From the NCBI RefSeq assembly GCF_001717505.1, contig NZ_CP017037.1, positions 287,001 through 351,000 on the forward strand: a stretch of 64,000 nt of DNA. Reading direction: 5' to 3'. Below are positions 1 to 64,000 of the stretch, piece by piece (positions within the stretch are counted from its first letter, which is position 1; the number at the start of each line of letters is the position of its first letter). The DNA is from Dialister pneumosintes (lineage in GTDB: Bacteria; Bacillota; Negativicutes; Veillonellales; Dialisteraceae). The notes beneath the pieces were generated by a model. That model searched no databases. It was not told where the DNA came from and saw only the letters and a list, made by a program, of their open reading frames with translations. The position numbers were made by a program, and so were the translations under genes.

Positions 1-1
1 T

Positions 2-937
2 GTCCCCGTCATCAGTGTCGGAAATATAACGGCAGGTGGTACAGGGAAGACTCCTTGTATTATGAAATTAGTGCAAATATTGAAACAGATGGGAAAGCAT
101 CCGGCTATATTAACTCGAGGTTATAGAGGTAAATTGGAGAAGGTAGGAGGAATTGTTTCTGACTGGGATAAGATACTACTATCTGCACAATTAGCTGGAG
201 ATGAACCTTATATGATGGCGATGAAAATATCACATACGCCTGTTCTGGTTGGGAAACATCGTACTGCTTCAGCACAAAATGCTATTAATATGGGGGCAGA
301 TATACTTTTACTGGATGATGGATTTCAATACTGGAAGCTTAAAAGAGATATAGATATTGTGCTTATTGACTGCACTAATCCTTTTGGTGGAGAACATTTA
401 TTACCTCGTGGGTTGTTAAGAGAAAATTTGGAGTGTATGCAGCGAGCTGACATTTTTATTTTAACTAAAACAGAACAGGTAAATTCTCAAATAAAAGATA
501 AAATTATATTTCGTATTAAACAATGGAATGATCAAGCTTTTATTATAAAATCGGAGCAAAAGCCTGCCGGTGTTGTTACTTATGAAAATTGGAAAAAAAA
601 TATCCCTATATTTTTAGAAAATATAGAGAATCGAAAAGCTTTTTTGGTTTCCGGCATAGGAAATCCATCGTCATTTCAGACAACCTCAGAAATGGCAGGT
701 TTTATTATAACCGGAAGTATTAATTTTCCTGATCATCACTGTTATGTAAATACAGATATTGAAAAAGTAACACAAATGGCGATAGATTCTGGTGCAGATA
801 TCATCTTAACTACGGAGAAAGATGCAGTTAAGCTTATGCCTATTTCGTCTATTCCTTTGTATATATTAAAGATTGAGATGAATTTTTCCGGCTGTGGAGA
901 AACCGTTATAAAGAACTTAATTACATCTTTGAAATAG
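2..937 (+). CDS. lpxK: Tetraacyldisaccharide 4'-kinase LpxK (5' end cut by window)
   Basis: LpxK phosphorylates the 4' position of the lipid A disaccharide at the inner membrane. The reading frame is open to the left edge, and the P-loop GGTGKT is encoded at about positions 32-49, upstream of the first ATG at position 62. That ATG is therefore internal and the gene is partial. The DDGFQ motif followed by YWKLKRDIDIVLID, and a late TTEKDAVKL segment, are typical of the family. About 311 residues are visible, so only the N-terminal membrane anchor is likely missing. It lies 22 bp before kdsB and heads the LPS block. Confidence 0.95.
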   Translation, partial: VPVISVGNITAGGTGKTPCIMKLVQILKQMGKHPAILTRGYRGKLEKVGGIVSDWDKILLSAQLAGDEPYMMAMKISHTPVLVGKHRTASAQNAINMGADILLLDDGFQYWKLKRDIDIVLIDCTNPFGGEHLLPRGLLRENLECMQRADIFILTKTEQVNSQIKDKIIFRIKQWNDQAFIIKSEQKPAGVVTYENWKKNIPIFLENIENRKAFLVSGIGNPSSFQTTSEMAGFIITGSINFPDHHCYVNTDIEKVTQMAIDSGADIILTTEKDAVKLMPISSIPLYILKIEMNFSGCGETVIKNLITSLK

Positions 938-959
938 TTATGTAAATAGAGGTTATAAA

Positions 960-1694
960 ATGGAAAAAGTTGCATGCATTATTCCTTCAAGATTCGCGTC
1001 TACTCGTTTGCCGGGCAAGCCGCTTAAGTTTATTGCAGGAAAAACTTTAATAGAAAGAGTATATAAACAAGCAATAAAAGCTAAAATTCCACAACTATGC
1101 ATAGTAGCAACGGATCATAAGGACATTGAAAAAGAGGTCTTACGTTTTGGCGGTAAGGTCATTATGACATCCACTAGGCATCCTACAGGGACAGATAGAT
1201 TAGCTGAAGTGGCAAGGAAGTATCCTGACTATAATATTATAGTTAATGTTCAGGGTGATGAACCTTTTATTAATCCGGACATTATTGATAGATTGGCAAC
1301 CTGTCTTATGGATAAAAAGGAATGTGTTATGGCTACAGTTGCCACCCCTTTAAAGGAAGAAGAATATAAAGATTCTGCATCAGTTAAAGTAGTTGTAAAT
1401 CAAAAAGGAGAGGCCTTATATTTTTCCAGATCTCTTATTCCTTACCCTCGTAATGCTTTTGTGACCACTCCTTTGAAGCATGTAGGCATTTATGCATATC
1501 GCAAAGAGTTTTTATTGAATTATGCAAATATGGCACAGACTCCATTGGAAAAAACAGAATCTCTTGAGCAATTACGTGTACTGGAAATGGGATATCGTAT
1601 TGCTGTAGTTGAAGAAGAAATACAAGGAATTGGTATTGATACAGAAGCGGATTTGATAAGAGCAAATTCTTATTTTAAGAAGGAGAAAATATAA
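960..1694 (+). CDS. kdsB: CMP-Kdo synthetase (3-deoxy-manno-octulosonate cytidylyltransferase)
   Basis: KdsB activates Kdo with CTP to CMP-Kdo, the sugar donor for the lipid A inner core. The 244 residues match the usual family length. The N-terminal IIPSRFASTRLPGKPL nucleotide-binding signature, NVQGDEPF in the middle and KTESLEQLR near the C-terminus are all recognisable. A short ribosome-binding sequence (AGAGGT) lies before the ATG. The stop codon overlaps the kdsA start by one base (TAATG), which indicates translational coupling inside the Kdo operon. Confidence 0.97.
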   Translation: MEKVACIIPSRFASTRLPGKPLKFIAGKTLIERVYKQAIKAKIPQLCIVATDHKDIEKEVLRFGGKVIMTSTRHPTGTDRLAEVARKYPDYNIIVNVQGDEPFINPDIIDRLATCLMDKKECVMATVATPLKEEEYKDSASVKVVVNQKGEALYFSRSLIPYPRNAFVTTPLKHVGIYAYRKEFLLNYANMAQTPLEKTESLEQLRVLEMGYRIAVVEEEIQGIGIDTEADLIRANSYFKKEKI

Positions 1695-2524
1695 TGAAGA
1701 CGATACAGGTTGGTAATCTTACTTTAGACGGAGGTCGATTATTTTTAATTGCCGGACCTTGTGTAATTGAGAGTTATGAACGTACTTTGATGATTGGACA
1801 AGAAATAAAAAAGATTTGTGATAGATTAGATGTACAATATATTTTTAAAGCGTCTTTTGATAAAGCAAATCGGTCTTCCTTAGCTTCTTTCCGGGGTCCT
1901 GGAATAGAAAAAGGTTTAGAAATATTAGCAGCGATAAAGAAAGAACTACAAGTTCCGGTTTGTTCAGATGTTCATGATGTTACTCAATTAGAACAGGCAG
2001 CTAAAGTATTAGATTGGATGCAAATTCCCGCTTTTTTGTGTAGACAGACTGATTTAGTTTGTGGTGCAGCAAAAACCGGAAAAGCTGTAAATGTAAAAAA
2101 AGGACAATTTATGGCGCCGGAAGATATGCAAAATGTATTAAGAAAGATGGAGGATACCGGGAATACAAATCTTTCTTTAACAGAAAGAGGAGTTTCTTTT
2201 GGTTATCATAATTTAGTTGTGGATATGAGAGCATTTCCTATTATGAGACAGTTTGGATATCCTGTAATTTTTGATGCAACACATAGTGTACAGTTACCGG
2301 GAGGAATGGGAACTTCTACCGGCGGGCAGAGAGAATTTATTCCTTATCTTGCACGAGCTGCAGTTGCTACCGGTGTAGATGGATTCTTTATGGAAGTTCA
2401 TGATAATCCTCCGGAAGGTTTATCTGATTCAACTAATATGCTGTACTTATCCTCACTCGAAAGTTTATTAAAAGAGCTTATAGCGATTGATAATATAGTA
2501 AAAGGAAGAAATAGTAATTCCTAA
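1694..2524 (+). CDS. kdsA: Kdo-8-phosphate synthase
   Basis: KdsA condenses arabinose-5-phosphate and phosphoenolpyruvate to Kdo-8-phosphate in the cytoplasm. The 276-residue protein shows the DAHP/Kdo8P synthase TIM-barrel signatures: IAGPCVIES near the N-terminus, FKASFDKANR, PAFLCRQTDL and DATHSVQLPGG. The GAGAAAATATA stretch before the ATG supplies a ribosome-binding site. It sits between kdsB and kdsD, so the four kds genes are contiguous. Confidence 0.97.
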   Translation: MKTIQVGNLTLDGGRLFLIAGPCVIESYERTLMIGQEIKKICDRLDVQYIFKASFDKANRSSLASFRGPGIEKGLEILAAIKKELQVPVCSDVHDVTQLEQAAKVLDWMQIPAFLCRQTDLVCGAAKTGKAVNVKKGQFMAPEDMQNVLRKMEDTGNTNLSLTERGVSFGYHNLVVDMRAFPIMRQFGYPVIFDATHSVQLPGGMGTSTGGQREFIPYLARAAVATGVDGFFMEVHDNPPEGLSDSTNMLYLSSLESLLKELIAIDNIVKGRNSNS

Positions 2525-2599
2525 AGCAATAAATATATTATAATAATACATAAGTAGAAGTTATATATTTTAAAGCATTTTGTTTATATAGGGGGCATA

Positions 2600-3568
2600 A
2601 TGTCTGTTATTGAGACTGCAAAGAAAGTTCTGCAACAAGAAGCAGAAGCAGTACTTAGCTTACAAGAAAAATTAGATAATAATTTTGAGAAAGCAGTAGA
2701 TTTTATTACTTCTTCTCGTGGTCGTGTTGTATTAACCGGTATGGGCAAATCAGGACATATTGCTAAAAAGGTGGCGGCAACGATGGCTAGTACTGGCACT
2801 CCGGCTTTTTTTATGCATCCTGCGGAAGCTATTCATGGCGATTTAGGCATGATTATGGAGCAAGATGTAGTTATTGCATACTCTAATAGCGGTGAAACAG
2901 GGGAAATTGTTAATATTCTTCCTTCTATTAGAAGAATTGGAGCTAAGTTAATCGCTATTGTTGGAAATATACATTCTACATTAGCTAAAAATGCAGATAC
3001 GGCTCTAGATGCGGGTGTAAAGAATGAAGCAGACAGCTTAGGTTTGGCACCTACTAGTTCTACTACAGCTGCATTAGCTATTGGAGATGCGCTTGCTGTG
3101 TGTCTTATGGAACGTAGCCACTTTACTGCAGATGAATTTGCTATATTTCATCCGGGTGGATCATTAGGGAAGAAACTACTTTTGACTGTCGATATGGTCA
3201 TGCATAAAGGAATTAATAACCCTGTTGTTTTAGGAGATGATTTAGTAAAAGATGCTTTGTTCATAATGACTAATAAAGGGTTAGGTGCTGTTAATGTTAT
3301 TGATGAACAAGGAACTTTAATAGGGTTGCTTACTGATGGAGATGTGCGTCGTGGACTTGAAAAGGGCGTGTATTTTTTGTCTTGTAGAGTAAGTGAAGTG
3401 ATGACTATATCACCTCAAGTTATTAATACAAATCGACTTGCAGCAGAAGCACTTCATCTCATGGAAAATCATAAGCCTAATCCGATTACTGTTTTACCGG
3501 TAATAGAAGAGAGTAAAGCGGTAGGTATGATTCATATTACGGATTTATTAAAACAAGGAGTCGTTTAA
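2600..3568 (+). CDS. kdsD: Arabinose-5-phosphate isomerase (KdsD/KpsF family)
   Basis: It converts ribulose-5-phosphate to arabinose-5-phosphate, the KdsA substrate. The N-terminal SIS sugar-isomerase domain carries GMGKSGHIAKKVAATMAST and SNSGETGEI, and EAIHGDLG follows the phosphate-binding loop. Two CBS domains fill roughly residues 205-322. The length of 322 residues is normal. An AGGGGGC element lies eight bases before the ATG. The stop overlaps the kdsC start (TAATG). Confidence 0.95.
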   Translation: MSVIETAKKVLQQEAEAVLSLQEKLDNNFEKAVDFITSSRGRVVLTGMGKSGHIAKKVAATMASTGTPAFFMHPAEAIHGDLGMIMEQDVVIAYSNSGETGEIVNILPSIRRIGAKLIAIVGNIHSTLAKNADTALDAGVKNEADSLGLAPTSSTTAALAIGDALAVCLMERSHFTADEFAIFHPGGSLGKKLLLTVDMVMHKGINNPVVLGDDLVKDALFIMTNKGLGAVNVIDEQGTLIGLLTDGDVRRGLEKGVYFLSCRVSEVMTISPQVINTNRLAAEALHLMENHKPNPITVLPVIEESKAVGMIHITDLLKQGVV

Positions 3569-4077
3569 TGTGTGCTGCCAGAAAAATTAAACTATTTGGG
3601 TTTGATGTAGATGGAACGTTGACTTCCGGCATGCTTATCTTTAATTCTCTGGGAGAATGTCATAAAGTTTTTAATGTACAGGATGGTATGGGAATTACTA
3701 TCGCACGTAAATTGGGATATAAAGTAGTATTTATTACAGGACGTCAATCACCTATGGTAGAAGCAAGAGCTAAAGAACTTCATGTAGATCAATTGATTAT
3801 GGGATGTGTAGCTAAGGTAGAGGCAATGGATTCTATAAGGCAGGCATGGAATTTAGAATGGGATGAAATTGCTTATATGGGCGATGATATTAATGATTTG
3901 GCGTTAGCAAAAAAAGTGGGAATATTTGCTGTTCCGGCAAATGCTTGTGCAGATAATTTAGCGCTTGCAGATTTGATTATGAAAAGAAATGGTGGAGAAG
4001 GTGCTGCACGAGAATTTATAGAAAATATTATTCGAAAGCAAGCACGTTGGGAAGAAGCTTTGCACTTATTTATTTAG
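3568..4077 (+). CDS. kdsC: Kdo-8-phosphate phosphatase
   Basis: KdsC is the HAD-superfamily phosphatase that releases Kdo from Kdo-8-phosphate. The catalytic DVDGTLT motif sits near residue 14, the second motif is FITGRQS, and the metal-binding GDDINDLAL motif is near residue 110. It has no cap domain, as expected for this tetrameric C0-type family. The length of 169 residues is typical. Coupling to kdsD through a one-base overlap supports the assignment. Confidence 0.94.
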   Translation: MCAARKIKLFGFDVDGTLTSGMLIFNSLGECHKVFNVQDGMGITIARKLGYKVVFITGRQSPMVEARAKELHVDQLIMGCVAKVEAMDSIRQAWNLEWDEIAYMGDDINDLALAKKVGIFAVPANACADNLALADLIMKRNGGEGAAREFIENIIRKQARWEEALHLFI

Positions 4078-4114
4078 AAATAAAGATATAAATTTTTAGT
4101 TTTGAGAGGAACTT

Positions 4115-5140
4115 ATGCCTGTGTCAACTACACTTAAGTATAGATTTCTAAAAGGATTCAGTAGATTACTTTGTTCAATGTCTTATGAACATATTTTATC
4201 CATTGGAAAATTTATTGGACCAACTATTATGGAGCGAATATCTAAGCAAAGAAATCGTGGATTAGAACAAATCCAAGTAGGCATGGGGTATAGTTTGCCT
4301 GAAGCACAAAAACTTTTGCATCAAGTGTATGAACATATTGGAATGTCTGTTATGGAAATGCTTTATATTCCCCGATTAGTAAAAGAAAAAAATCATATTG
4401 AGGATTATATAGGTCTTTCTCATCCGGAATATTTAAAAATGGCTTACCAAGAAGGTAAGGGAGTTGTAGGACTTACTGCACATATGGGTAATTGGGAATG
4501 GCTTGGTGCAGGAATGGCGCTTCATGGATTTCCTACTTCTGCAATTGGTAAAAAACAAAAAGATGATGCACTTATGGATATTATCAATGAATACAGAGCT
4601 AGTGCCGGACAACATATTTTTTTAACGGGGACAGGCGGATATGAAATGATTGCAGCTGCGCGTTCTATGAAGAAAAATTATATTTTAGGATTTTTATCGG
4701 ATAAAGATGGAGATGCAGTCGGTGTTCCTGTAAAATTTATGAATAGATTCTTTTCCTTCCCCCCGGGACCTTCTGTGTTTGCTAATCGTTTTAATGCACC
4801 AATTATTCCGTTATTCATAGTCAGGAATGATAATGGGATTGGACACGTTATTCATTTTGGAAAGCCTTTTCATTATGAAAAGACGGGAGATGAAAAGCAA
4901 GATTTATTGATAAATTCACAGAAAATGGCTTTAATAATAGAAAATTTCATCAAAAAGCATCCTGCTGATTGGCTCTGGTTCCAACATCTATTTTGGACAG
5001 AACCGGCAAAAGTAGAATTACTTAAAGAAATGAAAGTGGAAGATATTCGAACTATATTTAATGGATTGACTTATCCGAAAGAAACCGTACAAGACTTAAT
5101 AGACATTGTCAGTATAGAAAGGGAACATGTGAATGACTAA
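4115..5140 (+). CDS. Lysophospholipid/lipid A acyltransferase, LpxL-HtrB family
   Basis: This is a lipid A late acyltransferase-type protein of 341 residues. It should add a secondary acyl chain to Kdo-lipid A at the inner membrane. The catalytic HX4(D/E) motif appears as TAHMGNWEW near residue 122. A GFLSDKDG segment and a C-terminal HPADWLWFQHLFW (compare the typical PxxWxWxHxRW) follow. It is placed after kdsC and overlaps lptC by 8 bp. LpxL and LpxM cannot be told apart by inspection, so no symbol is given. Confidence 0.9.
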   Translation: MPVSTTLKYRFLKGFSRLLCSMSYEHILSIGKFIGPTIMERISKQRNRGLEQIQVGMGYSLPEAQKLLHQVYEHIGMSVMEMLYIPRLVKEKNHIEDYIGLSHPEYLKMAYQEGKGVVGLTAHMGNWEWLGAGMALHGFPTSAIGKKQKDDALMDIINEYRASAGQHIFLTGTGGYEMIAAARSMKKNYILGFLSDKDGDAVGVPVKFMNRFFSFPPGPSVFANRFNAPIIPLFIVRNDNGIGHVIHFGKPFHYEKTGDEKQDLLINSQKMALIIENFIKKHPADWLWFQHLFWTEPAKVELLKEMKVEDIRTIFNGLTYPKETVQDLIDIVSIEREHVND

Positions 5141-5675
5141 ACAACGCCAATTCATTGTTTTAATTGTAGTGATAGCAATTCTCTTTGGAGTTTATTTATT
5201 ATTTCCCGATAAACAAGGAAGTAATGGACAAAATGCATCAAATGAGCCTATTGTTATGTTTGATGATATTGATATGAAAGAATCACTACAAGGTAAGACT
5301 GTATGGTATTTAAAAGCAGCACATGTTAAGATTGATAAAGATAAAGATACTGCTTATTTAGAAGGTGTAGAAGGCTATTTTAAAAATGATTCGGGTGAAT
5401 TACGTATCCAAGCGGATAAAGGGACTATTCACCGAAAAGAAAAAACAGTTTATCTAGAAGGTCATGTTAAGGGAAATACACAAGACGGTGGAGTGCTTAG
5501 TGCCGAAAATTTAAAATATGATAGTAAAACACAAATACTTTCGACTGATAAAATATTTACTCTGGAGAGGGAGCAGCGTGTATTGATGGCAGACTCTTTT
5601 ACAGGAGACCGTGTATTGGAAGAAATCAAAGCTACCGGACATGCATCTTTAAGAGAGAAGGGGGCACAAAATTGA
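5133..5675 (+). CDS. lptC: LPS export system protein LptC
   Basis: LptC is the bitopic inner-membrane protein that passes LPS from the LptB2FG extractor to LptA. The 180-residue product has an N-terminal membrane helix (residues 7-25, rich in V, I, L and F) and then a beta-jellyroll region with repeated strand motifs such as AYLEGVEGYF and VYLEGHVKG. The start lies inside the 3' end of the acyltransferase gene. The stop overlaps the TTG start of lptA by four bases. Order and length match the lptC-lptA-lptB arrangement. Confidence 0.9.
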   Translation: MTKQRQFIVLIVVIAILFGVYLLFPDKQGSNGQNASNEPIVMFDDIDMKESLQGKTVWYLKAAHVKIDKDKDTAYLEGVEGYFKNDSGELRIQADKGTIHRKEKTVYLEGHVKGNTQDGGVLSAENLKYDSKTQILSTDKIFTLEREQRVLMADSFTGDRVLEEIKATGHASLREKGAQN

Positions 5676-6388
5676 AGAAGTATATAGCAGCTATTACACT
5701 TATAACTATTGCCTTGAGCGGAATGCATACTGTTTTTGCAGATGATATCACAGCAGATGTTTTAACTTACAATGGAAAAACTAAAGTAGTTACTGCAGAT
5801 GGAAATGTGATTATTAATGGAAATGATGGAGCTACGATTAAAGGGGAGCATGGGGCTTATCATTTTATTGATAGAAGTGCATGGATTGCGGGTAATGTAT
5901 CCTATAGTAAAGCAAGTACACGTATAACTGCAGAACGGTTAGAACTTTATAGTGATAAAACAATTCAAGGAATTGGGAATGTTGTGTATCACGATGGTGC
6001 TATGAATCGAACACTTCAAGGGGATGCAGTATCTTATAATACGGAGTCTGGAGATAGCAATATTCAAGGGAATGGTTATTTATCTACTTCTGAGGGAGAA
6101 GTACGTGCTCCTCATATTTGGGGTAATTTAAAGGAAATTCAAATTAGAGGCGAAGGTGGAGTGCATATTCATAGTGAAGTTAATCAAATAACAGCTTATG
6201 GAGATACTGCTATTTATACTAAGACCCCTAATCAGAACAATGGAGTGCTTTATCTCAGAGGGAATGCAACAGCTCATCAGAGAGGAAATTCCTTTTCTGG
6301 ACCTGAACTTGTATTGAAAGATGAAGAACAAATTGTAGAAACAAATGGACGTAGTACTTTAGTAATTACTAATAGTGAAGGGTTTTAA
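5672..6388 (+). CDS. lptA: LPS periplasmic bridge protein LptA (OstA domain)
   Basis: LptA forms the periplasmic bridge that carries LPS to the outer membrane. A signal peptide covers about the first 23 residues (KKYIAAITLITIALSGMHTVFA), and cleavage is likely after VFA. The mature part is an OstA-like repeat series (VTADGNVIINGNDG, ARLELYSDKTIQGIG and similar). The start is TTG, within the TTGA overlap with lptC and behind an AGAAGGGGG ribosome-binding site. At 238 residues it is somewhat longer than the E. coli protein. Confidence 0.9.
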   Translation: MKKYIAAITLITIALSGMHTVFADDITADVLTYNGKTKVVTADGNVIINGNDGATIKGEHGAYHFIDRSAWIAGNVSYSKASTRITAERLELYSDKTIQGIGNVVYHDGAMNRTLQGDAVSYNTESGDSNIQGNGYLSTSEGEVRAPHIWGNLKEIQIRGEGGVHIHSEVNQITAYGDTAIYTKTPNQNNGVLYLRGNATAHQRGNSFSGPELVLKDEEQIVETNGRSTLVITNSEGF

Positions 6389-6431
6389 TATATCCTAAGC
6401 TTATAAAGTCAATAAATAGGGTTAATATAGA

Positions 6432-7154
6432 ATGAAAATAGAAACACATAACTTAGTAAAGCAGTATGGGGAACGCATAGTTGTAAATCATGTAAATATC
6501 ACGGTAGAACAAGGAAAAATTGTTGGGCTATTGGGACCTAACGGTGCCGGGAAAACCACTACTTTTTACATGATAGTAGGGATTATTAAACCGGATGAAG
6601 GAACTGTCACAGTTGATAATACTTCTATTACAGAGATGCCTATTCATCAAAGATATCAATTTGGGATAGGTTATTTACCACAAGAAGCTTCTATTTTCAG
6701 AAAGTTAACTGTATGGGAAAATTTGATGGCATTCCTACAAACTCGTTCTGATATTAATGAGAAACAAAAAATAGAAAAAGCAGAATCTCTATTAGAAGAA
6801 TTTCATGTAACGCATGTTAGGAATACACTGGGCGGTGCTCTATCCGGTGGCGAAAGGCGAAGAGTAGAAATTGCACGTGCTTTAACTATGGATCCTTCTT
6901 TTATATTATTGGATGAGCCTTTTGCAGGGGTAGATCCACTTGCTGTAGAAGATATTCAGTCAGTAATAAGTCATTTGAAACTTCGTGGTATTGGAATACT
7001 TATTACTGATCATAATGTGAGAGAAACTCTTCATATAGTAGATCGTGCTTATATTCTTTCCGAGGGGAAAATCCTTTTACAAGGAACGGCTGAAGAAGTA
7101 GCAATAAATCCTACTGCAAAAAAATTCTATCTTGGAGATAATTTTACTTTATGA
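6432..7154 (+). CDS. lptB: LPS export ABC transporter ATPase LptB
   Basis: LptB is the cytoplasmic ATPase that powers LPS extraction. The 240-residue protein has Walker A GPNGAGKTT near residue 37, Q-loop YLPQEASIF, signature LSGGERRRVEIARAL and Walker B FILLDEPFAGVDP. The sequence GPNGAGKTTTFYMIVG and the downstream VRETLHIVDRAYI are characteristic of the LptB subfamily. It is followed after 36 bp by the cognate permease. Confidence 0.96.
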   Translation: MKIETHNLVKQYGERIVVNHVNITVEQGKIVGLLGPNGAGKTTTFYMIVGIIKPDEGTVTVDNTSITEMPIHQRYQFGIGYLPQEASIFRKLTVWENLMAFLQTRSDINEKQKIEKAESLLEEFHVTHVRNTLGGALSGGERRRVEIARALTMDPSFILLDEPFAGVDPLAVEDIQSVISHLKLRGIGILITDHNVRETLHIVDRAYILSEGKILLQGTAEEVAINPTAKKFYLGDNFTL

Positions 7155-7190
7155 TATATAAATGGTTAAAATATAAGAAAGGTCCAAATT

Positions 7191-8276
7191 ATGCGTATAG
7201 TAGATAAATATATATTAAAAGAATTTTTGGGCCCTTTTCTATTTGGTGTAGCTGCATTTACTGCAATTTTTGTTGGTTCAGATACATTAATGAAAATTGC
7301 AGAATATATTACTAAATATGGAGCATCCACCATATCTGTAATTAAAATATTTGGTCTTGCTTTACCACAAATTATTGTTTATACCTTTCCTATGGCAGTT
7401 TTATTAGGCGCTTTAATGTGCTTTTCAAGACTTTCCGGATCTAGCGAATTAATAGTTATGAGAACTTCCGGGCAAAGCTTTTTTAGATTAGCCACTCCTG
7501 TATTACTTATTGCATTAGTAATTAGTTTTATTGCTGTTGCATTTAATGAGTTTGTTGTACCTTGGTCAAATTTACAATATCAACAAGTTGTGAATATGGA
7601 AATTCGAAAGAATATTAATCCAGGAGTCACTAATCATGTTGTACTTAGAGATGTTCAAGATGGTAAAATAATACATTTATTGTATGCTCGTAAATATGAA
7701 CCGGATACTAAAACTTTATCGAATATAACAATTCAAGAGTTTCAAAATGAGAAAGTAGTACGTGTAGAACATGCACCTGAAGCTACTTGGGATAATGGAA
7801 AATGGGTCATGAAAGATGGTGTTGTGTATGATTTAAATGATGAAGGTGTGGATAGAATGATTCATTTTTCTAATCAAGTTATTAATTATGCACAGGCGCC
7901 GGATCAAATTCAAAAAGAACAAAAACGTGAAGATCAAATGACGGTTAGAGAATTATTACAACAAAAAAAAGCCTTTGAATCAGCACATGCCGATACAAGT
8001 AATCTCGTTATGGAAATAAATCGTCATTTTTCATTACCTTTAGCAAGTTTTATTTTTGCTTTAATTGGGGCACCTTTAGGAGTGCAAAAACAACGTTCAT
8101 CATCTTCGGTTGGGTTTGGTATTTCTGTTGTTATTATCTTTATATATTATGCGACAATGACTTTTGCCGGATCGTTAGGTAGAGGACATATAATTGCTCC
8201 TTCTTTAGCGGTTTGGATTCCCAATATTATTGCATTATTTGCAGGTTTTTATTTAATTCGTAGAGCTTCTGATTAG
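7191..8276 (+). CDS. LptF/LptG-type LPS export permease (YjgP/YjgQ family)
   Basis: It is the membrane part of the LPS extraction transporter. The 361-residue protein starts MRIVDKYILKEFLGPF, the family N-terminus. It has about three N-terminal membrane helices, a periplasmic jellyroll domain (roughly residues 125-250) and three C-terminal helices. Proteobacteria use an LptF-LptG pair, but only one gene is present in this operon, so the partner may be elsewhere or the permease may act as a homodimer. Its TAG stop codon ends at 8276. Confidence 0.9.
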   Translation: MRIVDKYILKEFLGPFLFGVAAFTAIFVGSDTLMKIAEYITKYGASTISVIKIFGLALPQIIVYTFPMAVLLGALMCFSRLSGSSELIVMRTSGQSFFRLATPVLLIALVISFIAVAFNEFVVPWSNLQYQQVVNMEIRKNINPGVTNHVVLRDVQDGKIIHLLYARKYEPDTKTLSNITIQEFQNEKVVRVEHAPEATWDNGKWVMKDGVVYDLNDEGVDRMIHFSNQVINYAQAPDQIQKEQKREDQMTVRELLQQKKAFESAHADTSNLVMEINRHFSLPLASFIFALIGAPLGVQKQRSSSSVGFGISVVIIFIYYATMTFAGSLGRGHIIAPSLAVWIPNIIALFAGFYLIRRASD

Positions 8277-8326
8277 TGAAGTTTAAAAAGCACTGGCAGG
8301 AACTCTTATTATTAAAGGGGTTATAT

Positions 8327-9517
8327 ATGCTAGGTGTTGTTATTGTCCTCATATTAATGGTTATGGGGGGAATTATTGCTTTTTTAGGAGATAAGATAGG
8401 ATCTAAAGTAGGTAAAAGAAGATTGACTATGTTTGGGCTTCGACCTAAATATACTTCTATTATTATTACGATTGTTTCCGGTGTATTAATTTCATTCTTA
8501 ACGGTAGCAGTTATGACGGTTGTTAATGAAAATGTCCGCATAGCTCTTTTTGGGTTGAATAAATTAAAAGCAGAAATGAATGAATTAAATTTACAAATTG
8601 AAACTAAGAATAAACAACTTGCGGAAGGGAAACTATTACTTGCAAAACGTACCGATGAATATAATGAAATTAATCAACGTGCTAATAGCATCTTTGAAGA
8701 ACTAAATGATGTTGAACAGCAAAAAGCATCCGTTGAGGCAGAACTTTCTTTAGTGCAAGATGCTTATAATCAAGCACGACAGGATATTGATGCTTCTGCA
8801 GAAGAAATTAAGTCTTTAGAGCAAACAAAAAATGAATTAAGTGGAAATATTGAAAAATTAAATAATGAAAGGGAAAATTTAATTAATAATATTACCGCTA
8901 TTCGAGAAGGTACAGTTGCTTTTCGTTCCGGACAAGTTCTTGGTGCAGGTGTTTTAAATGCTCACCTGACTAAAGAACAGGCAGATATAGCTTTAGATGC
9001 ACTTTTAAATAATGTGAATAGCAAACTAAGAACACATATGAATATACAGGATAAAAATGCAACGGTAATTCGAGTATCACAAGATGTATTTAATAAAGCT
9101 GTATTGCAGTTAAGTAATACGACATCTCCTAAATTGGTACGTATTATATCTGCAGGAAATACATTAATTGGAGAACCGGCAGTAATAGATTTTGCTATTT
9201 ATGATAATTTACTTTTATATAGAAGAGGGGAAGTTATTTTCTCTAAGAACCTTTTAAGCTATGGAAAGCATTTAAATGCACAAGGCAAAGTAATCTTATT
9301 TTTACATGATGTAAATAGAGTAGCTAGAGAAAAAGGTGTATTATTTGATCCTTTAACCGGTAGTATAGGACAATTTGATGGAGAAGATTTAGCAAACATT
9401 ATTCGTCAGGTCAATGAATGGAATGAAAAGGCCATTCTTACAGCAACAGCTAAAGATAATATTTATACAGAAGGTCCTGTAGTTATTAATGTTCGAGTGG
9501 AGAGGGCGGATAATTAG
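8327..9517 (+). CDS. DUF3084 family membrane-anchored coiled-coil protein
   Basis: Residues 1-60 hold two membrane segments (VVIVLILMVMGGIIAFLGD and IVSGVLISFLTVAVMTV), with the intervening KVGKRRLTMFGLRPKYTS typical of DUF3084. A long coiled coil (about 75-195) and a globular C-terminal domain follow. I chose the ATG at 8327 because AAAGGGG lies six bases upstream and the family starts there. An in-frame GTG at 8276 overlapping the preceding gene would add 17 residues without a good ribosome-binding site. The function is unknown. Its position after the LPS permease suggests an envelope role. Confidence 0.8.
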   Translation: MLGVVIVLILMVMGGIIAFLGDKIGSKVGKRRLTMFGLRPKYTSIIITIVSGVLISFLTVAVMTVVNENVRIALFGLNKLKAEMNELNLQIETKNKQLAEGKLLLAKRTDEYNEINQRANSIFEELNDVEQQKASVEAELSLVQDAYNQARQDIDASAEEIKSLEQTKNELSGNIEKLNNERENLINNITAIREGTVAFRSGQVLGAGVLNAHLTKEQADIALDALLNNVNSKLRTHMNIQDKNATVIRVSQDVFNKAVLQLSNTTSPKLVRIISAGNTLIGEPAVIDFAIYDNLLLYRRGEVIFSKNLLSYGKHLNAQGKVILFLHDVNRVAREKGVLFDPLTGSIGQFDGEDLANIIRQVNEWNEKAILTATAKDNIYTEGPVVINVRVERADN

Positions 9518-9954
9518 TGATACTTGCAATCGATCCCGGTTCACAAAAAATGGGTGTAGCGATTCTTGACATAACAGGGAATCTAATAGAGAAGAAAGTT
9601 ATACATAATAGTTTTTTTGAAGAATATTTAAAAAATATTTTAGAAAAAATGGATATTCATACTATTGTCAGTGGAGATGGTACACATCACAAAGATATTA
9701 TTCAACGAATAGAAAGTATAATAAAAAAATATGAGAAGAGTATTCCTGTCGTTCTGGTTAATGAAAAATATACAACAGAAATGGCTAAACAATGGTATTG
9801 GAAAGAAAATAATCCTTATGGATTGAATAGGTTTTTACCACAAGGGTTAAGAACAATTCCTGTTCCGGTGGATGATTATGTAGCATGGATTTTAGGGCGA
9901 ATTTTTTTAGGACTTGCTAAACCTGAAAATGTGAAGCATAAGAAAAATAGATAA
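9517..9954 (+). CDS. YqgF/RuvX-like RNase H-fold protein
   Basis: The 145-residue protein has the RNase H-fold start ILAIDPGSQKMGVAILD and a late PVPVDDYVAWILG segment carrying acidic residues. This matches the YqgF/RuvX superfamily linked to pre-16S rRNA maturation or Holliday junction resolution. The start is GTG, overlapping the stop of the DUF3084 gene by one base behind AGAGGGCGG. It is more divergent than canonical RuvX, so a second housekeeping copy may exist elsewhere. It ends the LPS transcription block. Confidence 0.7.
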   Translation: MILAIDPGSQKMGVAILDITGNLIEKKVIHNSFFEEYLKNILEKMDIHTIVSGDGTHHKDIIQRIESIIKKYEKSIPVVLVNEKYTTEMAKQWYWKENNPYGLNRFLPQGLRTIPVPVDDYVAWILGRIFLGLAKPENVKHKKNR

Positions 9955-9971
9955 GTTTTTTGTTAAACATA

Positions 9972-10000
9972 TTGACTTATTTTATGTTATGTACTAAAAT
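9972..10000 (+). promoter_or_regulatory. Promoter of the tRNA-Pro/tRNA-Arg unit
   Basis: TTGACT (9972-9977) and TAAAAT (9995-10000) are separated by 17 bp. The -10 box ends 12 bases before the tRNA-Pro 5' end, which fits a short leader. Confidence 0.75.
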
Positions 10001-10012
10001 ATTTAAGTGTCA

Positions 10013-10088
10013 CGGGGCATAGCGCAGTTGGTAGCGCACCTGCTTTGGGAGCAGGGGGTCGCCAGTTCGAATCCGGCTGCCCCGACCA
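10013..10088 (+). tRNA. tRNA-Pro (anticodon TGG)
   Basis: Acceptor arms CGGGGCA and TGCCCCG pair fully. The anticodon stem CCTGC/GCAGG encloses the loop TTTGGGA with anticodon TGG. The T-loop GTTCGAATC is present and CCA is encoded. Confidence 0.97.
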
Positions 10089-10092
10089 TTTT

Positions 10093-10169
10093 GTCTCAGT
10101 AGCTCAGTTGGATAGAGCAACCGCCTTCTAAGCGGTAGGTCGTGAGTTCGAATCTCCCCTGGGACACCA
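10093..10169 (+). tRNA. tRNA-Arg (anticodon TCT)
   Basis: Acceptor arms GTCTCAG and CTGGGAC pair with one T-G wobble. The anticodon stem ACCGC/GCGGT encloses CTTCTAA with anticodon TCT. The T-loop GTTCGAATC is present and CCA is encoded. Only four bases separate it from tRNA-Pro. Confidence 0.97.
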
Positions 10170-10181
10170 CAGATAGAGAAG

Positions 10182-10204
10182 ACGTGTCATAAGACACGTT
10201 TTTT
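10182..10204 (+). terminator. Rho-independent terminator of the tRNA unit
   Basis: A 7-bp stem ACGTGTC/GACACGT with an ATAA loop is followed by a run of six T, 12 bases after tRNA-Arg. Confidence 0.9.
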
Positions 10205-10222
10205 GTTTGCTTAATTATATAT

Positions 10223-10251
10223 TTGCTTTTAATAATTAATTTCTATATGAT
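10223..10251 (+). promoter_or_regulatory. Probable promoter of the L,D-transpeptidase gene
   Basis: TTGCTT (10223-10228) and TATGAT (10246-10251) are 17 bp apart. They lie about 50 bp upstream of the start codon and downstream of the tRNA terminator. Confidence 0.6.
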
Positions 10252-10302
10252 AGTCCCGATGGACTTATATAAACAGCATTATAATAGGAGTAAAGTTAAT
10301 GT

Positions 10303-11373
10303 ATGTTGCATAAAAAACTATTTGTATTTTTGTTCTTAATAGGAAATGTGTGTATAGGAACGCATGTAACACATGCAGAAAACTATACGCCCAATTTATC
10401 CTTTAAACAGAGTATATCTTCTGTTTGGGTTCGAAATCGCCCTTCTTATATGGGGAAGACGCATATAGAAATAGAAAAAAAAGTAACAGAAACAAAGCCA
10501 TTTAATTCTAATAATGAAGCATCGGGTAAACAAATATTAATTAATTTAGCAAGTAGACAACTTTATCTTTATGATAATAACCGGAAAATAAAAACATATC
10601 CGGTTGCGGTAGGAACTTATGAAATGCAAACACCGGTAGGATATTTCTCTATTGAAGAAAAAGAAAAGAATCCAATATGGACTGATCCGGAAGATACAAA
10701 ACATGTTGTGAAATCCGGGCCGGAAAACCCTTTGGGAATGAGATGGATGCGTATTGGTGGAAATTATGGTATACATGGCACTAATGCACCTCATAGTGTA
10801 GGTAGATATGTTTCTCACGGATGCATACGAATGAGAGAATCTGATGTTGAAGAATTATTTGATAACGTTGAACTACGTACGCCTGTAGAAATTTACTATG
10901 ATCGAATTGTTATTAATCGAGACCATGATCATACTATATCTTATTTTATTTATCCTGATGGATATGCAAAACAAGATATATCGGTTGCGGATGTCAAAAA
11001 AGCATTAAGCGGATATGGTGTAGATGCTTTTGCCAGTGAACAGAGTATATTGGAGAGTATACAAAACTCTAATGCTCAACAAATTTATGTAGCCAAAGCT
11101 TATAATATTTTTTTTGATAAAAAGAAATTAGATAAAAAGGCTATTCAAAAAGATGGAGTTATATATATTCCGGTAGATACGATTTCATCTATGTTTAAAA
11201 TTCAATTAGAATATAATGCGGAGACAAATCTATTAACCAGTCCTTATGGGACCGCTAATTGTATTGAGAAAAGTGGAAATTTTTATATTAAAGAAAAAGA
11301 TTTAGCTGTACTTTTTAATAAAACGGGACAACTAACTAAAGAATACACCTATATCATTAGGGTTGTTAACTAA
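10303..11373 (+). CDS. Exported L,D-transpeptidase (YkuD domain)
   Basis: It is expected to cross-link peptidoglycan or attach proteins to it in the periplasm. An N-terminal signal peptide (about residues 1-26) is followed by a YkuD domain at roughly 75-200. The conserved GIHGTN and catalytic SHGCIRM (Cys within SHGCxR) are intact. The C-terminal part (VYIPVDTISSMFKI onward) resembles a copper-amine-oxidase-N-like stalk domain. The ATG at 10303 is used because the overlapping ATG at 10299 runs into a stop after four codons. It stands alone between tRNAs and rpoD. Confidence 0.9.
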   Translation: MLHKKLFVFLFLIGNVCIGTHVTHAENYTPNLSFKQSISSVWVRNRPSYMGKTHIEIEKKVTETKPFNSNNEASGKQILINLASRQLYLYDNNRKIKTYPVAVGTYEMQTPVGYFSIEEKEKNPIWTDPEDTKHVVKSGPENPLGMRWMRIGGNYGIHGTNAPHSVGRYVSHGCIRMRESDVEELFDNVELRTPVEIYYDRIVINRDHDHTISYFIYPDGYAKQDISVADVKKALSGYGVDAFASEQSILESIQNSNAQQIYVAKAYNIFFDKKKLDKKAIQKDGVIYIPVDTISSMFKIQLEYNAETNLLTSPYGTANCIEKSGNFYIKEKDLAVLFNKTGQLTKEYTYIIRVVN

Positions 11374-11407
11374 CTATAAAATAAAAATAAAATTTGAAAA
11401 AATATAC

Positions 11408-11436
11408 TTGATTTTCCTTAAAAATGAGTGTAGAAT
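11408..11436 (+). promoter_or_regulatory. Promoter of rpoD
   Basis: TTGATT (11408-11413) and TAGAAT (11431-11436) are separated by exactly 17 bp. They lie about 90 bp before the rpoD start, leaving a leader of roughly 80 bases. Confidence 0.7.
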
Positions 11437-11524
11437 AAACTTCCGACTAAATGCCTTGGAAAAGGCTATATAGATAGTATTGCGTTGATTATCAAAAGAG
11501 AAAAGTGTTATAGGAGGTTCTCCC

Positions 11525-12691
11525 TTGTCCGCTAAACTGACAAAAATCGCACAGTGGATTGAAGAATTAATGGAAACAGAAACTGTAGATGGGATTCCAC
11601 ATACATCTGTTATTTCACTTGTTAAAGAGAAAAATATATCGGCTAAAGATTTGGATGTTTTATATGAGGAATTACATAAACGTCAAATTACTCTTGTATT
11701 TAGCGATAATGATGAAGAATCTACGGAAGAAGTAAATTTTACTGCAGAAGAAGATAGTACAGATACTTTAGAAACTGATGTAGAAGAAAAAGATTGGCAT
11801 AAAGAAAGTGTAGCTGATTTTACAGCTGTAGGAACAGGAATTACAGATCCGGTAAGGTTATATCTTCGTGAGTGTGGAGCTACTCCACTTCTTACTGCTG
11901 AGCAGGAAATGGAATTAGCAAAGATTATAGAGCAGGGAAAGAGTGTAACCGCTACATCGGAAGAATTAGAAGCGGCATCTTTTGCTAAACAAAAGATGGC
12001 AAGTGCCAACCTTAGATTGGTAGTCTCGATTGCAAAAAAATATCCGGGCAGAAATATGCCTTTTTTGGATTTAATTCAAGAAGGGAATATAGGATTGATG
12101 AAAGCAGTAGAAAAATTTGACTATACGAAAGGTTACAAATTTTCTACTTATGCAACTTGGTGGATTAGACAAGCAATTACACGTTCTATTGCAGATCAGG
12201 CGAGAACTATTCGTGTACCGGTTCATATGGTAGAAACTATTAATCGAATGAATCGTATTGCACGTAAACTTTTGCAAGAAAATGGAAGAGAAGCATCTGA
12301 TGAGGAGATTGCAAAGGAAATGGGAATCGATGTGTCTAAAGTACATGAAGCAAAAAAAGCGGCCCAAGATCCTATTTCATTAGAAACACCTATTGGAGAA
12401 AAAGAGGATTCTCATTTAGGAGACTTTATTGAAGATCAAAAAACAGCATCTCCGGAAGAAGAAACTGCAGCGACAATTCGAAGGGAACAGATTCATGAAT
12501 TATTAGCAGATAATCTGACAGAAAGAGAACGAGGTGTTCTTTATTTGAGATTTGGTATGGATGACGGCACTCCACGTACTTTAGAGGAAGTAGGTAAACA
12601 TTTTGGTGTTACACGTGAGCGTATTCGTCAAATCGAGAGTAAGGCATTAAAAAAATTAAAAAAAGCAGCTCCTTCTTTAGCAGGGATGTAA
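11525..12691 (+). CDS. rpoD: RNA polymerase primary sigma factor (sigma-70)
   Basis: This is the housekeeping sigma factor. The 388-residue protein has a sigma 1.1-type N-terminus with an acidic linker, then region 1.2 ([16 protein letters not shown]), region 2 ([34 protein letters not shown]), region 3 and region 4 ([16 protein letters not shown] and the helix-turn-helix [14 protein letters not shown]). It initiates at TTG, 7 bases after a strong AGGAGGT. Unlike many Firmicutes there is no dnaG immediately upstream; an L,D-transpeptidase gene lies there instead. Confidence 0.97.
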
Positions 12692-12698
12692 TTTTGAT

Positions 12699-12745
12699 AG
12701 TATCAAAGATAAGTCTAAATGACTTTCCTTTGATACTAATTTTTA
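12699..12745 (+). terminator. Terminator after rpoD
   Basis: Ten-base arms AGTATCAAAG (12699-12708) and CTTTGATACT (12728-12737) pair perfectly and are followed by AATTTTTA. Confidence 0.75.
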
Positions 12746-12771
12746 TTGTAAACGACTCAGTGTAATGTAAA

Positions 12772-12827
12772 TTGACAAAGTGAAAAATGTATTCTATACT
12801 GACTAAAAAATCAGGAATATTAGTCAG
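12772..12827 (+). promoter_or_regulatory. bioY promoter with overlapping inverted repeat
   Basis: TTGACA (12772-12777) and TATACT (12795-12800) are 17 bp apart. An 8-bp inverted repeat, CTGACTAA (12799-12806) and TTAGTCAG (12820-12827), starts in the -10 box, spans the expected transcription start and ends in the ribosome-binding site AGGAGGT. This placement suits a repressor operator, plausibly for a BirA-type biotin repressor. The regulator is inference. Confidence 0.7.
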
Positions 12828-12841
12828 GAGGTAGGAATTGA

Positions 12842-13360
12842 ATGAAAGTGGAACAGCAAGTTCTTTGTGCTGTATTTGCAGCAGTTATTGCTATATGTGC
12901 CCAATTGATTATACCGATTCAACCGGTGCCTATTAGTTTAGCTAATTTTGGAATTTTATTAGCTGGGGGATTTTTAGGTCGAAAATATGGAACAATAAGT
13001 GTTCTTATATACATTTTGTTAGGAAGTATTGGATTACCGATATTTGCTATGGGAAAATCGGGAATTTCCGTATTAGTTGGTCCTACCGGAGGGTTTATTA
13101 TAGGATATATTACTACCGCTTTTATTACGGGTGTAGTTACAGAAAAATATATGGATAAAAAATATATTATTTTTGTAGGTATGTTTATGAGTGTGTTAAC
13201 TTGTTATCTTTGCGGAATTAGCTGGTTTATATTTCTTACACAAATGGAAGTATGGCAGGCAATGACAATTTGCGTATTTCCTTTTATTTTGGGGGATATT
13301 GTTAAAGTATTTGCTGCCGGAGGATTAATAATCAAATATAGGTATTTGATTATTAAATAA
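12842..13360 (+). CDS. bioY: Biotin transporter S component BioY
   Basis: BioY is the substrate-binding membrane subunit of the energy-coupling-factor biotin uptake system. The 172-residue protein has about six membrane helices. Family segments include PVPISLANFGILLAGGFLG and the GPTGGFIIGYI signature. No EcfA/EcfT genes are adjacent, so it either uses a shared module or acts alone. A perfect AGGAGGT precedes the ATG by nine bases, and the preceding inverted repeat suggests biotin-responsive control. Confidence 0.95.
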   Translation: MKVEQQVLCAVFAAVIAICAQLIIPIQPVPISLANFGILLAGGFLGRKYGTISVLIYILLGSIGLPIFAMGKSGISVLVGPTGGFIIGYITTAFITGVVTEKYMDKKYIIFVGMFMSVLTCYLCGISWFIFLTQMEVWQAMTICVFPFILGDIVKVFAAGGLIIKYRYLIIK

Positions 13361-13364
13361 AAAA

Positions 13365-13396
13365 GAAGACTATAAAATATAGTCTTCTTTTTTATT
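13365..13396 (+). terminator. Terminator after bioY
   Basis: GAAGACTATA and TATAGTCTTC form a 10-bp stem with an AAA loop, followed by a T run and preceded by an A run, so it could work in both directions. Confidence 0.9.
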
Positions 13397-13570
13397 TTTA
13401 CACCTGAATAATAGATATTTTTTTTAATAGTAGTAAAAATTTTTGTTTAACTAGAATTCGTATAAATTAAAATATAAAAATATCCTTGTAAAATCTAATT
13501 TTATTACATATATGACCAGCTAAATATTATACATATTGTTAGTTATTATCATTTATAAAAAAATAGGTTC

Positions 13571-13599
13571 TTGACAGGTTATTCGGTGAGACTCATAAT
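13571..13599 (+). promoter_or_regulatory. Promoter of the first NhaC-family gene
   Basis: TTGACA (13571-13576) and CATAAT (13594-13599) are 17 bp apart. The bases AGACTCATAATC resemble AGACTTATAATC at the promoter of the neighbouring paralogue. The rest of the 306-bp gap between bioY and this gene shows only the bioY terminator. Confidence 0.65.
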
Positions 13600-13666
13600 C
13601 TTGTTGATGAAAATAATATATAAGAAATATCAGCTGAAACTATATTTCTAATGGAGGGGTGAAAAT

Positions 13667-15154
13667 ATGGTACATACCGTTTGGGCAATTTTGCCGCCAA
13701 TTGTAACAATTATTTTGGCATTGACTACTAAGGAAGTATATATGTCTTTATTTACCGGGATATTTTTTGGTACATTCATGTATTCTCAATATAGTATTTT
13801 GGGGAGCATTGCTACTACTTTTCAAATTATGAATGATAAGATTGGCGGAAATGTTTATATTTTAATGTTCATGATTATACTTGGAATTTTTGTTGCTGCT
13901 GTTAATAAATCCGGCGCATCTGAAGCTTATGGAGAATGGGCGACTAAAGCTATTAAAGGGAGACGCATGGCTATGTTTGTAACTATGCTTTTAGGTATTA
14001 TTATATTTATTGACGATTACTTTAACTGTCTTACGGTAGGTACGGTTATGCGTCCCGTAACGGATAAATTTCACATTAGTCGTGCAAAATTAGCATACTT
14101 GATTGATGCTACGGCTGCACCGATATGTATTCTTGCACCTATTTCCAGTTGGGCGGCGGCAGTATCATCTTCACTTCCTCAAGGCAGTGGTATCGATGGG
14201 TTTTCTTTATTTTTACAAACAATCCCAGTTAATTTATATGCATTGTTTACTTTAGTGTTTATGGTTTTCTTAAATTGGACAGGCAAAGACTTTTCCAAAA
14301 TGAAACAATTAGAAGAGAAAAATATTAATGAACTGGTAATTAATAAAAGCGTAGATGACTCGGCAACTATCCCTGTGGGCAATGGCAAAATTATTGATTT
14401 GTTACTCCCTTTAATAGCACTTATTATTGCTTGTACCTTTGGAATTATGTATACAGGAGGAATTTTAGAAGGTGCAACTATACAAGAGTCTTTTGCAAAC
14501 TCAGAGGCTTCTCGTGGGTTAGTTATTGGTTCTTTTATGGGCTTGGTATTTACTTTTATTTTTTATATACCAAGAAAGATACTTACTTTTAGTGAATTTT
14601 GCCAATGTTATGTAGATGGATTTAAAGCAATGGTTCCGGGGATGCTTATTCTTAGCTTAGCATGGACTTTATCCGGTATTTGTAGTAAAGATTATCTTGA
14701 TCTTGGTGGGTATGTAGCAACTTTAGTGAGTGGTAGTACGACAATTGCGACTTTACTTCCTGTATTCTTTTTCTTAGTAGCTGTTGGGCTATCTTTTGCG
14801 ACCGGCACTTCTTGGGGAACTTTTGGAATCTTAATTCCTATTATTGTTGCTATTACCGGGGAATCTAATATAGCGTTGTTGACGATTACTGTAGCTGCTG
14901 TATTGTCAGGAGCCGTTGCAGGAGATCATTTGTCTCCTATTTCAGATACTACTATCATGTCTTCCACCGGAGCACAATGTAATCACTTAGATCATGTTGC
15001 AACACAATTACCTTATGGTTTAATTATTATTACTTGTTCTGTTATTGGTTATGTAGTTGCCGGTATAACTTCTGTTGGGTTAATGGGAACACTGGCAGGT
15101 TTTATAAGTCTGCTTATTGTAATGGTTATTATTTATCAATATAAACTTTTTTAA
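13667..15154 (+). CDS. NhaC-family Na+/H+ antiporter-type transporter (copy 1)
   Basis: This 495-residue polytopic membrane protein has about 11-12 predicted helices and belongs to the NhaC ion-transporter family, which includes Na+/H+ and substrate/proton antiporters such as malate-lactate exchangers. Conserved segments are FIDDYFNCLTVGTVMRPVTD, ILAPISSWAAAVSSS, FATGTSWGTFGILIPI and GDHLSPISDTT. GGAGGGGTG precedes the ATG. The closely related gene follows directly, so a tandem duplication is likely. The true substrate cannot be read from sequence. Confidence 0.85.
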   Translation: MVHTVWAILPPIVTIILALTTKEVYMSLFTGIFFGTFMYSQYSILGSIATTFQIMNDKIGGNVYILMFMIILGIFVAAVNKSGASEAYGEWATKAIKGRRMAMFVTMLLGIIIFIDDYFNCLTVGTVMRPVTDKFHISRAKLAYLIDATAAPICILAPISSWAAAVSSSLPQGSGIDGFSLFLQTIPVNLYALFTLVFMVFLNWTGKDFSKMKQLEEKNINELVINKSVDDSATIPVGNGKIIDLLLPLIALIIACTFGIMYTGGILEGATIQESFANSEASRGLVIGSFMGLVFTFIFYIPRKILTFSEFCQCYVDGFKAMVPGMLILSLAWTLSGICSKDYLDLGGYVATLVSGSTTIATLLPVFFFLVAVGLSFATGTSWGTFGILIPIIVAITGESNIALLTITVAAVLSGAVAGDHLSPISDTTIMSSTGAQCNHLDHVATQLPYGLIIITCSVIGYVVAGITSVGLMGTLAGFISLLIVMVIIYQYKLF

Positions 15155-15248
15155 GTATAACTATTAGTGCTTTTATTAAACTAGTGCAAAAATAAGGTTT
15201 TTTAGAAAGAAGTTTATAATATTTATAAATTGTAAAAAGCAGTTTCTA

Positions 15249-15276
15249 TTGACATAAGTCAGATAAGACTTATAAT
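15249..15276 (+). promoter_or_regulatory. Promoter of the second NhaC-family gene
   Basis: TTGACA (15249-15254) and a perfect TATAAT (15271-15276) are 16 bp apart, about 80 bp upstream of the chosen TTG start. Confidence 0.7.
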
Positions 15277-15358
15277 CAAGATATAAACATAATATGAATC
15301 TGGAAGTATGATAATGAAGTTTTGTACTCTCAGAATAAAAAACAAGGAGGATATTCTA

Positions 15359-16852
15359 TTGGCACATACAGCATGGGCTCTTATTCCGCCGTTGATAACA
15401 GTTGTTTTGGCGATGGTAACTAAAGAAGTATATTCTGCATTGATTATTGGTGTATTTGCAGGAGCTCTTTTATTTACTGCGTTCGATTTTTTGGGATCAA
15501 TAAATACAATGTTTTCTATTATTACTACGGCAATAGGAGAAAATGCTTTTCTTCTTGTTTTTTTAGTGCTACTTGGTATTTTTGTCTCTATGATTAATAA
15601 ATCCGGGGCATCACAAGCTTATGGAGAGTGGGCAGCTAAGGCGATTAAAGGTAAGCGTATGGCTATGCTCATTACTATGTTATTGGGAGTTATTATATTC
15701 ATAGATGACTACTTTAACTGTCTTACGGTAGGTACAGTTATGCGTCCGGTAACAGATAAATTTCATATTACACGTGCAAAACTGGCATATGTTATTGATG
15801 CTACAGCTGCACCTGTATGTATTTTAGCTCCGGTATCCAGCTGGGCAGCAGCAGTAGCCTCTTCTTTTCCTGAAGGCTCAGGGGTAGATGGATTTTCTCT
15901 TTTTGTTCATACAGTTCCACTTAATCTCTATGCTTGGCTTACGTTATTTTTTATGCTATTCATGATTTGGAGTGGGAAAGATTACTCTAAAATGAAAGCT
16001 TTAGAAGAAAAAGAACGGAATGAATTATATATTAGTACAGAGCCGGTTGAAGAAGAGTCTGTTACAAAACCGGAAGGGAACGGTACTATTATTGATTTAA
16101 TTTTGCCATTATTTGTTCTTATCGGATTTTGTATTTTCGGTATGCTATATACCGGTGGCATATTAAATGGAGTTTCTGTTGGTCAAGCTTTTTCACAATG
16201 CGATTCTATGAGAGGTCTGGTTATTGGTGCTTTTGCTGCATTGTTGATAACAATGTTTTGGTATTTGCCTCGCAAAGTACTAGGGTTTGAACCGCTCTGT
16301 AAATGTTATATTGAAGGTTTCAAATCTATGACACCTGCTATTCTTTTATTGGCATTGGCATGGGGGTTAGCTGGTGTTTGTAGCAGTGAATTTATGGATC
16401 TTGGTGGGTATATCGGGGCTTTAGTAAGAGGGAATACCACCATTATGACATTATTACCTACATTGTTTTTCTTAGTGGCTTTAATTTTGTCTTTTTCAAC
16501 AGGAAGCTCTTGGGGAACATTTGGTATATTAATTCCTATTGTTGTGGCTGTAGTAGGAACACAGGATATTAATTTTTTAACTATTACAGTAGCAGCTGTT
16601 TTATCCGGCTCTGTAGCAGGAGATCATATGTCTCCTATTGCAGATACTACAATTATGGCTTCTGCCGGAGCACAATGTCATCACATTGATCATGTTTCAA
16701 CACAACTTCCTTATGCATTAACTGTTATAGCAGCTTGTGTTATCGGATACTTGGCAGCCGGATTTACTGATAGTGAAATTATTGGTATTGTAGCCGGATT
16801 TGGAGCTTTAATTATAGAAGAAATATATTTATATAAGTTTAAGATGTCCTAA
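15359..16852 (+). CDS. NhaC-family Na+/H+ antiporter-type transporter (copy 2)
   Basis: This is a close paralogue of the preceding gene: FIDDYFNCLTVGTVMRPVTD is identical and the GDHMSPIADTT motif is conserved. I start it at TTG 15359, eight bases after AAGGAGG. The product then begins MAHTAWALIPPL, aligning with MVHTVWAILPP of copy 1. An upstream ATG at 15308 would add 17 residues with no homologue in copy 1. The product has 497 residues. The separate promoter suggests it can be expressed on its own. Confidence 0.85.
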   Translation: MAHTAWALIPPLITVVLAMVTKEVYSALIIGVFAGALLFTAFDFLGSINTMFSIITTAIGENAFLLVFLVLLGIFVSMINKSGASQAYGEWAAKAIKGKRMAMLITMLLGVIIFIDDYFNCLTVGTVMRPVTDKFHITRAKLAYVIDATAAPVCILAPVSSWAAAVASSFPEGSGVDGFSLFVHTVPLNLYAWLTLFFMLFMIWSGKDYSKMKALEEKERNELYISTEPVEEESVTKPEGNGTIIDLILPLFVLIGFCIFGMLYTGGILNGVSVGQAFSQCDSMRGLVIGAFAALLITMFWYLPRKVLGFEPLCKCYIEGFKSMTPAILLLALAWGLAGVCSSEFMDLGGYIGALVRGNTTIMTLLPTLFFLVALILSFSTGSSWGTFGILIPIVVAVVGTQDINFLTITVAAVLSGSVAGDHMSPIADTTIMASAGAQCHHIDHVSTQLPYALTVIAACVIGYLAAGFTDSEIIGIVAGFGALIIEEIYLYKFKMS

Positions 16853-16880
16853 TAAGTTTTGCCTATAACTATATAATTGA

Positions 16881-16914
16881 AACAATCATCGTATTATACG
16901 ATGATTGTTTTTAT
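16881..16914 (+). terminator. Terminator after the NhaC pair
   Basis: Thirteen-base arms AACAATCATCGTA and TACGATGATTGTT with a TTA loop are followed by TTTT. Confidence 0.9.
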
Positions 16915-17020
16915 CTATAAGAATTGTTAACAAAAAATCTTATTTATATAATAAGAGATATAGAGAGGTTATATATGATACACGTTTAAAACGTTTATAA
17001 ATCTTCCCGAAGAATCGAAA

Positions 17021-17398
17021 ATGATTAGAATAAAAGTATTTATGGAAGAGCAGGGGTTTAAAAATGAATTTGATGATATAGATAATCGAGCTATCCATAT
17101 TGTTTTATACAAAGAGGGAAAGCCGGTAGGTACTTGTCGTGTATTTTGGGATGCAGAGATGCAAGCGTATCTTATTGGACGTGTAGCGGTGTTAAAAAAT
17201 GCTAGAGGCAATCATTACGGAACAGAATTACTTAAAGAAGCTGAACAAGTAGTTGTAGATAAAGGCGAAAGTGTATTATGTTTAGCAGCACAAATAACGA
17301 CAACTCCTTTTTATGAATCATTAGGTTATAAAGCTTATGGAGAAGCTTTTTTTGATGAGCATTGCCCACATATATGGATGAAGAAAAAACTAAGTTGA
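17021..17398 (+). CDS. GNAT acetyltransferase, YjcF-like, 5' end out of frame
   Basis: The 125 residues match the GNAT fold (IGRVAVLKNARGNHYGTELL is the acetyl-CoA loop) and the YjcF-like N-terminal pattern VFMEEQGFKNEFDDID. The ATG at 17021 has no ribosome-binding site. A good start, ATG 16975 behind AGAGAGG, reads only four codons before a stop. In the CDS frame the bases just upstream encode TFKTFINLPEESK, which looks like the missing family N-terminus. The gene therefore seems to carry a one-base shift within 16978-16984 and may be non-functional. Confidence 0.7.
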   Translation: MIRIKVFMEEQGFKNEFDDIDNRAIHIVLYKEGKPVGTCRVFWDAEMQAYLIGRVAVLKNARGNHYGTELLKEAEQVVVDKGESVLCLAAQITTTPFYESLGYKAYGEAFFDEHCPHIWMKKKLS

Positions 17399-17419
17399 AT
17401 TTACTATATATAAATAAAC

Positions 17420-17455
17420 ACGTCCCGTTCTTTATATTGGAACGGGACGTATTTA
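17420..17455. terminator. Bidirectional terminator between convergent genes
   Basis: Eleven-base arms ACGTCCCGTTC (17420-17430) and GAACGGGACGT (17440-17450), with AT-rich flanks on both sides, separate the GNAT gene and the leftward carboxypeptidase gene. Confidence 0.8.
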
Positions 17456-17492
17456 TTTTATGAAATATTACAACCAACTATTATAAACTTAG

Positions 17493-18305
17493 TTATTCTC
17501 TTAAAGAAAAACCGTAATCAAGTAGAGCGGCAGCTTCATTAAAACGGCTTTGTCCGGTATCTGAGTGCATGACTACAACAATTAATGTATATCCTTTACG
17601 TGTAGCAGCTGCGGCTAAACATCCTTTTGCTGCATTAGTCCATCCTGTTTTTATGCCTATAGCACCTGTGTAAGAAAATAAAAGTTGATTAGTATTTTCT
17701 ATATCATAATAAATTTGCGGATGTATAAAATGTATTCTTTTATTTTTCGTACTTACAATTTGTTTAAAATGTGGTATGGAAAGACCTTGTCTGGCAATAA
17801 TTGCTATATCTCTAGCCGTAGAATAATGATTATTATTGGGCATTCCATTCGGGTTACTGAAATTTGTATGCATAGCGCCCAGTTGAAGAGCTTCTTGGTT
17901 CATTAGAGAAGAGAAGGTGTCTATATCTCCACTGATATACTCGCCTAAAGCGATAGCTGCTCCATTGTCGGAGTCCAGCATCATTAAATACAGTAATTGT
18001 TCTACCGTTATCCATTCTCCTTCTTTTAGTATAGTAGATTCTACATGAGCTGCTTCAGGACTGATTTGAATGATATGATTTAAATGATTATCTTTTAATG
18101 AAAGAATTAAAGTCATTATTTTAGTCATACTTGCCGGATATTCTTGTTTATCCGGATTTTTTTCATAGAGAACCATTCCTGTTTTTTCCTCCATGAGAAT
18201 TGCCGAATCTGCAGATATTGTTGGGGGCATATTAGCTATTATTGGAGTGGTTGCAAAAATAAAGAAAAGCATAATAATAAAAATATGAGATATACGTTTA
18301 TACAT
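17493..18305 (-). CDS. D-alanyl-D-alanine carboxypeptidase (peptidase S11, DacA/DacF type)
   Basis: It trims the terminal D-Ala of peptidoglycan stem peptides in the periplasm. An N-terminal signal peptide (about residues 1-25) precedes the three active-site motifs: SMTK (Ser59-Lys62), SDN within LDSDNGAAIALGEY, and KTGWT near residue 220. The 270 residues stop after the catalytic domain, so the C-terminal PBP5 beta-domain and amphipathic membrane anchor are absent. AGAGGT precedes the ATG. It is convergent with the GNAT gene and divergent from the alanine symporter. Confidence 0.93.
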   Translation of the reverse strand: MYKRISHIFIIMLFFIFATTPIIANMPPTISADSAILMEEKTGMVLYEKNPDKQEYPASMTKIMTLILSLKDNHLNHIIQISPEAAHVESTILKEGEWITVEQLLYLMMLDSDNGAAIALGEYISGDIDTFSSLMNQEALQLGAMHTNFSNPNGMPNNNHYSTARDIAIIARQGLSIPHFKQIVSTKNKRIHFIHPQIYYDIENTNQLLFSYTGAIGIKTGWTNAAKGCLAAAATRKGYTLIVVVMHSDTGQSRFNEAAALLDYGFSLRE

Positions 18306-18431
18306 GATAAAACCTCTTTAATAGTATAGTTAAGAAATAGATATTATGAAAAAAAGAATTTTCATGATATATTTATTTCATGTGTGAAAATAAGATGATA
18401 TTTATATCATTATGTATTGTGGAGGCTATAT

Positions 18432-19967
18432 ATGGACAGTATTTTTTATTTTATCGATTTGGTGGTTTCGATCATTGGTCCAGTTTCTGATTTCTTTTGG
18501 GAATTTCCGACTAATTTTGAATGGTATAGTTCCATTCCCGTTTTAGGAGAATTTTCTTTTTCTACATTTATTTTAGTAGGGTCCGGTATTTACTTCACAT
18601 TTAAATTACGTTTTATTCAAGTTGCTTGGTTTAAGAAAGGCGTAAAAATTTTAGCAAGAAAATATGAAGGTAATACGGGAATTTCTCCTTTGACCGCCTT
18701 TCTTTTAAGCTCCGGAATTCGTATAGGACCGGGAAATATTTTAGGTGTAACAGGAGCTATTGCTGTCGGAGGCCCCGGTGCTTTATTTTGGATGTGGGTA
18801 TCTGCATTTTTTGGAATGGCAACCTCCTATGTAGAAAGTACCTTGGCACAAATTTTTAAGGAACGCCGTGGTAATGAATTTATTGGAGGACTTCCTTATT
18901 ATGCCAAGACTCTTTGTAATAATAAGGCTTGGGTCGGTGTTATTGCGTCTAGTGCATATATTATGTACAGCTTATGTGGGATTCCGGTAGACAGCTTTAA
19001 TACTGTTACAGGGATTGCGTCTTTAACACGTATTATTACCGGTACAGATTTTTCAGTACAATCAGATGTTTATTATTACATTGCAGCTGTTGTTATTTTT
19101 TTAGTAGCATTAATGGCTTTTGGTGGCATTAAGCGAGTAACAAAAGCGTGTGATATTGTAGTTCCTATTATGACAAGCATATATATATTAACAGTTATTT
19201 CATTAATTTTGTACAATTATGAAAATGTTCCTTATTTCTTTCATGTGGTATTTGAAGGAGCATTTACACCGGATGCTATGTTTGGCGGGGCTTTAGGAAT
19301 TACTTTAGTACAGGGCGTAAAACGTGGATTGATGTCTAATGAAGCGGGGCAGGGTACGATTACTATGGCTGCCGGTGTTGCAGGGGCTAAGCATCCTTGT
19401 GAACAGGGACTTGTTGGTGCTGTAGGTGTATTTTTAGATACACATATTATTTGTACGATGACTGCTTTTATTATTATCATGGCACATCGGTATATGATAG
19501 ATCCGCAAGGATGGGAAGCGGCAGAAACATATTCTCGATTTTTAATGTCTATCAGTTCTATGACACCTGGTTTTTTAGAAACCGTTATCAGCTTTTTATT
19601 ATCACTTTGTTTCTCTATGTTTGCTTATACTTGTGTTATAGGTATGGTCACATTTTCAGAAATTTCTGCAAGACGTATTAGTGATAATCCTATATTTGTA
19701 ACGGCAATTAGAATTCTTTGCATTTTTGTTTCTGCGTTTGGGATTTTAAGTAGTATTGCAGGCTATGATTTAAGTCGTATGTGGGCATTTGAAGATTTAG
19801 GAAATATTGTAATTGTATATGTCAACATTCTAATGCTTCATATCGGATTTAAATATGTCAAACTTGCAACTAAGCATTTTGAGAGATATGGAAATGTTAA
19901 CTTTATATCAAGAGATGTTATTGGTATAGATACCCCTTATTGGAGAAAAGGTTCTGATATAGAGTAA
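18432..19967 (+). CDS. Sodium:alanine/glycine symporter, AGCS family
   Basis: This transporter has about 10-11 membrane helices and 511 residues. AGCS hallmarks include GSGIYFTFKLRFIQV, GPGNILGVTGAIAVGGPGALFWMW and a GVKRGLMSNEAGQGT motif near residue 295. I start at ATG 18432, seven bases after GGAGG; the in-frame TTG at 18417 would include that ribosome-binding site in the coding region. A 7-bp inverted repeat, ATGATAT/ATATCAT (18395-18410), lies just upstream and could be an operator. Confidence 0.9.
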   Translation: MDSIFYFIDLVVSIIGPVSDFFWEFPTNFEWYSSIPVLGEFSFSTFILVGSGIYFTFKLRFIQVAWFKKGVKILARKYEGNTGISPLTAFLLSSGIRIGPGNILGVTGAIAVGGPGALFWMWVSAFFGMATSYVESTLAQIFKERRGNEFIGGLPYYAKTLCNNKAWVGVIASSAYIMYSLCGIPVDSFNTVTGIASLTRIITGTDFSVQSDVYYYIAAVVIFLVALMAFGGIKRVTKACDIVVPIMTSIYILTVISLILYNYENVPYFFHVVFEGAFTPDAMFGGALGITLVQGVKRGLMSNEAGQGTITMAAGVAGAKHPCEQGLVGAVGVFLDTHIICTMTAFIIIMAHRYMIDPQGWEAAETYSRFLMSISSMTPGFLETVISFLLSLCFSMFAYTCVIGMVTFSEISARRISDNPIFVTAIRILCIFVSAFGILSSIAGYDLSRMWAFEDLGNIVIVYVNILMLHIGFKYVKLATKHFERYGNVNFISRDVIGIDTPYWRKGSDIE

Positions 19968-20000
19968 TTAGTATAGTTAAAATTTCAGGAGATGATAGTA

Positions 20001-20516
20001 ATGTCACAATATAATTTTGATGAATTAGTAAAAAAGGCAACTCATGGTAAAGATACATATTGTGATAAAACTACACCTATAAGTAAAACGGAAGCAATAA
20101 AAGATATTTTAAATTCTTATATTACTATTAACATATCAGATGGGCAGTCTATTGAAAACGGTGGACAATTTGAATATATTTTAAATTGTAAAGAACTTAC
20201 ATGGGAATGTATAAATTGGAGAATACCGGGAGAAAAGTGTAAAGGTACCCTTAATAAAACGGTTATAGACAATTTTGCAAAATCAGTAGCTTTTATTTTA
20301 CAATTACCGCAAAAGCAATTTATTACCAATACTAAGTCTTCCGGGGTAAATACCAATCCTTGGGATAGAAAAAAGTATGGACCGATTCAAAGATTATCTC
20401 GTTGTGAATTACGAATAGGAGACAAATTTTTACGTTTTGTACCGGAACAAGATAGTGATAGTCCTTTTTCGACTATTTATGCAGCTATATCTGAACTTAG
20501 AAATCATATTGGATAA
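20001..20516 (+). CDS. Hypothetical protein, 171 residues
   Basis: I do not recognise this family. The product is soluble and polar, with no signal peptide or membrane helix. It has a Cys-rich middle (YILNCKELTWECINWRIPGEKC) and ends SPFSTIYAAISELRNHIG. ATG 20001 is preferred over 19992 because AGGAG ends immediately before the latter and nine bases before the former. It follows the symporter gene after 33 bp and may be co-transcribed. It is the last gene before the integrated element. Confidence 0.7.
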   Translation: MSQYNFDELVKKATHGKDTYCDKTTPISKTEAIKDILNSYITINISDGQSIENGGQFEYILNCKELTWECINWRIPGEKCKGTLNKTVIDNFAKSVAFILQLPQKQFITNTKSSGVNTNPWDRKKYGPIQRLSRCELRIGDKFLRFVPEQDSDSPFSTIYAAISELRNHIG

Positions 20517-20522
20517 AATAAA

Positions 20523-20552
20523 AAGAGGAATTACTGAAATTCCTCTTTTTTA
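20523..20552 (+). terminator. Terminator after the hypothetical gene
   Basis: AAGAGGAATT (20523-20532) pairs with AATTCCTCTT (20538-20547) and is followed by T residues. Confidence 0.85.
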
Positions 20553-20576
20553 TTGCAATTAGCATTATATAAAAAT

Positions 20577-20607
20577 AAAAAGCCAAGAATAGATATTCTT
20601 GGCTTTT
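20577..20607. terminator. Second hairpin terminator near the element boundary
   Basis: A long perfect stem built on AAGCCAAGAATA and TATTCTTGGCTT ends in TTTT, with an A run on the other side. It probably ends leftward transcription coming from the integrase. Confidence 0.75.
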
Positions 20608-20627
20608 GCAAGTAATATTGTTTTGCA

Positions 20628-20645
20628 ATTACTTGTAGTACAATT
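20628..20645. repeat. Left attachment-site repeat of the element
   Basis: The 15 bases 20631-20645 match 27420-27434 at 14 positions, and over 18 bases the match is 16. On the minus strand the segment reads YIKLYYK and a stop, resembling the rpsD C-terminus YIVELYSK and a stop. It also forms the right arm of an 8-bp inverted repeat with 20609-20616. Confidence 0.75.
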
Positions 20646-20713
20646 TAATATATCGATTTATACGATAGTTACTGAATTAGATGATGGTTCGTCAATAAAA
20701 ACGGCAAAAATAA

Positions 20714-21778
20714 TTATAATATTTTTTCTATTAATACTGATGCATTTTTTCGCATATCATCAGTGTAGTGAATATAGTTGTTAATTACAGTTTCTACAGT
20801 GTCTCCTAATAAAGCGGATACTGTTTTTATATCTACATTGTTAGCAAGTAGCCTAGTTGCATAAGTGTGTCTTAACGAATGGAGGGAATATTTTTCTCCA
20901 ACGTGTTTTTTTATTTTGGAATTTAATTTTGGGGTGCTAGATGCTTTCATAAATACCCTAGAGTTATTAGGTATATCTTGTTTGATATTCTTCCAGTATA
21001 TAAATAAATTATTTAGTTTTGACGGAATAGGAATAATTCTATTTCCATATTTATTTTTTACAGGAGCAAACTTATGCAGATGATATTGTTTATTAACTGA
21101 TATAGTTGATTCGTCAAAATTAATATCTTCCCATGTAATTCCAAATATTTCACTTTTTCTTAATCCCGTTTTCATTGCAGTTAATATAAACATATCATCA
21201 ATATCCGTCTTATAATTAAGCGAAGATTCTAATTTAATATATAAATCATCATTAAGAGATAATTTCTTTTCTGTTCGTTTATCGGGGAATTGTGAAATAT
21301 GAACTGTTAAATCTTCGGTTAGTAGTTTATATTTCATTGCATGCTTAATTACTGATTTTAATATTCTAATAACTAAATTAGTAGTTCCTATAGATAATCT
21401 ACTTCTTACATCATCAATAGCTTTTTTTATATTGAGATAAGACAAATCAACTACTTTAATGTTGTGTAATAATTTAACTCGTTCAATAGATCTTTGATAA
21501 GAGATTATTGTTGTCTCAGATAAAGAGGATATTTTATCTTTTAAAAACACATTTAAAGCAAACTCAAGAAATGTCATATCAAGTAAATCCATATCATCTG
21601 TTAATGATATGGTAGATTCTATTTTATCCATCATTTCTCGTTGATAAGATTTAGCTTTAGCTTTTGTTTCAAAACCTTGTTTGCTTTTTTGCTTCCATTT
21701 TCTACCTACTTTATAAGACCCTATTAATTGGTATCCGTTGTCTTTTTTTCTTATTGTAAAGTTAATTTGTAATCCCAT
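20714..21778 (-). CDS. Tyrosine-type site-specific integrase
   Basis: The 354-residue protein follows the phage integrase layout: an AP2-like arm-binding N-terminus (FTIRKKDNGYQLIGSYKVGRKWKQKSK), a SAM-like core-binding domain (about 65-155) and a catalytic domain. The catalytic residues appear as TGLRKSEIFGI (Arg), HSLRHTYATR (His-x-x-Arg) and the terminal NNYIHYT (Tyr). AAGGAG lies five bases before the ATG. It adjoins the left repeat, as expected for an integrase next to its attachment site. Confidence 0.95.
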   Translation of the reverse strand: MGLQINFTIRKKDNGYQLIGSYKVGRKWKQKSKQGFETKAKAKSYQREMMDKIESTISLTDDMDLLDMTFLEFALNVFLKDKISSLSETTIISYQRSIERVKLLHNIKVVDLSYLNIKKAIDDVRSRLSIGTTNLVIRILKSVIKHAMKYKLLTEDLTVHISQFPDKRTEKKLSLNDDLYIKLESSLNYKTDIDDMFILTAMKTGLRKSEIFGITWEDINFDESTISVNKQYHLHKFAPVKNKYGNRIIPIPSKLNNLFIYWKNIKQDIPNNSRVFMKASSTPKLNSKIKKHVGEKYSLHSLRHTYATRLLANNVDIKTVSALLGDTVETVINNYIHYTDDMRKNASVLIEKIL

Positions 21779-21793
21779 ATATACTCCTTAATA

Positions 21794-21834
21794 AAAAGCT
21801 CGCATGTGATTGTCACATACGAGCCATTTTTTTA
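21794..21834. terminator. Terminator after the Abi_2 gene (repeat copy 1)
   Basis: On the minus strand GCTCGTATGTGA pairs with TCACATGCGAGC around a CAA loop, followed by TTTTT. A near-copy lies at 24011-24050. Confidence 0.85.
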
Positions 21835-22848
21835 TTGTTTAACTGTTTCACCGTATTTCTTGTGTAATTGTTTTAAAATGTTTTCATGAAGTCCCGTTAT
21901 TTCTCTTACAAAAACAGCTGCATCATTAGGAATATTTTTGCTAAGATTTCGTAATGACGTTTCTATTCCTTCATAATCAATTACAAACATTTTTGTTTGG
22001 TCAAAAAATACAGAAAGGCAAAGGATAGCAGCTAAAATATCGTCTTGTCCATATTGATATTGGTTTATCTTATCGTTGTAAGGAATATTTAGTTCTTGAT
22101 GAATTAAGAGTTGGGGTATCATAGATACTCTTGAAGCGCGTTGGTCCATTTTGTGGATATATAGTCGGTTATTATGAGCACACTTATTTCTTATGGATGT
22201 TAAATAATAAAGAATAGATATTAACTTTTTAGGTGTTAAATTAGGATTTATTTCTTTTGCAATAGTTTTTTGCATGTCATCCGGTAAATCATCATAAAAG
22301 TTACTCATTTTACCAAATTCCATAATGGTGTTTAAAACCCAAAGGGGGACTTGATTATAAGTATTCATAAAATGACATATAGCAGGATGTTTCTTTTCGT
22401 TTTGAAATTTAGATATACTTGTTTGTAATGTATTAATAAGTTTATTGACATGATATTGTTTTGATGGAGATTTGGTAAATGAGTTAGGAGTTAAATATTC
22501 CCAATGTGATGAACCAAAACGTAAAGAAAAATGAAGAGAAATAAGTGATTTTATTTGAGTTTCTACTGTAACTATACAATATAAAAGATTTTGTCTTAAT
22601 AGAGCATCAAAACGATATAATTCAACAATATGTTGTAATGATGTACCGTCTTTATAATAATCTTGCCCTAATTTATTTGATTTAACTTTATCTATAAATG
22701 GGTCTTTATATCCATTTATTAAGTTATAGTATCCATATTGCAGAAGTACTGTTTCGTATTGAGGAGGAACAATAATATTCCGTTTTTTTAGAATAGTTAA
22801 TTGTTCTGTTAATGTTGTAGGTTTAAGAATTGATTTTTTATTTTCCAT
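21832..22848 (-). CDS. Abi_2 (AbiD/AbiF-type) HEPN abortive-infection protein
   Basis: The 338-residue protein matches the Abi_2 family: an N-terminal LTEQLTILKKRNI segment, GYYNLINGYKDPF, a helical middle (ELYRFDALLRQNLL) and the HEPN ribonuclease motif RNKCAHN (Arg220-x4-His225). The ATG at 22848 is chosen because the longer open frame to 23013 reads through the upstream RNA gene. HEPN proteins of this type are phage-defence RNases or RNA-controlled toxins. Leftward in the element, it lies directly behind a promoter, small RNA and terminator. Toxin activity is inferred. Confidence 0.88.
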   Translation of the reverse strand: MENKKSILKPTTLTEQLTILKKRNIIVPPQYETVLLQYGYYNLINGYKDPFIDKVKSNKLGQDYYKDGTSLQHIVELYRFDALLRQNLLYCIVTVETQIKSLISLHFSLRFGSSHWEYLTPNSFTKSPSKQYHVNKLINTLQTSISKFQNEKKHPAICHFMNTYNQVPLWVLNTIMEFGKMSNFYDDLPDDMQKTIAKEINPNLTPKKLISILYYLTSIRNKCAHNNRLYIHKMDQRASRVSMIPQLLIHQELNIPYNDKINQYQYGQDDILAAILCLSVFFDQTKMFVIDYEGIETSLRNLSKNIPNDAAVFVREITGLHENILKQLHKKYGETVKQ

Positions 22849-22850
22849 GA

Positions 22851-22917
22851 TAAAAGCCCTAACACATTTCTGTATTAGGGCTTGGTCCGCTTTGTGCAAT
22901 ACGCCACGGCTCAATCT
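22851..22917 (-). ncRNA. Probable small structured RNA upstream of the Abi_2 gene (abiF-RNA-like)
   Basis: A promoter at 22924-22952 would start a transcript at about 22917. It runs some 67 bases and ends in a 12-bp stem (AGCCCTAATACA paired with TGTGTTAGGGCT, GAAA tetraloop) followed by TTTT, three bases before the Abi_2 ATG. A 5' hairpin CCGT/GCGG (22906-22909 with 22887-22890) is possible. A structured RNA called abiF has been described upstream of Abi_2 genes. The match to that class is by position and architecture only and was not tested with a covariance model. Confidence 0.6.
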
Positions 22918-22923
22918 ATGCTT

Positions 22924-22952
22924 ATAATACAGAAATTTTGCAAAAAAGTCAA
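22924..22952 (-). promoter_or_regulatory. Promoter of the small RNA
   Basis: On the minus strand TTGACT (22952-22947) and TATTAT (22929-22924) are separated by 17 bp. This is stronger than the other internal promoters of the leftward arm and lies immediately before the RNA. Confidence 0.7.
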
Positions 22953-22997
22953 ATGCATTAATAAAATATATAAGTTTATTAATTATTTTTACGGTTA

Positions 22998-23291
22998 TCA
23001 AATAAATTGCCAACCGTTTAATTCAGATACTAAAGAATTGAAAGCACGGATTAAATCATCTATACGGTCATTTGAACTTGATAGGTTATCTTCTAAGTCT
23101 AAAATTCTATTTTCACAATCTAATATACGACTATCATAAGTAGAAATATCTGTGGTAATTATTTGGTTCTTTTGAAGTATTTTAATTTCTGATTGTTGGT
23201 TCGAAACTACTATCGAAAGAGCAATTACTGCAACAGTACAGATTGCATTTAAAATTAGAGAAAGTGTAAGTTTATTTAGCTTGAAATTCAT
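22998..23291 (-). CDS. Small membrane-anchored coiled-coil protein, 97 residues
   Basis: One N-terminal membrane helix (about residues 8-29) is followed by a predicted coiled coil (SEIKILQKNQ, then SRILDCENRILDLEDNLSSSND). I do not recognise the family. It lies 15 bp behind the 213-residue membrane protein and just upstream of the Abi_2 RNA promoter, in the same orientation, so it may belong to the same cargo unit. Similar anchored coiled-coil proteins occur widely in phages, and no function can be assigned. Confidence 0.65.
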   Translation of the reverse strand: MNFKLNKLTLSLILNAICTVAVIALSIVVSNQQSEIKILQKNQIITTDISTYDSRILDCENRILDLEDNLSSSNDRIDDLIRAFNSLVSELNGWQFI

Positions 23292-23306
23292 AGTTAAGCA
23301 TATCCT

Positions 23307-23948
23307 TTATAAATTGTTAGATAAATTTTCTATTTCAGGGTTATATAATGATACAAATTGCGGAATTAATAAAAGAATATTAATTATCCAAAAGCATGTT
23401 ATTGCGTAATTTTCGTTTCCTGATATCAAAAATATAAACATTGAAGCAATTAAAGCTGTAACATTAGAATCTACAAAAACATTAATCAAACTTTGAGGGA
23501 AAAACAAATGAATCACCATAGATATAAAAAATAGTGGAACTGTTACAGAAAAAACAGAAGCGATACAAGCATAGGTAAAACTAACAGGGATGTTTAAAGA
23601 TAAAAACTCAAATATTTTTGACCAATAAAAAACGCATAGATTGGCAAACAATATATGTGCAATTGTGAACAAAAAACAAACAATTATCCTTTTGTTTTTT
23701 GCTAATAAATAATATTCAAAAGCCGAAAATAGTAAACTTAAAATAAATGGAATTATCATAAACTTTACAAAATGCGCGGAGCATACCACTACATCTATTA
23801 ATGTGCTTGAGCTATAGGAAAGCAAAGTCCAAGCGATAATTGCTAAAGGAGCTAAAATAACAATAAATGAATTTAAGCTATTAACTAAAAATGAACATGA
23901 CATAATAATCGATGTAGTAGTTAAAAACAATCTTTTTATAAACGACAT
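23307..23948 (-). CDS. Polytopic membrane protein, 213 residues, unknown
   Basis: The protein is almost entirely hydrophobic, with about six membrane helices and very few charged residues. It begins MSFIKRLFLTT and has no recognisable domain. AAGGAG seven bases before the ATG supports the start. It heads the leftward unit that continues with the 97-residue protein and the Abi_2 gene, and it is isolated from the ImmA/XRE unit by a terminator at 24011-24050. Confidence 0.65.
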   Translation of the reverse strand: MSFIKRLFLTTTSIIMSCSFLVNSLNSFIVILAPLAIIAWTLLSYSSSTLIDVVVCSAHFVKFMIIPFILSLLFSAFEYYLLAKNKRIIVCFLFTIAHILFANLCVFYWSKIFEFLSLNIPVSFTYACIASVFSVTVPLFFISMVIHLFFPQSLINVFVDSNVTALIASMFIFLISGNENYAITCFWIINILLLIPQFVSLYNPEIENLSNNL

Positions 23949-24010
23949 TTTTATCTCCTTAATAACTATATAATTTTAGCTAATACTGCAACTGCTAATC
24001 CTATTAAATT

Positions 24011-24050
24011 AAAAGCTCGCATGTATTGTCACATGACGAGACATTTTTTA
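24011..24050. terminator. Terminator after the XRE-ImmA unit (repeat copy 2)
   Basis: Inverted arms around ATTGT, with flanking A and T runs, closely resemble the terminator at 21794-21834 (shared AAAAGCTCGCATGT and ATTGTCACAT). Confidence 0.75.
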
Positions 24051-24106
24051 TTGCACACATTGAACTATCAACTAATAGTTGAATGTTGACAATATTAATC
24101 TCTATA

Positions 24107-24466
24107 TTATACAGCCACTGCTAATATAAACATTATAAATGAGTATATTCCAATGACACCGAAAACAAACTCTTGCTTTTCTTTAAACAACAGTGCTTTA
24201 TCATGATTAACAAATTCTTTGTGGGGTGTTCTTTGTGCAATATAAATTAATGTTAAATATGAATCTATTACATATAACATAAGGGATTTAGTATCGTGAA
24301 CTAACAACAAGTATATAAAAATACAGAAAAATATCCCCCAGTGAAGTAATATATATCCACTGCCTATCGTGCATTTCTCGCTAGGGGGTAGTTTAAATTC
24401 ATTCGGTATAAACAAAACACCCATAATTACAAAAATTATTAAAGCTGGAATTGTTATTAAATTCAT
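24107..24466 (-). CDS. Membrane protein, 119 residues, unknown
   Basis: Four hydrophobic stretches are visible (residues 4-19, 39-58, 64-80 and 100-119), separated by a charged loop (QRTPHKEFVNHDKALLFKEKQ). The ATG is separated by only three bases from the stop of the ImmA gene, so it belongs to the XRE-ImmA operon. I do not recognise the family. Small membrane partners are sometimes found next to ImmA-type repressor-control genes. Confidence 0.65.
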   Translation of the reverse strand: MNLITIPALIIFVIMGVLFIPNEFKLPPSEKCTIGSGYILLHWGIFFCIFIYLLLVHDTKSLMLYVIDSYLTLIYIAQRTPHKEFVNHDKALLFKEKQEFVFGVIGIYSFIMFILAVAV

Positions 24467-24469
24467 AAA

Positions 24470-24928
24470 TTACGCCCGCCTCATAAAACAGCTTTCTTTA
24501 CTAAATGTTTTTAACAACTCTAATGTATCTTTAAGTGTAAGTGTTTTCTCGCCCTTGATACTATCTATCATAGTAGGGTTGTTTCTTAGACACGTATGAG
24601 CTCTCAATAAAAAGGCAAATTTATTAGCTTCATACTCTTTTTTGTCTTGCTTAGATACAGATAGCTTATGTATATCAAATAAATGATAACCGCCTTTATG
24701 AAGTATCACGTGTCCTAATTCGTGAGCAAGAACAACACTACGTTGATTATTATCTAAATTCGAATGTATTAATATAATCTTTTTATTTAACACTTTAACT
24801 AATAATCCGTATGAGTCAATGCTATCTGTATGAACAACGGATATGTTCATAAATTTGCATAATTCATACGGGTTGTTTGTTTCATATTGTCTTACTATAT
24901 CCAATACTAAAGGATACATACGTTTCAT
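24470..24928 (-). CDS. ImmA/IrrE-family metallopeptidase
   Basis: This 152-residue zinc peptidase carries HELGH (in VVLAHELGHVILH, near residue 71) and a downstream EANKFAF glutamate motif. Family members cleave the XRE-type repressor of an integrated element to trigger induction. It is placed directly after an XRE regulator with a 2-bp gap, the classical ImmR/ImmA order, so the two likely form the lysogeny switch of the element. Confidence 0.9.
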   Translation of the reverse strand: MKRMYPLVLDIVRQYETNNPYELCKFMNISVVHTDSIDSYGLLVKVLNKKIILIHSNLDNNQRSVVLAHELGHVILHKGGYHLFDIHKLSVSKQDKKEYEANKFAFLLRAHTCLRNNPTMIDSIKGEKTLTLKDTLELLKTFSKESCFMRRA

Positions 24929-24930
24929 TA

Positions 24931-25281
24931 CTATTCCTCAAGAATTGTTTTTAATATATTTCTAATTTGTTTCTTTTCTTTATCGCTTAATTCTTTACCG
25001 CCATATGTCATATATGTAGCAGAAGAAAGAATATCTTCTATTTCTACTACATGTTTTTTTATCTTTGTAGATGGAGATTCCCACCCCATTATAACGGATG
25101 GAGAAACACCGTATAGTCTTGATAAAGATTCTATTTTATCAGAAGGAATGTTTGTAATTATATTGTTTTCGTATTTAAATAGCGTTTGTTTTGTAACACC
25201 TATATAAACGCCGACTTCTTCAAGGGTAAAACCTTTTTTAATTCTTAAATCTTTTAGAAGTTCGCCTCTATTAAAATTCAT
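24931..25281 (-). CDS. XRE-family repressor (ImmR-like)
   Basis: The N-terminal helix-turn-helix reads LKDLRIKKGFTLEEVGVYIG followed by VTKQTLFKYENN. The C-terminal part is short and would be the peptidase target. I start it at ATG 25281, behind AGGGGTG, which gives 116 residues; the open frame extends 28 codons further upstream through the operator region. Two perfect 14-bp tandem repeats at 25301-25328 lie just upstream and are the likely binding sites. Confidence 0.9.
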   Translation of the reverse strand: MNFNRGELLKDLRIKKGFTLEEVGVYIGVTKQTLFKYENNIITNIPSDKIESLSRLYGVSPSVIMGWESPSTKIKKHVVEIEDILSSATYMTYGGKELSDKEKKQIRNILKTILEE

Positions 25282-25300
25282 TATAAACACCCCTACATAT

Positions 25301-25328
25301 AATATATATCCTTTAATATATATCCTTT
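25301..25328. promoter_or_regulatory. Tandem operator repeats of the XRE repressor
   Basis: AATATATATCCTTT is repeated perfectly twice, end to end, 20 bases upstream of the repressor start and between the divergent arms of the element. Confidence 0.6.
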
Positions 25329-25373
25329 GAACTTCAAAAGCAACAAAAAAATATAAAAATAACACAAAAGTGA

Positions 25374-25919
25374 CTTGACAAGTTACAAATATCTGAAGAA
25401 AAACTGCCGGCTAAGTACCAGTATGGAAACAATACCAGTTATGTTGCTAGAAAGGTAGGAGAACTTACTAATTTAATCCCTAGAAAAATAGATAATGCTA
25501 TTTATGAATATACAGGGGGAATGGGAAAGTTAACTAATGAACTTATTGACGGTGTGATGGGTTTATCTGAAACAAGACCGGCTAAGAAATTTTCCGAATA
25601 TCCGGTTATTCGAAGGTTTTTAGCAACTCCGTATAAGTCTAGCAATTCAGAGCAAATAATAAGAGGTGCGTATGAAGAACAGGAGAAATTATATAATGCA
25701 TTTAAACTGACAGGAGAAAAATCAGAATCACTAGATTTAAGAAAATATACTCAATATAAAAATGCGGTGAACGCTTTAGGACGTGTTTATAAAGCAGAAA
25801 AGATAGTTATTAATGACAAAACTATGACACCAGATCAGAAAAGACAGATATTGGATGAGTTAAACAAATCAAGAGTTAACATCTCAAGAAGAGCGTTAGG
25901 ACGTAGTCGAGTGCAATAA
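25374..25919 (+). pseudogene. 5'-truncated phage structural/polyvalent protein (LPD38-like C-terminus)
   Basis: The frame opens right after a stop at 25371 with no start codon before ATG 25521, yet the untranslated-looking part encodes family-like sequence (EEKLPAKYQYGNNTSYVARK, then LTNLIPRKIDNAIYEYTGG). This pattern resembles the C-terminal LPD38 domain of very large phage proteins. The remaining 3' part reads LSETRPAKKFSEYPVIRRFL and onward. A large gene has therefore lost its 5' end, and the junction lies near 25371. A product from ATG 25521 (132 residues) is possible but probably meaningless. Confidence 0.65.
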
Positions 25920-25923
25920 AAGA

Positions 25924-25950
25924 AAGCCTACTATTATAGTAGGCTTTTGT
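25924..25950 (+). terminator. Terminator after the truncated phage gene
   Basis: Ten-base arms AAGCCTACTA and TAGTAGGCTT with a TTA loop, followed by TT and preceded by A residues. Confidence 0.85.
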
Positions 25951-25971
25951 ATTTTAAGAAAGGAATTAATT

Positions 25972-26550
25972 ATGAAGGGAATAGATGTGTCAGAAAATAA
26001 TGGTGTTGTTGATTTTGAAAGTGTAAAAAATGCAGGGTTTGAATTTGCAATTATTAGGGTAGGCTATGGCAATGGACATTTAGATGAATGTTTTTATCGT
26101 AATGTAAATGAAGCGTTACGTTGTGGACTGCAAATAGGAGCATACCATTATTCTTATGCATTAAACGAAGAAAGGGCAAAACAAGAAGCAGAATTTGTAG
26201 TTAATACGCTCAAGCAATGCGGACTTACTCCTGATAAATTGTTAGGAGTATATTTTGACATGGAAGATGCTGATTGCTATAAACAACGTCACGGGATGCC
26301 CTCGTGGCAAACCATAACTAATATGTGTTCAATCGCCGTTAATCGTTTTTGGAAAGATGGATATGTGGCAGGGATTTATGCTAATAATGATTGGCTTGAT
26401 AATTACATTGATTATGAACAGTTAGGTGGTTGTAGTTTATGGCTTGCCGAACCTTATGTATCCGAACCAAGAAGAAAATGTAATATATGGCAATATTCTT
26501 TTAGGGAGATTATTGATGGACAAGAATTTGATGCGAATATATTATTTTAA
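25972..26550 (+). CDS. GH25 lysozyme (phage endolysin)
   Basis: This N,O-diacetylmuramidase of 192 residues begins MKGIDVSENNGVVDFE, the GH25 signature with its catalytic Asp. GVYFDMEDAD carries the second acidic pair, and the fold ends IWQYSFREIIDGQEFDANI. It has no signal peptide and no cell-wall-binding repeats, so export would depend on a holin or other route. AGAAAGGAATTAATT precedes the ATG. It forms the lysis module with the spanin-like frames. Confidence 0.93.
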   Translation: MKGIDVSENNGVVDFESVKNAGFEFAIIRVGYGNGHLDECFYRNVNEALRCGLQIGAYHYSYALNEERAKQEAEFVVNTLKQCGLTPDKLLGVYFDMEDADCYKQRHGMPSWQTITNMCSIAVNRFWKDGYVAGIYANNDWLDNYIDYEQLGGCSLWLAEPYVSEPRRKCNIWQYSFREIIDGQEFDANILF

Positions 26551-26718
26551 TTTATTTTTAGAAAAAGTCACTAAAAACTGTGACGTTTTGACACGTGTTG
26601 ATGATGTACCGTGATTATATTTGTCGCAAAAAAGTTAAAATGCGTTTAATCGCATTTTAGATAAGGTTTTAAGGAAATTGTAAATTTTGAGTGGTTTTAT
26701 TGATGAAATGAGGTAAAA

Positions 26719-27213
26719 ATGTGGATAATATTAAAACAAAAATTAAAAATATGTTTAGTTTGTATAAGTTTTATATTCTTGGTGCTGGTATCTTGTTGTT
26801 TGCCATCATATGCTTATACATCTGTAACGGCAGAACAAAATATATTGATACCTATCAATCAATACAGCGAAGTCAAGAATATAATAAACAGGCTAGAGAT
26901 GAAGTTGAACGAGCTGGAAGAAAACTTGAATATGCAGAAAGCGAACTCAAACGAGCAACAGAAACAACTGAAAACATTACAGAAACAACTGAAGACGTTA
27001 AAAGAACAGTTGACCAGAACGCAGTCATTATTAAAGGAGAGCAAGATATCATTGACTCAAGCAGAGAAGACATTAAAAAAGCAAGAAGAATCTTTGAATC
27101 AGTTGACTATGCAAATAGAATCCCTTGAACATAAAGCGAGGGTAGTCAAAAGACAGCGGAGTGTATATGCCGGAGTGGCTGGTTTATTTTTAGTTGGGTT
27201 TATTTTAAAATAA
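26719..27213 (+). CDS. Candidate spanin: signal/lipobox N-terminus, coiled coil, C-terminal membrane helix
   Basis: The 164-residue frame starts at ATG 26719, five bases after TGAGG. It has a hydrophobic N-terminus with a lipobox-like LVSC (residues 23-26), a long Gln/Lys/Leu coiled coil (about 48-140) and a hydrophobic C-terminus (about 149-163). An outer-membrane lipoprotein end plus an inner-membrane end is the unimolecular spanin plan. It overlaps the frame at 26721-27128 almost completely. One of the two could be a shadow, but both have coherent envelope topologies. The host has an outer membrane, so a spanin is expected after the lysozyme gene. Confidence 0.55.
   Translation: MWIILKQKLKICLVCISFIFLVLVSCCLPSYAYTSVTAEQNILIPINQYSEVKNIINRLEMKLNELEENLNMQKANSNEQQKQLKTLQKQLKTLKEQLTRTQSLLKESKISLTQAEKTLKKQEESLNQLTMQIESLEHKARVVKRQRSVYAGVAGLFLVGFILK
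26721..27128 (+). CDS. Candidate inner-membrane spanin in an overlapping frame
   Basis: This frame starts at GTG 26721, sharing the bases ATGTG and the ribosome-binding site with the preceding frame (spacing seven bases). The 135-residue product has an N-terminal membrane helix (about residues 16-35) and then a long charged coiled coil (YNKQARDEVERAGRKLEYAE and onward), the usual Rz-like i-spanin layout. In phage lambda the o-spanin gene also lies inside the i-spanin gene in another frame. Here nearly the whole gene overlaps and the starts differ by two bases. Expression of both is inferred. Confidence 0.55.
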   Translation: MDNIKTKIKNMFSLYKFYILGAGILLFAIICLYICNGRTKYIDTYQSIQRSQEYNKQARDEVERAGRKLEYAESELKRATETTENITETTEDVKRTVDQNAVIIKGEQDIIDSSREDIKKARRIFESVDYANRIP

Positions 27214-27221
27214 AACATGAA

Positions 27222-27256
27222 AAGCACTTACTATAATTAGTAGGTGCTTTTTTTAG
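27222..27256 (+). terminator. Terminator after the lysis genes
   Basis: Twelve-base arms AAGCACTTACTA and TAGTAGGTGCTT (one T-G pair) with a TAAT loop are followed by a run of T. Confidence 0.9.
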
Positions 27257-27305
27257 TGTAAAGATTCTATAAATCGTCAATAAAACCGTCAAAAACTGAA
27301 TAAAA

Positions 27306-27355
27306 AAAACGATAAAATACAAGAAATTAATCGTTGCAATCTTATCGTTTTTTGT
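27306..27355. terminator. Bidirectional terminator serving rpsD
   Basis: AAAACGATAA (27306-27315) pairs with TTATCGTTTT (27342-27351) across a 26-base loop, with A and T runs outside. It lies inside the element, so rpsD now ends in element-borne sequence. Confidence 0.6.
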
Positions 27356-27416
27356 GTTTTGTTCAGATTCTTACTAATATTTTGTGCTTTTGAGTTTAAA
27401 GTACAAAAACACTCGT

Positions 27417-27434
27417 ACTACTTGGAGTACAATT
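27417..27434. repeat. Right attachment-site repeat, in the 3' end of rpsD
   Basis: This is the partner of 20628-20645 in direct orientation, covering the last five codons and stop of rpsD. Confidence 0.75.
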
Positions 27435-28011
27435 CGACGATATACGTTTCGTTTACTTCGTCCTTGTATGGTAATTCTTCACGAAGTGGCATACGAGTCA
27501 ATGTTACAGACCAGTTATCAAAGCTCTTTTCAATATATGGAAGATCGAAAGATTTAATTTCCTGGAAAGACTGCTTAAACATTTCGTTTGCACGATGATT
27601 TTCGCGTAAAGAAATAACCTGTCCCGGTTTTACCGGATAAGATGGAATATCCACCTTTTTGCCATCTACATTGATTAATCCATGATTAACCATCTGACGA
27701 GCTTGGCGGATAGAACGAGCGAATCCTGCACGGTATACTAAGTTGTCCAATCTTGTTTCAAGGAGAACAAGCAAGTTGGTACCAACGACGCCGCTCATAC
27801 GTCTTGCTTTATCATAATAGCGATAGAACTGTCTTTCAAGAACATTGTACATCGCTTTCACTTTTTGTTTTTCTGTGAGCTGCATGCCGTATTCAGATTG
27901 TTTCTTCTGACGAGCTTCAGCCGGTTGCCGTTTTAACGCTTTCGCATGGCCATAAATGTTAAGTCCAAATCGTCTGCTGGTCTTAAAACGGGGATTTCTG
28001 TTTGTTGCCAT
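27418..28011 (-). CDS. rpsD: 30S ribosomal protein S4
   Basis: S4 binds 16S rRNA early in 30S assembly. The 197 residues from [10 protein letters not shown] include the S4 RNA-binding domain ([15 protein letters not shown], then [17 protein letters not shown]) and the expected C-terminus VELYSK. It lacks the N-terminal zinc cysteines. I use ATG 28011 behind GAGGTG with nine-base spacing; a GTG at 28023 would add four residues. The gene is monocistronic with its own promoter, not in an alpha operon, and its 3' end is the integration target of the adjacent element. Confidence 0.96.
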
Positions 28012-28070
28012 TGTGTAAGTCACCTCTTCTATAAAATTATATACTATTCCGGAATTGAAATAGCTTACAT

Positions 28071-28099
28071 ATTATCTCATTTAGTATATATATTGTCAA
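28071..28099 (-). promoter_or_regulatory. Promoter of rpsD
   Basis: On the minus strand TTGACA (28099-28094) and GATAAT (28076-28071) are separated by 17 bp, leaving a leader of about 55 bases that could carry S4 feedback control. Confidence 0.75.
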
Positions 28100-28244
28100 A
28101 TTTTTGAAAATTGAGAATAAAATAACAGTATGATAGCATAAAAAGGTATGCATATTTTTATAAACGATTTTTGCAGAAATATTTTGTATTATATAATAAA
28201 ATGGTAGAGAATATAATAATTGGAAGATAAGGAGGAAAGGAAAT

Positions 28245-28946
28245 ATGTTTGAAAAAGAAAAATATGAAATTTCTATTCCTGTCTTCGAAGGCCCTATGGA
28301 TCTATTAATTTATTTAGTAAATAAAAATAGAATTGATATTCACGATATTCCAATTCATTTAATTACGGAGCAATATCTTGATTATTTACATGATGCGGAT
28401 GAATTTAATCTTCCTTTAGGAAGTGAATTTTTTGAGATGGCAGCTAATTTGTTGTATATCAAATCAAAAACTTTACTACCTAAAAGGCGGCAAGAGAATG
28501 GAGAAAGTGAAGACCCTCGTGAAGAATTAGCAAGATCTTTAGAAGAATTTAAAGTAATGAAAGAGATTAAGGCTCGTATTGACTCTTTGATAGAAGAGCA
28601 GAAGCCTTATAGAACAAGAGAACCTTTAGAAATAAAATCAAAGGTGTTTAATGGACAAATTCCTCTTGCTAAATTACATGCTGCATTTTTAGCTTTGCAG
28701 GAAGAGATGGAAATTAAAGAAGAAAAAGTATACATAAGAGAAGAATTTACTTTGGACGATGCTGTAAAAAGTTTGAGACAAGTGATAAGAGAATTTCATT
28801 GTGTAAGCGTATATTCTTTTTTTAAAAAACAATATACGCGATTGCGATTAGCAGTTTCTTTAGTTGCTTTATTGGAATTAATGAGAATTGGGGAAGTAAT
28901 TATTGAAGATAATGATTCGGAACTTGTAATAAAGGAGACTGTATGA
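28245..28946 (+). CDS. scpA: Segregation and condensation protein A
   Basis: ScpA is the kleisin subunit that bridges SMC heads in chromosome condensation. The 233-residue protein starts YEISIPVFEGPMDLLIYLVNKNRIDIHDI, the family hallmark, has a KSKTLLPKRR segment and ends in a winged-helix domain (FLALQEEM to the C-terminus). AAGGAGGAAAGG precedes the ATG. It overlaps scpB by four bases (ATGA), the usual arrangement. Confidence 0.96.
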   Translation: MFEKEKYEISIPVFEGPMDLLIYLVNKNRIDIHDIPIHLITEQYLDYLHDADEFNLPLGSEFFEMAANLLYIKSKTLLPKRRQENGESEDPREELARSLEEFKVMKEIKARIDSLIEEQKPYRTREPLEIKSKVFNGQIPLAKLHAAFLALQEEMEIKEEKVYIREEFTLDDAVKSLRQVIREFHCVSVYSFFKKQYTRLRLAVSLVALLELMRIGEVIIEDNDSELVIKETV

Positions 28947-29476
28947 AAAATATAAATAGAATGGCAGCTGCTTTAGAAGCGTTTTTGTTTATTAAAGGAC
29001 ACCCTGTTCTTTTAAAAGAAATGATAGAAACATTTAAAGAGAAGGAGTCGGATATTCGTAAAGCACTGGAAGTTTTGCAATCTAAATATAATAATACAGT
29101 ATCAGGTATTACTCTTCACGAGACAGGAGCCGGATGGGCTATTGTTACGAAAAAAGAATATGATGCTTGGCTTACTGAGATGGTAGGTGAAACCGATAAA
29201 ATTTCCTCTGCTGCATTAGAAACTTTAGCAGTGGTTGCTTCTAAAGAGCCTGTTACAAGATCTGAAATAGAACGTATTCGGGGTGTATCCGTAGGGCGAG
29301 TTTTATCTGTTTTATTACATAAAGGTTTGGTGGAAGAACGTGGTCGAATGAATATTCCCGGACGTCCTATTTTATATGGAACTACACAATTGTTTTTAAA
29401 ATGTACAGGATTATCTGATGTGCATGAATTAAGGGAGAAATGGAATTCTCTGCCCAAGGAAGGACTACTATTTTGA
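28943..29476 (+). CDS. scpB: Segregation and condensation protein B
   Basis: ScpB dimers bind ScpA in the SMC complex. The 177 residues contain two winged-helix domains; ALETLAVVASKEPVTRSEIERIRGVSV is characteristic, as is GRPILYGTTQLFL. The start is in the ATGA overlap with scpA. The stop overlaps the TTG start of rluB by four bases. Confidence 0.96.
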   Translation: MKNINRMAAALEAFLFIKGHPVLLKEMIETFKEKESDIRKALEVLQSKYNNTVSGITLHETGAGWAIVTKKEYDAWLTEMVGETDKISSAALETLAVVASKEPVTRSEIERIRGVSVGRVLSVLLHKGLVEERGRMNIPGRPILYGTTQLFLKCTGLSDVHELREKWNSLPKEGLLF

Positions 29477-30198
29477 AAGAAAGATTACAAAAAATTATAA
29501 GTCATGCAGGCATTTGTTCACGGCGTAAAGCTGAATTATTGATTCAAGAGGGACAAGTGAAAGTTAATGGAAAAGTGGTTCGTGAATTAGGAACCGAAGC
29601 GGATTTAAAAAGAGATAAGATTGAGGTTAAAGGGGAACTTATTCATCAAGAAAAACCTCGTTATTTTTTGTTTAATAAACCCGATTGTGTTATTACCAGT
29701 GTCTCTGATCCTGCAGGACGCAGAACGGTTATTCAATATTTTCCTAACGTAAGGGAAAGAATTTTCCCGGTAGGTCGATTGGATTATCATTCAGAAGGAT
29801 TACTTCTTATGACTAATGATGGGAATTTGGATTACTTATTGACTCATCCCAGTAAAGGTGTAGAAAAGGTATATGAAGTTACTGTAAGAGGTAAGTTTTC
29901 ACAAACACTGGCGGATAATATGAGTCGAGGTGTTAAACTTAAAGATGGAACAAGAACAGCTCCTTGTAAGGTAAAAGTTCTCTCATATGAATCAGATAGA
30001 AATAGAACACATATCCAAATGACATTACATGAGGGGAAAAATAGAGAAATTCGTCGTATGATGGAAGTCTTCCATTATCCCGTATTTAAATTAGAACGTG
30101 TTAAATATAGCTTTCTTACTCTTAAAGGTGTACCAAGAGGAGAGTTTCGTCGTTTAACTTCCGAGGAGGTAAAGAAGCTATATGAGTTGCATCAATAA
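29473..30198 (+). CDS. rluB: Pseudouridine synthase RluB/RsuA family
   Basis: The protein isomerises a uridine in 23S rRNA (RluB-type). An N-terminal S4 domain (LQKIISHAGICSRRKAE) is followed by the catalytic domain with GRLDYHSEGLLLMTNDG, whose Asp is the nucleophile, and GKNREIRRM near the end. I start at TTG 29473 in the TTGA overlap with scpB because the family begins MKERLQKIIS; an ATG 33 bases upstream would add unrelated residues. The product has 241 residues and overlaps the next gene by 17 bp. Confidence 0.93.
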   Translation: MKERLQKIISHAGICSRRKAELLIQEGQVKVNGKVVRELGTEADLKRDKIEVKGELIHQEKPRYFLFNKPDCVITSVSDPAGRRTVIQYFPNVRERIFPVGRLDYHSEGLLLMTNDGNLDYLLTHPSKGVEKVYEVTVRGKFSQTLADNMSRGVKLKDGTRTAPCKVKVLSYESDRNRTHIQMTLHEGKNREIRRMMEVFHYPVFKLERVKYSFLTLKGVPRGEFRRLTSEEVKKLYELHQ

Positions 30199-31438
30199 AC
30201 ATATTATTGTGATTGGCGGTGGTGTTGCCGGACTTTTTGCTTCCGTTATGGCAGCACATCATGGTTGTAAAGTTACTTTATTCGAAAAGATGAATCGTGT
30301 CGGGTTAAAGATGGGGATTACAGGAAAAGGTCGATGTAATATTACCAATGCTAAGCCTATTACAGAGTTTATAAAAATGACACCGGGAAATGGCAAGTTT
30401 TTATTTAGTTCTTACAGTAGATTTTCAAACGAAGATTTACTACATATATTTCATGAATGGGGATTGGAAACGGTTACGGAAAGAGGTGGACGTGTATTTC
30501 CTGCGAGTGAAAGTGCACAAGATGTACGATATTTGTTTATGCGTAAGTTAAAAGAATATAAAGTGGATGTACATTTAGAAGAGCCGGTTCGACATTTAGA
30601 CATTTACGATGGGAATGTTAAGGGGGTTAATACCGATAGAGGAAATTATGCTTGTGATGCCGTTATTATTTGTACCGGAGGAAAATCGTATCCAAGAACC
30701 GGGTCGACCGGTGATGGCTATTTGTTAGCAAAAGAAGCCGGACATACAATTATACCGATAAGACCGGTGCTTATTCCTTTTATTACAAAAGAAGATTGGT
30801 GCAAAAAATTACAAGGATTGTCATTAAAAAATATTCGATTAACCGTCTCCGGAGGAAGTAAGAAAATGGCGACAGAAATGGGCGAGATGATGTTTACCCA
30901 TTTTGGAATCACGGGACCTATAGTACTATCTTTAAGTGATAAAGTATCATTATGGCTTTCTTTAGGATTATCAGTGTCTGCTTCGCTTGATATGAAGCCT
31001 GCTTTGTCTGAAAAAAAACTGGATAAGAGAGTGTTACGTGATTTAGAAAAGTATCATTTAAAGCAGATAGCAGGAGCTATGCAAGACTTATTACCACATA
31101 GAATGATTGATATAGTTCTTGATTTGGCTCAAATTCCCCCCAATTATCCGGTATCAGAGCTAACAAAAGCACAACGACAAAAGTTGGTTACTACTCTTAA
31201 AAATATGCCAATAACTATCATCGGCACAAGACCTATAGAAGAAGCTATTGTTACTGCCGGCGGTATTTCTACTAAAGAAATTAATGCTAAAACAATGGAG
31301 TCTAAACTTTGTAAGAATCTCTATTTTGCAGGAGAAGTAATAGATATTCATGCTTTTACAGGGGGATATAATCTACAAGCAGCTTTCTCTACCGGGTATA
31401 GTGCTGCGTTATCTATATTGGGAGGGATGGACTCATAA
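30182..31438 (+). CDS. HI0933/YhiN-family flavoprotein (BaiN-like NAD(P)/FAD oxidoreductase)
   Basis: The 418-residue protein has an N-terminal FAD-binding Rossmann motif, VIGGGVAGLFASVMAA, then MGITGKGRCNITNA, the family signature. A second GG motif (ICTGGKSYPRTGSTGDGYLLA) and C-terminal GEVIDIHAFTGGYNLQAAFSTG complete the FAD fold. The biochemical role of the family is largely unknown. It overlaps rluB at its start and is coupled to cmk (TAATG) at its end. Confidence 0.9.
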   Translation: MSCINKHIIVIGGGVAGLFASVMAAHHGCKVTLFEKMNRVGLKMGITGKGRCNITNAKPITEFIKMTPGNGKFLFSSYSRFSNEDLLHIFHEWGLETVTERGGRVFPASESAQDVRYLFMRKLKEYKVDVHLEEPVRHLDIYDGNVKGVNTDRGNYACDAVIICTGGKSYPRTGSTGDGYLLAKEAGHTIIPIRPVLIPFITKEDWCKKLQGLSLKNIRLTVSGGSKKMATEMGEMMFTHFGITGPIVLSLSDKVSLWLSLGLSVSASLDMKPALSEKKLDKRVLRDLEKYHLKQIAGAMQDLLPHRMIDIVLDLAQIPPNYPVSELTKAQRQKLVTTLKNMPITIIGTRPIEEAIVTAGGISTKEINAKTMESKLCKNLYFAGEVIDIHAFTGGYNLQAAFSTGYSAALSILGGMDS

Positions 31439-32097
31439 TGAAAAGATGGTCAATTGCTATTGATGGACCGGCAGGTGCAGGAAAGAGCAGTGTTGCTAAA
31501 ATATTAGCAGGCAAATTATCTTACACTTATTTAGATACGGGAGCTATGTACAGAGCCGTAACTTATGAGTCTATAAAGAGAGATATAACAACACCTTTGG
31601 AAATTGCAGATATGGCGAAGTCTTTATCTATGGAAGTAACAGCAGAAACGGATGGCATGCATGTATTGATTGAAGGAACAGATATAACCTCTCATTTAAG
31701 AACTCCTGAGGTGTCTGCTAAAGTTTCAGAAATTGCATCTATCAGTACTGTCCGTGAAGCTATGGTTTCGATTCAAAGAAACATTGCTGATAAAGGCGGT
31801 ATTGTTTTGGATGGACGAGATATAGGTACTGTTGTTTTGCCTAATGCGGATTTTAAAGTATTTTTGACAGCCTCTGTCCATAAACGTGCAGAAAGACGAT
31901 TTAAGGAATTTAAAACTATTTATTCCGATATCACTTTAGAAGAGGTGGAGAAGGAAATAGAAAAAAGAGATTGGAAAGATAGTCATCGAGAGGTGTCTCC
32001 TCTTAGACCGGCAGAAGATGCGGTTATTATAGATAATAGTGATTTAACTTTAGAGGAAACAGCTGAATTACTTTTACATATGGTAAAAAATAAATAA
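31438..32097 (+). CDS. cmk: Cytidylate kinase
   Basis: Cmk phosphorylates CMP and dCMP. The 219-residue protein has the P-loop GPAGAGKSSVAK at residue 9, YLDTGAMYRA, and GRDIGTVVLPNADFKVFLTA for nucleotide binding and lid function. It precedes plsC and ispH-rpsA, a gene order common in Clostridia and Negativicutes. The 29-bp gap after it contains a TTAA-repeat tract. Confidence 0.96.
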   Translation: MKRWSIAIDGPAGAGKSSVAKILAGKLSYTYLDTGAMYRAVTYESIKRDITTPLEIADMAKSLSMEVTAETDGMHVLIEGTDITSHLRTPEVSAKVSEIASISTVREAMVSIQRNIADKGGIVLDGRDIGTVVLPNADFKVFLTASVHKRAERRFKEFKTIYSDITLEEVEKEIEKRDWKDSHREVSPLRPAEDAVIIDNSDLTLEETAELLLHMVKNK

Positions 32098-32126
32098 TTA
32101 ATTAATTAATTAACAAAGGGAGTTTT

Positions 32127-32729
32127 ATGAAGCATTTTCTATATACAATTACACGATGGATTTTAAATATCGTGTTTTTCAAAATATTTCATTTACATGT
32201 AGAAGGGCGAGAAAATATTCCGGTTAAAGGGGCTGTGATTGTAGCACCTAATCATAAAAGCAATTGGGATCCACCTCTTATCGGTGTAGCATTTTCTAAT
32301 CGAGTTGTTCATTATATGGCAAAAGAGGAATTATTTAAAAACCCTATTGCAGCTTGGATACTTACTATGTTTGGTACTTTTCCTGTAAAAAGAGGTTCCG
32401 GCGATGGAAGTGCGGTAATGCGTGCAGTTCGTGAACTTCGAAAAGGATATCCGGTTGGGATTTTTCCGGAAGGAACAAGAATTAAAAGAGAAGGTTTAGG
32501 AAGATTTCACTCAGGAATGGCTTCTATAGCAATGATAGAAGGAACCGATATTTTGCCGGTTGCCGTTGTCGGTTCTTTAAATATGCCACATCCCAAACAA
32601 CATCCGGCTGTTTTAATTGGCAAAATCATTCATGTAGAAAAACAAAAACCAACTAAAGAATCGATTCAAGCACTGAATGAAAAAGTTAAATCAGCAATCG
32701 AACAGTTAATGACAGATTATAATGCATGA
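32127..32729 (+). CDS. plsC: 1-acyl-sn-glycerol-3-phosphate acyltransferase
   Basis: It acylates lysophosphatidic acid to phosphatidic acid at the inner membrane. The 200-residue protein has the HX4D motif as NHKSNWDPP near residue 42, FPEGTRIKREG near 114 and one N-terminal hydrophobic segment. AAAGGGAG precedes the ATG. With plsY and gpsA downstream, the region holds three phospholipid-synthesis steps. Confidence 0.94.
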   Translation: MKHFLYTITRWILNIVFFKIFHLHVEGRENIPVKGAVIVAPNHKSNWDPPLIGVAFSNRVVHYMAKEELFKNPIAAWILTMFGTFPVKRGSGDGSAVMRAVRELRKGYPVGIFPEGTRIKREGLGRFHSGMASIAMIEGTDILPVAVVGSLNMPHPKQHPAVLIGKIIHVEKQKPTKESIQALNEKVKSAIEQLMTDYNA

Positions 32730-32781
32730 AATAATTAGCACTACTAGTTGCAATGAATAATTAAGTGGCTGAGGTGGGGAG

Positions 32782-34686
32782 ATGGAAATATATAAGGCAA
32801 AAGTATTAGGATTTTGTTATGGTGTAAAACGTGCCATGAAAATTGTAAATGATACCAGCCAAGAGGGACAACCGGTAGTAACATTAGGACCACTTATTCA
32901 TAATCCACAAGCAGTAAAACGATTGATGAATAGAGGCGTTAGATCTGTAAATAATTTAGAAGAAGTAAAAAATAAAGAAATTGTAATTATTCGCTCGCAT
33001 GGTGTAGGTCCTTCGTGTTATAATGACATCAAGTGCAAAAATCTGACACTGGTTGATGCTACATGTCCTTTTGTTAAAAGAAATCAAGATATAGCAAAAA
33101 AACTTTCACATGAGGGGCATCAGCTGATACTCATAGGCGAAAAAAACCATCCTGAATTAAAGAGTATTGCAGCATGGGTAGAAGGTAAACATCCGGTTAT
33201 TATCGAAAATATGGAAGATGTACAAAGGATGCCTTCTTTTGATGAAGCACATATTGTTATTCAGACAACTTTTTCTATGGTTCTAGCAGAAGAACTTATT
33301 GCATCTATACAGAAAAAAGTAGGGACGTTAGGTGTACATAAAACTATTTGTCAAGCAACATCAGAAAGACAAAAGGCTGCTAAAGAGTTGGCAGGAAAAG
33401 TAAATGTGATGATAGTTATTGGTGGTCGCAACAGTGCAAATACTGGTCGATTGGCAGAGGTCTGTCGGGCAGCGGGTGCTAGAACACATCATATCGAAAC
33501 GGCTAAAGAAATTCGCAAAGAATGGTTTCACAGCCAGTATAAGGTTGGCATCACGGCCGGTGCATCCACACCGGACTGGATCATAGAGGAGGTAGTTTGT
33601 ATTATGGAAGACATGGGAAAAATGCTGGAGATGGAGGAACAGAATCTCGATTATAAGAAAGGTGATGTTATAAACGGTGAAGTTATCGAATTATTTGATA
33701 ACCGTGCGTATGTATCCTTTGGTTATAAGACGGAAGCTGTTTTACCGATTCATGAATATTCTTATCCGGAACCGGAATCCCTTAAGGACGTTTTAAAAAT
33801 TGGCGATCCAATTAAGGCAGTCATTGTTAATGGAGTAAGAGAAGACAATCCGATTTATATTTCTAAGATTAAATTAGATCGTTTGTCTGAATGGGATGAT
33901 GTAGAAGCAGCATTCGAAAAAGGTGAACCGGTTGAATGTGAAGGTATCGAATCTATTAAGGTTGGACTTCTTATTCAAATTAATTCTCTCCGCGGTTTTA
34001 TTCCGTTGTCTCAGGGGGATTTGAGATTCGTTCATTCTCTTTCTAATTTAGTAGGAAAGAAATTCATGGCTAAGATTCTTGAAGTTGACCGTGTTAAGAA
34101 TCGTTTAGTTCTTTCTCGTAAGGCTGTTCTTGAAGTACAACGTGATGAAGAACTCAAGGTTATTGAAGATGCTTATGCTAACGGAGACACTCTGCAGGGA
34201 ACAGTTAAGAAAATTATGCCATATGGAGCTTTCATCGGTGTTAACGGCGTAGAAGGGTTACTTCATATTTCTGATATTTCTTGGAAGAAGATTGCGAAGG
34301 TGGAAGATGTACTTCAGCCTGGAGAAGTTATTGATGTGAAGATTAAATCCTATGACGCTGAAAAGCAGAGAATTTCTTTTACACATAAAGAATGCATTCC
34401 AAATCCATGGGAAACCTCTATTCATGGACATAAAATTGACGATGTTGTAGATGCGAAGGTTGTAAAGATTTTGGATTTTGGTGCGATTGTTGAATTGGCA
34501 GATGGTTTGACCGGTTTACTTCATGTAAATGAAATGACAAATGATCATAATAAGAAACCGGGAGATGTTTGCAATGTAGGCGATGCAATTAAAGTTCGTA
34601 TTATCGGTATTGATGAAGAGCGCAGAAGAATCAGCTTCTCTTTGGCAGAAGCGATTAATCAGGAAACGACAGAAGACGCTGAATAA
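32782..34686 (+). CDS. ispH: IspH-ribosomal protein S1 fusion (HMBPP reductase / S1)
   Basis: The first ~280 residues are 4-hydroxy-3-methylbut-2-enyl diphosphate reductase, the last step of the MEP isoprenoid pathway. Iron-sulfur cysteines lie in GFCYGVKRAM, DATCPFVK and TICQATSERQ. After a linker near residue 285 come four S1 RNA-binding repeats, for example GTVKKIMPYGAFIGVNGVEG and DAKVVKILDFGAIVELADG. The 634-residue fusion occurs in Clostridia and Negativicutes. GGTGGGGAG precedes the ATG. Confidence 0.95.
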   Translation: MEIYKAKVLGFCYGVKRAMKIVNDTSQEGQPVVTLGPLIHNPQAVKRLMNRGVRSVNNLEEVKNKEIVIIRSHGVGPSCYNDIKCKNLTLVDATCPFVKRNQDIAKKLSHEGHQLILIGEKNHPELKSIAAWVEGKHPVIIENMEDVQRMPSFDEAHIVIQTTFSMVLAEELIASIQKKVGTLGVHKTICQATSERQKAAKELAGKVNVMIVIGGRNSANTGRLAEVCRAAGARTHHIETAKEIRKEWFHSQYKVGITAGASTPDWIIEEVVCIMEDMGKMLEMEEQNLDYKKGDVINGEVIELFDNRAYVSFGYKTEAVLPIHEYSYPEPESLKDVLKIGDPIKAVIVNGVREDNPIYISKIKLDRLSEWDDVEAAFEKGEPVECEGIESIKVGLLIQINSLRGFIPLSQGDLRFVHSLSNLVGKKFMAKILEVDRVKNRLVLSRKAVLEVQRDEELKVIEDAYANGDTLQGTVKKIMPYGAFIGVNGVEGLLHISDISWKKIAKVEDVLQPGEVIDVKIKSYDAEKQRISFTHKECIPNPWETSIHGHKIDDVVDAKVVKILDFGAIVELADGLTGLLHVNEMTNDHNKKPGDVCNVGDAIKVRIIGIDEERRRISFSLAEAINQETTEDAE

Positions 34687-34709
34687 TTTTATGTATTCAA
34701 TTGCATTGT

Positions 34710-34863
34710 CTGTCGAAATGTAATGAGTATGTTATGCGTTTCGACAGCAGGTTGATATGCTTTTCTATTAAACTAGATAGCAACTCCTGCTGGGGATATT
34801 TATAGAAAAGAAAATGCGGGAGTCATTGTGCAGTAATGGCGATGGCTGCCGCATGTCTTTTTA
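34710..34863 (+). other. Chain of alternative hairpins ending in a terminator-like stem, upstream of der
   Basis: Five segments can pair successively: 34710-34718 with 34739-34747 (9 bp), 34745-34751 with 34786-34792 (7 bp), 34783-34790 with 34816-34823 (8 bp, one G-T), and 34814-34819 with 34849-34854 followed by TCTTTTT. Neighbouring pairs share bases and exclude each other, as in attenuators. No ligand class or protein-binding site is recognised. The 283-bp gap also contains an AAAAAGAA/TTCTTTTT hairpin at 34922-34940. Confidence 0.45.
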
Positions 34864-34969
34864 TATTCAGAAATTTTAGATGTGATAAATGGTAATTAGG
34901 GAATAAGGGCTATTTCTACCTAAAAAGAATTTTTCTTTTTACTCTATCAACAGAAAGGAAATACAAGAT

Positions 34970-36298
34970 ATGAGCAAACCTTTTGTTGCAATAGTAGGGA
35001 GACCAAACGTTGGTAAATCAACTCTGCTTAACGGGCTTGCACAACGCCACGTATCTATCGTAGAAGATATTCCGGGCGTAACACGAGATCGAATTTATTG
35101 TAATGTACAATGGCTTGATAAAGAATTTACTATGATTGACACCGGTGGCATTGAATTTAGGAATAAAGCAGATCAACTTATTGACGGAATTCGGGAACAA
35201 GCTCAATTAGCTATGGACGAGGCAGATGTGATTCTTTTCGTCGTAGATGCACGAACGGGGATTACTAAAGATGATAATATTATTGCGGACATGCTTCGTA
35301 GAACAGGAAAACCGGTAGTATTAGCTGTTAATAAAGTGGATACGGAAACATTAGAATTATCTGTTTATGAATTTTATTCGTTAGGGTTAGGGGATCCTAT
35401 TGGTGTATCTGCAGTAAATCGACTTGGATTTGGAGATTTATTAGATCAAGTTACGGCAGGCTTTCCTGATGCTACTTTAGAAGAGAATGAAGATATTATT
35501 CGTACTGCTATTATTGGACGTCCTAATGTAGGAAAATCAACTCTTGTTAATTCCCTTTTGGGATATCAACGTTCCTTAGTTGCAGATGAAATGGGAACTA
35601 CTCGTGATGCTATTGACTCTGTTTGGCATTATAAAGGAAAAGGTTTTATTTTAGTGGATACTGCCGGTATGCGCAAAAAAGGAAAAATTAATGAACCTTT
35701 AGAAAAATATAGTGTGATTCGTTCCATTAAAGCTATTGATAATTGTGATGTAGCTGTATTAGTGCTTGATGCAGAAGCCGGTGTAACAGAACAAGATAAA
35801 AAAATTGCAGGATATGTACATGAAGCAGGTAAAGGATTAATTTTAATGGTTAATAAGTGGGATACTATTGAAAAAGATACCAATACCATTAATGCTTTTA
35901 ATAAAGAAATTAGGGATTCTTTAGTATTTGCACAATACACGCCTATTCTTTATGGTTCGGCGTTAACAAAACAAAGAATTAATAAATTGGGAGAATATAT
36001 TTTCTTTGTAGCAGAACAACAAAGTATGCGTATTTCAACAGCTGTTTTAAATGATCTTTTAGAAGATGCGAAAATGGTGAATCCACCGCCGGCACATGCA
36101 GGTCGCATTGCAAAAATTTATTATATGACTCAAGTTGGAATAAAACCGCCCACTTTTGTATTGTTTACTAATGATGCTAACTTAATTCATTTCTCTTATG
36201 TACGCTTTATAGAAAATAGGTTAAGAGAATCTTTCGGTTTTGAAGGTTCGCCTATTCGTATAGTTGTTCGTAGCAAAAAGGATGGTGAAGAGCTATGA
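34970..36298 (+). CDS. der: Ribosome-associated GTPase Der (EngA)
   Basis: Der acts in 50S subunit maturation. The 442-residue protein has two G domains in tandem: GRPNVGKS near residue 10 with DTGG and NKVD, and GRPNVGKS near residue 184 with DTAGMRKKG and NKWD. A KH-like C-terminal domain ends in RIVVRSKKDGEEL. GAAAGGAAA precedes the ATG. The stop overlaps plsY by four bases (ATGA). Confidence 0.97.
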   Translation: MSKPFVAIVGRPNVGKSTLLNGLAQRHVSIVEDIPGVTRDRIYCNVQWLDKEFTMIDTGGIEFRNKADQLIDGIREQAQLAMDEADVILFVVDARTGITKDDNIIADMLRRTGKPVVLAVNKVDTETLELSVYEFYSLGLGDPIGVSAVNRLGFGDLLDQVTAGFPDATLEENEDIIRTAIIGRPNVGKSTLVNSLLGYQRSLVADEMGTTRDAIDSVWHYKGKGFILVDTAGMRKKGKINEPLEKYSVIRSIKAIDNCDVAVLVLDAEAGVTEQDKKIAGYVHEAGKGLILMVNKWDTIEKDTNTINAFNKEIRDSLVFAQYTPILYGSALTKQRINKLGEYIFFVAEQQSMRISTAVLNDLLEDAKMVNPPPAHAGRIAKIYYMTQVGIKPPTFVLFTNDANLIHFSYVRFIENRLRESFGFEGSPIRIVVRSKKDGEEL

Positions 36299-36879
36299 TG
36301 GCTCTTTGCTGGATTGTGTTGGCTTATTTTATAGGAGCTATTCCTTGTGGTTATTTGATTGGACGCATTTTTTATGGAATAGATTTACGTATGCGAGGAA
36401 GTGGAAATATTGGTGCTACTAATGCGTATAGAGAATTGGGAATATTTCCTGCACTGATAGTTTTTATTTGTGATAGTGCAAAAGGATATCTGGCTGTATG
36501 GTTAGGTGATGTGTCGCCTCTTGTCGCTTTATTATGTGCGACTGCCGTTATTATTGGTAATGACTGGTCTGTTTTTTTGAAATTTAAAAGCGGAAAAGGT
36601 GTTGCATGTGGTGTAGGTGCATTTACCTATATTTGTCCGAGTGCTACCATTATAGCTTTTATAGTATGGATTTTGGTATTTATAGGAACAAGAATTGTAT
36701 CGTTAGCATCCATTATTGCGGCACCCGTAGTAGTTGTAGTACTTTTATTTACGAATATGCCGGTCGAATATGTTATATTTAGTATGATTGCAGCAATTAT
36801 TGTTGTAGGAAAGCATCATACTAATATAAAACGATTACTAAGAGGAGAAGAAAAGAAAATTTCTCGTGAGAAGAGGTAG
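36295..36879 (+). CDS. plsY: Glycerol-3-phosphate acyltransferase PlsY
   Basis: PlsY transfers the acyl group from acyl-phosphate to glycerol-3-phosphate. The 194-residue polytopic protein has the three loop motifs: RGSGNIGATNAYR, KFKSGKGVACGVG and GKHHTNIKRLLRGEE. Five or so membrane helices fit. It is coupled to der and lies 3 bp before gpsA, which supplies its substrate. Confidence 0.96.
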   Translation: MMALCWIVLAYFIGAIPCGYLIGRIFYGIDLRMRGSGNIGATNAYRELGIFPALIVFICDSAKGYLAVWLGDVSPLVALLCATAVIIGNDWSVFLKFKSGKGVACGVGAFTYICPSATIIAFIVWILVFIGTRIVSLASIIAAPVVVVVLLFTNMPVEYVIFSMIAAIIVVGKHHTNIKRLLRGEEKKISREKR

Positions 36880-36882
36880 CAA

Positions 36883-37905
36883 ATGAAGATTTCAATGATT
36901 GGCGCAGGTGGTTGGGGTATTGCAATGATTGCTCATTTAGCACATAACAATAAAGATATCACCTTATATTGTAGAAATCAGGAAACTGCTTTAGCATTAC
37001 AAAAAAACAGAGAAAGTAAAAAATATCTTCCGGGAATTTTTATTCCGGAGCATGTACATATTACCAGTAATCTAAAAGAAGCTACGATAGATAAAGAGTG
37101 CATTATTATTTCTACACCTTCATCAGCTTTGGAAGACACAATAAAAGATTTATCTATTTACCTAAAAAAAGATGCTATTGTAGTTTGTGCTTCAAAAGGA
37201 CTATCCTATCCTGATGGTGGCTGTTTATCAGATGTTATAGCTAAACAATTAAAAGGTGTTACCGATAATATTGTGGTTTTATCAGGCCCTAATCATGCAG
37301 AAGAAGTTGGCAAAGGACTTCCTGCTGCTACTGTAGTTGCTTCAAAAAAAGAACGAGCGGCTCATGCCGTACAAGATCTTTATATGTCTTCAAATTTTAG
37401 AGTATATTGCAGTACTGATATTATAGGTGTTGAGTATGGTGGGGCATTAAAAAATATTATTGCTATTGCGTCCGGTGTTCAAGATGGATTGGGGTTGGGA
37501 GATAATTCTCGTGCAGCACTTATTACACGTGGACTTAATGAGATTACACGGTTTGGAGTTGCATTTGGAGCAAAATCTGAAACTTTTTATGGATTATCCG
37601 GAATTGGCGATTTAATTGCTACCTGTACAAGTACACATAGTCGCAACTATAATGCAGGTATTAAGTTGGCGAATGGGATGACTAAAAATCAAATATTAGC
37701 AGAAACCAGTATGGTGGTAGAAGGATTTAGAACAACGGAAATTGTATATTCTATAGCACAGAAAATAGGAATCGATATGCCTATTACTTCTGAAATTTAC
37801 CGATTAATGCATGGAATACATTCTCCTCGTCAAGCAGTAGATTGTTTAATGACACGTTCTAAAAAAAATGAAACAGATAAGAGATTACATGAAATTTTTG
37901 AATAG
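36883..37905 (+). CDS. gpsA: Glycerol-3-phosphate dehydrogenase [NAD(P)+]
   Basis: GpsA reduces dihydroxyacetone phosphate to glycerol-3-phosphate for phospholipid synthesis. The N-terminal nucleotide motif is GAGGWGIAM, followed by SKGL and LSGPNHAEEV. The catalytic Lys lies in GVEYGGALKNIIAIASG. The 340-residue length is normal. It sits directly behind plsY, so the two enzymes act consecutively. Confidence 0.96.
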   Translation: MKISMIGAGGWGIAMIAHLAHNNKDITLYCRNQETALALQKNRESKKYLPGIFIPEHVHITSNLKEATIDKECIIISTPSSALEDTIKDLSIYLKKDAIVVCASKGLSYPDGGCLSDVIAKQLKGVTDNIVVLSGPNHAEEVGKGLPAATVVASKKERAAHAVQDLYMSSNFRVYCSTDIIGVEYGGALKNIIAIASGVQDGLGLGDNSRAALITRGLNEITRFGVAFGAKSETFYGLSGIGDLIATCTSTHSRNYNAGIKLANGMTKNQILAETSMVVEGFRTTEIVYSIAQKIGIDMPITSEIYRLMHGIHSPRQAVDCLMTRSKKNETDKRLHEIFE

Positions 37906-37985
37906 AGACTATCAATCTATTTAGTGTGCTATGTTATAATTAAATTAGTGTATGATTATGATGTAGTAAATGAGGGAATAGAATA

Positions 37986-38540
37986 ATGTTACGAATTATT
38001 TCAGGTACGGCTAAAGGTACTGTACTTGAAACGCCTAAAGGTGAAAATACACGTCCTACATTAGGAAGTACTCGAGAAAGCATCTTTAATGTACTTGCAA
38101 ATATAGGTATAATAGAAAGCAGAGTTCTTGATGTTTTTGCAGGTACCGGTGCTCTTGGACTGGAAGCGCTAAGTCGTGGAGCAGCAAAAGCCACTTTTAT
38201 TGATAAAAATACAAGTGCTATCATAAAGAGAAATGCAAAAAAGTGCCATATGGAAACGCAGGTGGAAATTCTTGCGGGAGATGTGTTTCAATCGTTAACT
38301 TCTTTAGAAGGAAAAGCTTTTGATTATTTATTTATAGACCCACCTTATGAAAGAGATTTTATAAATAAAATTATTGAATTCATTTTTAAATATCGATTGG
38401 TAAGTCAAGGGGCTATATTAATAGTGGAACACACTACAAAAGAGCCAATTAATCTGGAAGCAATTTCTGATAAATGTACTCTTTGGAAAGAAAAAAAACG
38501 GGGTATGACACTAGTCACCTATTTACGATGTCATGTATAG
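37986..38540 (+). CDS. rsmD: 16S rRNA (guanine966-N2)-methyltransferase RsmD
   Basis: The 184-residue SAM-dependent methyltransferase shows the binding motif LDVFAGTGALGLEALSRGA and the catalytic FIDPPYE. TRPTLGSTRESIFNVL near residue 25 is family-specific. It starts 80 bp after gpsA behind GAGGGAATAGAATA. It ends just before coaD, the usual rsmD-coaD pairing. Confidence 0.95.
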   Translation: MLRIISGTAKGTVLETPKGENTRPTLGSTRESIFNVLANIGIIESRVLDVFAGTGALGLEALSRGAAKATFIDKNTSAIIKRNAKKCHMETQVEILAGDVFQSLTSLEGKAFDYLFIDPPYERDFINKIIEFIFKYRLVSQGAILIVEHTTKEPINLEAISDKCTLWKEKKRGMTLVTYLRCHV

Positions 38541-38548
38541 GAGAACCT

Positions 38549-39043
38549 ATGAAGTTAGCGATTTATCCAGGTAGTTTTGATCCTATTACCAATGGACATT
38601 TAAATGTTATTGAACGGGCTTCAAAATTGGTAGATCATTTGATTGTAGCGGTATTAGATAACCCTAATAAGCAGTCGATGTTTACGATGGGAGAACGTGT
38701 ACATATGTTAAAAAAAGTAACAGAAACACTTTCTAATGTTGAAATCGATAGCTCTCATAAGTTACTCTATGAATATGCACAAGAAAAAAATTGTAAATTT
38801 CTTGTTCGAGGCATTCGGTTCTATGCTGAGTTTGAATCTGAATTTCAACGAGCGTTATTGTTGCGAAAGATAGCTCCACAACTTGAAACAATATTTTTGA
38901 CAACAGAGAGTGAGTACTCTTATTTAAGTTCAAGTATTGTTAAAGAGATTGCATTTTTTGGTGGGGATATTAAACAAATGGTACCGTCTTATGTTGAAAC
39001 AATGATTCAAGGGAAAATTAAGATTCATAAAAGCGAGGTATAA
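38549..39043 (+). CDS. coaD: Phosphopantetheine adenylyltransferase
   Basis: CoaD adenylylates 4'-phosphopantetheine in coenzyme A synthesis. The family start MKLAIYPGSFDPITNGHLNV contains the nucleotidyltransferase TxGH motif, and YSYLSSSIVKEIA carries the C-terminal signature. I use ATG 38549 behind AGGAGAACCT; the longer frame from 38474 overlaps rsmD. The product has 164 residues. Confidence 0.96.
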   Translation: MKLAIYPGSFDPITNGHLNVIERASKLVDHLIVAVLDNPNKQSMFTMGERVHMLKKVTETLSNVEIDSSHKLLYEYAQEKNCKFLVRGIRFYAEFESEFQRALLLRKIAPQLETIFLTTESEYSYLSSSIVKEIAFFGGDIKQMVPSYVETMIQGKIKIHKSEV

Positions 39044-39046
39044 GCG

Positions 39047-39523
39047 ATGGAAACCAGAAAATTATTAGAAGAGCTTGAAAATGCAGTATTAAATGCATCA
39101 GATGTACCTTTTACCAACAAAAAAATGGTAGATAAAGATGACGTATCACGTATTATAGATGCTATTAACCAATCATTGCCGAATGAATTGGAAAGTGCTA
39201 AACGTATTGTGGCAGATAAAGAAAGAATTCTTTTAGATGCTGAAAAGAAGGCTGATGATACCATTGCACAAGCAAAAGATTATATTGCAAGAATTACAGA
39301 AGAAAGCGAATTAGTAAAACAAGCACAGGAAAGAGCTAATGAACTTACTACTTCTGCTAATCAAGCAGCTGATGAACTTAGAACCAGTTCTGTTACTTAT
39401 GCTACCGATGTATTAAAGTATGTAGAAACTAATTTAGAAAATATTCTTGATAGTTTGCGTAAAAATAGACAAAGTTTGATTGATTCCAATACACAGCCAA
39501 CAACATCTCAGAATGAAGAATAA
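39047..39523 (+). CDS. Coiled-coil protein, ATPase-subunit-H-like, 158 residues
   Basis: The protein is soluble, acidic and largely alpha-helical, with a long coiled coil from about residue 45 to 135 (ESAKRIVADKERILLDAEKK). Similar helical proteins, often called V-type ATPase subunit H-like or DivIVA-like, follow coaD in many Firmicutes. The function is unknown. It starts 3 bp after coaD and is followed by a terminator, so it ends the operon. Confidence 0.75.
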   Translation: METRKLLEELENAVLNASDVPFTNKKMVDKDDVSRIIDAINQSLPNELESAKRIVADKERILLDAEKKADDTIAQAKDYIARITEESELVKQAQERANELTTSANQAADELRTSSVTYATDVLKYVETNLENILDSLRKNRQSLIDSNTQPTTSQNEE

Positions 39524-39526
39524 AAT

Positions 39527-39567
39527 AAAGAAAGAGTTACAGTAAAGGGGCTGTAACTCTTTCTTTA
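39527..39567 (+). terminator. Terminator after the coaD operon
   Basis: AAAGAAAGAGTTACAG and CTGTAACTCTTTCTTT form a 16-bp stem around TAAAGGGG. Confidence 0.92.
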
Positions 39568-39611
39568 TGGGAAATTTTAAAAAATTGTAGATGAGGAATT
39601 AGGGGGAGTTT

Positions 39612-40181
39612 ATGATTTGGCAAACTGCAGATGGTAATTTTGATAGGAGATTTATTGGATTAGTAATTATTATAGCAGTCATTATATCTGTGTTAGGATT
39701 ATATACTTATCACTTGGCTTATCACGTAGATGATATAGAAGAGATTATTTCAAATGATACATCTACTCTTTATAAAGAAGGCGGAGTACTTGTTTATATT
39801 ACCGGAGCAGTAAAAAATCCGGGAGTATATGAAATGCCTAAAGAAAGTCATATTTATGATGCAATTCAGGCTGCAGGAGATATCTTGCCTTATGCAGATG
39901 TAGAGAATATAGATTTAACTGCATTAGTTGGAGAGTCGCCATATATTCTCATAAAAACTAATCCACAAAAAGTAAATATAAATGCAATCGGAAAAGTAAA
40001 TATTAATTATGCAGGCGAAGCAGAATTAATGACTTTAAAAGGTATTGGAAAATCAACTGCAGAGAAAATTAGTCATTACCGTAAAGAGCATGGACTGTTT
40101 TTTAAGAAAGAAGATTTAAAAAAAGTTCCCGGTATAGGTGAAACTAAATATAGTAAGATAGAGGAACAAATTACTTTGTGA
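39612..40181 (+). CDS. comEA: Competence DNA receptor ComEA
   Basis: ComEA binds incoming double-stranded DNA in the periplasm during natural transformation. An N-terminal membrane anchor (about residues 15-38) is followed by a SLBB domain (VYITGAVKNPGVYEMP) and two helix-hairpin-helix motifs (INYAGEAELMTLKGIGKSTA and FKKEDLKKVPGIGETKY). The 189-residue length fits. comEC lies 2.4 kb downstream, separated by a leftward antiporter gene and its regulator. Confidence 0.93.
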   Translation: MIWQTADGNFDRRFIGLVIIIAVIISVLGLYTYHLAYHVDDIEEIISNDTSTLYKEGGVLVYITGAVKNPGVYEMPKESHIYDAIQAAGDILPYADVENIDLTALVGESPYILIKTNPQKVNINAIGKVNINYAGEAELMTLKGIGKSTAEKISHYRKEHGLFFKKEDLKKVPGIGETKYSKIEEQITL

Positions 40182-40186
40182 GTGTA

Positions 40187-40214
40187 AAAAGCTACCTATT
40201 ATGGTAGCTTTTTT
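40187..40214. terminator. Bidirectional terminator between comEA and the antiporter gene
   Basis: AAAAGCTACC and GGTAGCTTTT pair around TATTAT, with a T run; it overlaps the end of the convergent leftward gene. Confidence 0.88.
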
Positions 40215-41529
40215 ATATTCTCGCACGAACTTTTTGTTTTATCAAAGGAAGATTTTGAACTAATAAATTCCAGAGCGGTACAAGGAAAAGATAAAAAGCG
40301 GTTAATATGCTTAATGTAGGTGCACCAACAGTAACTAGTGGAACTGCATCTGCAATTGACCATGGAATTAAAGGCGCTGTTACCACTGCAGTGTTTTCTA
40401 AATCCGAAGCGAATTGTGCACGATCATTTTCTAAAGGATGACATAGTTGGTTAGTAAGCATAATTGCTAAGGATTGGTTACAGGATATAGTTGCTGAAAG
40501 AATAGAAACCAAAAGAATAGTCCCAAATGGAGAAAGGTAATCACTTAGAATGATTATACGTTTTTGAATATGATCAAGAAATCCGGTCCCTTCAAACATT
40601 CCTGAAAAACTGGATGAAATGCACACAATTCCCATAACAGAAAGCATAGAAATAAGTCCACCACCGCCCATAATCATTGCGATCTCACTATTTTCAGGTG
40701 TAAAACCGGAAATAAGAAGAGGAAAAATTTTACTTAGTGGCATTCCTTGTACTAATACACTAAGTATAAGCCCTATTAATGTACTAATTGTAAGTGTTAT
40801 TTTTACATTAACTCGAAAGAGTGCTAAAACTAAAACTGTAATTACCGGAAGTAGGGTGAGTGGTGTCATGACATAGTGTGTAGCCAGAAGATCTCTAGAT
40901 GCTGTAGAAGTTTCTGTATATGGAAGTTGTAAGCCTAATAATAAATATAAGATACAGGATATGATAAAAGGAACAGCTGCTGTTTTAAACATCGTTTTTA
41001 TATTTTCTAATTGGTCGGTATGAGTAAGTGTGCTGACTAGGAGGCAACTGGTAGATACAGGAGAGCATCGATCTCCAAAATAAATTCCTGCCAACATGGC
41101 ACCGCCGGTATATATGATAGGGATATTCATACTATTTGCCATTGTAACGCAGATAACACCTATAGTAGCGGCACTTCCAAAAGCAGTTCCAATTAAAAAT
41201 GATACTAAGGCACATAATAAAAAAGTAAGAATAATCATACTTTGAGGAGCAAAAAATATAGAGGTTTCATATACAATATAAGCAATAGAGCCGCAAGAGC
41301 GCCATACGGCAGTGAGCATACCGATAAGCATAAAAGTAATAAGAACGGTTTGTACCATAGATATTCCATTTTGGCAATAAGAGAGCATTTCTTTTATTGT
41401 TTTGCCTTTATGAATACCATAAAAGAAAAACATACTCCATCCGATGAAGAGTGCAATAAACATAGAATATCCGGACAAGACACAAGTAATCAAAATGATT
41501 GCAAATGCAATTAATAAAAGTGATTCCAT
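40213..41529 (-). CDS. NhaC-family antiporter-type transporter (third, divergent copy)
   Basis: The 438-residue protein has about 11-12 membrane helices. AGIYFGDRCSPVSTS corresponds to the GDHxSPxxDT motif of the NhaC family, and FLIGTAFGSAATIGVI to the FxTGTSWGT segment. It is clearly more distant than the two tandem copies, as the Asp-Thr pair of the motif is replaced by Ser residues. AGGAGC lies before the ATG. It is divergent from a LysR-type gene, which probably controls it. The substrate is unknown. Confidence 0.8.
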   Translation of the reverse strand: MESLLLIAFAIILITCVLSGYSMFIALFIGWSMFFFYGIHKGKTIKEMLSYCQNGISMVQTVLITFMLIGMLTAVWRSCGSIAYIVYETSIFFAPQSMIILTFLLCALVSFLIGTAFGSAATIGVICVTMANSMNIPIIYTGGAMLAGIYFGDRCSPVSTSCLLVSTLTHTDQLENIKTMFKTAAVPFIISCILYLLLGLQLPYTETSTASRDLLATHYVMTPLTLLPVITVLVLALFRVNVKITLTISTLIGLILSVLVQGMPLSKIFPLLISGFTPENSEIAMIMGGGGLISMLSVMGIVCISSSFSGMFEGTGFLDHIQKRIIILSDYLSPFGTILLVSILSATISCNQSLAIMLTNQLCHPLENDRAQFASDLENTAVVTAPLIPWSIADAVPLVTVGAPTLSILTAFYLFLVPLWNLLVQNLPLIKQKVRARI

Positions 41530-41555
41530 AAAAAGCTCCTTTGTAATATAAAAAC

Positions 41556-41584
41556 ATTATAGATTCTCACATTACAGGATACAA
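41556..41584 (-). promoter_or_regulatory. Promoter of the third NhaC-family gene
   Basis: On the minus strand TTGTAT (41584-41579) and TATAAT (41561-41556) are 17 bp apart, in the short space shared with the LysR gene. Confidence 0.65.
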
Positions 41585-41634
41585 ACTGAAAAAATACGGT
41601 ATAATATACAAGGAAAATACTGTAGGAGGTTTTT

Positions 41635-42507
41635 ATGCATATTTTGCCGATGTATTATTTTAAAGCTGTTGTTAAATATAAGAGTATCAATAAGGCTGCT
41701 CATGAGTTGCACATAACACAACAAACTTTGAGTGCTCATATGAATTCTATTGAACGAGAATTGGGCTGTATACTTTTTAATCGTAGCCCTAATTTTCAGT
41801 TAACGTATGAGGGGGAAAAATTTTATAGATATGTAAAAACCATTATCAATACATATGAATCTATGCAAAAAGAATTCAGTTTATTGGCACAAAATGAAAG
41901 TGGTGCTATTCGAATAGGAATTGCACATACGAGAAGCCAAGCTTTGATTCCTCGTGCGGCAGCTCGTTTTATTCCGCAGTATCCATATGTTCGAATTGAT
42001 TTAAAAGAATTATCCAATGATAAACTAATCAGTGAACTTCGGGAAGGGAAGTTGGATATAGCCATTGGAGACATTCCGTTAGATAGCACGGAATATGCAA
42101 CTGAAATATTACATAAAGAAGAAATTTTATTAGTAGTACCAACAACTTATATGAGGAATAATGCTTCGTATACGGAAATTCTATCTGAAGTTCCACTTTT
42201 AGTAAGTCATAGTGAAGATATTACCGGACGTATGGCTCGTGCTATTGTAAAAGAGAATCATATAGTACCTAATATTGCAGTATCATCCGATAATATTGAA
42301 ACATTGTTGGACATGTGTAGTTTGGGGTTAGGTGCTTGTTTTTGTTCTGATAAATTATTGACATTTCATATGAGTACTAATGATAGTTTTAATAAAAATT
42401 TTAAAATATATCATACCAATATTATTTATCCTATTATTGCAGCATATCCAAAGGATGATGTAATGGAAAAAATTATAAAAACATTTATTGAGGGGATTAA
42501 AGAATAA
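41635..42507 (+). CDS. LysR-type transcriptional regulator
   Basis: The 290-residue protein has the N-terminal winged helix-turn-helix YFKAVVKYKSINKAAHELHI followed by TQQTLSAHMNSIERELG. The effector-binding domain starts with GAIRIGIAHTRSQ and contains LREGKLDIAIGD. AGGAGG precedes the ATG. It is transcribed away from the antiporter gene with 105 bp between them, the usual layout of a LysR regulator and its target. Confidence 0.93.
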   Translation: MHILPMYYFKAVVKYKSINKAAHELHITQQTLSAHMNSIERELGCILFNRSPNFQLTYEGEKFYRYVKTIINTYESMQKEFSLLAQNESGAIRIGIAHTRSQALIPRAAARFIPQYPYVRIDLKELSNDKLISELREGKLDIAIGDIPLDSTEYATEILHKEEILLVVPTTYMRNNASYTEILSEVPLLVSHSEDITGRMARAIVKENHIVPNIAVSSDNIETLLDMCSLGLGACFCSDKLLTFHMSTNDSFNKNFKIYHTNIIYPIIAAYPKDDVMEKIIKTFIEGIKE

Positions 42508-42558
42508 CTATAAATAAATAGGAGTCAGTGTCTTAGGGAAAAGGGGGAAAAGACAGTG

Positions 42559-44796
42559 ATGAAGTATGGATTGTTGCTAGGGGCAACATTATTTTCTATT
42601 GGCATCTTATTAAAAGAGTGTATTTCAGGCTCTTTTTTATATATTGGGCTTATATTTATTTTTTTATGTGGAGTCTTTGTCTGTTTATGGAAGAAATATT
42701 TTCACATAAAAGGAATTATTATTTGTGGGGTTGGACTACTTATAACAGCCGGAGTACTTCGGGCACATATAGAAGAAATAGATTGGCAGCGGTATTCTTC
42801 TTTTGCGGTCGGTCATACAGGTTCCTATCAAGTGATAGTAGCAGGAGAACCGGAAAAAGTATTCGGGAAAAGTGGTAAAATTCGTTTGTTAGTAGATCTA
42901 GAGCACGGGAACTTTGAAAATCATGAAAGGTATTTATTAAGAGGGAAAGCATATGTATATACTGCCGAAGTAGAAAAAATTATTTCTATAAAACCGGGGG
43001 ATAGGCTTTTAATCTTTGGGAAATTATACCCGCTTCGCTTTTATAAAAATCCTGGAAAAATAAATTTAGAAAAGAGAGCACAAAGTCAAAGGGTATTAGG
43101 GCATATATATGTAAAAAATGTAAAGGATGTTGTTTATAAAAATACATCACATCGATATCTAGTGAACCGATGGGTATATCAACTGAAATGTGATGTTAAA
43201 TCGTACTTTTTAAAATATATGGACACTACAAGAAGCTCTATTCTTATGACATTGCTTTTTGGTGGTAGTTACCAAGAGTTGCCTGATACGGTTGTAAAAG
43301 ATTTTTCTGTAACAGGTATAATACATATATTATCTGTATCCGGATCTCATATAGCAGTAGTACTTTCTTTTTTATTTTTAATAGGGAAATGGTTACATGC
43401 TCCTAAGAAGATTATTGTAATTGTATCTATAGTGAGTATGTGTGGATATGCATTGATGGCTTCTTTGGTTCCTTCAGTTATTCGTGCAACACTTATGGGG
43501 ATATTATCGGCAATGGGATTATTATGTAATCGTGATAGAGATGCTCTTAATTTATTGGGTGGAGCTGTGCTATTAATGCTTATTTGGAAGCCACTATTAC
43601 TTTATGATATTAGCTTTCAGCTTTCTGCCTCCGCTTCTTTAGGGATTTTATTGTTCTTTCGTAATGTATCTTCATTATTACAAAAGCAGAATTGGATACC
43701 TTTTTGGGTTTCTGAAGGAATTGCTTTAGCTATATCGGCACAACTTGTAACATTGCCTTTTGTTCTGTATAATTTTCATGCGTTTCCCGTATATTTTATA
43801 TTATCGAATTTGTTGGTTACTCCTTTTTTAGAGATGGCGTTGCTTTTAGGATTAGGAGCTTCTTTATTATTCTTGATAGTTTCACCAATTGCCGAATTAT
43901 TTTTATATATAGCAGATTGTTTTATTGGATATGGAACTGCAATTAATCAACAGATTGCTTCTTTACCCTATGCTTCACTTAACCTTAGAGGACTTACTCC
44001 ACTTGAAGTTTTAGGATATTATGTGCTTTTATTAGTAATTTTTTTTAGAAAACACCTATGGAAATTTAAAATAGGGACATGGTTTACTCTATTATCCACA
44101 TTGCTTATCGGGATAGGAATCATTATCGAAAAGTTATGCATGCCTTCCTTGGTGGTGTCTATATTGGATGTATCTCCTGCACAAGTATTTATTGTGCAAA
44201 GCATAGAGAAAACGATTCTTTTCATAAAATTACCCGGAGTTATTCATCCTTGTTTAAAAGAAGAAATTGAATCTTATCTCTCTTTTAAAGGGATTTTTTC
44301 TATTGATGTACTGGTTTTAGAATCTTCTGAATTAAAAGAAACTACAGATTTTTCTTTATCTATACCTATTAAATCCATATGGATTAAAGGCATAAACAAG
44401 GAAAATTTACCGTTTTGGACACAATACCCTGCCATTGATAGGAATGTTAAGCGATTAATGATTGGTAAAAATCTGAGAATACATTCAGTAGGAAACAGTT
44501 GGGGAATATATAATCATGATAAAGGTATAATGATTGATAGAGGGGAGTTTGTAACATTAAAAAGTAAGTTACCAATAAATCACGTCGTTTGGATACAAGA
44601 TTTTTATGGGTTTAAACCTGAAATACTAGATGATAAAATAAAGATATTACACCCTGAAGTAATCGTTTTTATGGAAAAAGAATTTATAGACGAAGAATAT
44701 AAAAATATTTTATCCGAAGGATTAAAATATCCGGTGTTAAATAGTAAGGATGGATGCATAATTTTATACTGTTACCATCATTGGTCATCGGGGTAA
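42559..44796 (+). CDS. comEC: DNA uptake channel ComEC/Rec2 with degenerate nuclease domain
   Basis: ComEC transports single-stranded DNA across the inner membrane during transformation. The 745 residues contain an N-terminal OB-like region (about 80-200), the competence transmembrane domain (GIIHILSVSGSHIAVVLSF near residue 255, then PSVIRATLMG) and a C-terminal part from about 535. That last part aligns in position with the beta-lactamase-like domain (ILDVSPAQVFIV) but has no HxHxDH metal motif. The ATG at 42559 follows AGGGGGAAAAG. Confidence 0.9.
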   Translation: MKYGLLLGATLFSIGILLKECISGSFLYIGLIFIFLCGVFVCLWKKYFHIKGIIICGVGLLITAGVLRAHIEEIDWQRYSSFAVGHTGSYQVIVAGEPEKVFGKSGKIRLLVDLEHGNFENHERYLLRGKAYVYTAEVEKIISIKPGDRLLIFGKLYPLRFYKNPGKINLEKRAQSQRVLGHIYVKNVKDVVYKNTSHRYLVNRWVYQLKCDVKSYFLKYMDTTRSSILMTLLFGGSYQELPDTVVKDFSVTGIIHILSVSGSHIAVVLSFLFLIGKWLHAPKKIIVIVSIVSMCGYALMASLVPSVIRATLMGILSAMGLLCNRDRDALNLLGGAVLLMLIWKPLLLYDISFQLSASASLGILLFFRNVSSLLQKQNWIPFWVSEGIALAISAQLVTLPFVLYNFHAFPVYFILSNLLVTPFLEMALLLGLGASLLFLIVSPIAELFLYIADCFIGYGTAINQQIASLPYASLNLRGLTPLEVLGYYVLLLVIFFRKHLWKFKIGTWFTLLSTLLIGIGIIIEKLCMPSLVVSILDVSPAQVFIVQSIEKTILFIKLPGVIHPCLKEEIESYLSFKGIFSIDVLVLESSELKETTDFSLSIPIKSIWIKGINKENLPFWTQYPAIDRNVKRLMIGKNLRIHSVGNSWGIYNHDKGIMIDRGEFVTLKSKLPINHVVWIQDFYGFKPEILDDKIKILHPEVIVFMEKEFIDEEYKNILSEGLKYPVLNSKDGCIILYCYHHWSSG

Positions 44797-44810
44797 AGGA
44801 GGGGAGAATA

Positions 44811-45815
44811 ATGACTACATCAGGAAAGAAGAATAACTGTATCTTGTTTTATGGGGAAGATACAGTTTTGATTAATGAAAAATGTAAAGAATATATTCAT
44901 CATTATTTTGGAAGTAAAGGTCCGGAACCGATTGTATTTGATGAAGAAGGCAGTTATGAAGAATACATTCAGAATATACAAGGACAGTCTTTGTTTGCTA
45001 TGGATGTGGTTGTTATTATGCATAACCCTTTTTTCTTAAATAAAGGATTACGAAACGAAGAGGAGTTCTCACAGTTTTTAACCGTCTTAAAGAACATACC
45101 GCCAGAAGTTCTTGTAATTATGACACATGTAGGAAAAGTAGATAAACGTTTATCACATATTAAAGAATTACTTAAAATAGTAGAGAGTAGAGAGTTTAAT
45201 TTTCTTAAAGTTAAAGAGGCACCGGATGAGCTTATTTCTATGATTAGAATTCGTGGGAAGAAATTGGAATATAGCGTAAGGCCTCTTTTAGAAGAAGTGA
45301 TAGGTGCATGGACGGAAGTTTCTTTGACATTATTACATTCAATCTGTGATAAAATCATGATTATGTCAGCCGGTCAGGAAACGGTTACAGCAGCTGTTGT
45401 ACGAGAAGCACTTCCCACATATATGGAGCAAGGTGTTTTTAAGTTTTATGATAAACTGATTGCAGCGGATAGTATATATATATTACAAAATACGGAACAT
45501 GTATTTACCGATATACCATCCATACTTAAAAATCTAGGATTTATCTCTTCTAAATTTAGACAGATGAAAATGATTAAAGAAATGAAACGACAACATATGT
45601 CGGTAAAAGATATGCAGAATAAATTGAGTGTTAAATACTCTTTCATGTGGAAAAATTTAGAAAGAGATGCAGATAAAACTAAAGAAACTACCATAGAGTG
45701 GTTTTTATGTGAGATTTTCAATTTTCAATATAGAATGCGTGTAAAAGCGGAAAAGTTGGAAATTATAGATTTATTTTTACGCTTTTGCCAAAAACAGAAA
45801 CATAACCACTATTGA
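44811..45815 (+). CDS. holA: DNA polymerase III delta subunit
   Basis: HolA is the clamp-loader wrench subunit. The 334-residue protein has an N-terminal CILFYGEDTVLINEKC segment (the family's FLLxGxE pattern), a middle KVDKRLSHIKELLK, and a helical C-terminal collar domain with FRQMKMIKEM. I start at ATG 44811 behind AAAGGAGGGGAG; an in-frame ATG at 44754 overlaps the 3' end of comEC. It follows comEC in many Firmicutes, and polC comes next. Confidence 0.92.
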   Translation: MTTSGKKNNCILFYGEDTVLINEKCKEYIHHYFGSKGPEPIVFDEEGSYEEYIQNIQGQSLFAMDVVVIMHNPFFLNKGLRNEEEFSQFLTVLKNIPPEVLVIMTHVGKVDKRLSHIKELLKIVESREFNFLKVKEAPDELISMIRIRGKKLEYSVRPLLEEVIGAWTEVSLTLLHSICDKIMIMSAGQETVTAAVVREALPTYMEQGVFKFYDKLIAADSIYILQNTEHVFTDIPSILKNLGFISSKFRQMKMIKEMKRQHMSVKDMQNKLSVKYSFMWKNLERDADKTKETTIEWFLCEIFNFQYRMRVKAEKLEIIDLFLRFCQKQKHNHY

Positions 45816-45832
45816 ATTAAAGGAGCTATGTA

Positions 45833-48800
45833 ATGGGGAAATATCATCTTAAAGTAAAAAATGGAACTATGCCGTTTACTTTTATGGATATTGATACAGA
45901 AGATCATGCTTGGTATATCCAAGCAGATGATAAAGAAGCAGCTATCGCATGTCTTTGTGATATGTGTGGTGAACTGAATGCTATAGATATATTTTATGTT
46001 AATGGAGAAGATGTAACTTTACGAGTTATGGAATATAAAAAGAATATAGCAATAGCATTTGAAGAACATCCGTTACCAACCGATGAGATGACATCTACCT
46101 CTCCTGTTGACATTCCTATGCCTATGGATGATAGTAAAGACCGTTATATAGCAGATATACATGATATGAAATTGCCATCTATAGAGATGCCTTCAGATTT
46201 GCCTCAATTAACACAAGTGATTTCTTCTACCGCATCTATGCGAAGTATTAAGAATAAAAATTCAAAAAAAGGGCATATGGATAAAGATGTGTTGATTGGG
46301 AAAAAGGCCATTAAAGGAACTATTACTTCTGTAAAAAATCTTGTAGGAGAAATGGATAATGTAGTTGTGCAAGGCACGGTTATTTCTTTTGATTTTAGAC
46401 AGCTAAGAGATAATCGTCTTATCTTTACGATGAAATTTGCAGATGAAACCAATGGTATTTCTTGTAAAAAATTTTTTGATAGTGAAGAAGAAGCTTCTTT
46501 ATTAAAAGAAATATTAAAAGAAGGAATGACTGTTAAAGTCAGTGGTAATGTACGTTTAGATAAATATACCGGGGGTTACGTATTAAATATTCGACAAATA
46601 GAGAAAACAACCATTGAAAGATTACCACATGAAGATAATGCGGAGAATCCTCGTGTAGAACTTCATCTTCATACAAAGATGAGTTTGGACGGTTTAATAG
46701 ATACGGAAGAAGTGATTAAAACGGCAGCAGCTTGGAAACATCCTGCTATAGCCATTACCGATCATGGAGTAATACAAGCTTTTCCTAAAATCCAAGATTT
46801 AGCAAAAAAATATAAGCAAAAAGTAATCTATGGGATGGAAGGATATCTTATTGAAGATATTCCTACTGATATTGATACAGATAGACAGAGATATTATCAT
46901 ATCATTGTACTGGCAAAAAATATGACCGGTTTACGAAATTTATATAGGTTGGTTACTTTATCGCATTTAAAATTTTATAGAAAAAGACCTCTTATTCCTA
47001 AAGCAATTATGGAAGAGTTGCGAGAAGGGATTATTTTGGGATCAGCTTGTGTAGTGGGAGAATTTTTTCAGGCCGTATTACAAGGGAAATCCGATGAGAA
47101 GTTAATTGAAATAGCTAAATTCTATGACTATTTAGAAGTACAGCCTATTGGTAATAATTCTTTTTTAATTAATGATGATAAATATCCGGAGGTCACATCA
47201 GAAAGAGATTTACAAGAACTGAATAAAAAAGTAATTGATATAGGTGAAAAAACAGGAATACCGGTATGTGCTACTTCGGACGCACATTATTTGTTTAGAG
47301 AAGATCGAGTCAATAGAGATATTCTGCTTTCTATGTGGGAGAAACCGGGGAAAATAGATTCTCATCCTTCTGTGTATTTGCGAACTACACAGGAAATGTT
47401 AGATGAATTTAATTATATTTCACCGAAAAAAGCACAAGAAATTGTTATAGATAATACAAGAAATATTGCGGAAGCATGTCAGACTATAGAACCATTAGCA
47501 GAAGAGTGGAAGTCTTATAACCCTAAGATTTCAGGTGCTGATAAAAAGTTATTAGATATGTGTTATCAAAATGCAAAGGCTATTTATGGAGATCCTTTGC
47601 CTGCTGTAGTGCAACAAAGATTGGATTCTGAATTAGATCCGATTATTAAGCATGGGTTTGGGGTTTTATATTTTATTGCACATAAGTTGGTTAAGCATTC
47701 AAATGATAGAGGATATTTAGTGGGTTCTCGAGGTTCGGTCGGTTCTTCTTTTGTCGCTACTTTGGCAGGAATTACAGAAGTAAATCCTCTCCCTCCACAT
47801 TATGTATGCCCCTCTTGTCATTGGACAAAATTCTATACGGATGGTTCAGTAGGTGGTGGATTTGATTTACCAAATAAAGAATGTCCCAATTGTGGAACCG
47901 TTCTTAATAAGAATGGACATAATATTCCATTTGCAGTTTTTCTTGGTTTTGATGGGGATAAGGTTCCTGATATTGATTTAAACTTTTCTTCTGGGGATGA
48001 TCAGGCCGATGCACACAAATATACAGAAGAATTGTTTGGACGAGATAATGTATTCCGTGCAGGAACTATTGCGGGTATTCAAGATAGAACTGCTTTTGGT
48101 CTAGTTAAGCGTTATGCAGAAAATAGAGGATTGACCTATAATGATATATTTATTGAAAAATTAGCCGGCGGAGTTTTAGGAGTTAAGAGAACAACCGGAC
48201 AACACCCTGCAGGAATTATGGTTTGTCCTCGAGATATGGATATCCATGACTTTACACCGCTTCAATATGCAGCAAACAAGAGATATATTAAGGGAGAATC
48301 CGGAGAAAAAATTCCGGGAACTATTACTACACACTTTGACTATCATTCTATTTCCGGACGTATGTTGAAGTTAGATATTCTCGGACACGACGATCCTAAG
48401 ATTATTCATATGTTGCAACGTTTAACAGGAGTTGACCCATTAAAAATTCCTTTTGATGATCCGGATACCATTTCTTTATTCAGTTCTACGACTGCTTTGG
48501 GATATACGGAAGAACAACTTAGAAAAACTATTGGGGATAAAGGATATACGGTAGGTGCATTAGGACTTCCGGAATATGGGACACCTTTTGTCCGACAGAT
48601 GCTTGAGGATACTAAGCCACAAAATTTTTCTCAATTGGTGCGTATTTCCGGATTTTCACATGGTACCAATGTATGGTTAGGCAATGCGCAAGATTTAATT
48701 AAATCTAAAACCGTTAAATTAGAAGAAGCTATTTCTACTCGTGATGACGTAATGAACTATTTAATTGAACATGGAGTTAAGGAGTTAACTGCATTTAAAG

Positions 48801-49468
48801 TCATGGAGAATGTAAGAAAAGGGAAAGGATTGGAAAAGACAGATAAAACCGGAAAAAAATCCAATAATAGAAAAGAAATAGAAGAAGCCAATGTACCACA
48901 ATGGTTTATCGATTCTTGTTTAAAAATTTCATATTTATTCCCTCGTGCACATGCGGTAGCTTACGTTATGATGGCATTTAGAATTGCATGGTTCAAGATT
49001 AATTATCCCTTAGCATTTTATGCGGCGTATTTTACAATTCGTGCAGAAGGTTCTTTTGATGCACTTATTATTCTAAGAGGATTTGAGGCACAAAAGGCAG
49101 AATTACATCGTGTAGCGACTATGGAACATCCTTCTAATGTAGAAAAAGATTGTGCGATTGTTACAGAAGTTGCAGCTGAAATGTATTTAAGAGGATATGA
49201 ATTTTTACCTATCAGTTTGGAACATTCCAGTGCTTCTGAATTTACTATTGTAGATAACAAAATATTACCGCCTTTTAATTGTATTCCTGCACTTGGCAAT
49301 CAAGTTGCGAAAGATATTGTAGCTGCTCGTGAAGTAGAGCCGTTTTCGTCTAAGGAAGATTTGCGTAAAAGAGGTAAAGTCAGCCAAAGTATTGTTGAAA
49401 CTATGGAAGAAATGGGGATTTTAAAAAATTTACCTGAAGAAGAACAATTAAATTTATTTGGGTTTTAA
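45833..49468 (+). CDS. polC: DNA polymerase III alpha subunit, PolC type, without exonuclease insert
   Basis: This is the replicative polymerase of Firmicutes. After a short N-terminal domain come an OB domain (about 160-265), the PHP domain (NPRVELHLHTKMSLDG near 275), the zinc-binding finger (CPSCHWTKFYTDGSVGGGFD and CPNCG) and the catalytic PDIDLNFSS near residue 711. The C-terminal helix-hairpin-helix region follows. At 1211 residues it is about 230 shorter than B. subtilis PolC. In PHP, GMEGYLIEDI passes almost directly into RYYHIIVLAKN, so the 3'-5' exonuclease insert is missing. Confidence 0.95.
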   Translation: MGKYHLKVKNGTMPFTFMDIDTEDHAWYIQADDKEAAIACLCDMCGELNAIDIFYVNGEDVTLRVMEYKKNIAIAFEEHPLPTDEMTSTSPVDIPMPMDDSKDRYIADIHDMKLPSIEMPSDLPQLTQVISSTASMRSIKNKNSKKGHMDKDVLIGKKAIKGTITSVKNLVGEMDNVVVQGTVISFDFRQLRDNRLIFTMKFADETNGISCKKFFDSEEEASLLKEILKEGMTVKVSGNVRLDKYTGGYVLNIRQIEKTTIERLPHEDNAENPRVELHLHTKMSLDGLIDTEEVIKTAAAWKHPAIAITDHGVIQAFPKIQDLAKKYKQKVIYGMEGYLIEDIPTDIDTDRQRYYHIIVLAKNMTGLRNLYRLVTLSHLKFYRKRPLIPKAIMEELREGIILGSACVVGEFFQAVLQGKSDEKLIEIAKFYDYLEVQPIGNNSFLINDDKYPEVTSERDLQELNKKVIDIGEKTGIPVCATSDAHYLFREDRVNRDILLSMWEKPGKIDSHPSVYLRTTQEMLDEFNYISPKKAQEIVIDNTRNIAEACQTIEPLAEEWKSYNPKISGADKKLLDMCYQNAKAIYGDPLPAVVQQRLDSELDPIIKHGFGVLYFIAHKLVKHSNDRGYLVGSRGSVGSSFVATLAGITEVNPLPPHYVCPSCHWTKFYTDGSVGGGFDLPNKECPNCGTVLNKNGHNIPFAVFLGFDGDKVPDIDLNFSSGDDQADAHKYTEELFGRDNVFRAGTIAGIQDRTAFGLVKRYAENRGLTYNDIFIEKLAGGVLGVKRTTGQHPAGIMVCPRDMDIHDFTPLQYAANKRYIKGESGEKIPGTITTHFDYHSISGRMLKLDILGHDDPKIIHMLQRLTGVDPLKIPFDDPDTISLFSSTTALGYTEEQLRKTIGDKGYTVGALGLPEYGTPFVRQMLEDTKPQNFSQLVRISGFSHGTNVWLGNAQDLIKSKTVKLEEAISTRDDVMNYLIEHGVKELTAFKVMENVRKGKGLEKTDKTGKKSNNRKEIEEANVPQWFIDSCLKISYLFPRAHAVAYVMMAFRIAWFKINYPLAFYAAYFTIRAEGSFDALIILRGFEAQKAELHRVATMEHPSNVEKDCAIVTEVAAEMYLRGYEFLPISLEHSSASEFTIVDNKILPPFNCIPALGNQVAKDIVAAREVEPFSSKEDLRKRGKVSQSIVETMEEMGILKNLPEEEQLNLFGF

Positions 49469-49486
49469 GAGTCATAAAGTTTGAAG

Positions 49487-49515
49487 TTGTTTTGCATTTA
49501 TGAGTATGCTATAAT
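49487..49515 (+). promoter_or_regulatory. Promoter of the WG-repeat gene
   Basis: TTGTTT (49487-49492) and TATAAT (49510-49515) are separated by 17 bp, about 45 bp before the start codon. Confidence 0.65.
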
Positions 49516-49558
49516 TCGATATACTTCAATTTAGATGTTTATACAAGGAGGATGATGA

Positions 49559-51049
49559 ATGAAGTTAAAAGAAAAATTATGGATATCTTGTACTATGGCA
49601 ATGTTTTCCTATTTATTATTAGGACAAACATCTTATGCAGAATATGGAACGACTACTGCCACTCGTATACAGAGAGAAGAACATAGTGAAAGTATTTCGG
49701 TTCATACAGAAAATTCTACTACGCAAACTACTGAATCTTCTACACATATAGGAGTGGGCGTTCCTTCTATTAATATTTCGATTCCCAATATAGTTATAGA
49801 TAAGGAAACATTATCTAAGATAGATGTGCAACGTAGAAATGCGTTAGCTTCTTATAAAGCGACATATAGTAAAACGGAGGACGGGCATTTTCAGGAACAT
49901 GGCTATTTAGCTCGTATAAAAAAAGGTAAGAAATGGGGAATTGTCGGAACGGATGGGCAACTTACCATGGATCCAACATATAAGATTTTAATTCCTAAAG
50001 AGAATGGTGTTTTATATGTTGGTAATAAGAAGAAGGAACTCAGCTATGTAGATGGGAACAATAATCCGGTAACCTATGAAAAAAAATCTGAAGATGCTTT
50101 GATACCTTTTAAAGAAAAAGGCTTATATGGGTTTAAAGATAGTAAGGGTCATATCGTTATTAAACCTGTATACAAACGAATTGTTACAGAGTTTAGTGAA
50201 GGAATTGCTTTTGTAATAACGGCAGGCGGACATCAAATTGCCATTAATACAGAAGGAACAGAAATTTTTAATGCACCTTATGAAGTAGTAATGCCTTTCC
50301 AATATGGCGTAGCAGAATACCGAAGAAGTGTAAATACTTTCAAAGGAAGTACTTTTTTAAGTTCTATTATAAGCAATATTATTTATGATACGGAAACCGA
50401 TCGATTTAATAGTTATACACCGGTGTATAATGGAATTAAACGTGGTTATTTAAATCATGAAGGCGAAATTGTCATTGATAGCAAAAATGATGTAGTATAT
50501 CCGATGACACCTTATGGAACTATTGTACAGAATAATGGATTGACTTCCTTTATTACGGCTGATGGCCAGGTATTAATTCCACCGGGGCACTATACTGTGG
50601 GAAGTATTCATATAACAGATGGTTATTTGGTTTTACGTGATGATTTTTCAAAAAAATATGGTGTTTTTGAACTCATATATGGAAAACAAGTAGTACCATT
50701 TCTTTATGATGACATACAACTTCTTGGGCAAAATCGTTTTATTGCTAAGCATAATTATGCTACTTACTTGGTTGACAGTACCAATGGACGTTTAATAGCA
50801 ACACTTCCTGTAAATCAAAAAGCAGTACCCTTTGACGATGGTGAATACACTTGGATTTTCATGGGGAGCAGTAATTTTGCAATTATAGATAGTGAAGGAC
50901 ACATTGTATTTAGAGATAGTGATATTACAGATGCAGGTCCTTTTAAGCATGGATATAGTCCGGTTAAAAAGAATAAGAAGTGGGGCGTAATCGATACTAA
51001 AGGAACATGGATTATTGAACCGCAATATGATGATGTAGAAATTTTATAA
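49559..51049 (+). CDS. Exported WG (KWG) beta-repeat protein
   Basis: A signal peptide (about residues 1-28, ending TSYAEYG) is followed by a Ser/Thr-rich linker and then WG repeats from about residue 118 on: GKKWGIVGTDGQLTMDPTYK, KGLYGFKDSKGHIVIKPVYK, and at the C-terminus KKNKKWGVIDTKGTWIIEPQ. The repeats are typical of surface or periplasmic proteins of unclear function. It has 496 residues. CAAGGAGG precedes the ATG. It is monocistronic between its own promoter and a terminator. Confidence 0.85.
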   Translation: MKLKEKLWISCTMAMFSYLLLGQTSYAEYGTTTATRIQREEHSESISVHTENSTTQTTESSTHIGVGVPSINISIPNIVIDKETLSKIDVQRRNALASYKATYSKTEDGHFQEHGYLARIKKGKKWGIVGTDGQLTMDPTYKILIPKENGVLYVGNKKKELSYVDGNNNPVTYEKKSEDALIPFKEKGLYGFKDSKGHIVIKPVYKRIVTEFSEGIAFVITAGGHQIAINTEGTEIFNAPYEVVMPFQYGVAEYRRSVNTFKGSTFLSSIISNIIYDTETDRFNSYTPVYNGIKRGYLNHEGEIVIDSKNDVVYPMTPYGTIVQNNGLTSFITADGQVLIPPGHYTVGSIHITDGYLVLRDDFSKKYGVFELIYGKQVVPFLYDDIQLLGQNRFIAKHNYATYLVDSTNGRLIATLPVNQKAVPFDDGEYTWIFMGSSNFAIIDSEGHIVFRDSDITDAGPFKHGYSPVKKNKKWGVIDTKGTWIIEPQYDDVEIL

Positions 51050-51051
51050 AT

Positions 51052-51092
51052 AAAAAGAATGGTAAAGAAAATTTTCTTTACCATTCTTTTTT
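51052..51092. terminator. Bidirectional terminator
   Basis: An almost perfect palindrome centred on GAAAATTTTC, arms AAAAAGAATGGTAAAG and CTTTACCATTCTTTTT, separates convergent genes. Confidence 0.93.
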
Positions 51093-52149
51093 AATTGGAG
51101 GATAGTCGTTCTATAAGAATATCTATAGCTCGCTCAGTTGGTAAATCGTCACTATCATATACAAGACCTTTAGAACTTTGTATGATAAGTCGATCCATTA
51201 AATTTTGTTTTATAATTTTATCTGCAAAGGTAAGGAATGCAGAACAAGAGTTATTATGATGTGCTTTGGTTATCATACGAGAAATACCCGGTGCTTTTAA
51301 TCGTTGTTGCAAGAATAGTTGATGTATAGATTGCCAACTTTCTTTTTTAGAGCAAGTGCGAAGTATAACCCATACACAAAATCCACTGGATTTTAAACTA
51401 GCAATTAAATCCGGAATGGAAATATTTTCTAAGAATGCACTTTCATATAATAAGTGATAACGATTTTTTATTGAAGCATCTATGGTAAGTTGTGATAATA
51501 AGTCACGCTGCTTCGAAGTTTGAAATAAAGTGTATTGACTATATTTGCTTATTAATTCTTTATAATAAGGATGAAAGCCTATGAAAGCATCCGCACTGGC
51601 ATCAATAATGTTATAGTTCCAATCTTCGAACAATCTGGAAGACAAGCGTGTTTTACCTGAGCCGGGTTGTCCCAAAACAATAAATGCCATAGGCATAGAA
51701 TGATTACCTGTTTTGTTCCATATAGCAGATGGCCATATTTTTTTAGAAAAAAGGCTTTCAAAAGCAAGAGAAGAATGTTTATATTCCTCCTCAATTAAAT
51801 CAGGTGTTATCTTACAAGGTACACGCATCGTAAAAACTTGATCAGATATATATTTACGTTCAATGACATAGGCATTATGAAGCATTTCTATTTGATGCTC
51901 CATAGGAATATAATATCCTTTGCGTTGTTCAATACGTGAAGACTCTTGTATTGTTTCTTTCCATAAATTATGTAAAACAGTTAAATCATTATAATTTATG
52001 GAATGGATATCCTGTGTATTCCAAATTAAGTTGTAAATAAGATGAAAAATTTCTGCATTGACTTCTAATTGAATTCCCCTCGGGGTGATATCTGCAGATT
52101 GTTGTAATTCTTTTATTCGATGCTCTCCATAGGGCATAGCCATTACCAC
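51091..52149 (-). CDS. Zeta-toxin-family P-loop kinase with N-terminal extension
   Basis: The C-terminal half of this 352-residue protein matches the zeta toxin fold, kinases that phosphorylate UDP-N-acetylglucosamine precursors. Walker A is GQPGSGKTRLS near residue 160, followed by DASADAFIGFHPYYKEL, YESAFLENISIPDLIASLK and a C-terminal helical part with RMITKAHHNN. The first ~145 residues are unlike any domain I know. No epsilon-type antitoxin gene flanks it, so either the extension is inhibitory or it is a chromosomal kinase of another role. Both are inference. Confidence 0.7.
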   Translation of the reverse strand: MVMAMPYGEHRIKELQQSADITPRGIQLEVNAEIFHLIYNLIWNTQDIHSINYNDLTVLHNLWKETIQESSRIEQRKGYYIPMEHQIEMLHNAYVIERKYISDQVFTMRVPCKITPDLIEEEYKHSSLAFESLFSKKIWPSAIWNKTGNHSMPMAFIVLGQPGSGKTRLSSRLFEDWNYNIIDASADAFIGFHPYYKELISKYSQYTLFQTSKQRDLLSQLTIDASIKNRYHLLYESAFLENISIPDLIASLKSSGFCVWVILRTCSKKESWQSIHQLFLQQRLKAPGISRMITKAHHNNSCSAFLTFADKIIKQNLMDRLIIQSSKGLVYDSDDLPTERAIDILIERLSSN

Positions 52150-52332
52150 TTCCTTTTACGTAACATCATAGCAAAGGAGAATGTATTTGTCTAATTCTAT
52201 TCATAAAATATATAGCATACATGGGAGATGACTATAAATGATTTATAAAAATTATTTTATCTCTTATGTATTGGCTTATATAATCGAGGAAATGCACATG
52301 TAGAATAAGATAAAATATGATATTATGAGTGT

Positions 52333-52346
52333 GTATCATATGATAC
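52333..52346. promoter_or_regulatory. Perfect 14-bp palindrome upstream of an orphan gene
   Basis: GTATCATATGATAC lies 46 bases before the ATG at 52392. It could be an operator. No clear -35 box is visible nearby, so its role is uncertain. Confidence 0.35.
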
Positions 52347-52391
52347 GTATTGAAGTATAAAAATAAATTTAAAATATAGATAGGAAGTGAC

Positions 52392-53732
52392 ATGTTGTTA
52401 CAAACTTTAATGCCTTATTTGGTTATCGTTGGTGTAGCAGTTTTATTTTTTTTAGTGTGCTGTCGCATTGTATTGCGAAAACCAAAAAAAATGAATCGAA
52501 AAGAACATATTTCATTTTCTCATATTAAAAAGCATGCGACTGTAAATGAAAAAAGCGTAGAAAATATAAGAAAGAATACAGATTTAGAAAAAACACAGGT
52601 TATAAATCTAAAAGATTTACGTCCGGCAATTTCTCGCGAAGAAAAGAATGAACAAACACGGATGTTTACAAAAGATGAATTTATCAGTGTGCATGATTTG
52701 CATAAAAAACAAAAACAAGAATCCGTTCGGTTTATTATGGAATCTGAACCGGAAATTTTAAATCAAATTACGGAACCGGCGGTTCTAGAAGAATACTTTG
52801 TTCGTCACTTTTTAAATCAATACGGAGCAGTTACCAGAAATGTTGCACAAGATGCAAGAACTGTTACTCATCACCTTATTACAGATTTACCGGTAGATTC
52901 TGCACAAGAAACTTGTGATATTTTAAGCCATATTATGGTGCAAGAAGCATTACAAAATGCACAACGTATATATGTTATGATGCCGGATGAAATTGTACTT
53001 GGAATGGTTAGTCAGGCTTTTTTTGATGTGGCATTGGGAACGCGATCAGAAACCAAAACCATTCTTGCTTATGATGCTTTAAAAGCTATGCCAAGAATGG
53101 AAAGTAGTCATTTTAGAGCACTTGCGTTATTATTGTTATTTCATTACTCCAGAAATACAGGAAATACAAATGCAGAAGCACTTTTAGACTACACAGAAAA
53201 ATATATTACTCCTTTTGTTTCAGCAGCATTACCGGATGAGTACAACGGCTATCAACAATTAGAATACTTATATTGTATTTCTTTAGAAAATAAAGAGATG
53301 GCATTTGGAGAAATTTTGAGAGAATCTTATCCACTAATATTTGCATTTAAAGGATGTATGAAAAATGAGTTACTGTCTCTTTATGCTGATTGGAAACCAG
53401 AAGATATGGTAGAAAGCTTGTATAATTCTTACTATAAGTTGACCGCAGTGGATGATTCGACATTAACAAGGCTTTTGGATACTTATAATATAGAAGATAC
53501 AACTATTAGAGCTAAGATTCTTGCGTTAATGCATTCAAGAGGGGTTGCCTATAATAGACAGGAAATGCATCAACTGCTTGCACATATTCATACGGATTTG
53601 GCACAAGTACAAGATATTTGGGATAGCAGTATGTTGCGTAAATCTTCTTTAACTTTAATGGGGATGTATATTGCAAAAATTTATATTAGAGAGTCTATTG
53701 GAGAAGATTTTGACCTTTCACATTGGATTTAA
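52392..53732 (+). CDS. Membrane-anchored protein of unknown function, 446 residues
   Basis: A single N-terminal membrane helix (residues 5-25) is followed by a basic, disordered linker (to about 110) and a large alpha-helical domain without a motif I can name (SAQETCDILSHIMVQEALQNA, HSRGVAYNRQEMHQLLAHIH). AGGAAGTGAC precedes the ATG. It is separated from sdaAB by only 18 bp and may be co-transcribed. No function is assigned. Confidence 0.75.
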   Translation: MLLQTLMPYLVIVGVAVLFFLVCCRIVLRKPKKMNRKEHISFSHIKKHATVNEKSVENIRKNTDLEKTQVINLKDLRPAISREEKNEQTRMFTKDEFISVHDLHKKQKQESVRFIMESEPEILNQITEPAVLEEYFVRHFLNQYGAVTRNVAQDARTVTHHLITDLPVDSAQETCDILSHIMVQEALQNAQRIYVMMPDEIVLGMVSQAFFDVALGTRSETKTILAYDALKAMPRMESSHFRALALLLLFHYSRNTGNTNAEALLDYTEKYITPFVSAALPDEYNGYQQLEYLYCISLENKEMAFGEILRESYPLIFAFKGCMKNELLSLYADWKPEDMVESLYNSYYKLTAVDDSTLTRLLDTYNIEDTTIRAKILALMHSRGVAYNRQEMHQLLAHIHTDLAQVQDIWDSSMLRKSSLTLMGMYIAKIYIRESIGEDFDLSHWI

Positions 53733-53750
53733 AAGGATGGCATAGTAATC

Positions 53751-54413
53751 ATGGGAATATTTGATATTATTGGTCCAATCATGATTGGACCTTCTAGTTC
53801 TCATACTGCAGGAGCTGCTCGTATAGGTCGTATTGCACGAGAAATATTAAAAGAACCACTAGCAGGAGCCGATATTACTTTATATGGCTCTTTTGCCAAA
53901 ACAGGAAGAGGGCATGGTACAGATAAAGCTTTAGTCGCCGGACTTATGGGATATGGACCTGAAAGTATTATTATACGTAATGCGATTGATACAGCAGAAA
54001 GAAAGGGTATTGCTATTCGTTTTTTCTTTTCAGAAGAAGATATAGGACATCCTAATGTTGCTAAAATTCTTGCTAAAGGAATGGAAGGTAAAGAAATAGA
54101 AATTATAGGACGTTCACTTGGTGGCGGGCGAGTAAAAATAACAAATATTGATGGTTATCCGGTAGAAATAACAGGGGAGGAAAATACGATTTTAACACAA
54201 CATAGGGATGTACCCGGTGTCGTATCGGATGTGAGTTGTGTACTGGCCGAAAATTATATTAATATCTCTAATATGCGAGTTTTCCGAAAAAATAAAGGTG
54301 ATGATGCCGTTATGATTATTCATACAGATGAGGAAGTATCAGATACATTGAAAGAACAAATTTTGACATGTAATCCCAGTATTAAAAACATAATGATATT
54401 AAAGAAAGTGTAA
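53751..54413 (+). CDS. sdaAB: L-serine ammonia-lyase, iron-sulfur-dependent, beta subunit
   Basis: Together with the alpha subunit it deaminates serine to pyruvate. The 220-residue protein starts IIGPIMIGPSSSHTAGAARIG, the beta-domain hallmark, and ends in an ACT domain (GVVSDVSCVLAENYINISNMRVFR). Serine use fits an asaccharolytic or amino-acid-using anaerobe. It is followed after six bases by the alpha subunit gene. Confidence 0.95.
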   Translation: MGIFDIIGPIMIGPSSSHTAGAARIGRIAREILKEPLAGADITLYGSFAKTGRGHGTDKALVAGLMGYGPESIIIRNAIDTAERKGIAIRFFFSEEDIGHPNVAKILAKGMEGKEIEIIGRSLGGGRVKITNIDGYPVEITGEENTILTQHRDVPGVVSDVSCVLAENYINISNMRVFRKNKGDDAVMIIHTDEEVSDTLKEQILTCNPSIKNIMILKKV

Positions 54414-54419
54414 TCTAAA

Positions 54420-55295
54420 ATGAAAAAGTATCATTCCATCAAAGAGCTTATGGAGATGGCAGAGGAAGCACAAGTATCTCCTGGCATTATTGCATGTAAA
54501 TTAGAGGCAGAACTTTCTAATCGTTCTTACGAAGATGTTTGGCAGCAAATGGATCAAACAATTCCGGTTTTTATGAAGTCGATTCGACATGGACTCGGAG
54601 ATAAAAAGAAGTCAAGCAGTGGACTCGTAGGAGGTGACGCAAGACGTCTTTATGATAAAGAACCTCTTTTACTGGGAAGATTAGCTAAAAGGGCGGCTGT
54701 TTATGCGGTAGCTACTGCAGAAGCCAATGCAAAAATGATGTGTATTGTAGCATGTCCGACAGCCGGTTCTTGTGGTATTGTACCGGCTGTTGTAGCCGCC
54801 GTGGGAGAACACATCGGAGCTAAACGAGAGGATTATACACGTGCTTTATTTACGGCGGGAGCAATTGGTCATGTAGTAGCTGAAAATGCTTGTATTGCAG
54901 GGGCGGTAGGTGGATGCCAAGCAGAATGTGGTACGGCGGCCGGTATGGCAGCCGCAGCGGCTATTGATTTATTAGGCGGTACAATCGAGCAAATGAAAAA
55001 TGCTATAGCTTTGGCACTCAAAAACTTACTGGGGCTTGCTTGTGACCCTGTTGCAGGATTGGTGGAAGTTCCTTGTGTTAAACGAAATGGATTTGAAGCC
55101 GTACATACTTTAGTAGCTGTAGAAATGGCGATGGCAGGTATTCAAAGTCAAATTCCTGTAGATGAAGTAATTCAAGCGATGGATGAAATCGGAAAACTGA
55201 TGCCGGCTTCTATTCGGGAAACAAGCTTAGCCGGTCTTGCAATGACAGAAACCGGACAAAAAATTGCACAACAGATGAGTGAAAATCATAAATAA
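54420..55295 (+). CDS. sdaAA: L-serine ammonia-lyase, iron-sulfur-dependent, alpha subunit
   Basis: The alpha subunit holds the [4Fe-4S] cluster. Conserved cysteines lie in CPTAGSCGIVPA, CQAECGTA and LACDPVAGLVEVPCVKRN. The 291-residue length is typical. Pairing with sdaAB in this order is the Firmicute arrangement. A palindromic terminator follows at 55300-55330. Confidence 0.95.
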   Translation: MKKYHSIKELMEMAEEAQVSPGIIACKLEAELSNRSYEDVWQQMDQTIPVFMKSIRHGLGDKKKSSSGLVGGDARRLYDKEPLLLGRLAKRAAVYAVATAEANAKMMCIVACPTAGSCGIVPAVVAAVGEHIGAKREDYTRALFTAGAIGHVVAENACIAGAVGGCQAECGTAAGMAAAAAIDLLGGTIEQMKNAIALALKNLLGLACDPVAGLVEVPCVKRNGFEAVHTLVAVEMAMAGIQSQIPVDEVIQAMDEIGKLMPASIRETSLAGLAMTETGQKIAQQMSENHK

Positions 55296-55299
55296 ATAT

Positions 55300-55330
55300 A
55301 AAACGAAATGTCATATGACATTTCGTTTTA
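55300..55330 (+). terminator. Terminator after sdaAA
   Basis: AAAACGAAATGTCA and TGACATTTCGTTTT form a perfect palindrome around TA. Confidence 0.92.
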
Positions 55331-55392
55331 TATTGTTAAAAATCGTTTTATATAAATAAGATGGGCTTATGTTGACATAAGAAATCTATAAT

Positions 55393-55427
55393 AAAAAAGA
55401 GATAGGAGTAAATCTCATCTCTTTTTT
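55393..55427. terminator. Second hairpin in the sdaAA-adhesin gap
   Basis: AAAAAAGAGAT pairs with ATCTCTTTTTT. Its purpose is unclear, since no gene lies between it and the previous terminator; a short transcript starting near 55370 is possible but not evident. The remaining 278-bp gap is AT-rich and shows no other feature. Confidence 0.5.
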
Positions 55428-55573
55428 ATTATATACATGAGTAAAATAGATAGTTATAAGAAAAATAAATACATATTATAAATAAGTTCTATATTGAGTG
55501 GCATCTATTTGTAGTATAAAATAAAAAATATTCAAAATAGTATTTAATTTAACAAAAATAAAAGGAGTATGTT

Positions 55574-57970
55574 ATGAATTGTATACATAAAATTGTTTGG
55601 AGTAAAGTGAAAAACAGTTATGTAGTGGTTTCTGAATTAGTAAAAAGTCACACAAAAAATACATCGGTACAGTCGATGAAAATTGCTTTAGCGATAGTTG
55701 TAGGAATGCCTCTTATGATGAGTGGATATATCGCTGATGCTGCGATTGACGGTGTAACTACTTTTGTGGAACCGGGTAACCAAAATATAAAGATGGGGAA
55801 TGGCATAAGCTTAAGAAATAATGCAGCTACTAATGGTGCTATTGCTATTGGTGACCATGCTCAAATAGATGATTATGTTATGCAAGAAGGTAGTATTGCC
55901 ATTGGTAAAAATGCTTTTGTAGAAAATATGTATGGTAACCAGGAAAAGTTTTTTAAATTTGGGCAGTCAGATGAGAAAAAATGGGCTAGCAGTATTGCTA
56001 TTGGGCAGAATGCTTATGCACGTTCCGGTAGCACAATGATTGGTGATCATAAATATGTAGGAAAATTAGGCGATGTAGAAGTTGATGGATCCGATGTACA
56101 GAAAGTTAAGTCAAGAAACGTGAATATCAACGCTACTACTATTGGTGCTAATAGTTATAATCAAGGAGCTTTTTCTTCTGTAACAGGGACATACTCTATT
56201 ATTTCCGGAAAATATAATGGCGGTAATTGGTCTTCTTATGTTACCCAAAATATGGGAGCCACTATTTATGGTTCTCTTAATAGTATTGAATCAAATAGTT
56301 CTTCTTCTGCTCATTCAGGTATAGCGAGCAGTGTTATCGGTCTAGCGAATAGAACAGCTAATTCAAATGGCACACTTATTTTTGGTGCAGGCAATGAAGT
56401 AACCAATTCCATTGGTATAGTTAATGGAATTAATCCTTTTTCCGGTGGAGGAGCATCAGCCAAAGAGTTTGCAGAACAATTGAAAAGTAGTGTAAAGTCA
56501 TCAGATGGTGGGGGTTCTACCATGGCATTTGGTGGTGGTAATACAGCAGATTGGACACATGCAACGTCTATTATCGGTGTAAACAACACTATTAAAGGTT
56601 CTTCCGGAAAGGTCAGTGCCTATAATTTGCTTACCGGTTATAAGAATACAGCTACCAATGTAAACCGCACGTCTATTATCGGATCCAGAAATGAAGTGGA
56701 AAATACAACCTCTGCGGTACTTTTGGGTGATTTACGTCGTTTAAAAGGAGCACACGACAGCGTAATTCTTGGATCCGGTGAAGAAGGTAACGTGATTGAA
56801 ACTAATGTATCTAAGGCAGTAGTTATTGGTAGTAAAGCGAATGTAACTAAAGAAGGTGGAGTAGCTTTAGGGGCAAAATCTGTTTCTAATACAGATAAAG
56901 GTGTAGCCGGATATAATCCGGAAACTAAAGCGGCATCTACCGATACTTCTTCTACTTGGAAATCTACAGCAGCTGCTGTAGCAGTGGGAGATGCAGAACA
57001 TAATGTAACTCGTCAGATTACCGGTGTGGCAGCAGGTACGAAAGATACAGATGCAGTCAATGTAGCGCAGCTCAAGAAAGCAATGGCTAATGCAACCGGA
57101 GATGGAAACGATACCTTGGTGAACAGCAATAATGCATTGTCTTTAGCAGGAAATACTTTGTCTATGAGTGTAAAAGATACCGCAGGACATGAAGTAAAAG
57201 GCAGTGTAAATTTATCTGCTTTAGCAGCGGCAGTAGATACAAGAAATACAGTAGCAGAAGGCGACCACATCAAAATCGATGAAGAAAAGCAACAGGATGG
57301 AAGCTCTAAATATACTATTCATGTGAAGACCGATGGCGTAGTAGAAAAGGATAATAAAGGAATTGTAACCGGAGGAACTGTATATAACGAAACTCGCATT
57401 ACAACCGATGGAAACTATATTAAGAAAGACAATTCTGCAGCAGATAACTTGATGATTCTTGATGGTCAAGTGAAGAAGAATGCGGATAGTATTACCAATA
57501 TCAATAACCAATTTAATGAATTGGGACGTGATGTTAATCGTGTAGGAGCTATGGGAGCGGCATTAAGTGCATTAAAACCGTTAACTTATGATCCGTATGA
57601 ACCGACACAAATTATGGCAGGCTACGGTAACTATCGTGGATCCAATGCTATTGCATTAGGTGTGGCACATTACAATAATGAATCAACCATGATGCATGCC
57701 GGCGTATCCTATGGAGGAAAGAGCCATATGATGGTAAATGCAGGTGTAACCGTCAAGGTAGGAAGTTCTGATAAAGAACGTGAAGTAGCAGAACGTTATA
57801 GAACAGGACCACTTTCTTCCGTTTATATAATGCAGAAGGAAATTGATCATTTAACTTCTGATAACCAAGCATTGCGTAGTACTGTAAATGAACAGAATGC
57901 GAAACTTAGTGAACAGGATGCTAAGATTGAAAAATTAATGCAAATGGTACAAGAGTTAGCGTCTAAATAA
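55574..57970 (+). CDS. YadA-type trimeric autotransporter adhesin
   Basis: This 798-residue surface adhesin has an extended signal peptide (ESPR-type MNCIHKIVWSKVKNSYVVVSE and hydrophobic core to about residue 56). A head of YadA-like repeats (AIAIGDHAQI, SIAIGQNAYARSGSTMIG), a neck and stalk from about 495 (QLKKAMA) and the membrane anchor at about 655-735 (NRVGAMGAALSALKPL, NAIALGVAHYNNESTMMHAG) follow. Unusually, about 55 residues of charged coiled coil follow the anchor instead of the protein ending at the last beta-strand. GGAG precedes the ATG. Confidence 0.93.
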   Translation: MNCIHKIVWSKVKNSYVVVSELVKSHTKNTSVQSMKIALAIVVGMPLMMSGYIADAAIDGVTTFVEPGNQNIKMGNGISLRNNAATNGAIAIGDHAQIDDYVMQEGSIAIGKNAFVENMYGNQEKFFKFGQSDEKKWASSIAIGQNAYARSGSTMIGDHKYVGKLGDVEVDGSDVQKVKSRNVNINATTIGANSYNQGAFSSVTGTYSIISGKYNGGNWSSYVTQNMGATIYGSLNSIESNSSSSAHSGIASSVIGLANRTANSNGTLIFGAGNEVTNSIGIVNGINPFSGGGASAKEFAEQLKSSVKSSDGGGSTMAFGGGNTADWTHATSIIGVNNTIKGSSGKVSAYNLLTGYKNTATNVNRTSIIGSRNEVENTTSAVLLGDLRRLKGAHDSVILGSGEEGNVIETNVSKAVVIGSKANVTKEGGVALGAKSVSNTDKGVAGYNPETKAASTDTSSTWKSTAAAVAVGDAEHNVTRQITGVAAGTKDTDAVNVAQLKKAMANATGDGNDTLVNSNNALSLAGNTLSMSVKDTAGHEVKGSVNLSALAAAVDTRNTVAEGDHIKIDEEKQQDGSSKYTIHVKTDGVVEKDNKGIVTGGTVYNETRITTDGNYIKKDNSAADNLMILDGQVKKNADSITNINNQFNELGRDVNRVGAMGAALSALKPLTYDPYEPTQIMAGYGNYRGSNAIALGVAHYNNESTMMHAGVSYGGKSHMMVNAGVTVKVGSSDKEREVAERYRTGPLSSVYIMQKEIDHLTSDNQALRSTVNEQNAKLSEQDAKIEKLMQMVQELASK

Positions 57971-57978
57971 ATTTAAAT

Positions 57979-58008
57979 AAAAAGAAGTAGAATATTCTAC
58001 TTCTTTTT
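57979..58008. terminator. Terminator after the adhesin gene
   Basis: AAAAAGAAGTAGAAT and ATTCTACTTCTTTTT form a perfect 15-bp palindrome. Confidence 0.93.
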
Positions 58009-58083
58009 ATTATTGTTAATAAATAGATATCGATGTATAATGAGAATAAAAAGTAAATAGTTTTACTAAGAAAGGAATTCTCT

Positions 58084-58641
58084 ATGAAAAATGTAATGAT
58101 TATATCAGGTCATACCGATTTAAAAAACTCTGTAGCCAATAAAACTATTTTAGAAGAATTGCATAAAATGATACCTCATGCGGAAATTGATTATTTGGAT
58201 TGCTTATATTCTGATTTTCAGATTGATATAAAGAAGGAATAGCAGAAGTTAGAAAAAGCGGATATCCTTGTCTTTCAATTTCCTGTGTTTTGGTATTCCA
58301 TGCCGTCGTTATTAGCTCGATGGATGGAAGAAACATTTCAACATGGGTGGTCACATGGCTCTACGGGGGATAAGTTAAAAGGTAAAAAGCTTATTATTTC
58401 TTTAACTACAGGAGCACCCAAAGAGATGTATCAGCATGACGTGGCAATGGGATTTGAAATAGAAGAATACTTGTCGGCGATTATATCTACATGTAAGCTT
58501 TGTCAAATGGAGTATGTTGGTTATGTGTATACGGATAAAGTTTCCTATGCATCTAGAAATGATCCAAAGTTGTTGGAAGATATAGTGAATAGAAGTAAAG
58601 AACATGCTCATAAAGTAGTTGAGCTCATTAACACTTTATAA
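58084..58641 (+). pseudogene. NAD(P)H-quinone oxidoreductase-like flavodoxin-fold gene with in-frame amber stop
   Basis: ATG 58084, behind AGAAAGGAA, opens a flavodoxin_2-type frame (MKNVMIISGHTDLKNSVANK). It stops at TAG 58240-58242 (codon 53) and continues in the same frame with KLEKADILVFQFPVFWYSMPSLL and SLTTGAPKEM to 58641. Both parts are clearly one protein of about 185 residues of the MdaB/YwrO-like family. A single nonsense change explains the interruption. Internal re-initiation at ATG 58300 would miss the flavin-binding N-terminus. Confidence 0.85.
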
Positions 58642-58685
58642 TAAACTAAAAGCTCCTAAAAAATATATTTGAAGTTTTATGGCAA

Positions 58686-58720
58686 AAAAAAAAGAACTTT
58701 ACATGAGTAAAGTTCTTTTA
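58686..58720. terminator. Terminator for the leftward tRNA pair and the rightward pseudogene
   Basis: AAAGAACTTTAC and GTAAAGTTCTTT pair around ATGA (plus strand), with A and T runs on both sides. Confidence 0.9.
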
Positions 58721-58723
58721 ATA

Positions 58724-58797
58724 TGGAGCGGGTGAAGGGAATCGAACCCTCGTAACCAGCTTGGAAGGCTGGCGCTCTACCATTGAGCTACACCCGC
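58724..58797 (-). tRNA. tRNA-Gly (anticodon TCC)
   Basis: On the minus strand the acceptor GCGGGTG pairs with CACCCGC (one-base offset before CCA). The anticodon stem CCAGC/GCTGG encloses CTTCCAA with anticodon TCC. The T-loop GTTCGATTC is present and CCA is encoded. Confidence 0.96.
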
Positions 58798-58802
58798 ATA
58801 TT

Positions 58803-58879
58803 TGGTCGGAGCAGCAGGATTTGAACCTGCGACCCCTTGGTCCCGAACCAAGTGCGCTACCAAACTGCGCTATGCCCCG
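58803..58879 (-). tRNA. tRNA-Pro (anticodon CGG)
   Basis: On the minus strand the acceptor CGGGGCA pairs with TGCTCCG (one G-T). The anticodon stem CTTGG/CCAAG encloses TTCGGGA with anticodon CGG. CCA is encoded. It lies upstream of tRNA-Gly in one transcript. Confidence 0.96.
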
Positions 58880-58891
58880 ACAACGTAATAA

Positions 58892-58920
58892 ATTATAACA
58901 GGAGATTTTTTTTATGTCAA
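58892..58920 (-). promoter_or_regulatory. Promoter of the tRNA-Pro/tRNA-Gly unit
   Basis: On the minus strand a consensus TTGACA (58920-58915) and TATAAT (58897-58892) are 17 bp apart, 13 bases before the tRNA-Pro 5' end. Confidence 0.88.
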
Positions 58921-59167
58921 TAAAAATAAATGAAATAAAAAAGAAATCAAATTGCTATTTTTTAGTTATCACGACATAAGAAAGGTAGTTAGCAATCAGT
59001 AATAAAAATTCATTAATTGCCTTATTGAAAGATAACACATTATTCAGTTCTTGTAAAGTATAAAATGCAAAGATGATTAGATTAGTAGTAATCATAAACT
59101 TTAGAATTAGATATTACATCTTGTTTTTATAAAAATATTTTATGGTAGCAGGATGTGATGAAATAAA

Positions 59168-59196
59168 TTGAAATAAACCATAGGTTTACGTATAAT
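59168..59196 (+). promoter_or_regulatory. Promoter with internal inverted repeat, upstream of exported proteins
   Basis: TTGAAA (59168-59173) and TATAAT (59191-59196) are 17 bp apart. The spacer holds a perfect inverted repeat, TAAACC-ATA-GGTTTA (59174-59188), a likely operator. The rest of the 365-bp gap (58880-59244) shows the leftward tRNA promoter and otherwise nothing recognisable. Confidence 0.65.
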
Positions 59197-59244
59197 TGTA
59201 TATAATACTTATTATATACATTATTATGTAAGGAGGTAATTGTT

Positions 59245-59697
59245 ATGAAAATGAATATAAAGAGAATGGCAGTTGGATGTTTAGCTGCCGGCATGTTGAC
59301 TGTTGGAGCTTTTAATACAGTATCTGCTTTTAATTTAGGCAGTTTTTTAGGCGGTGTTGCTAAAGTAGGCGGTATTAGTTGGTTAGTGTCTCAGTATGGG
59401 GAACAATTAAATAGCACGATTAATTCCGTTATGATGAAAGAAGGGGCAGGTACTAATTATGCAACTAAAGTAGTACCTATTGTAAGTTTGGGAGGAAGAC
59501 AGTATATCGGTGCAGCACAAGTTATAGGTGAGGCAGAACAGGTTGAAAAAGTAAAAGCGGTAGGACAACTTCAGATTACATGGAATGATTCCTTATTCCG
59601 TATTAATGGACTCGTTCCGATGGATAGTGTTAATCCAACCTCTTTTTCTCGTGTACAAGGGGTAGGTGTTTCTGCCAATATTGATGTTAGAATTTAA
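59245..59697 (+). CDS. Exported protein of unknown function, 150 residues
   Basis: A signal peptide (about residues 1-30, cleavage after TVSA) is followed by a Gly-rich amphipathic stretch (FNLGSFLGGVAKVGGISWLV) and a beta-rich domain (KVVPIVSLGGRQYIGAAQVIG). I do not recognise the family. TAAGGAGG precedes the ATG. It is the first gene of a three-gene run with another exported protein and the LptD-like barrel, so an envelope role is plausible but inferred. Confidence 0.75.
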   Translation: MKMNIKRMAVGCLAAGMLTVGAFNTVSAFNLGSFLGGVAKVGGISWLVSQYGEQLNSTINSVMMKEGAGTNYATKVVPIVSLGGRQYIGAAQVIGEAEQVEKVKAVGQLQITWNDSLFRINGLVPMDSVNPTSFSRVQGVGVSANIDVRI

Positions 59698-59710
59698 TGG
59701 GGGATGCTAA

Positions 59711-60838
59711 ATGAAAAAAGTAGTTTTAGCAACAAGTATTGCATTAGCTTTGGTTTTTCCGGCTATGGCAGCAGAACCGATGACATTAACGGATCGAGTG
59801 GATCGCTTAGATGAAGTAGTATATGGTAATGTACAAAGCGGCTCTTTTATACAGAGAATAAGAAACTTAGACAAATCTGTTTGTGGAACTACGTCTGAAA
59901 AGGATACTACAGAAGGGCTAGATTCTCGTGTAGAATATTTATATGCAGAAGTTATTAGAAGTGAAAATGATGAGAATCCTTCTGTAGATACTCGTGTGAA
60001 TGCACTTGAATATTATTTAACAGATCAAATTAAGCAGGCGGCTTTAACAGAACGATTAGATGATTTAGATGTAATGGTGTTAGGTAAAAAACAAAATAAC
60101 GGCGGATTAATTCAGAGAATCAATGCACTTGAAAAAGCTGTTTATGGAGATAATCATTATGAATTAACAACAGTGACATTACCTGAAAAGACCGTATTTA
60201 AAATCTCTCTTAATGAAGATATTAGCAGTAAGATAAATCGTGTAGGAGATCCTGTACATTTTACTGTAGAGGAAGATGTATTAGTAGATAATGTATTAGT
60301 TCTTCCTCGTGGAGCACAAGGATCCGGTGTAGTTACTAAAGTAACAAGACCGAAATTCTTTGGGCGCAGTGGATTTGTGGATATTTCTTTTGATCAAGTA
60401 TTTTCAATTGATGAAGAAGCGATTCCAACTGTTTTAGGACCGGAAGCAAAAGAAAAATTAAAAATGCAGGCTGCTGCCATAGGCGCTTCAGCTATAGGTG
60501 CATTAGCATTGGGACCGATTGGTCTTGTTGGCGGTTTATTTGTTAAAGGTAAAGATGTAGAAATGCCGGCAGGAACTGAATTGTATATCCAAACTCGGGA
60601 AGATGTAGTTACTAAGGGGATGGAAATGAAACCCGGTGCGCCTCTTGATGTTGATATTACGATTGCTCCTGTGGTATCTAAAACAATAGATGATACTGAA
60701 AAAGATATAAAAGAGGATAATTCTTCTGTTGATGAACCAAAAAATAATATAGTTAAAGATGTAAAAAATGATTCCATGGAGGAAACCTCAACATCAGATG
60801 ATGATACAGCATCTGTGGTTATTGTGAGAAATGAATAA
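59711..60838 (+). CDS. Exported protein with N-terminal RLD..VYG repeats, 375 residues
   Basis: After a signal peptide (about 1-21, ending AMAAEP) come four repeats of a motif like RVDRLDEVVYGN and RINALEKAVYGDN over residues 27-150. A beta-rich domain of about 155-225 (VFKISLNEDISSKINRVGDP) resembles periplasmic barrel-like modules but has no assigned function. A glycine-rich hydrophobic stretch (AAIGASAIGALALGPIGLVG) and an acidic C-terminus follow. It overlaps the LptD-like gene by 8 bp. Confidence 0.75.
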   Translation: MKKVVLATSIALALVFPAMAAEPMTLTDRVDRLDEVVYGNVQSGSFIQRIRNLDKSVCGTTSEKDTTEGLDSRVEYLYAEVIRSENDENPSVDTRVNALEYYLTDQIKQAALTERLDDLDVMVLGKKQNNGGLIQRINALEKAVYGDNHYELTTVTLPEKTVFKISLNEDISSKINRVGDPVHFTVEEDVLVDNVLVLPRGAQGSGVVTKVTRPKFFGRSGFVDISFDQVFSIDEEAIPTVLGPEAKEKLKMQAAAIGASAIGALALGPIGLVGGLFVKGKDVEMPAGTELYIQTREDVVTKGMEMKPGAPLDVDITIAPVVSKTIDDTEKDIKEDNSSVDEPKNNIVKDVKNDSMEETSTSDDDTASVVIVRNE

Positions 60839-62477
60839 AACAAAGAGAATTTTTTCTATCTTTGCTGCAGTTTCTTTGTGTACCGGAATGACTACATTGG
60901 TAGCTGCATATACAGAAAATCGTGCATTGGAAGAGCCTGTAAGTTTACCCGGAATATATACAGAAAAGAAGAGTAAATCTTATTTTTTATCGGAAACAAT
61001 AGACTTACAATACGATAATCCTTTTTTGAAGAAAGATACTATTGATTGGAAAGACTTTCGTGTATCTTCTATTAAAGGGGTATTGGTTTATTCTCCTACT
61101 GAATATGATGAGTATGTAAAACAAATAGAAAAGAAACCAACACCTCATATTACTAAAGAGAGTCCTTTGTATGTTATGGCAGATCATATGAAGTATTCTA
61201 ATGTAAGTGGTGACATAAGTGCTTCGGGTGATGTAGATGTAAAGCATGTGACTGATAGTTTTGCTACAGATTATGTATATGGGAATACTATTTCAAAAAA
61301 GATAATTATTCCGGGAGAAGTGGTATATACTACTCCGACTAATCATGTAAAAGCAGATAGTGCTACTTATGATGGTGTAACTACCATTGGTCATTTTGAA
61401 AAGATGCGTGGCTGGGAACAGGGACTCTATTATTTTGCGGGAGATTCAGGAGATTATAACCGTAATGAAAATAAGATGGTGATTAATCATGCCTATCTTA
61501 CGACAAAACATGCATTAGCAAAGGTTCCTGATTATCGTATAGAAGCAGAGCGCATTGAAATATATCCCAATGATCATTATACCGCTTATGATATCGGACT
61601 ATATTTGAAGAATACTCGTGTTATCTCACTTTCAAAATATACAGGTTCTTTGGTTCAAAGTGACTCCATCGGTCTTTGGACTTTAATTCCAACTCCTGTA
61701 TATGATAGTGATAATGGGGTAGGATTTAAAAATAGTATTAATATTCCAATAGGAAGTATAAAGTCAGGATTGTCTTTTAATAGTAAATTTGCTTATTATA
61801 GTAAGTCCGGGTTTAAGCCTGATATCGGGTTTAGATGGGAAACTCACCCGGGAACGTTTCGGTTACACTATGTAAAAGAAGAAAGTGTAGTTAATGATAG
61901 GCATGTCTGGATAAAAAAATCTCCTTCTTTTTCTTTTGATTCAAGGAAATTTTATATTCCCAAGACAAAACTTTATGTAGGTGCTGGTGGCGAAGTAGGA
62001 CGTTGGGAAGAGGGGCATATAACAGGTGCTCATAAAATGTGGGAAGTATACTTAGCACATGATCCTATAGAATTAGGACCTCATCTCCATTTAAATTGGC
62101 GTATTGGTTATATTAAAGATTATTATGCATATAATCATGCAATTCGTAGTAACGCTTATTATTCCATTGATCTTACCGGCGGTATCAAGTGGTTTACGGG
62201 TTGGATTGGGTATACAAATAATAGATTACAAGGGGAAACACCTTATACTTTTGATACCTATGATATAAAGAAACCTTTAACATTTGGTGCTAAAGTACAG
62301 ATTACGCCAAGAGATGCTTTTAGTGTTGCTTATACTTACGGAACAAGTAATCATAAATTAGAGCATCTTGATTATACTTATTATAGAGATTTACATTCAT
62401 TCTATGGTTGGATTCAATATCGTCAGAAAGAGAGAGCCGTAAGATTATATATTCAGCCCAAAGACTTTACTTTTTAA
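60831..62477 (+). CDS. lptD: LptD-like outer-membrane LPS assembly barrel
   Basis: It would insert LPS into the outer leaflet of the outer membrane. After a signal peptide (to about residue 26) an OstA-type periplasmic domain (about 95-245: YVMADHMKYSNVSGDISASG, EAERIEIYPNDHYTAYDIG) and a beta-barrel part rich in alternating aromatic residues follow. At 548 residues it is shorter than proteobacterial LptD. No lptE is seen. It starts inside the end of the preceding exported-protein gene. Confidence 0.75.
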   Translation: MNKTKRIFSIFAAVSLCTGMTTLVAAYTENRALEEPVSLPGIYTEKKSKSYFLSETIDLQYDNPFLKKDTIDWKDFRVSSIKGVLVYSPTEYDEYVKQIEKKPTPHITKESPLYVMADHMKYSNVSGDISASGDVDVKHVTDSFATDYVYGNTISKKIIIPGEVVYTTPTNHVKADSATYDGVTTIGHFEKMRGWEQGLYYFAGDSGDYNRNENKMVINHAYLTTKHALAKVPDYRIEAERIEIYPNDHYTAYDIGLYLKNTRVISLSKYTGSLVQSDSIGLWTLIPTPVYDSDNGVGFKNSINIPIGSIKSGLSFNSKFAYYSKSGFKPDIGFRWETHPGTFRLHYVKEESVVNDRHVWIKKSPSFSFDSRKFYIPKTKLYVGAGGEVGRWEEGHITGAHKMWEVYLAHDPIELGPHLHLNWRIGYIKDYYAYNHAIRSNAYYSIDLTGGIKWFTGWIGYTNNRLQGETPYTFDTYDIKKPLTFGAKVQITPRDAFSVAYTYGTSNHKLEHLDYTYYRDLHSFYGWIQYRQKERAVRLYIQPKDFTF

Positions 62478-62519
62478 AAGATAAAGTAGAATTACGGTTT
62501 ATATGTTAATGAAGTTTAG

Positions 62520-62779
62520 CATTCCGAATTTACGGTCAAATACCTTTATGAAAAGTATGGGATGTATAACTACAGACTTTTAACAGATAGGGAAACAATT
62601 AAAGAAATCACTCATATAAGAAATACCGGAAAAGGACCTGCAGGGGAGCTGGTTCTTTTTCCACGTTTATCAATCTTTTAGAAGAATATATTTTAATGAA
62701 TACTTCTGAAGAGGGGGATTCACTAATCAGAAGTAAAGAGATTATGAAATCTTGTTTAAAGGGGTATGTAAGTGATTAA
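62520..62779 (+). pseudogene. Decayed coding stretch between the LptD-like and PilP-like genes
   Basis: Two open segments in different frames occupy this otherwise gene-free 307-bp gap. Frame A (62520-62681) reads SEFTVKYLYEKYGMYNYRLL and ends near GPAGELVLFPRLSIF. Frame B (to 62779) reads GSFSTFINLLEEYI and SKEIMKSCLKGYVSD with a stop just before the next gene. A frame change near 62650 would join them. This looks like the relic of one gene, perhaps a pilus or secretion component given the next two genes, but no family is recognised. Confidence 0.3.
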
Positions 62780-62784
62780 TCAAT

Positions 62785-63285
62785 ATGAATAAATTAGAGA
62801 AATGGATGACTATGGGGATAGGTATCTTATGTTTGATAGGATGGGGAGTTTATCAAACAGTATCGGAGGATGTAGTAAATTCAGAGTCATCAACGGACTT
62901 AAGTATTGAAGAATTAGCAAATAAATCGGATAGAAATAAAAAAATATCGAGCGCTATAAAAAGATACGATGCTGCTCTTTATTTGCGCGCATCACCGATA
63001 GTAGATCCTTTTCATGCAGAGGATTGTATGAATAATTCTATTCAAAATTTAGGTAAAGAAATACCGCTATCTTCTTCAGAAATAGAAATGGAAACAGTGC
63101 AGATATATCCACAATTAATAGGGGTTATTTCGGTTGGTAGCGAAGCAAAAGCAATTTTTCGTACTGGCAAAGAAATTCAGACAGGTAAAGAAGGGGAACA
63201 TATAGGGGAATGGGTTATCATAAAAATTCAAAGCAAATCTGTACGATTGCAAATAGGGGAAAAAGAAATAGAATGCAGTTTATAA
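62785..63285 (+). CDS. PilP/GspC-like inner-membrane protein
   Basis: A single N-terminal membrane helix (about residues 10-27) precedes a disordered linker and a small beta domain (about 105-166) with the pattern PQLIGVISVGSEAKAIFRTG, then GEWVIIKIQSKSVRLQI. This is the pilotin/linker layout of type IV pilus PilP and type II secretion GspC. The secretin gene follows immediately (overlap 13 bp), as in pil operons. There is no good ribosome-binding site at the start, in keeping with disturbed upstream sequence. Confidence 0.55.
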   Translation: MNKLEKWMTMGIGILCLIGWGVYQTVSEDVVNSESSTDLSIEELANKSDRNKKISSAIKRYDAALYLRASPIVDPFHAEDCMNNSIQNLGKEIPLSSSEIEMETVQIYPQLIGVISVGSEAKAIFRTGKEIQTGKEGEHIGEWVIIKIQSKSVRLQIGEKEIECSL

Positions 63286-64000
63286 TAAAGTATAAAATTT
63301 GTATTTTATTATTATTGATTAATTTTTTTAGTATTACGTTTTGTTCTGCACATACCGTATCTAAGATTTCTTGCGATACGGATAGGAATGTTCATTTGCA
63401 TGTATCAAAAGCTTCCGTGAAGACAGTTTTACAGACACTTGCACAAATGGTTGGACAAGATGTAATTATATCCGAACAAATTTCAGGAACAATAACTGCA
63501 GATTTTGACAATATAACACCTGAAAGTGCTATATATAACATCGTAACCTCTCAGGGATTAGTTGCACGAAAACAGGGGAATTCGTTGCTTATATTAGGTA
63601 AAGATGTACTGGATAAGCAGGATAGAGAAGTTAGATTTTATCCTTTATCTTATATGAATGCAGAAGAGATAGCGGAAAATCTTAAATCTATTATGGGGGA
63701 TGGCTGTATTTCTGCACATATGGGGACTAATACAGTTATTGTAAAAGGGACTCCTTCTGAACTTATATGTATAGAACAATTGATTCCGGTACTGGATGGA
63801 TAAACCGGAAAAACAAACAAAAGTAGAAGCGGAAGTTTTAGCAATTAATAAATCAGATGCAAAAGAATTAGGGATTACTTGGGATTTTAAGAGTCTAACA
63901 GGGAGTATTTCTTCTAATGATAGTAAAGGCAAAGAAAAGTCAGTTCCTGAAGGTTACGGAGGCATTTCTTACGGGCATTCCGTTAACGGAAATCCTTATA
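63273..64000 (+). pseudogene. Secretin (PilQ/GspD-like), frameshifted by a 4-bp duplication; 3' end cut by window
   Basis: From ATG 63273 the frame encodes a signal peptide and secretin N-domains (VHLHVSKASVKTVLQTLAQM, VRFYPLSYMNAEEIAENLKS, VIVKGTPSELICIEQLIPVL) and stops at TAA 63801-63803. The tandem GGATGGAT at 63794-63801 causes the break. With one GGAT removed, the frame continues as VLDKPEKQTKVEAEVLAINK and stays open to the window end (DAKELGITWDFKS). The secretin is a pseudogene, a phase-variable gene or a sequencing error. Confidence 0.8.

Follow-up and report, generated by a model that had tools for sequence, protein, structure and literature searches.

One question raised by the end of a lysis region in Dialister pneumosintes is whether a single ribosome-binding site can serve two almost fully superimposed genes and, if both are real, how their products might act on the envelope of a diderm host. 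Within the window (the whole 64,000-nucleotide stretch analyzed here, on whose forward strand the pair, its endolysin, terminator and flanking repeats lie), a Shine-Dalgarno sequence (GAGGT, 26710-26714) is followed by the double start ATGTG (26719-26723), together forming a common initiation region at 26710-26723. From its ATG, ORF A (26719-27213) encodes a 164-residue, probably secreted coiled-coil protein conserved across Negativicutes, whereas from its GTG at 26721, ORF B (26721-27128) encodes a 135-residue i-spanin-like protein in frame +2 relative to A and lies entirely within A. A sequence-only reading had correctly recognized the two frames behind one ribosome-binding site and the lengths of their products, and had interpreted A as a u-spanin and B as an i-spanin that follow a GH25 lysozyme. 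This endolysin is indeed encoded upstream (25972-26550; Pfam PF01183, 1.5e-28), and a hairpin with a T-run directly 3' of A (27220-27254), read from the letters and absent from the scan list, is a probable terminator.

Whether both frames are genes was addressed through their homologues. A profile of A, searched class-wide against 380 Negativicutes genomes from 102 genera, matched 104 genomes and 52 genera, and 106 non-redundant full-length loci were drawn from these matches; in a broader search of the phylum, matches outside the class were weak, partial and consistent with coiled-coil background. Profiles of A and B (five copies each) match many common sites in related genomes; since the B frame partly follows A, matches to the B profile are no independent evidence, and permutation tests were used instead. 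The frame of B relative to that of A is identical in each of the 22 loci curated by hand. On average across the 106 loci, about 85% of A is open in the B frame, compared with 45% when the codons of A are permuted synonymously; openness of frame +2 reaches p 0.05 in 88 of them, against 3 for a control frame. Specifically for the window copy of A, none of 2000 synonymous-codon shuffles preserves an open B frame of the observed extent. Among 30 independent pairs, differences at A codon positions 1, 2 and 3 number 622, 655 and 946 where the two frames overlap, compared with 132, 94 and 247 in the B-free tail of A, a shift in codon-position pattern with a chi-square of 21.1 (p 2.6e-5). Likewise over 30 pairs, the identity of B exceeds the expectation given the A proteins, with a Stouffer Z of 9.9 compared with 0.0 in the control frame, and no stop is observed in B where 41.7 are expected. 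Additionally, the membrane helix and the 3.5-residue heptads of B exceed what the A protein imposes (p ~1e-18). If one frame were the sole gene, the other could be a by-product of purine-rich coiled-coil codons, which do keep other frames unusually open, as shown by the 45% retained in permuted copies. However, on each of four counts (stops, synonymous constraint, membrane helix and heptads) B goes beyond the A-only null, whereas the control frame does not, leaving this explanation a negligible probability. Thus, A and B are both real genes, encoded in the same DNA and both under purifying selection, and the near-complete overlap of two conserved proteins proposed earlier is borne out by the 106 loci; homologues in which one frame is broken, which would have argued against it, were sought and not found. 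An open B frame arising by chance was ruled out by the same permutation, stop-count, constraint and helix/heptad tests.

The starts of the two genes are more variable than their frame. An overlap above 80% and starts two bases apart had both been stressed as unusual; the former holds, with B covering 82% of A, whereas the two-base spacing is one of several arrangements. With starts chosen by a simple score, and therefore approximate, the commonest offset is -4, in which B starts four bases ahead of A as in ATGTATG (44 loci), and the +2 offset of the window (xTGTG) accounts for 15 loci, the double start ATGTG also being present in L009, L010, L017 and others. In further loci, B starts 7 to 40 bases ahead of A, and in L011 each frame has its own Shine-Dalgarno sequence. 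A TTG preceded by A serves as the start of ORF A in 26 loci, creating an ATT in the B frame one base earlier; since some loci of this class (L123, L138 and L163) lack a canonical B start upstream, their sequences suggest that B is initiated there at ATT, possibly a natural start codon. This organization differs from that of embedded spanins, about 70% of which have an o-spanin starting at 0.4-0.5 of the i-spanin length (PMC6139136): here the starts commonly fall within 10 bases of each other, and it is the shorter, i-spanin-like B that is nested in A. The pair is therefore an extreme case of dual coding, with two coiled coils and their own membrane segments in ~400 bases. Standard gene callers will probably report only one of the two frames, since spanin genes that overlap frequently go unrecognized (PMC6139136).

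The i-spanin layout ascribed to B, i.e., an N-terminal membrane helix followed by a periplasmic coiled coil, was recovered by sequence prediction. The transmembrane helix is placed at residues 17-35 (26769-26825) and the periplasmic coiled coil at residues 38-133 (26832-27119), where heptad power exceeds that of A-synonymous permutations; AlphaFold2 models B as one helix, 2-133 (mean pLDDT 80.6). In A, a signal peptide (26719-26814) with a probable type I cleavage site after SYA (residue 32), judged by a sequence rule only, would be followed by a periplasmic coiled coil at residues 46-147 (26854-27159) and, after KRQR, by a short hydrophobic C-terminal tail at residues 148-164 (27160-27210), the segment proposed to engage the outer membrane. 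In the AlphaFold2 model of A (mean pLDDT 79.7), a low-confidence linker joins the signal helix (2-26) to a single helix from 46 to 163. The periplasmic parts of A and B both peak at a period of 3.5 over 105 loci. The A tail comprises about 14 hydrophobic residues behind a conserved R-Q-R or a similar basic cluster, usually with a final K or R; it is short, and its mean hydrophobicity over 19 residues is 0.94, whereas that of the B helix is 2.33. A simple rule for type I sites is satisfied by 86 of 105 A proteins, compared with a mean of 58 and a maximum of 74 in shuffles; because 72 of 105 B proteins also satisfy it, so that it discriminates weakly, we infer the cleavage of A with corresponding caution. 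Overall, A resembles an ordinary secreted coiled-coil protein that carries a type-I-like signal peptide and ends in a short hydrophobic tail.

A role of the A/B pair in lysis is well supported by its context. As is typical of two-component spanins, it is placed in a lysis cassette with an endolysin: of 85 loci, about 63 have an endolysin-family match in the nearest upstream ORF. At least five families are represented, the lysins being of varying and unrelated kinds (Amidase_3, 25; GH25, 15; Amidase_2, 15; a VgrG3-like C-terminal domain, 4; and others), and the constancy of the pair behind a changing lysin points to a lysis role independent of lysin type. A Phage_holin_4_1 protein is encoded upstream of the pair in L006. 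The pair is also carried by the chromosome of Veillonella parvula SKV38 (L192), where two membrane-protein ORFs and an amidase-like ORF precede it; PMC10665443 describes this species as genetically tractable. Both frames were found on 15 IMG/VR viral contigs, through queries closer to these contigs than the window A and B, which retrieved no relatives there; tblastn of the A and B proteins against INPHARED phages gave zero matches. Relatives of B are held in PHROG 18860, a family listed as of unknown function: phrog_18860 was matched by 15 of 22 B proteins (best 7e-58) and was the sole specific match. No PHROG family matching A was found, and matches to A and B in Pfam, PHROG, NCBIfam and the PDB were mostly coiled-coil background. 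A literature search combining spanins with Negativicutes or Veillonella gave nothing relevant, and no paper on the pair was found in a search that mostly excluded subscription journals and did not cover bioRxiv preprints.

To our knowledge, known spanins rely on an outer-membrane lipoprotein. The reading that we favor, with a probability of roughly 0.7, is that A and B constitute a lipoprotein-free, two-component, spanin-like system that executes the last step of the phage lysis cassette. From the predicted features we infer the secretion of A, its hetero-assembly with B, the location of its tail in the outer membrane, membrane disruption and the overall topology, as follows. One ribosome-binding site would feed two starts in two frames. 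The N-terminal helix of B would anchor it in the inner membrane with its coiled coil pointing into the periplasm, and A would be exported via a cleaved signal peptide, its own coiled coil ending in the hydrophobic, basic-flanked tail. The co-linear coding of A and B suggests a parallel assembly, in which a B-A coiled coil would span the periplasm with the N-terminus of B at the inner membrane and the tail of A at the far end, where it would insert in the outer membrane. Once the endolysin has removed the peptidoglycan, A/B could then join or disrupt the membranes, acting as a split, lipid-free counterpart of a u-spanin.

This proposal has to be weighed against known spanins, whose layouts A and B resemble. 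Similar to lambda Rz/Rz1, two lysis proteins are encoded in overlapping frames after an endolysin, and one partner (here B) combines a periplasmic coiled coil with an inner-membrane helix at its N-terminus; unlike in lambda, where Rz1 is an outer-membrane lipoprotein, no lipoprotein is present in the pair. Similar to the T1 u-spanin gp11, A has an N-terminal export signal, a periplasmic helix and a hydrophobic C-terminus; however, gp11 has a lipobox that the A family lacks, and A has a conserved overlapping partner with its own anchor. The sequence-only reading had taken A for a true u-spanin, i.e., an outer-membrane lipoprotein with a C-terminal membrane helix, accompanied by B as i-spanin. 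The lipobox-like LVSC on which it drew is present in the window copy at residues 23-26, within the signal peptide segment, and fits the consensus, but the canonical pattern occurs in 3 of 105 A homologues, the window copy included, which rules out a conserved lipobox. Moreover, LolA was found in none of the 380 Negativicutes genomes searched, the E. coli control being positive; V. parvula reportedly has neither Lol nor known outer-membrane lipoproteins (PMC10665443), and diderm Terrabacteria are generally described as having neither (PMC11784454). In hosts without Lol, there is no known route by which a lipoprotein o-spanin could reach the outer membrane. Few candidates for such a partner are encoded nearby: lipoprotein-like ORFs occur within ~1.4 kb at 8 of 105 loci, but in two of these eight the ORF is simply A or B, and in another four it is a single recurring ORF that begins with MTGKIQLP. 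Profile and family searches revealed no convincing similarity of A to any known spanin. With a lipobox that is not conserved, type-I-like signal peptides and no LolA, the u-spanin identity of A has become quite improbable, and, since the defining outer-membrane lipoprotein is missing, A/B were not filed with either the two-component spanins or the u-spanins.

A further alternative concerns the tail of A, which could insert in the inner membrane and thus make no contact with the outer membrane. The C-terminal transmembrane domain of the T1 u-spanin lies in the inner membrane. The existence of such a domain in a u-spanin (PMC6139136) and a tail hydrophobic enough to insert over 14 residues lend some plausibility to a pair residing wholly in the inner membrane, the A tail being antiparallel to B, and acting on the envelope in another way, e.g., through binding to the OmpM tether or to some other protein of the outer membrane; given how short the tail is and how far its hydrophobicity falls below that of the B helix, we consider this unlikely. 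Weak XhlA and hemolysin matches to the coiled coil and tail of A would fit a holin-like or hemolysin-like (XhlA type) permeabilizer, with B alone being spanin-like, yet these matches are at coiled-coil background level and L006 has a separate holin family protein upstream. A also has a predicted signal peptide, whereas XhlA is not known to have one, and this identity is very improbable.

The spanin-like, lipoprotein-free reading makes the pair a specific and widespread candidate for outer-membrane breach in diderms that place no lipoproteins in this membrane. An extension of it, which we advance tentatively and at somewhat less than even odds, is a class-wide, lipoprotein-independent mode of outer-membrane disruption in which an inner-membrane anchor and an outer-membrane-inserting peptide, encoded in two frames from one initiation region, would act through a parallel heteromeric coiled coil. 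If true, this would represent a type of fusogen unlike any known spanin in its architecture, and the phage answer to diderm hosts lacking Lol. Phages for which a 2018 survey recognized no spanin include those of Synechococcus and Thermus (PMC6139136).

In the window, the pair belongs to a ~6.6 kb prophage remnant (20689-27295) between attachment-site-like repeats. The left (20689-20710) and right (27274-27295) copies of this direct repeat, D6, are identical at 20 of 22 positions, and the remnant adjoins an ORF that we take to be the host rpsD, on the other strand downstream of the pair; the pair of genome G001 (L006) also adjoins rpsD. Besides the lysin and A/B, the remnant includes an integrase, a phage-like repressor, a gene of the Abi_2 family (21832-23013, 3e-42), which is of the abortive-infection type, and a fragment of a large phage protein (25521-25919). 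This fragment matches the C-terminal end of the 1636-residue phrog_9854, evidence of a deletion. A few copies of the pair elsewhere are irregular. In L181 (5970-6456), the ends of A and B both differ from those of relatives, as would be expected if an indel close to the 3' end had altered the two tails. In L061 (866-1732), the A frame joins a 288-residue ORF whose N-terminus is unrelated and which lacks the normal tail; this copy is probably decayed or rearranged. L007 (1516-1957; at about 1238067 in its own genome) is another copy of the pair from the same genome; it is truncated at its 5' end, so that A has no upstream start, and both frames are otherwise open.
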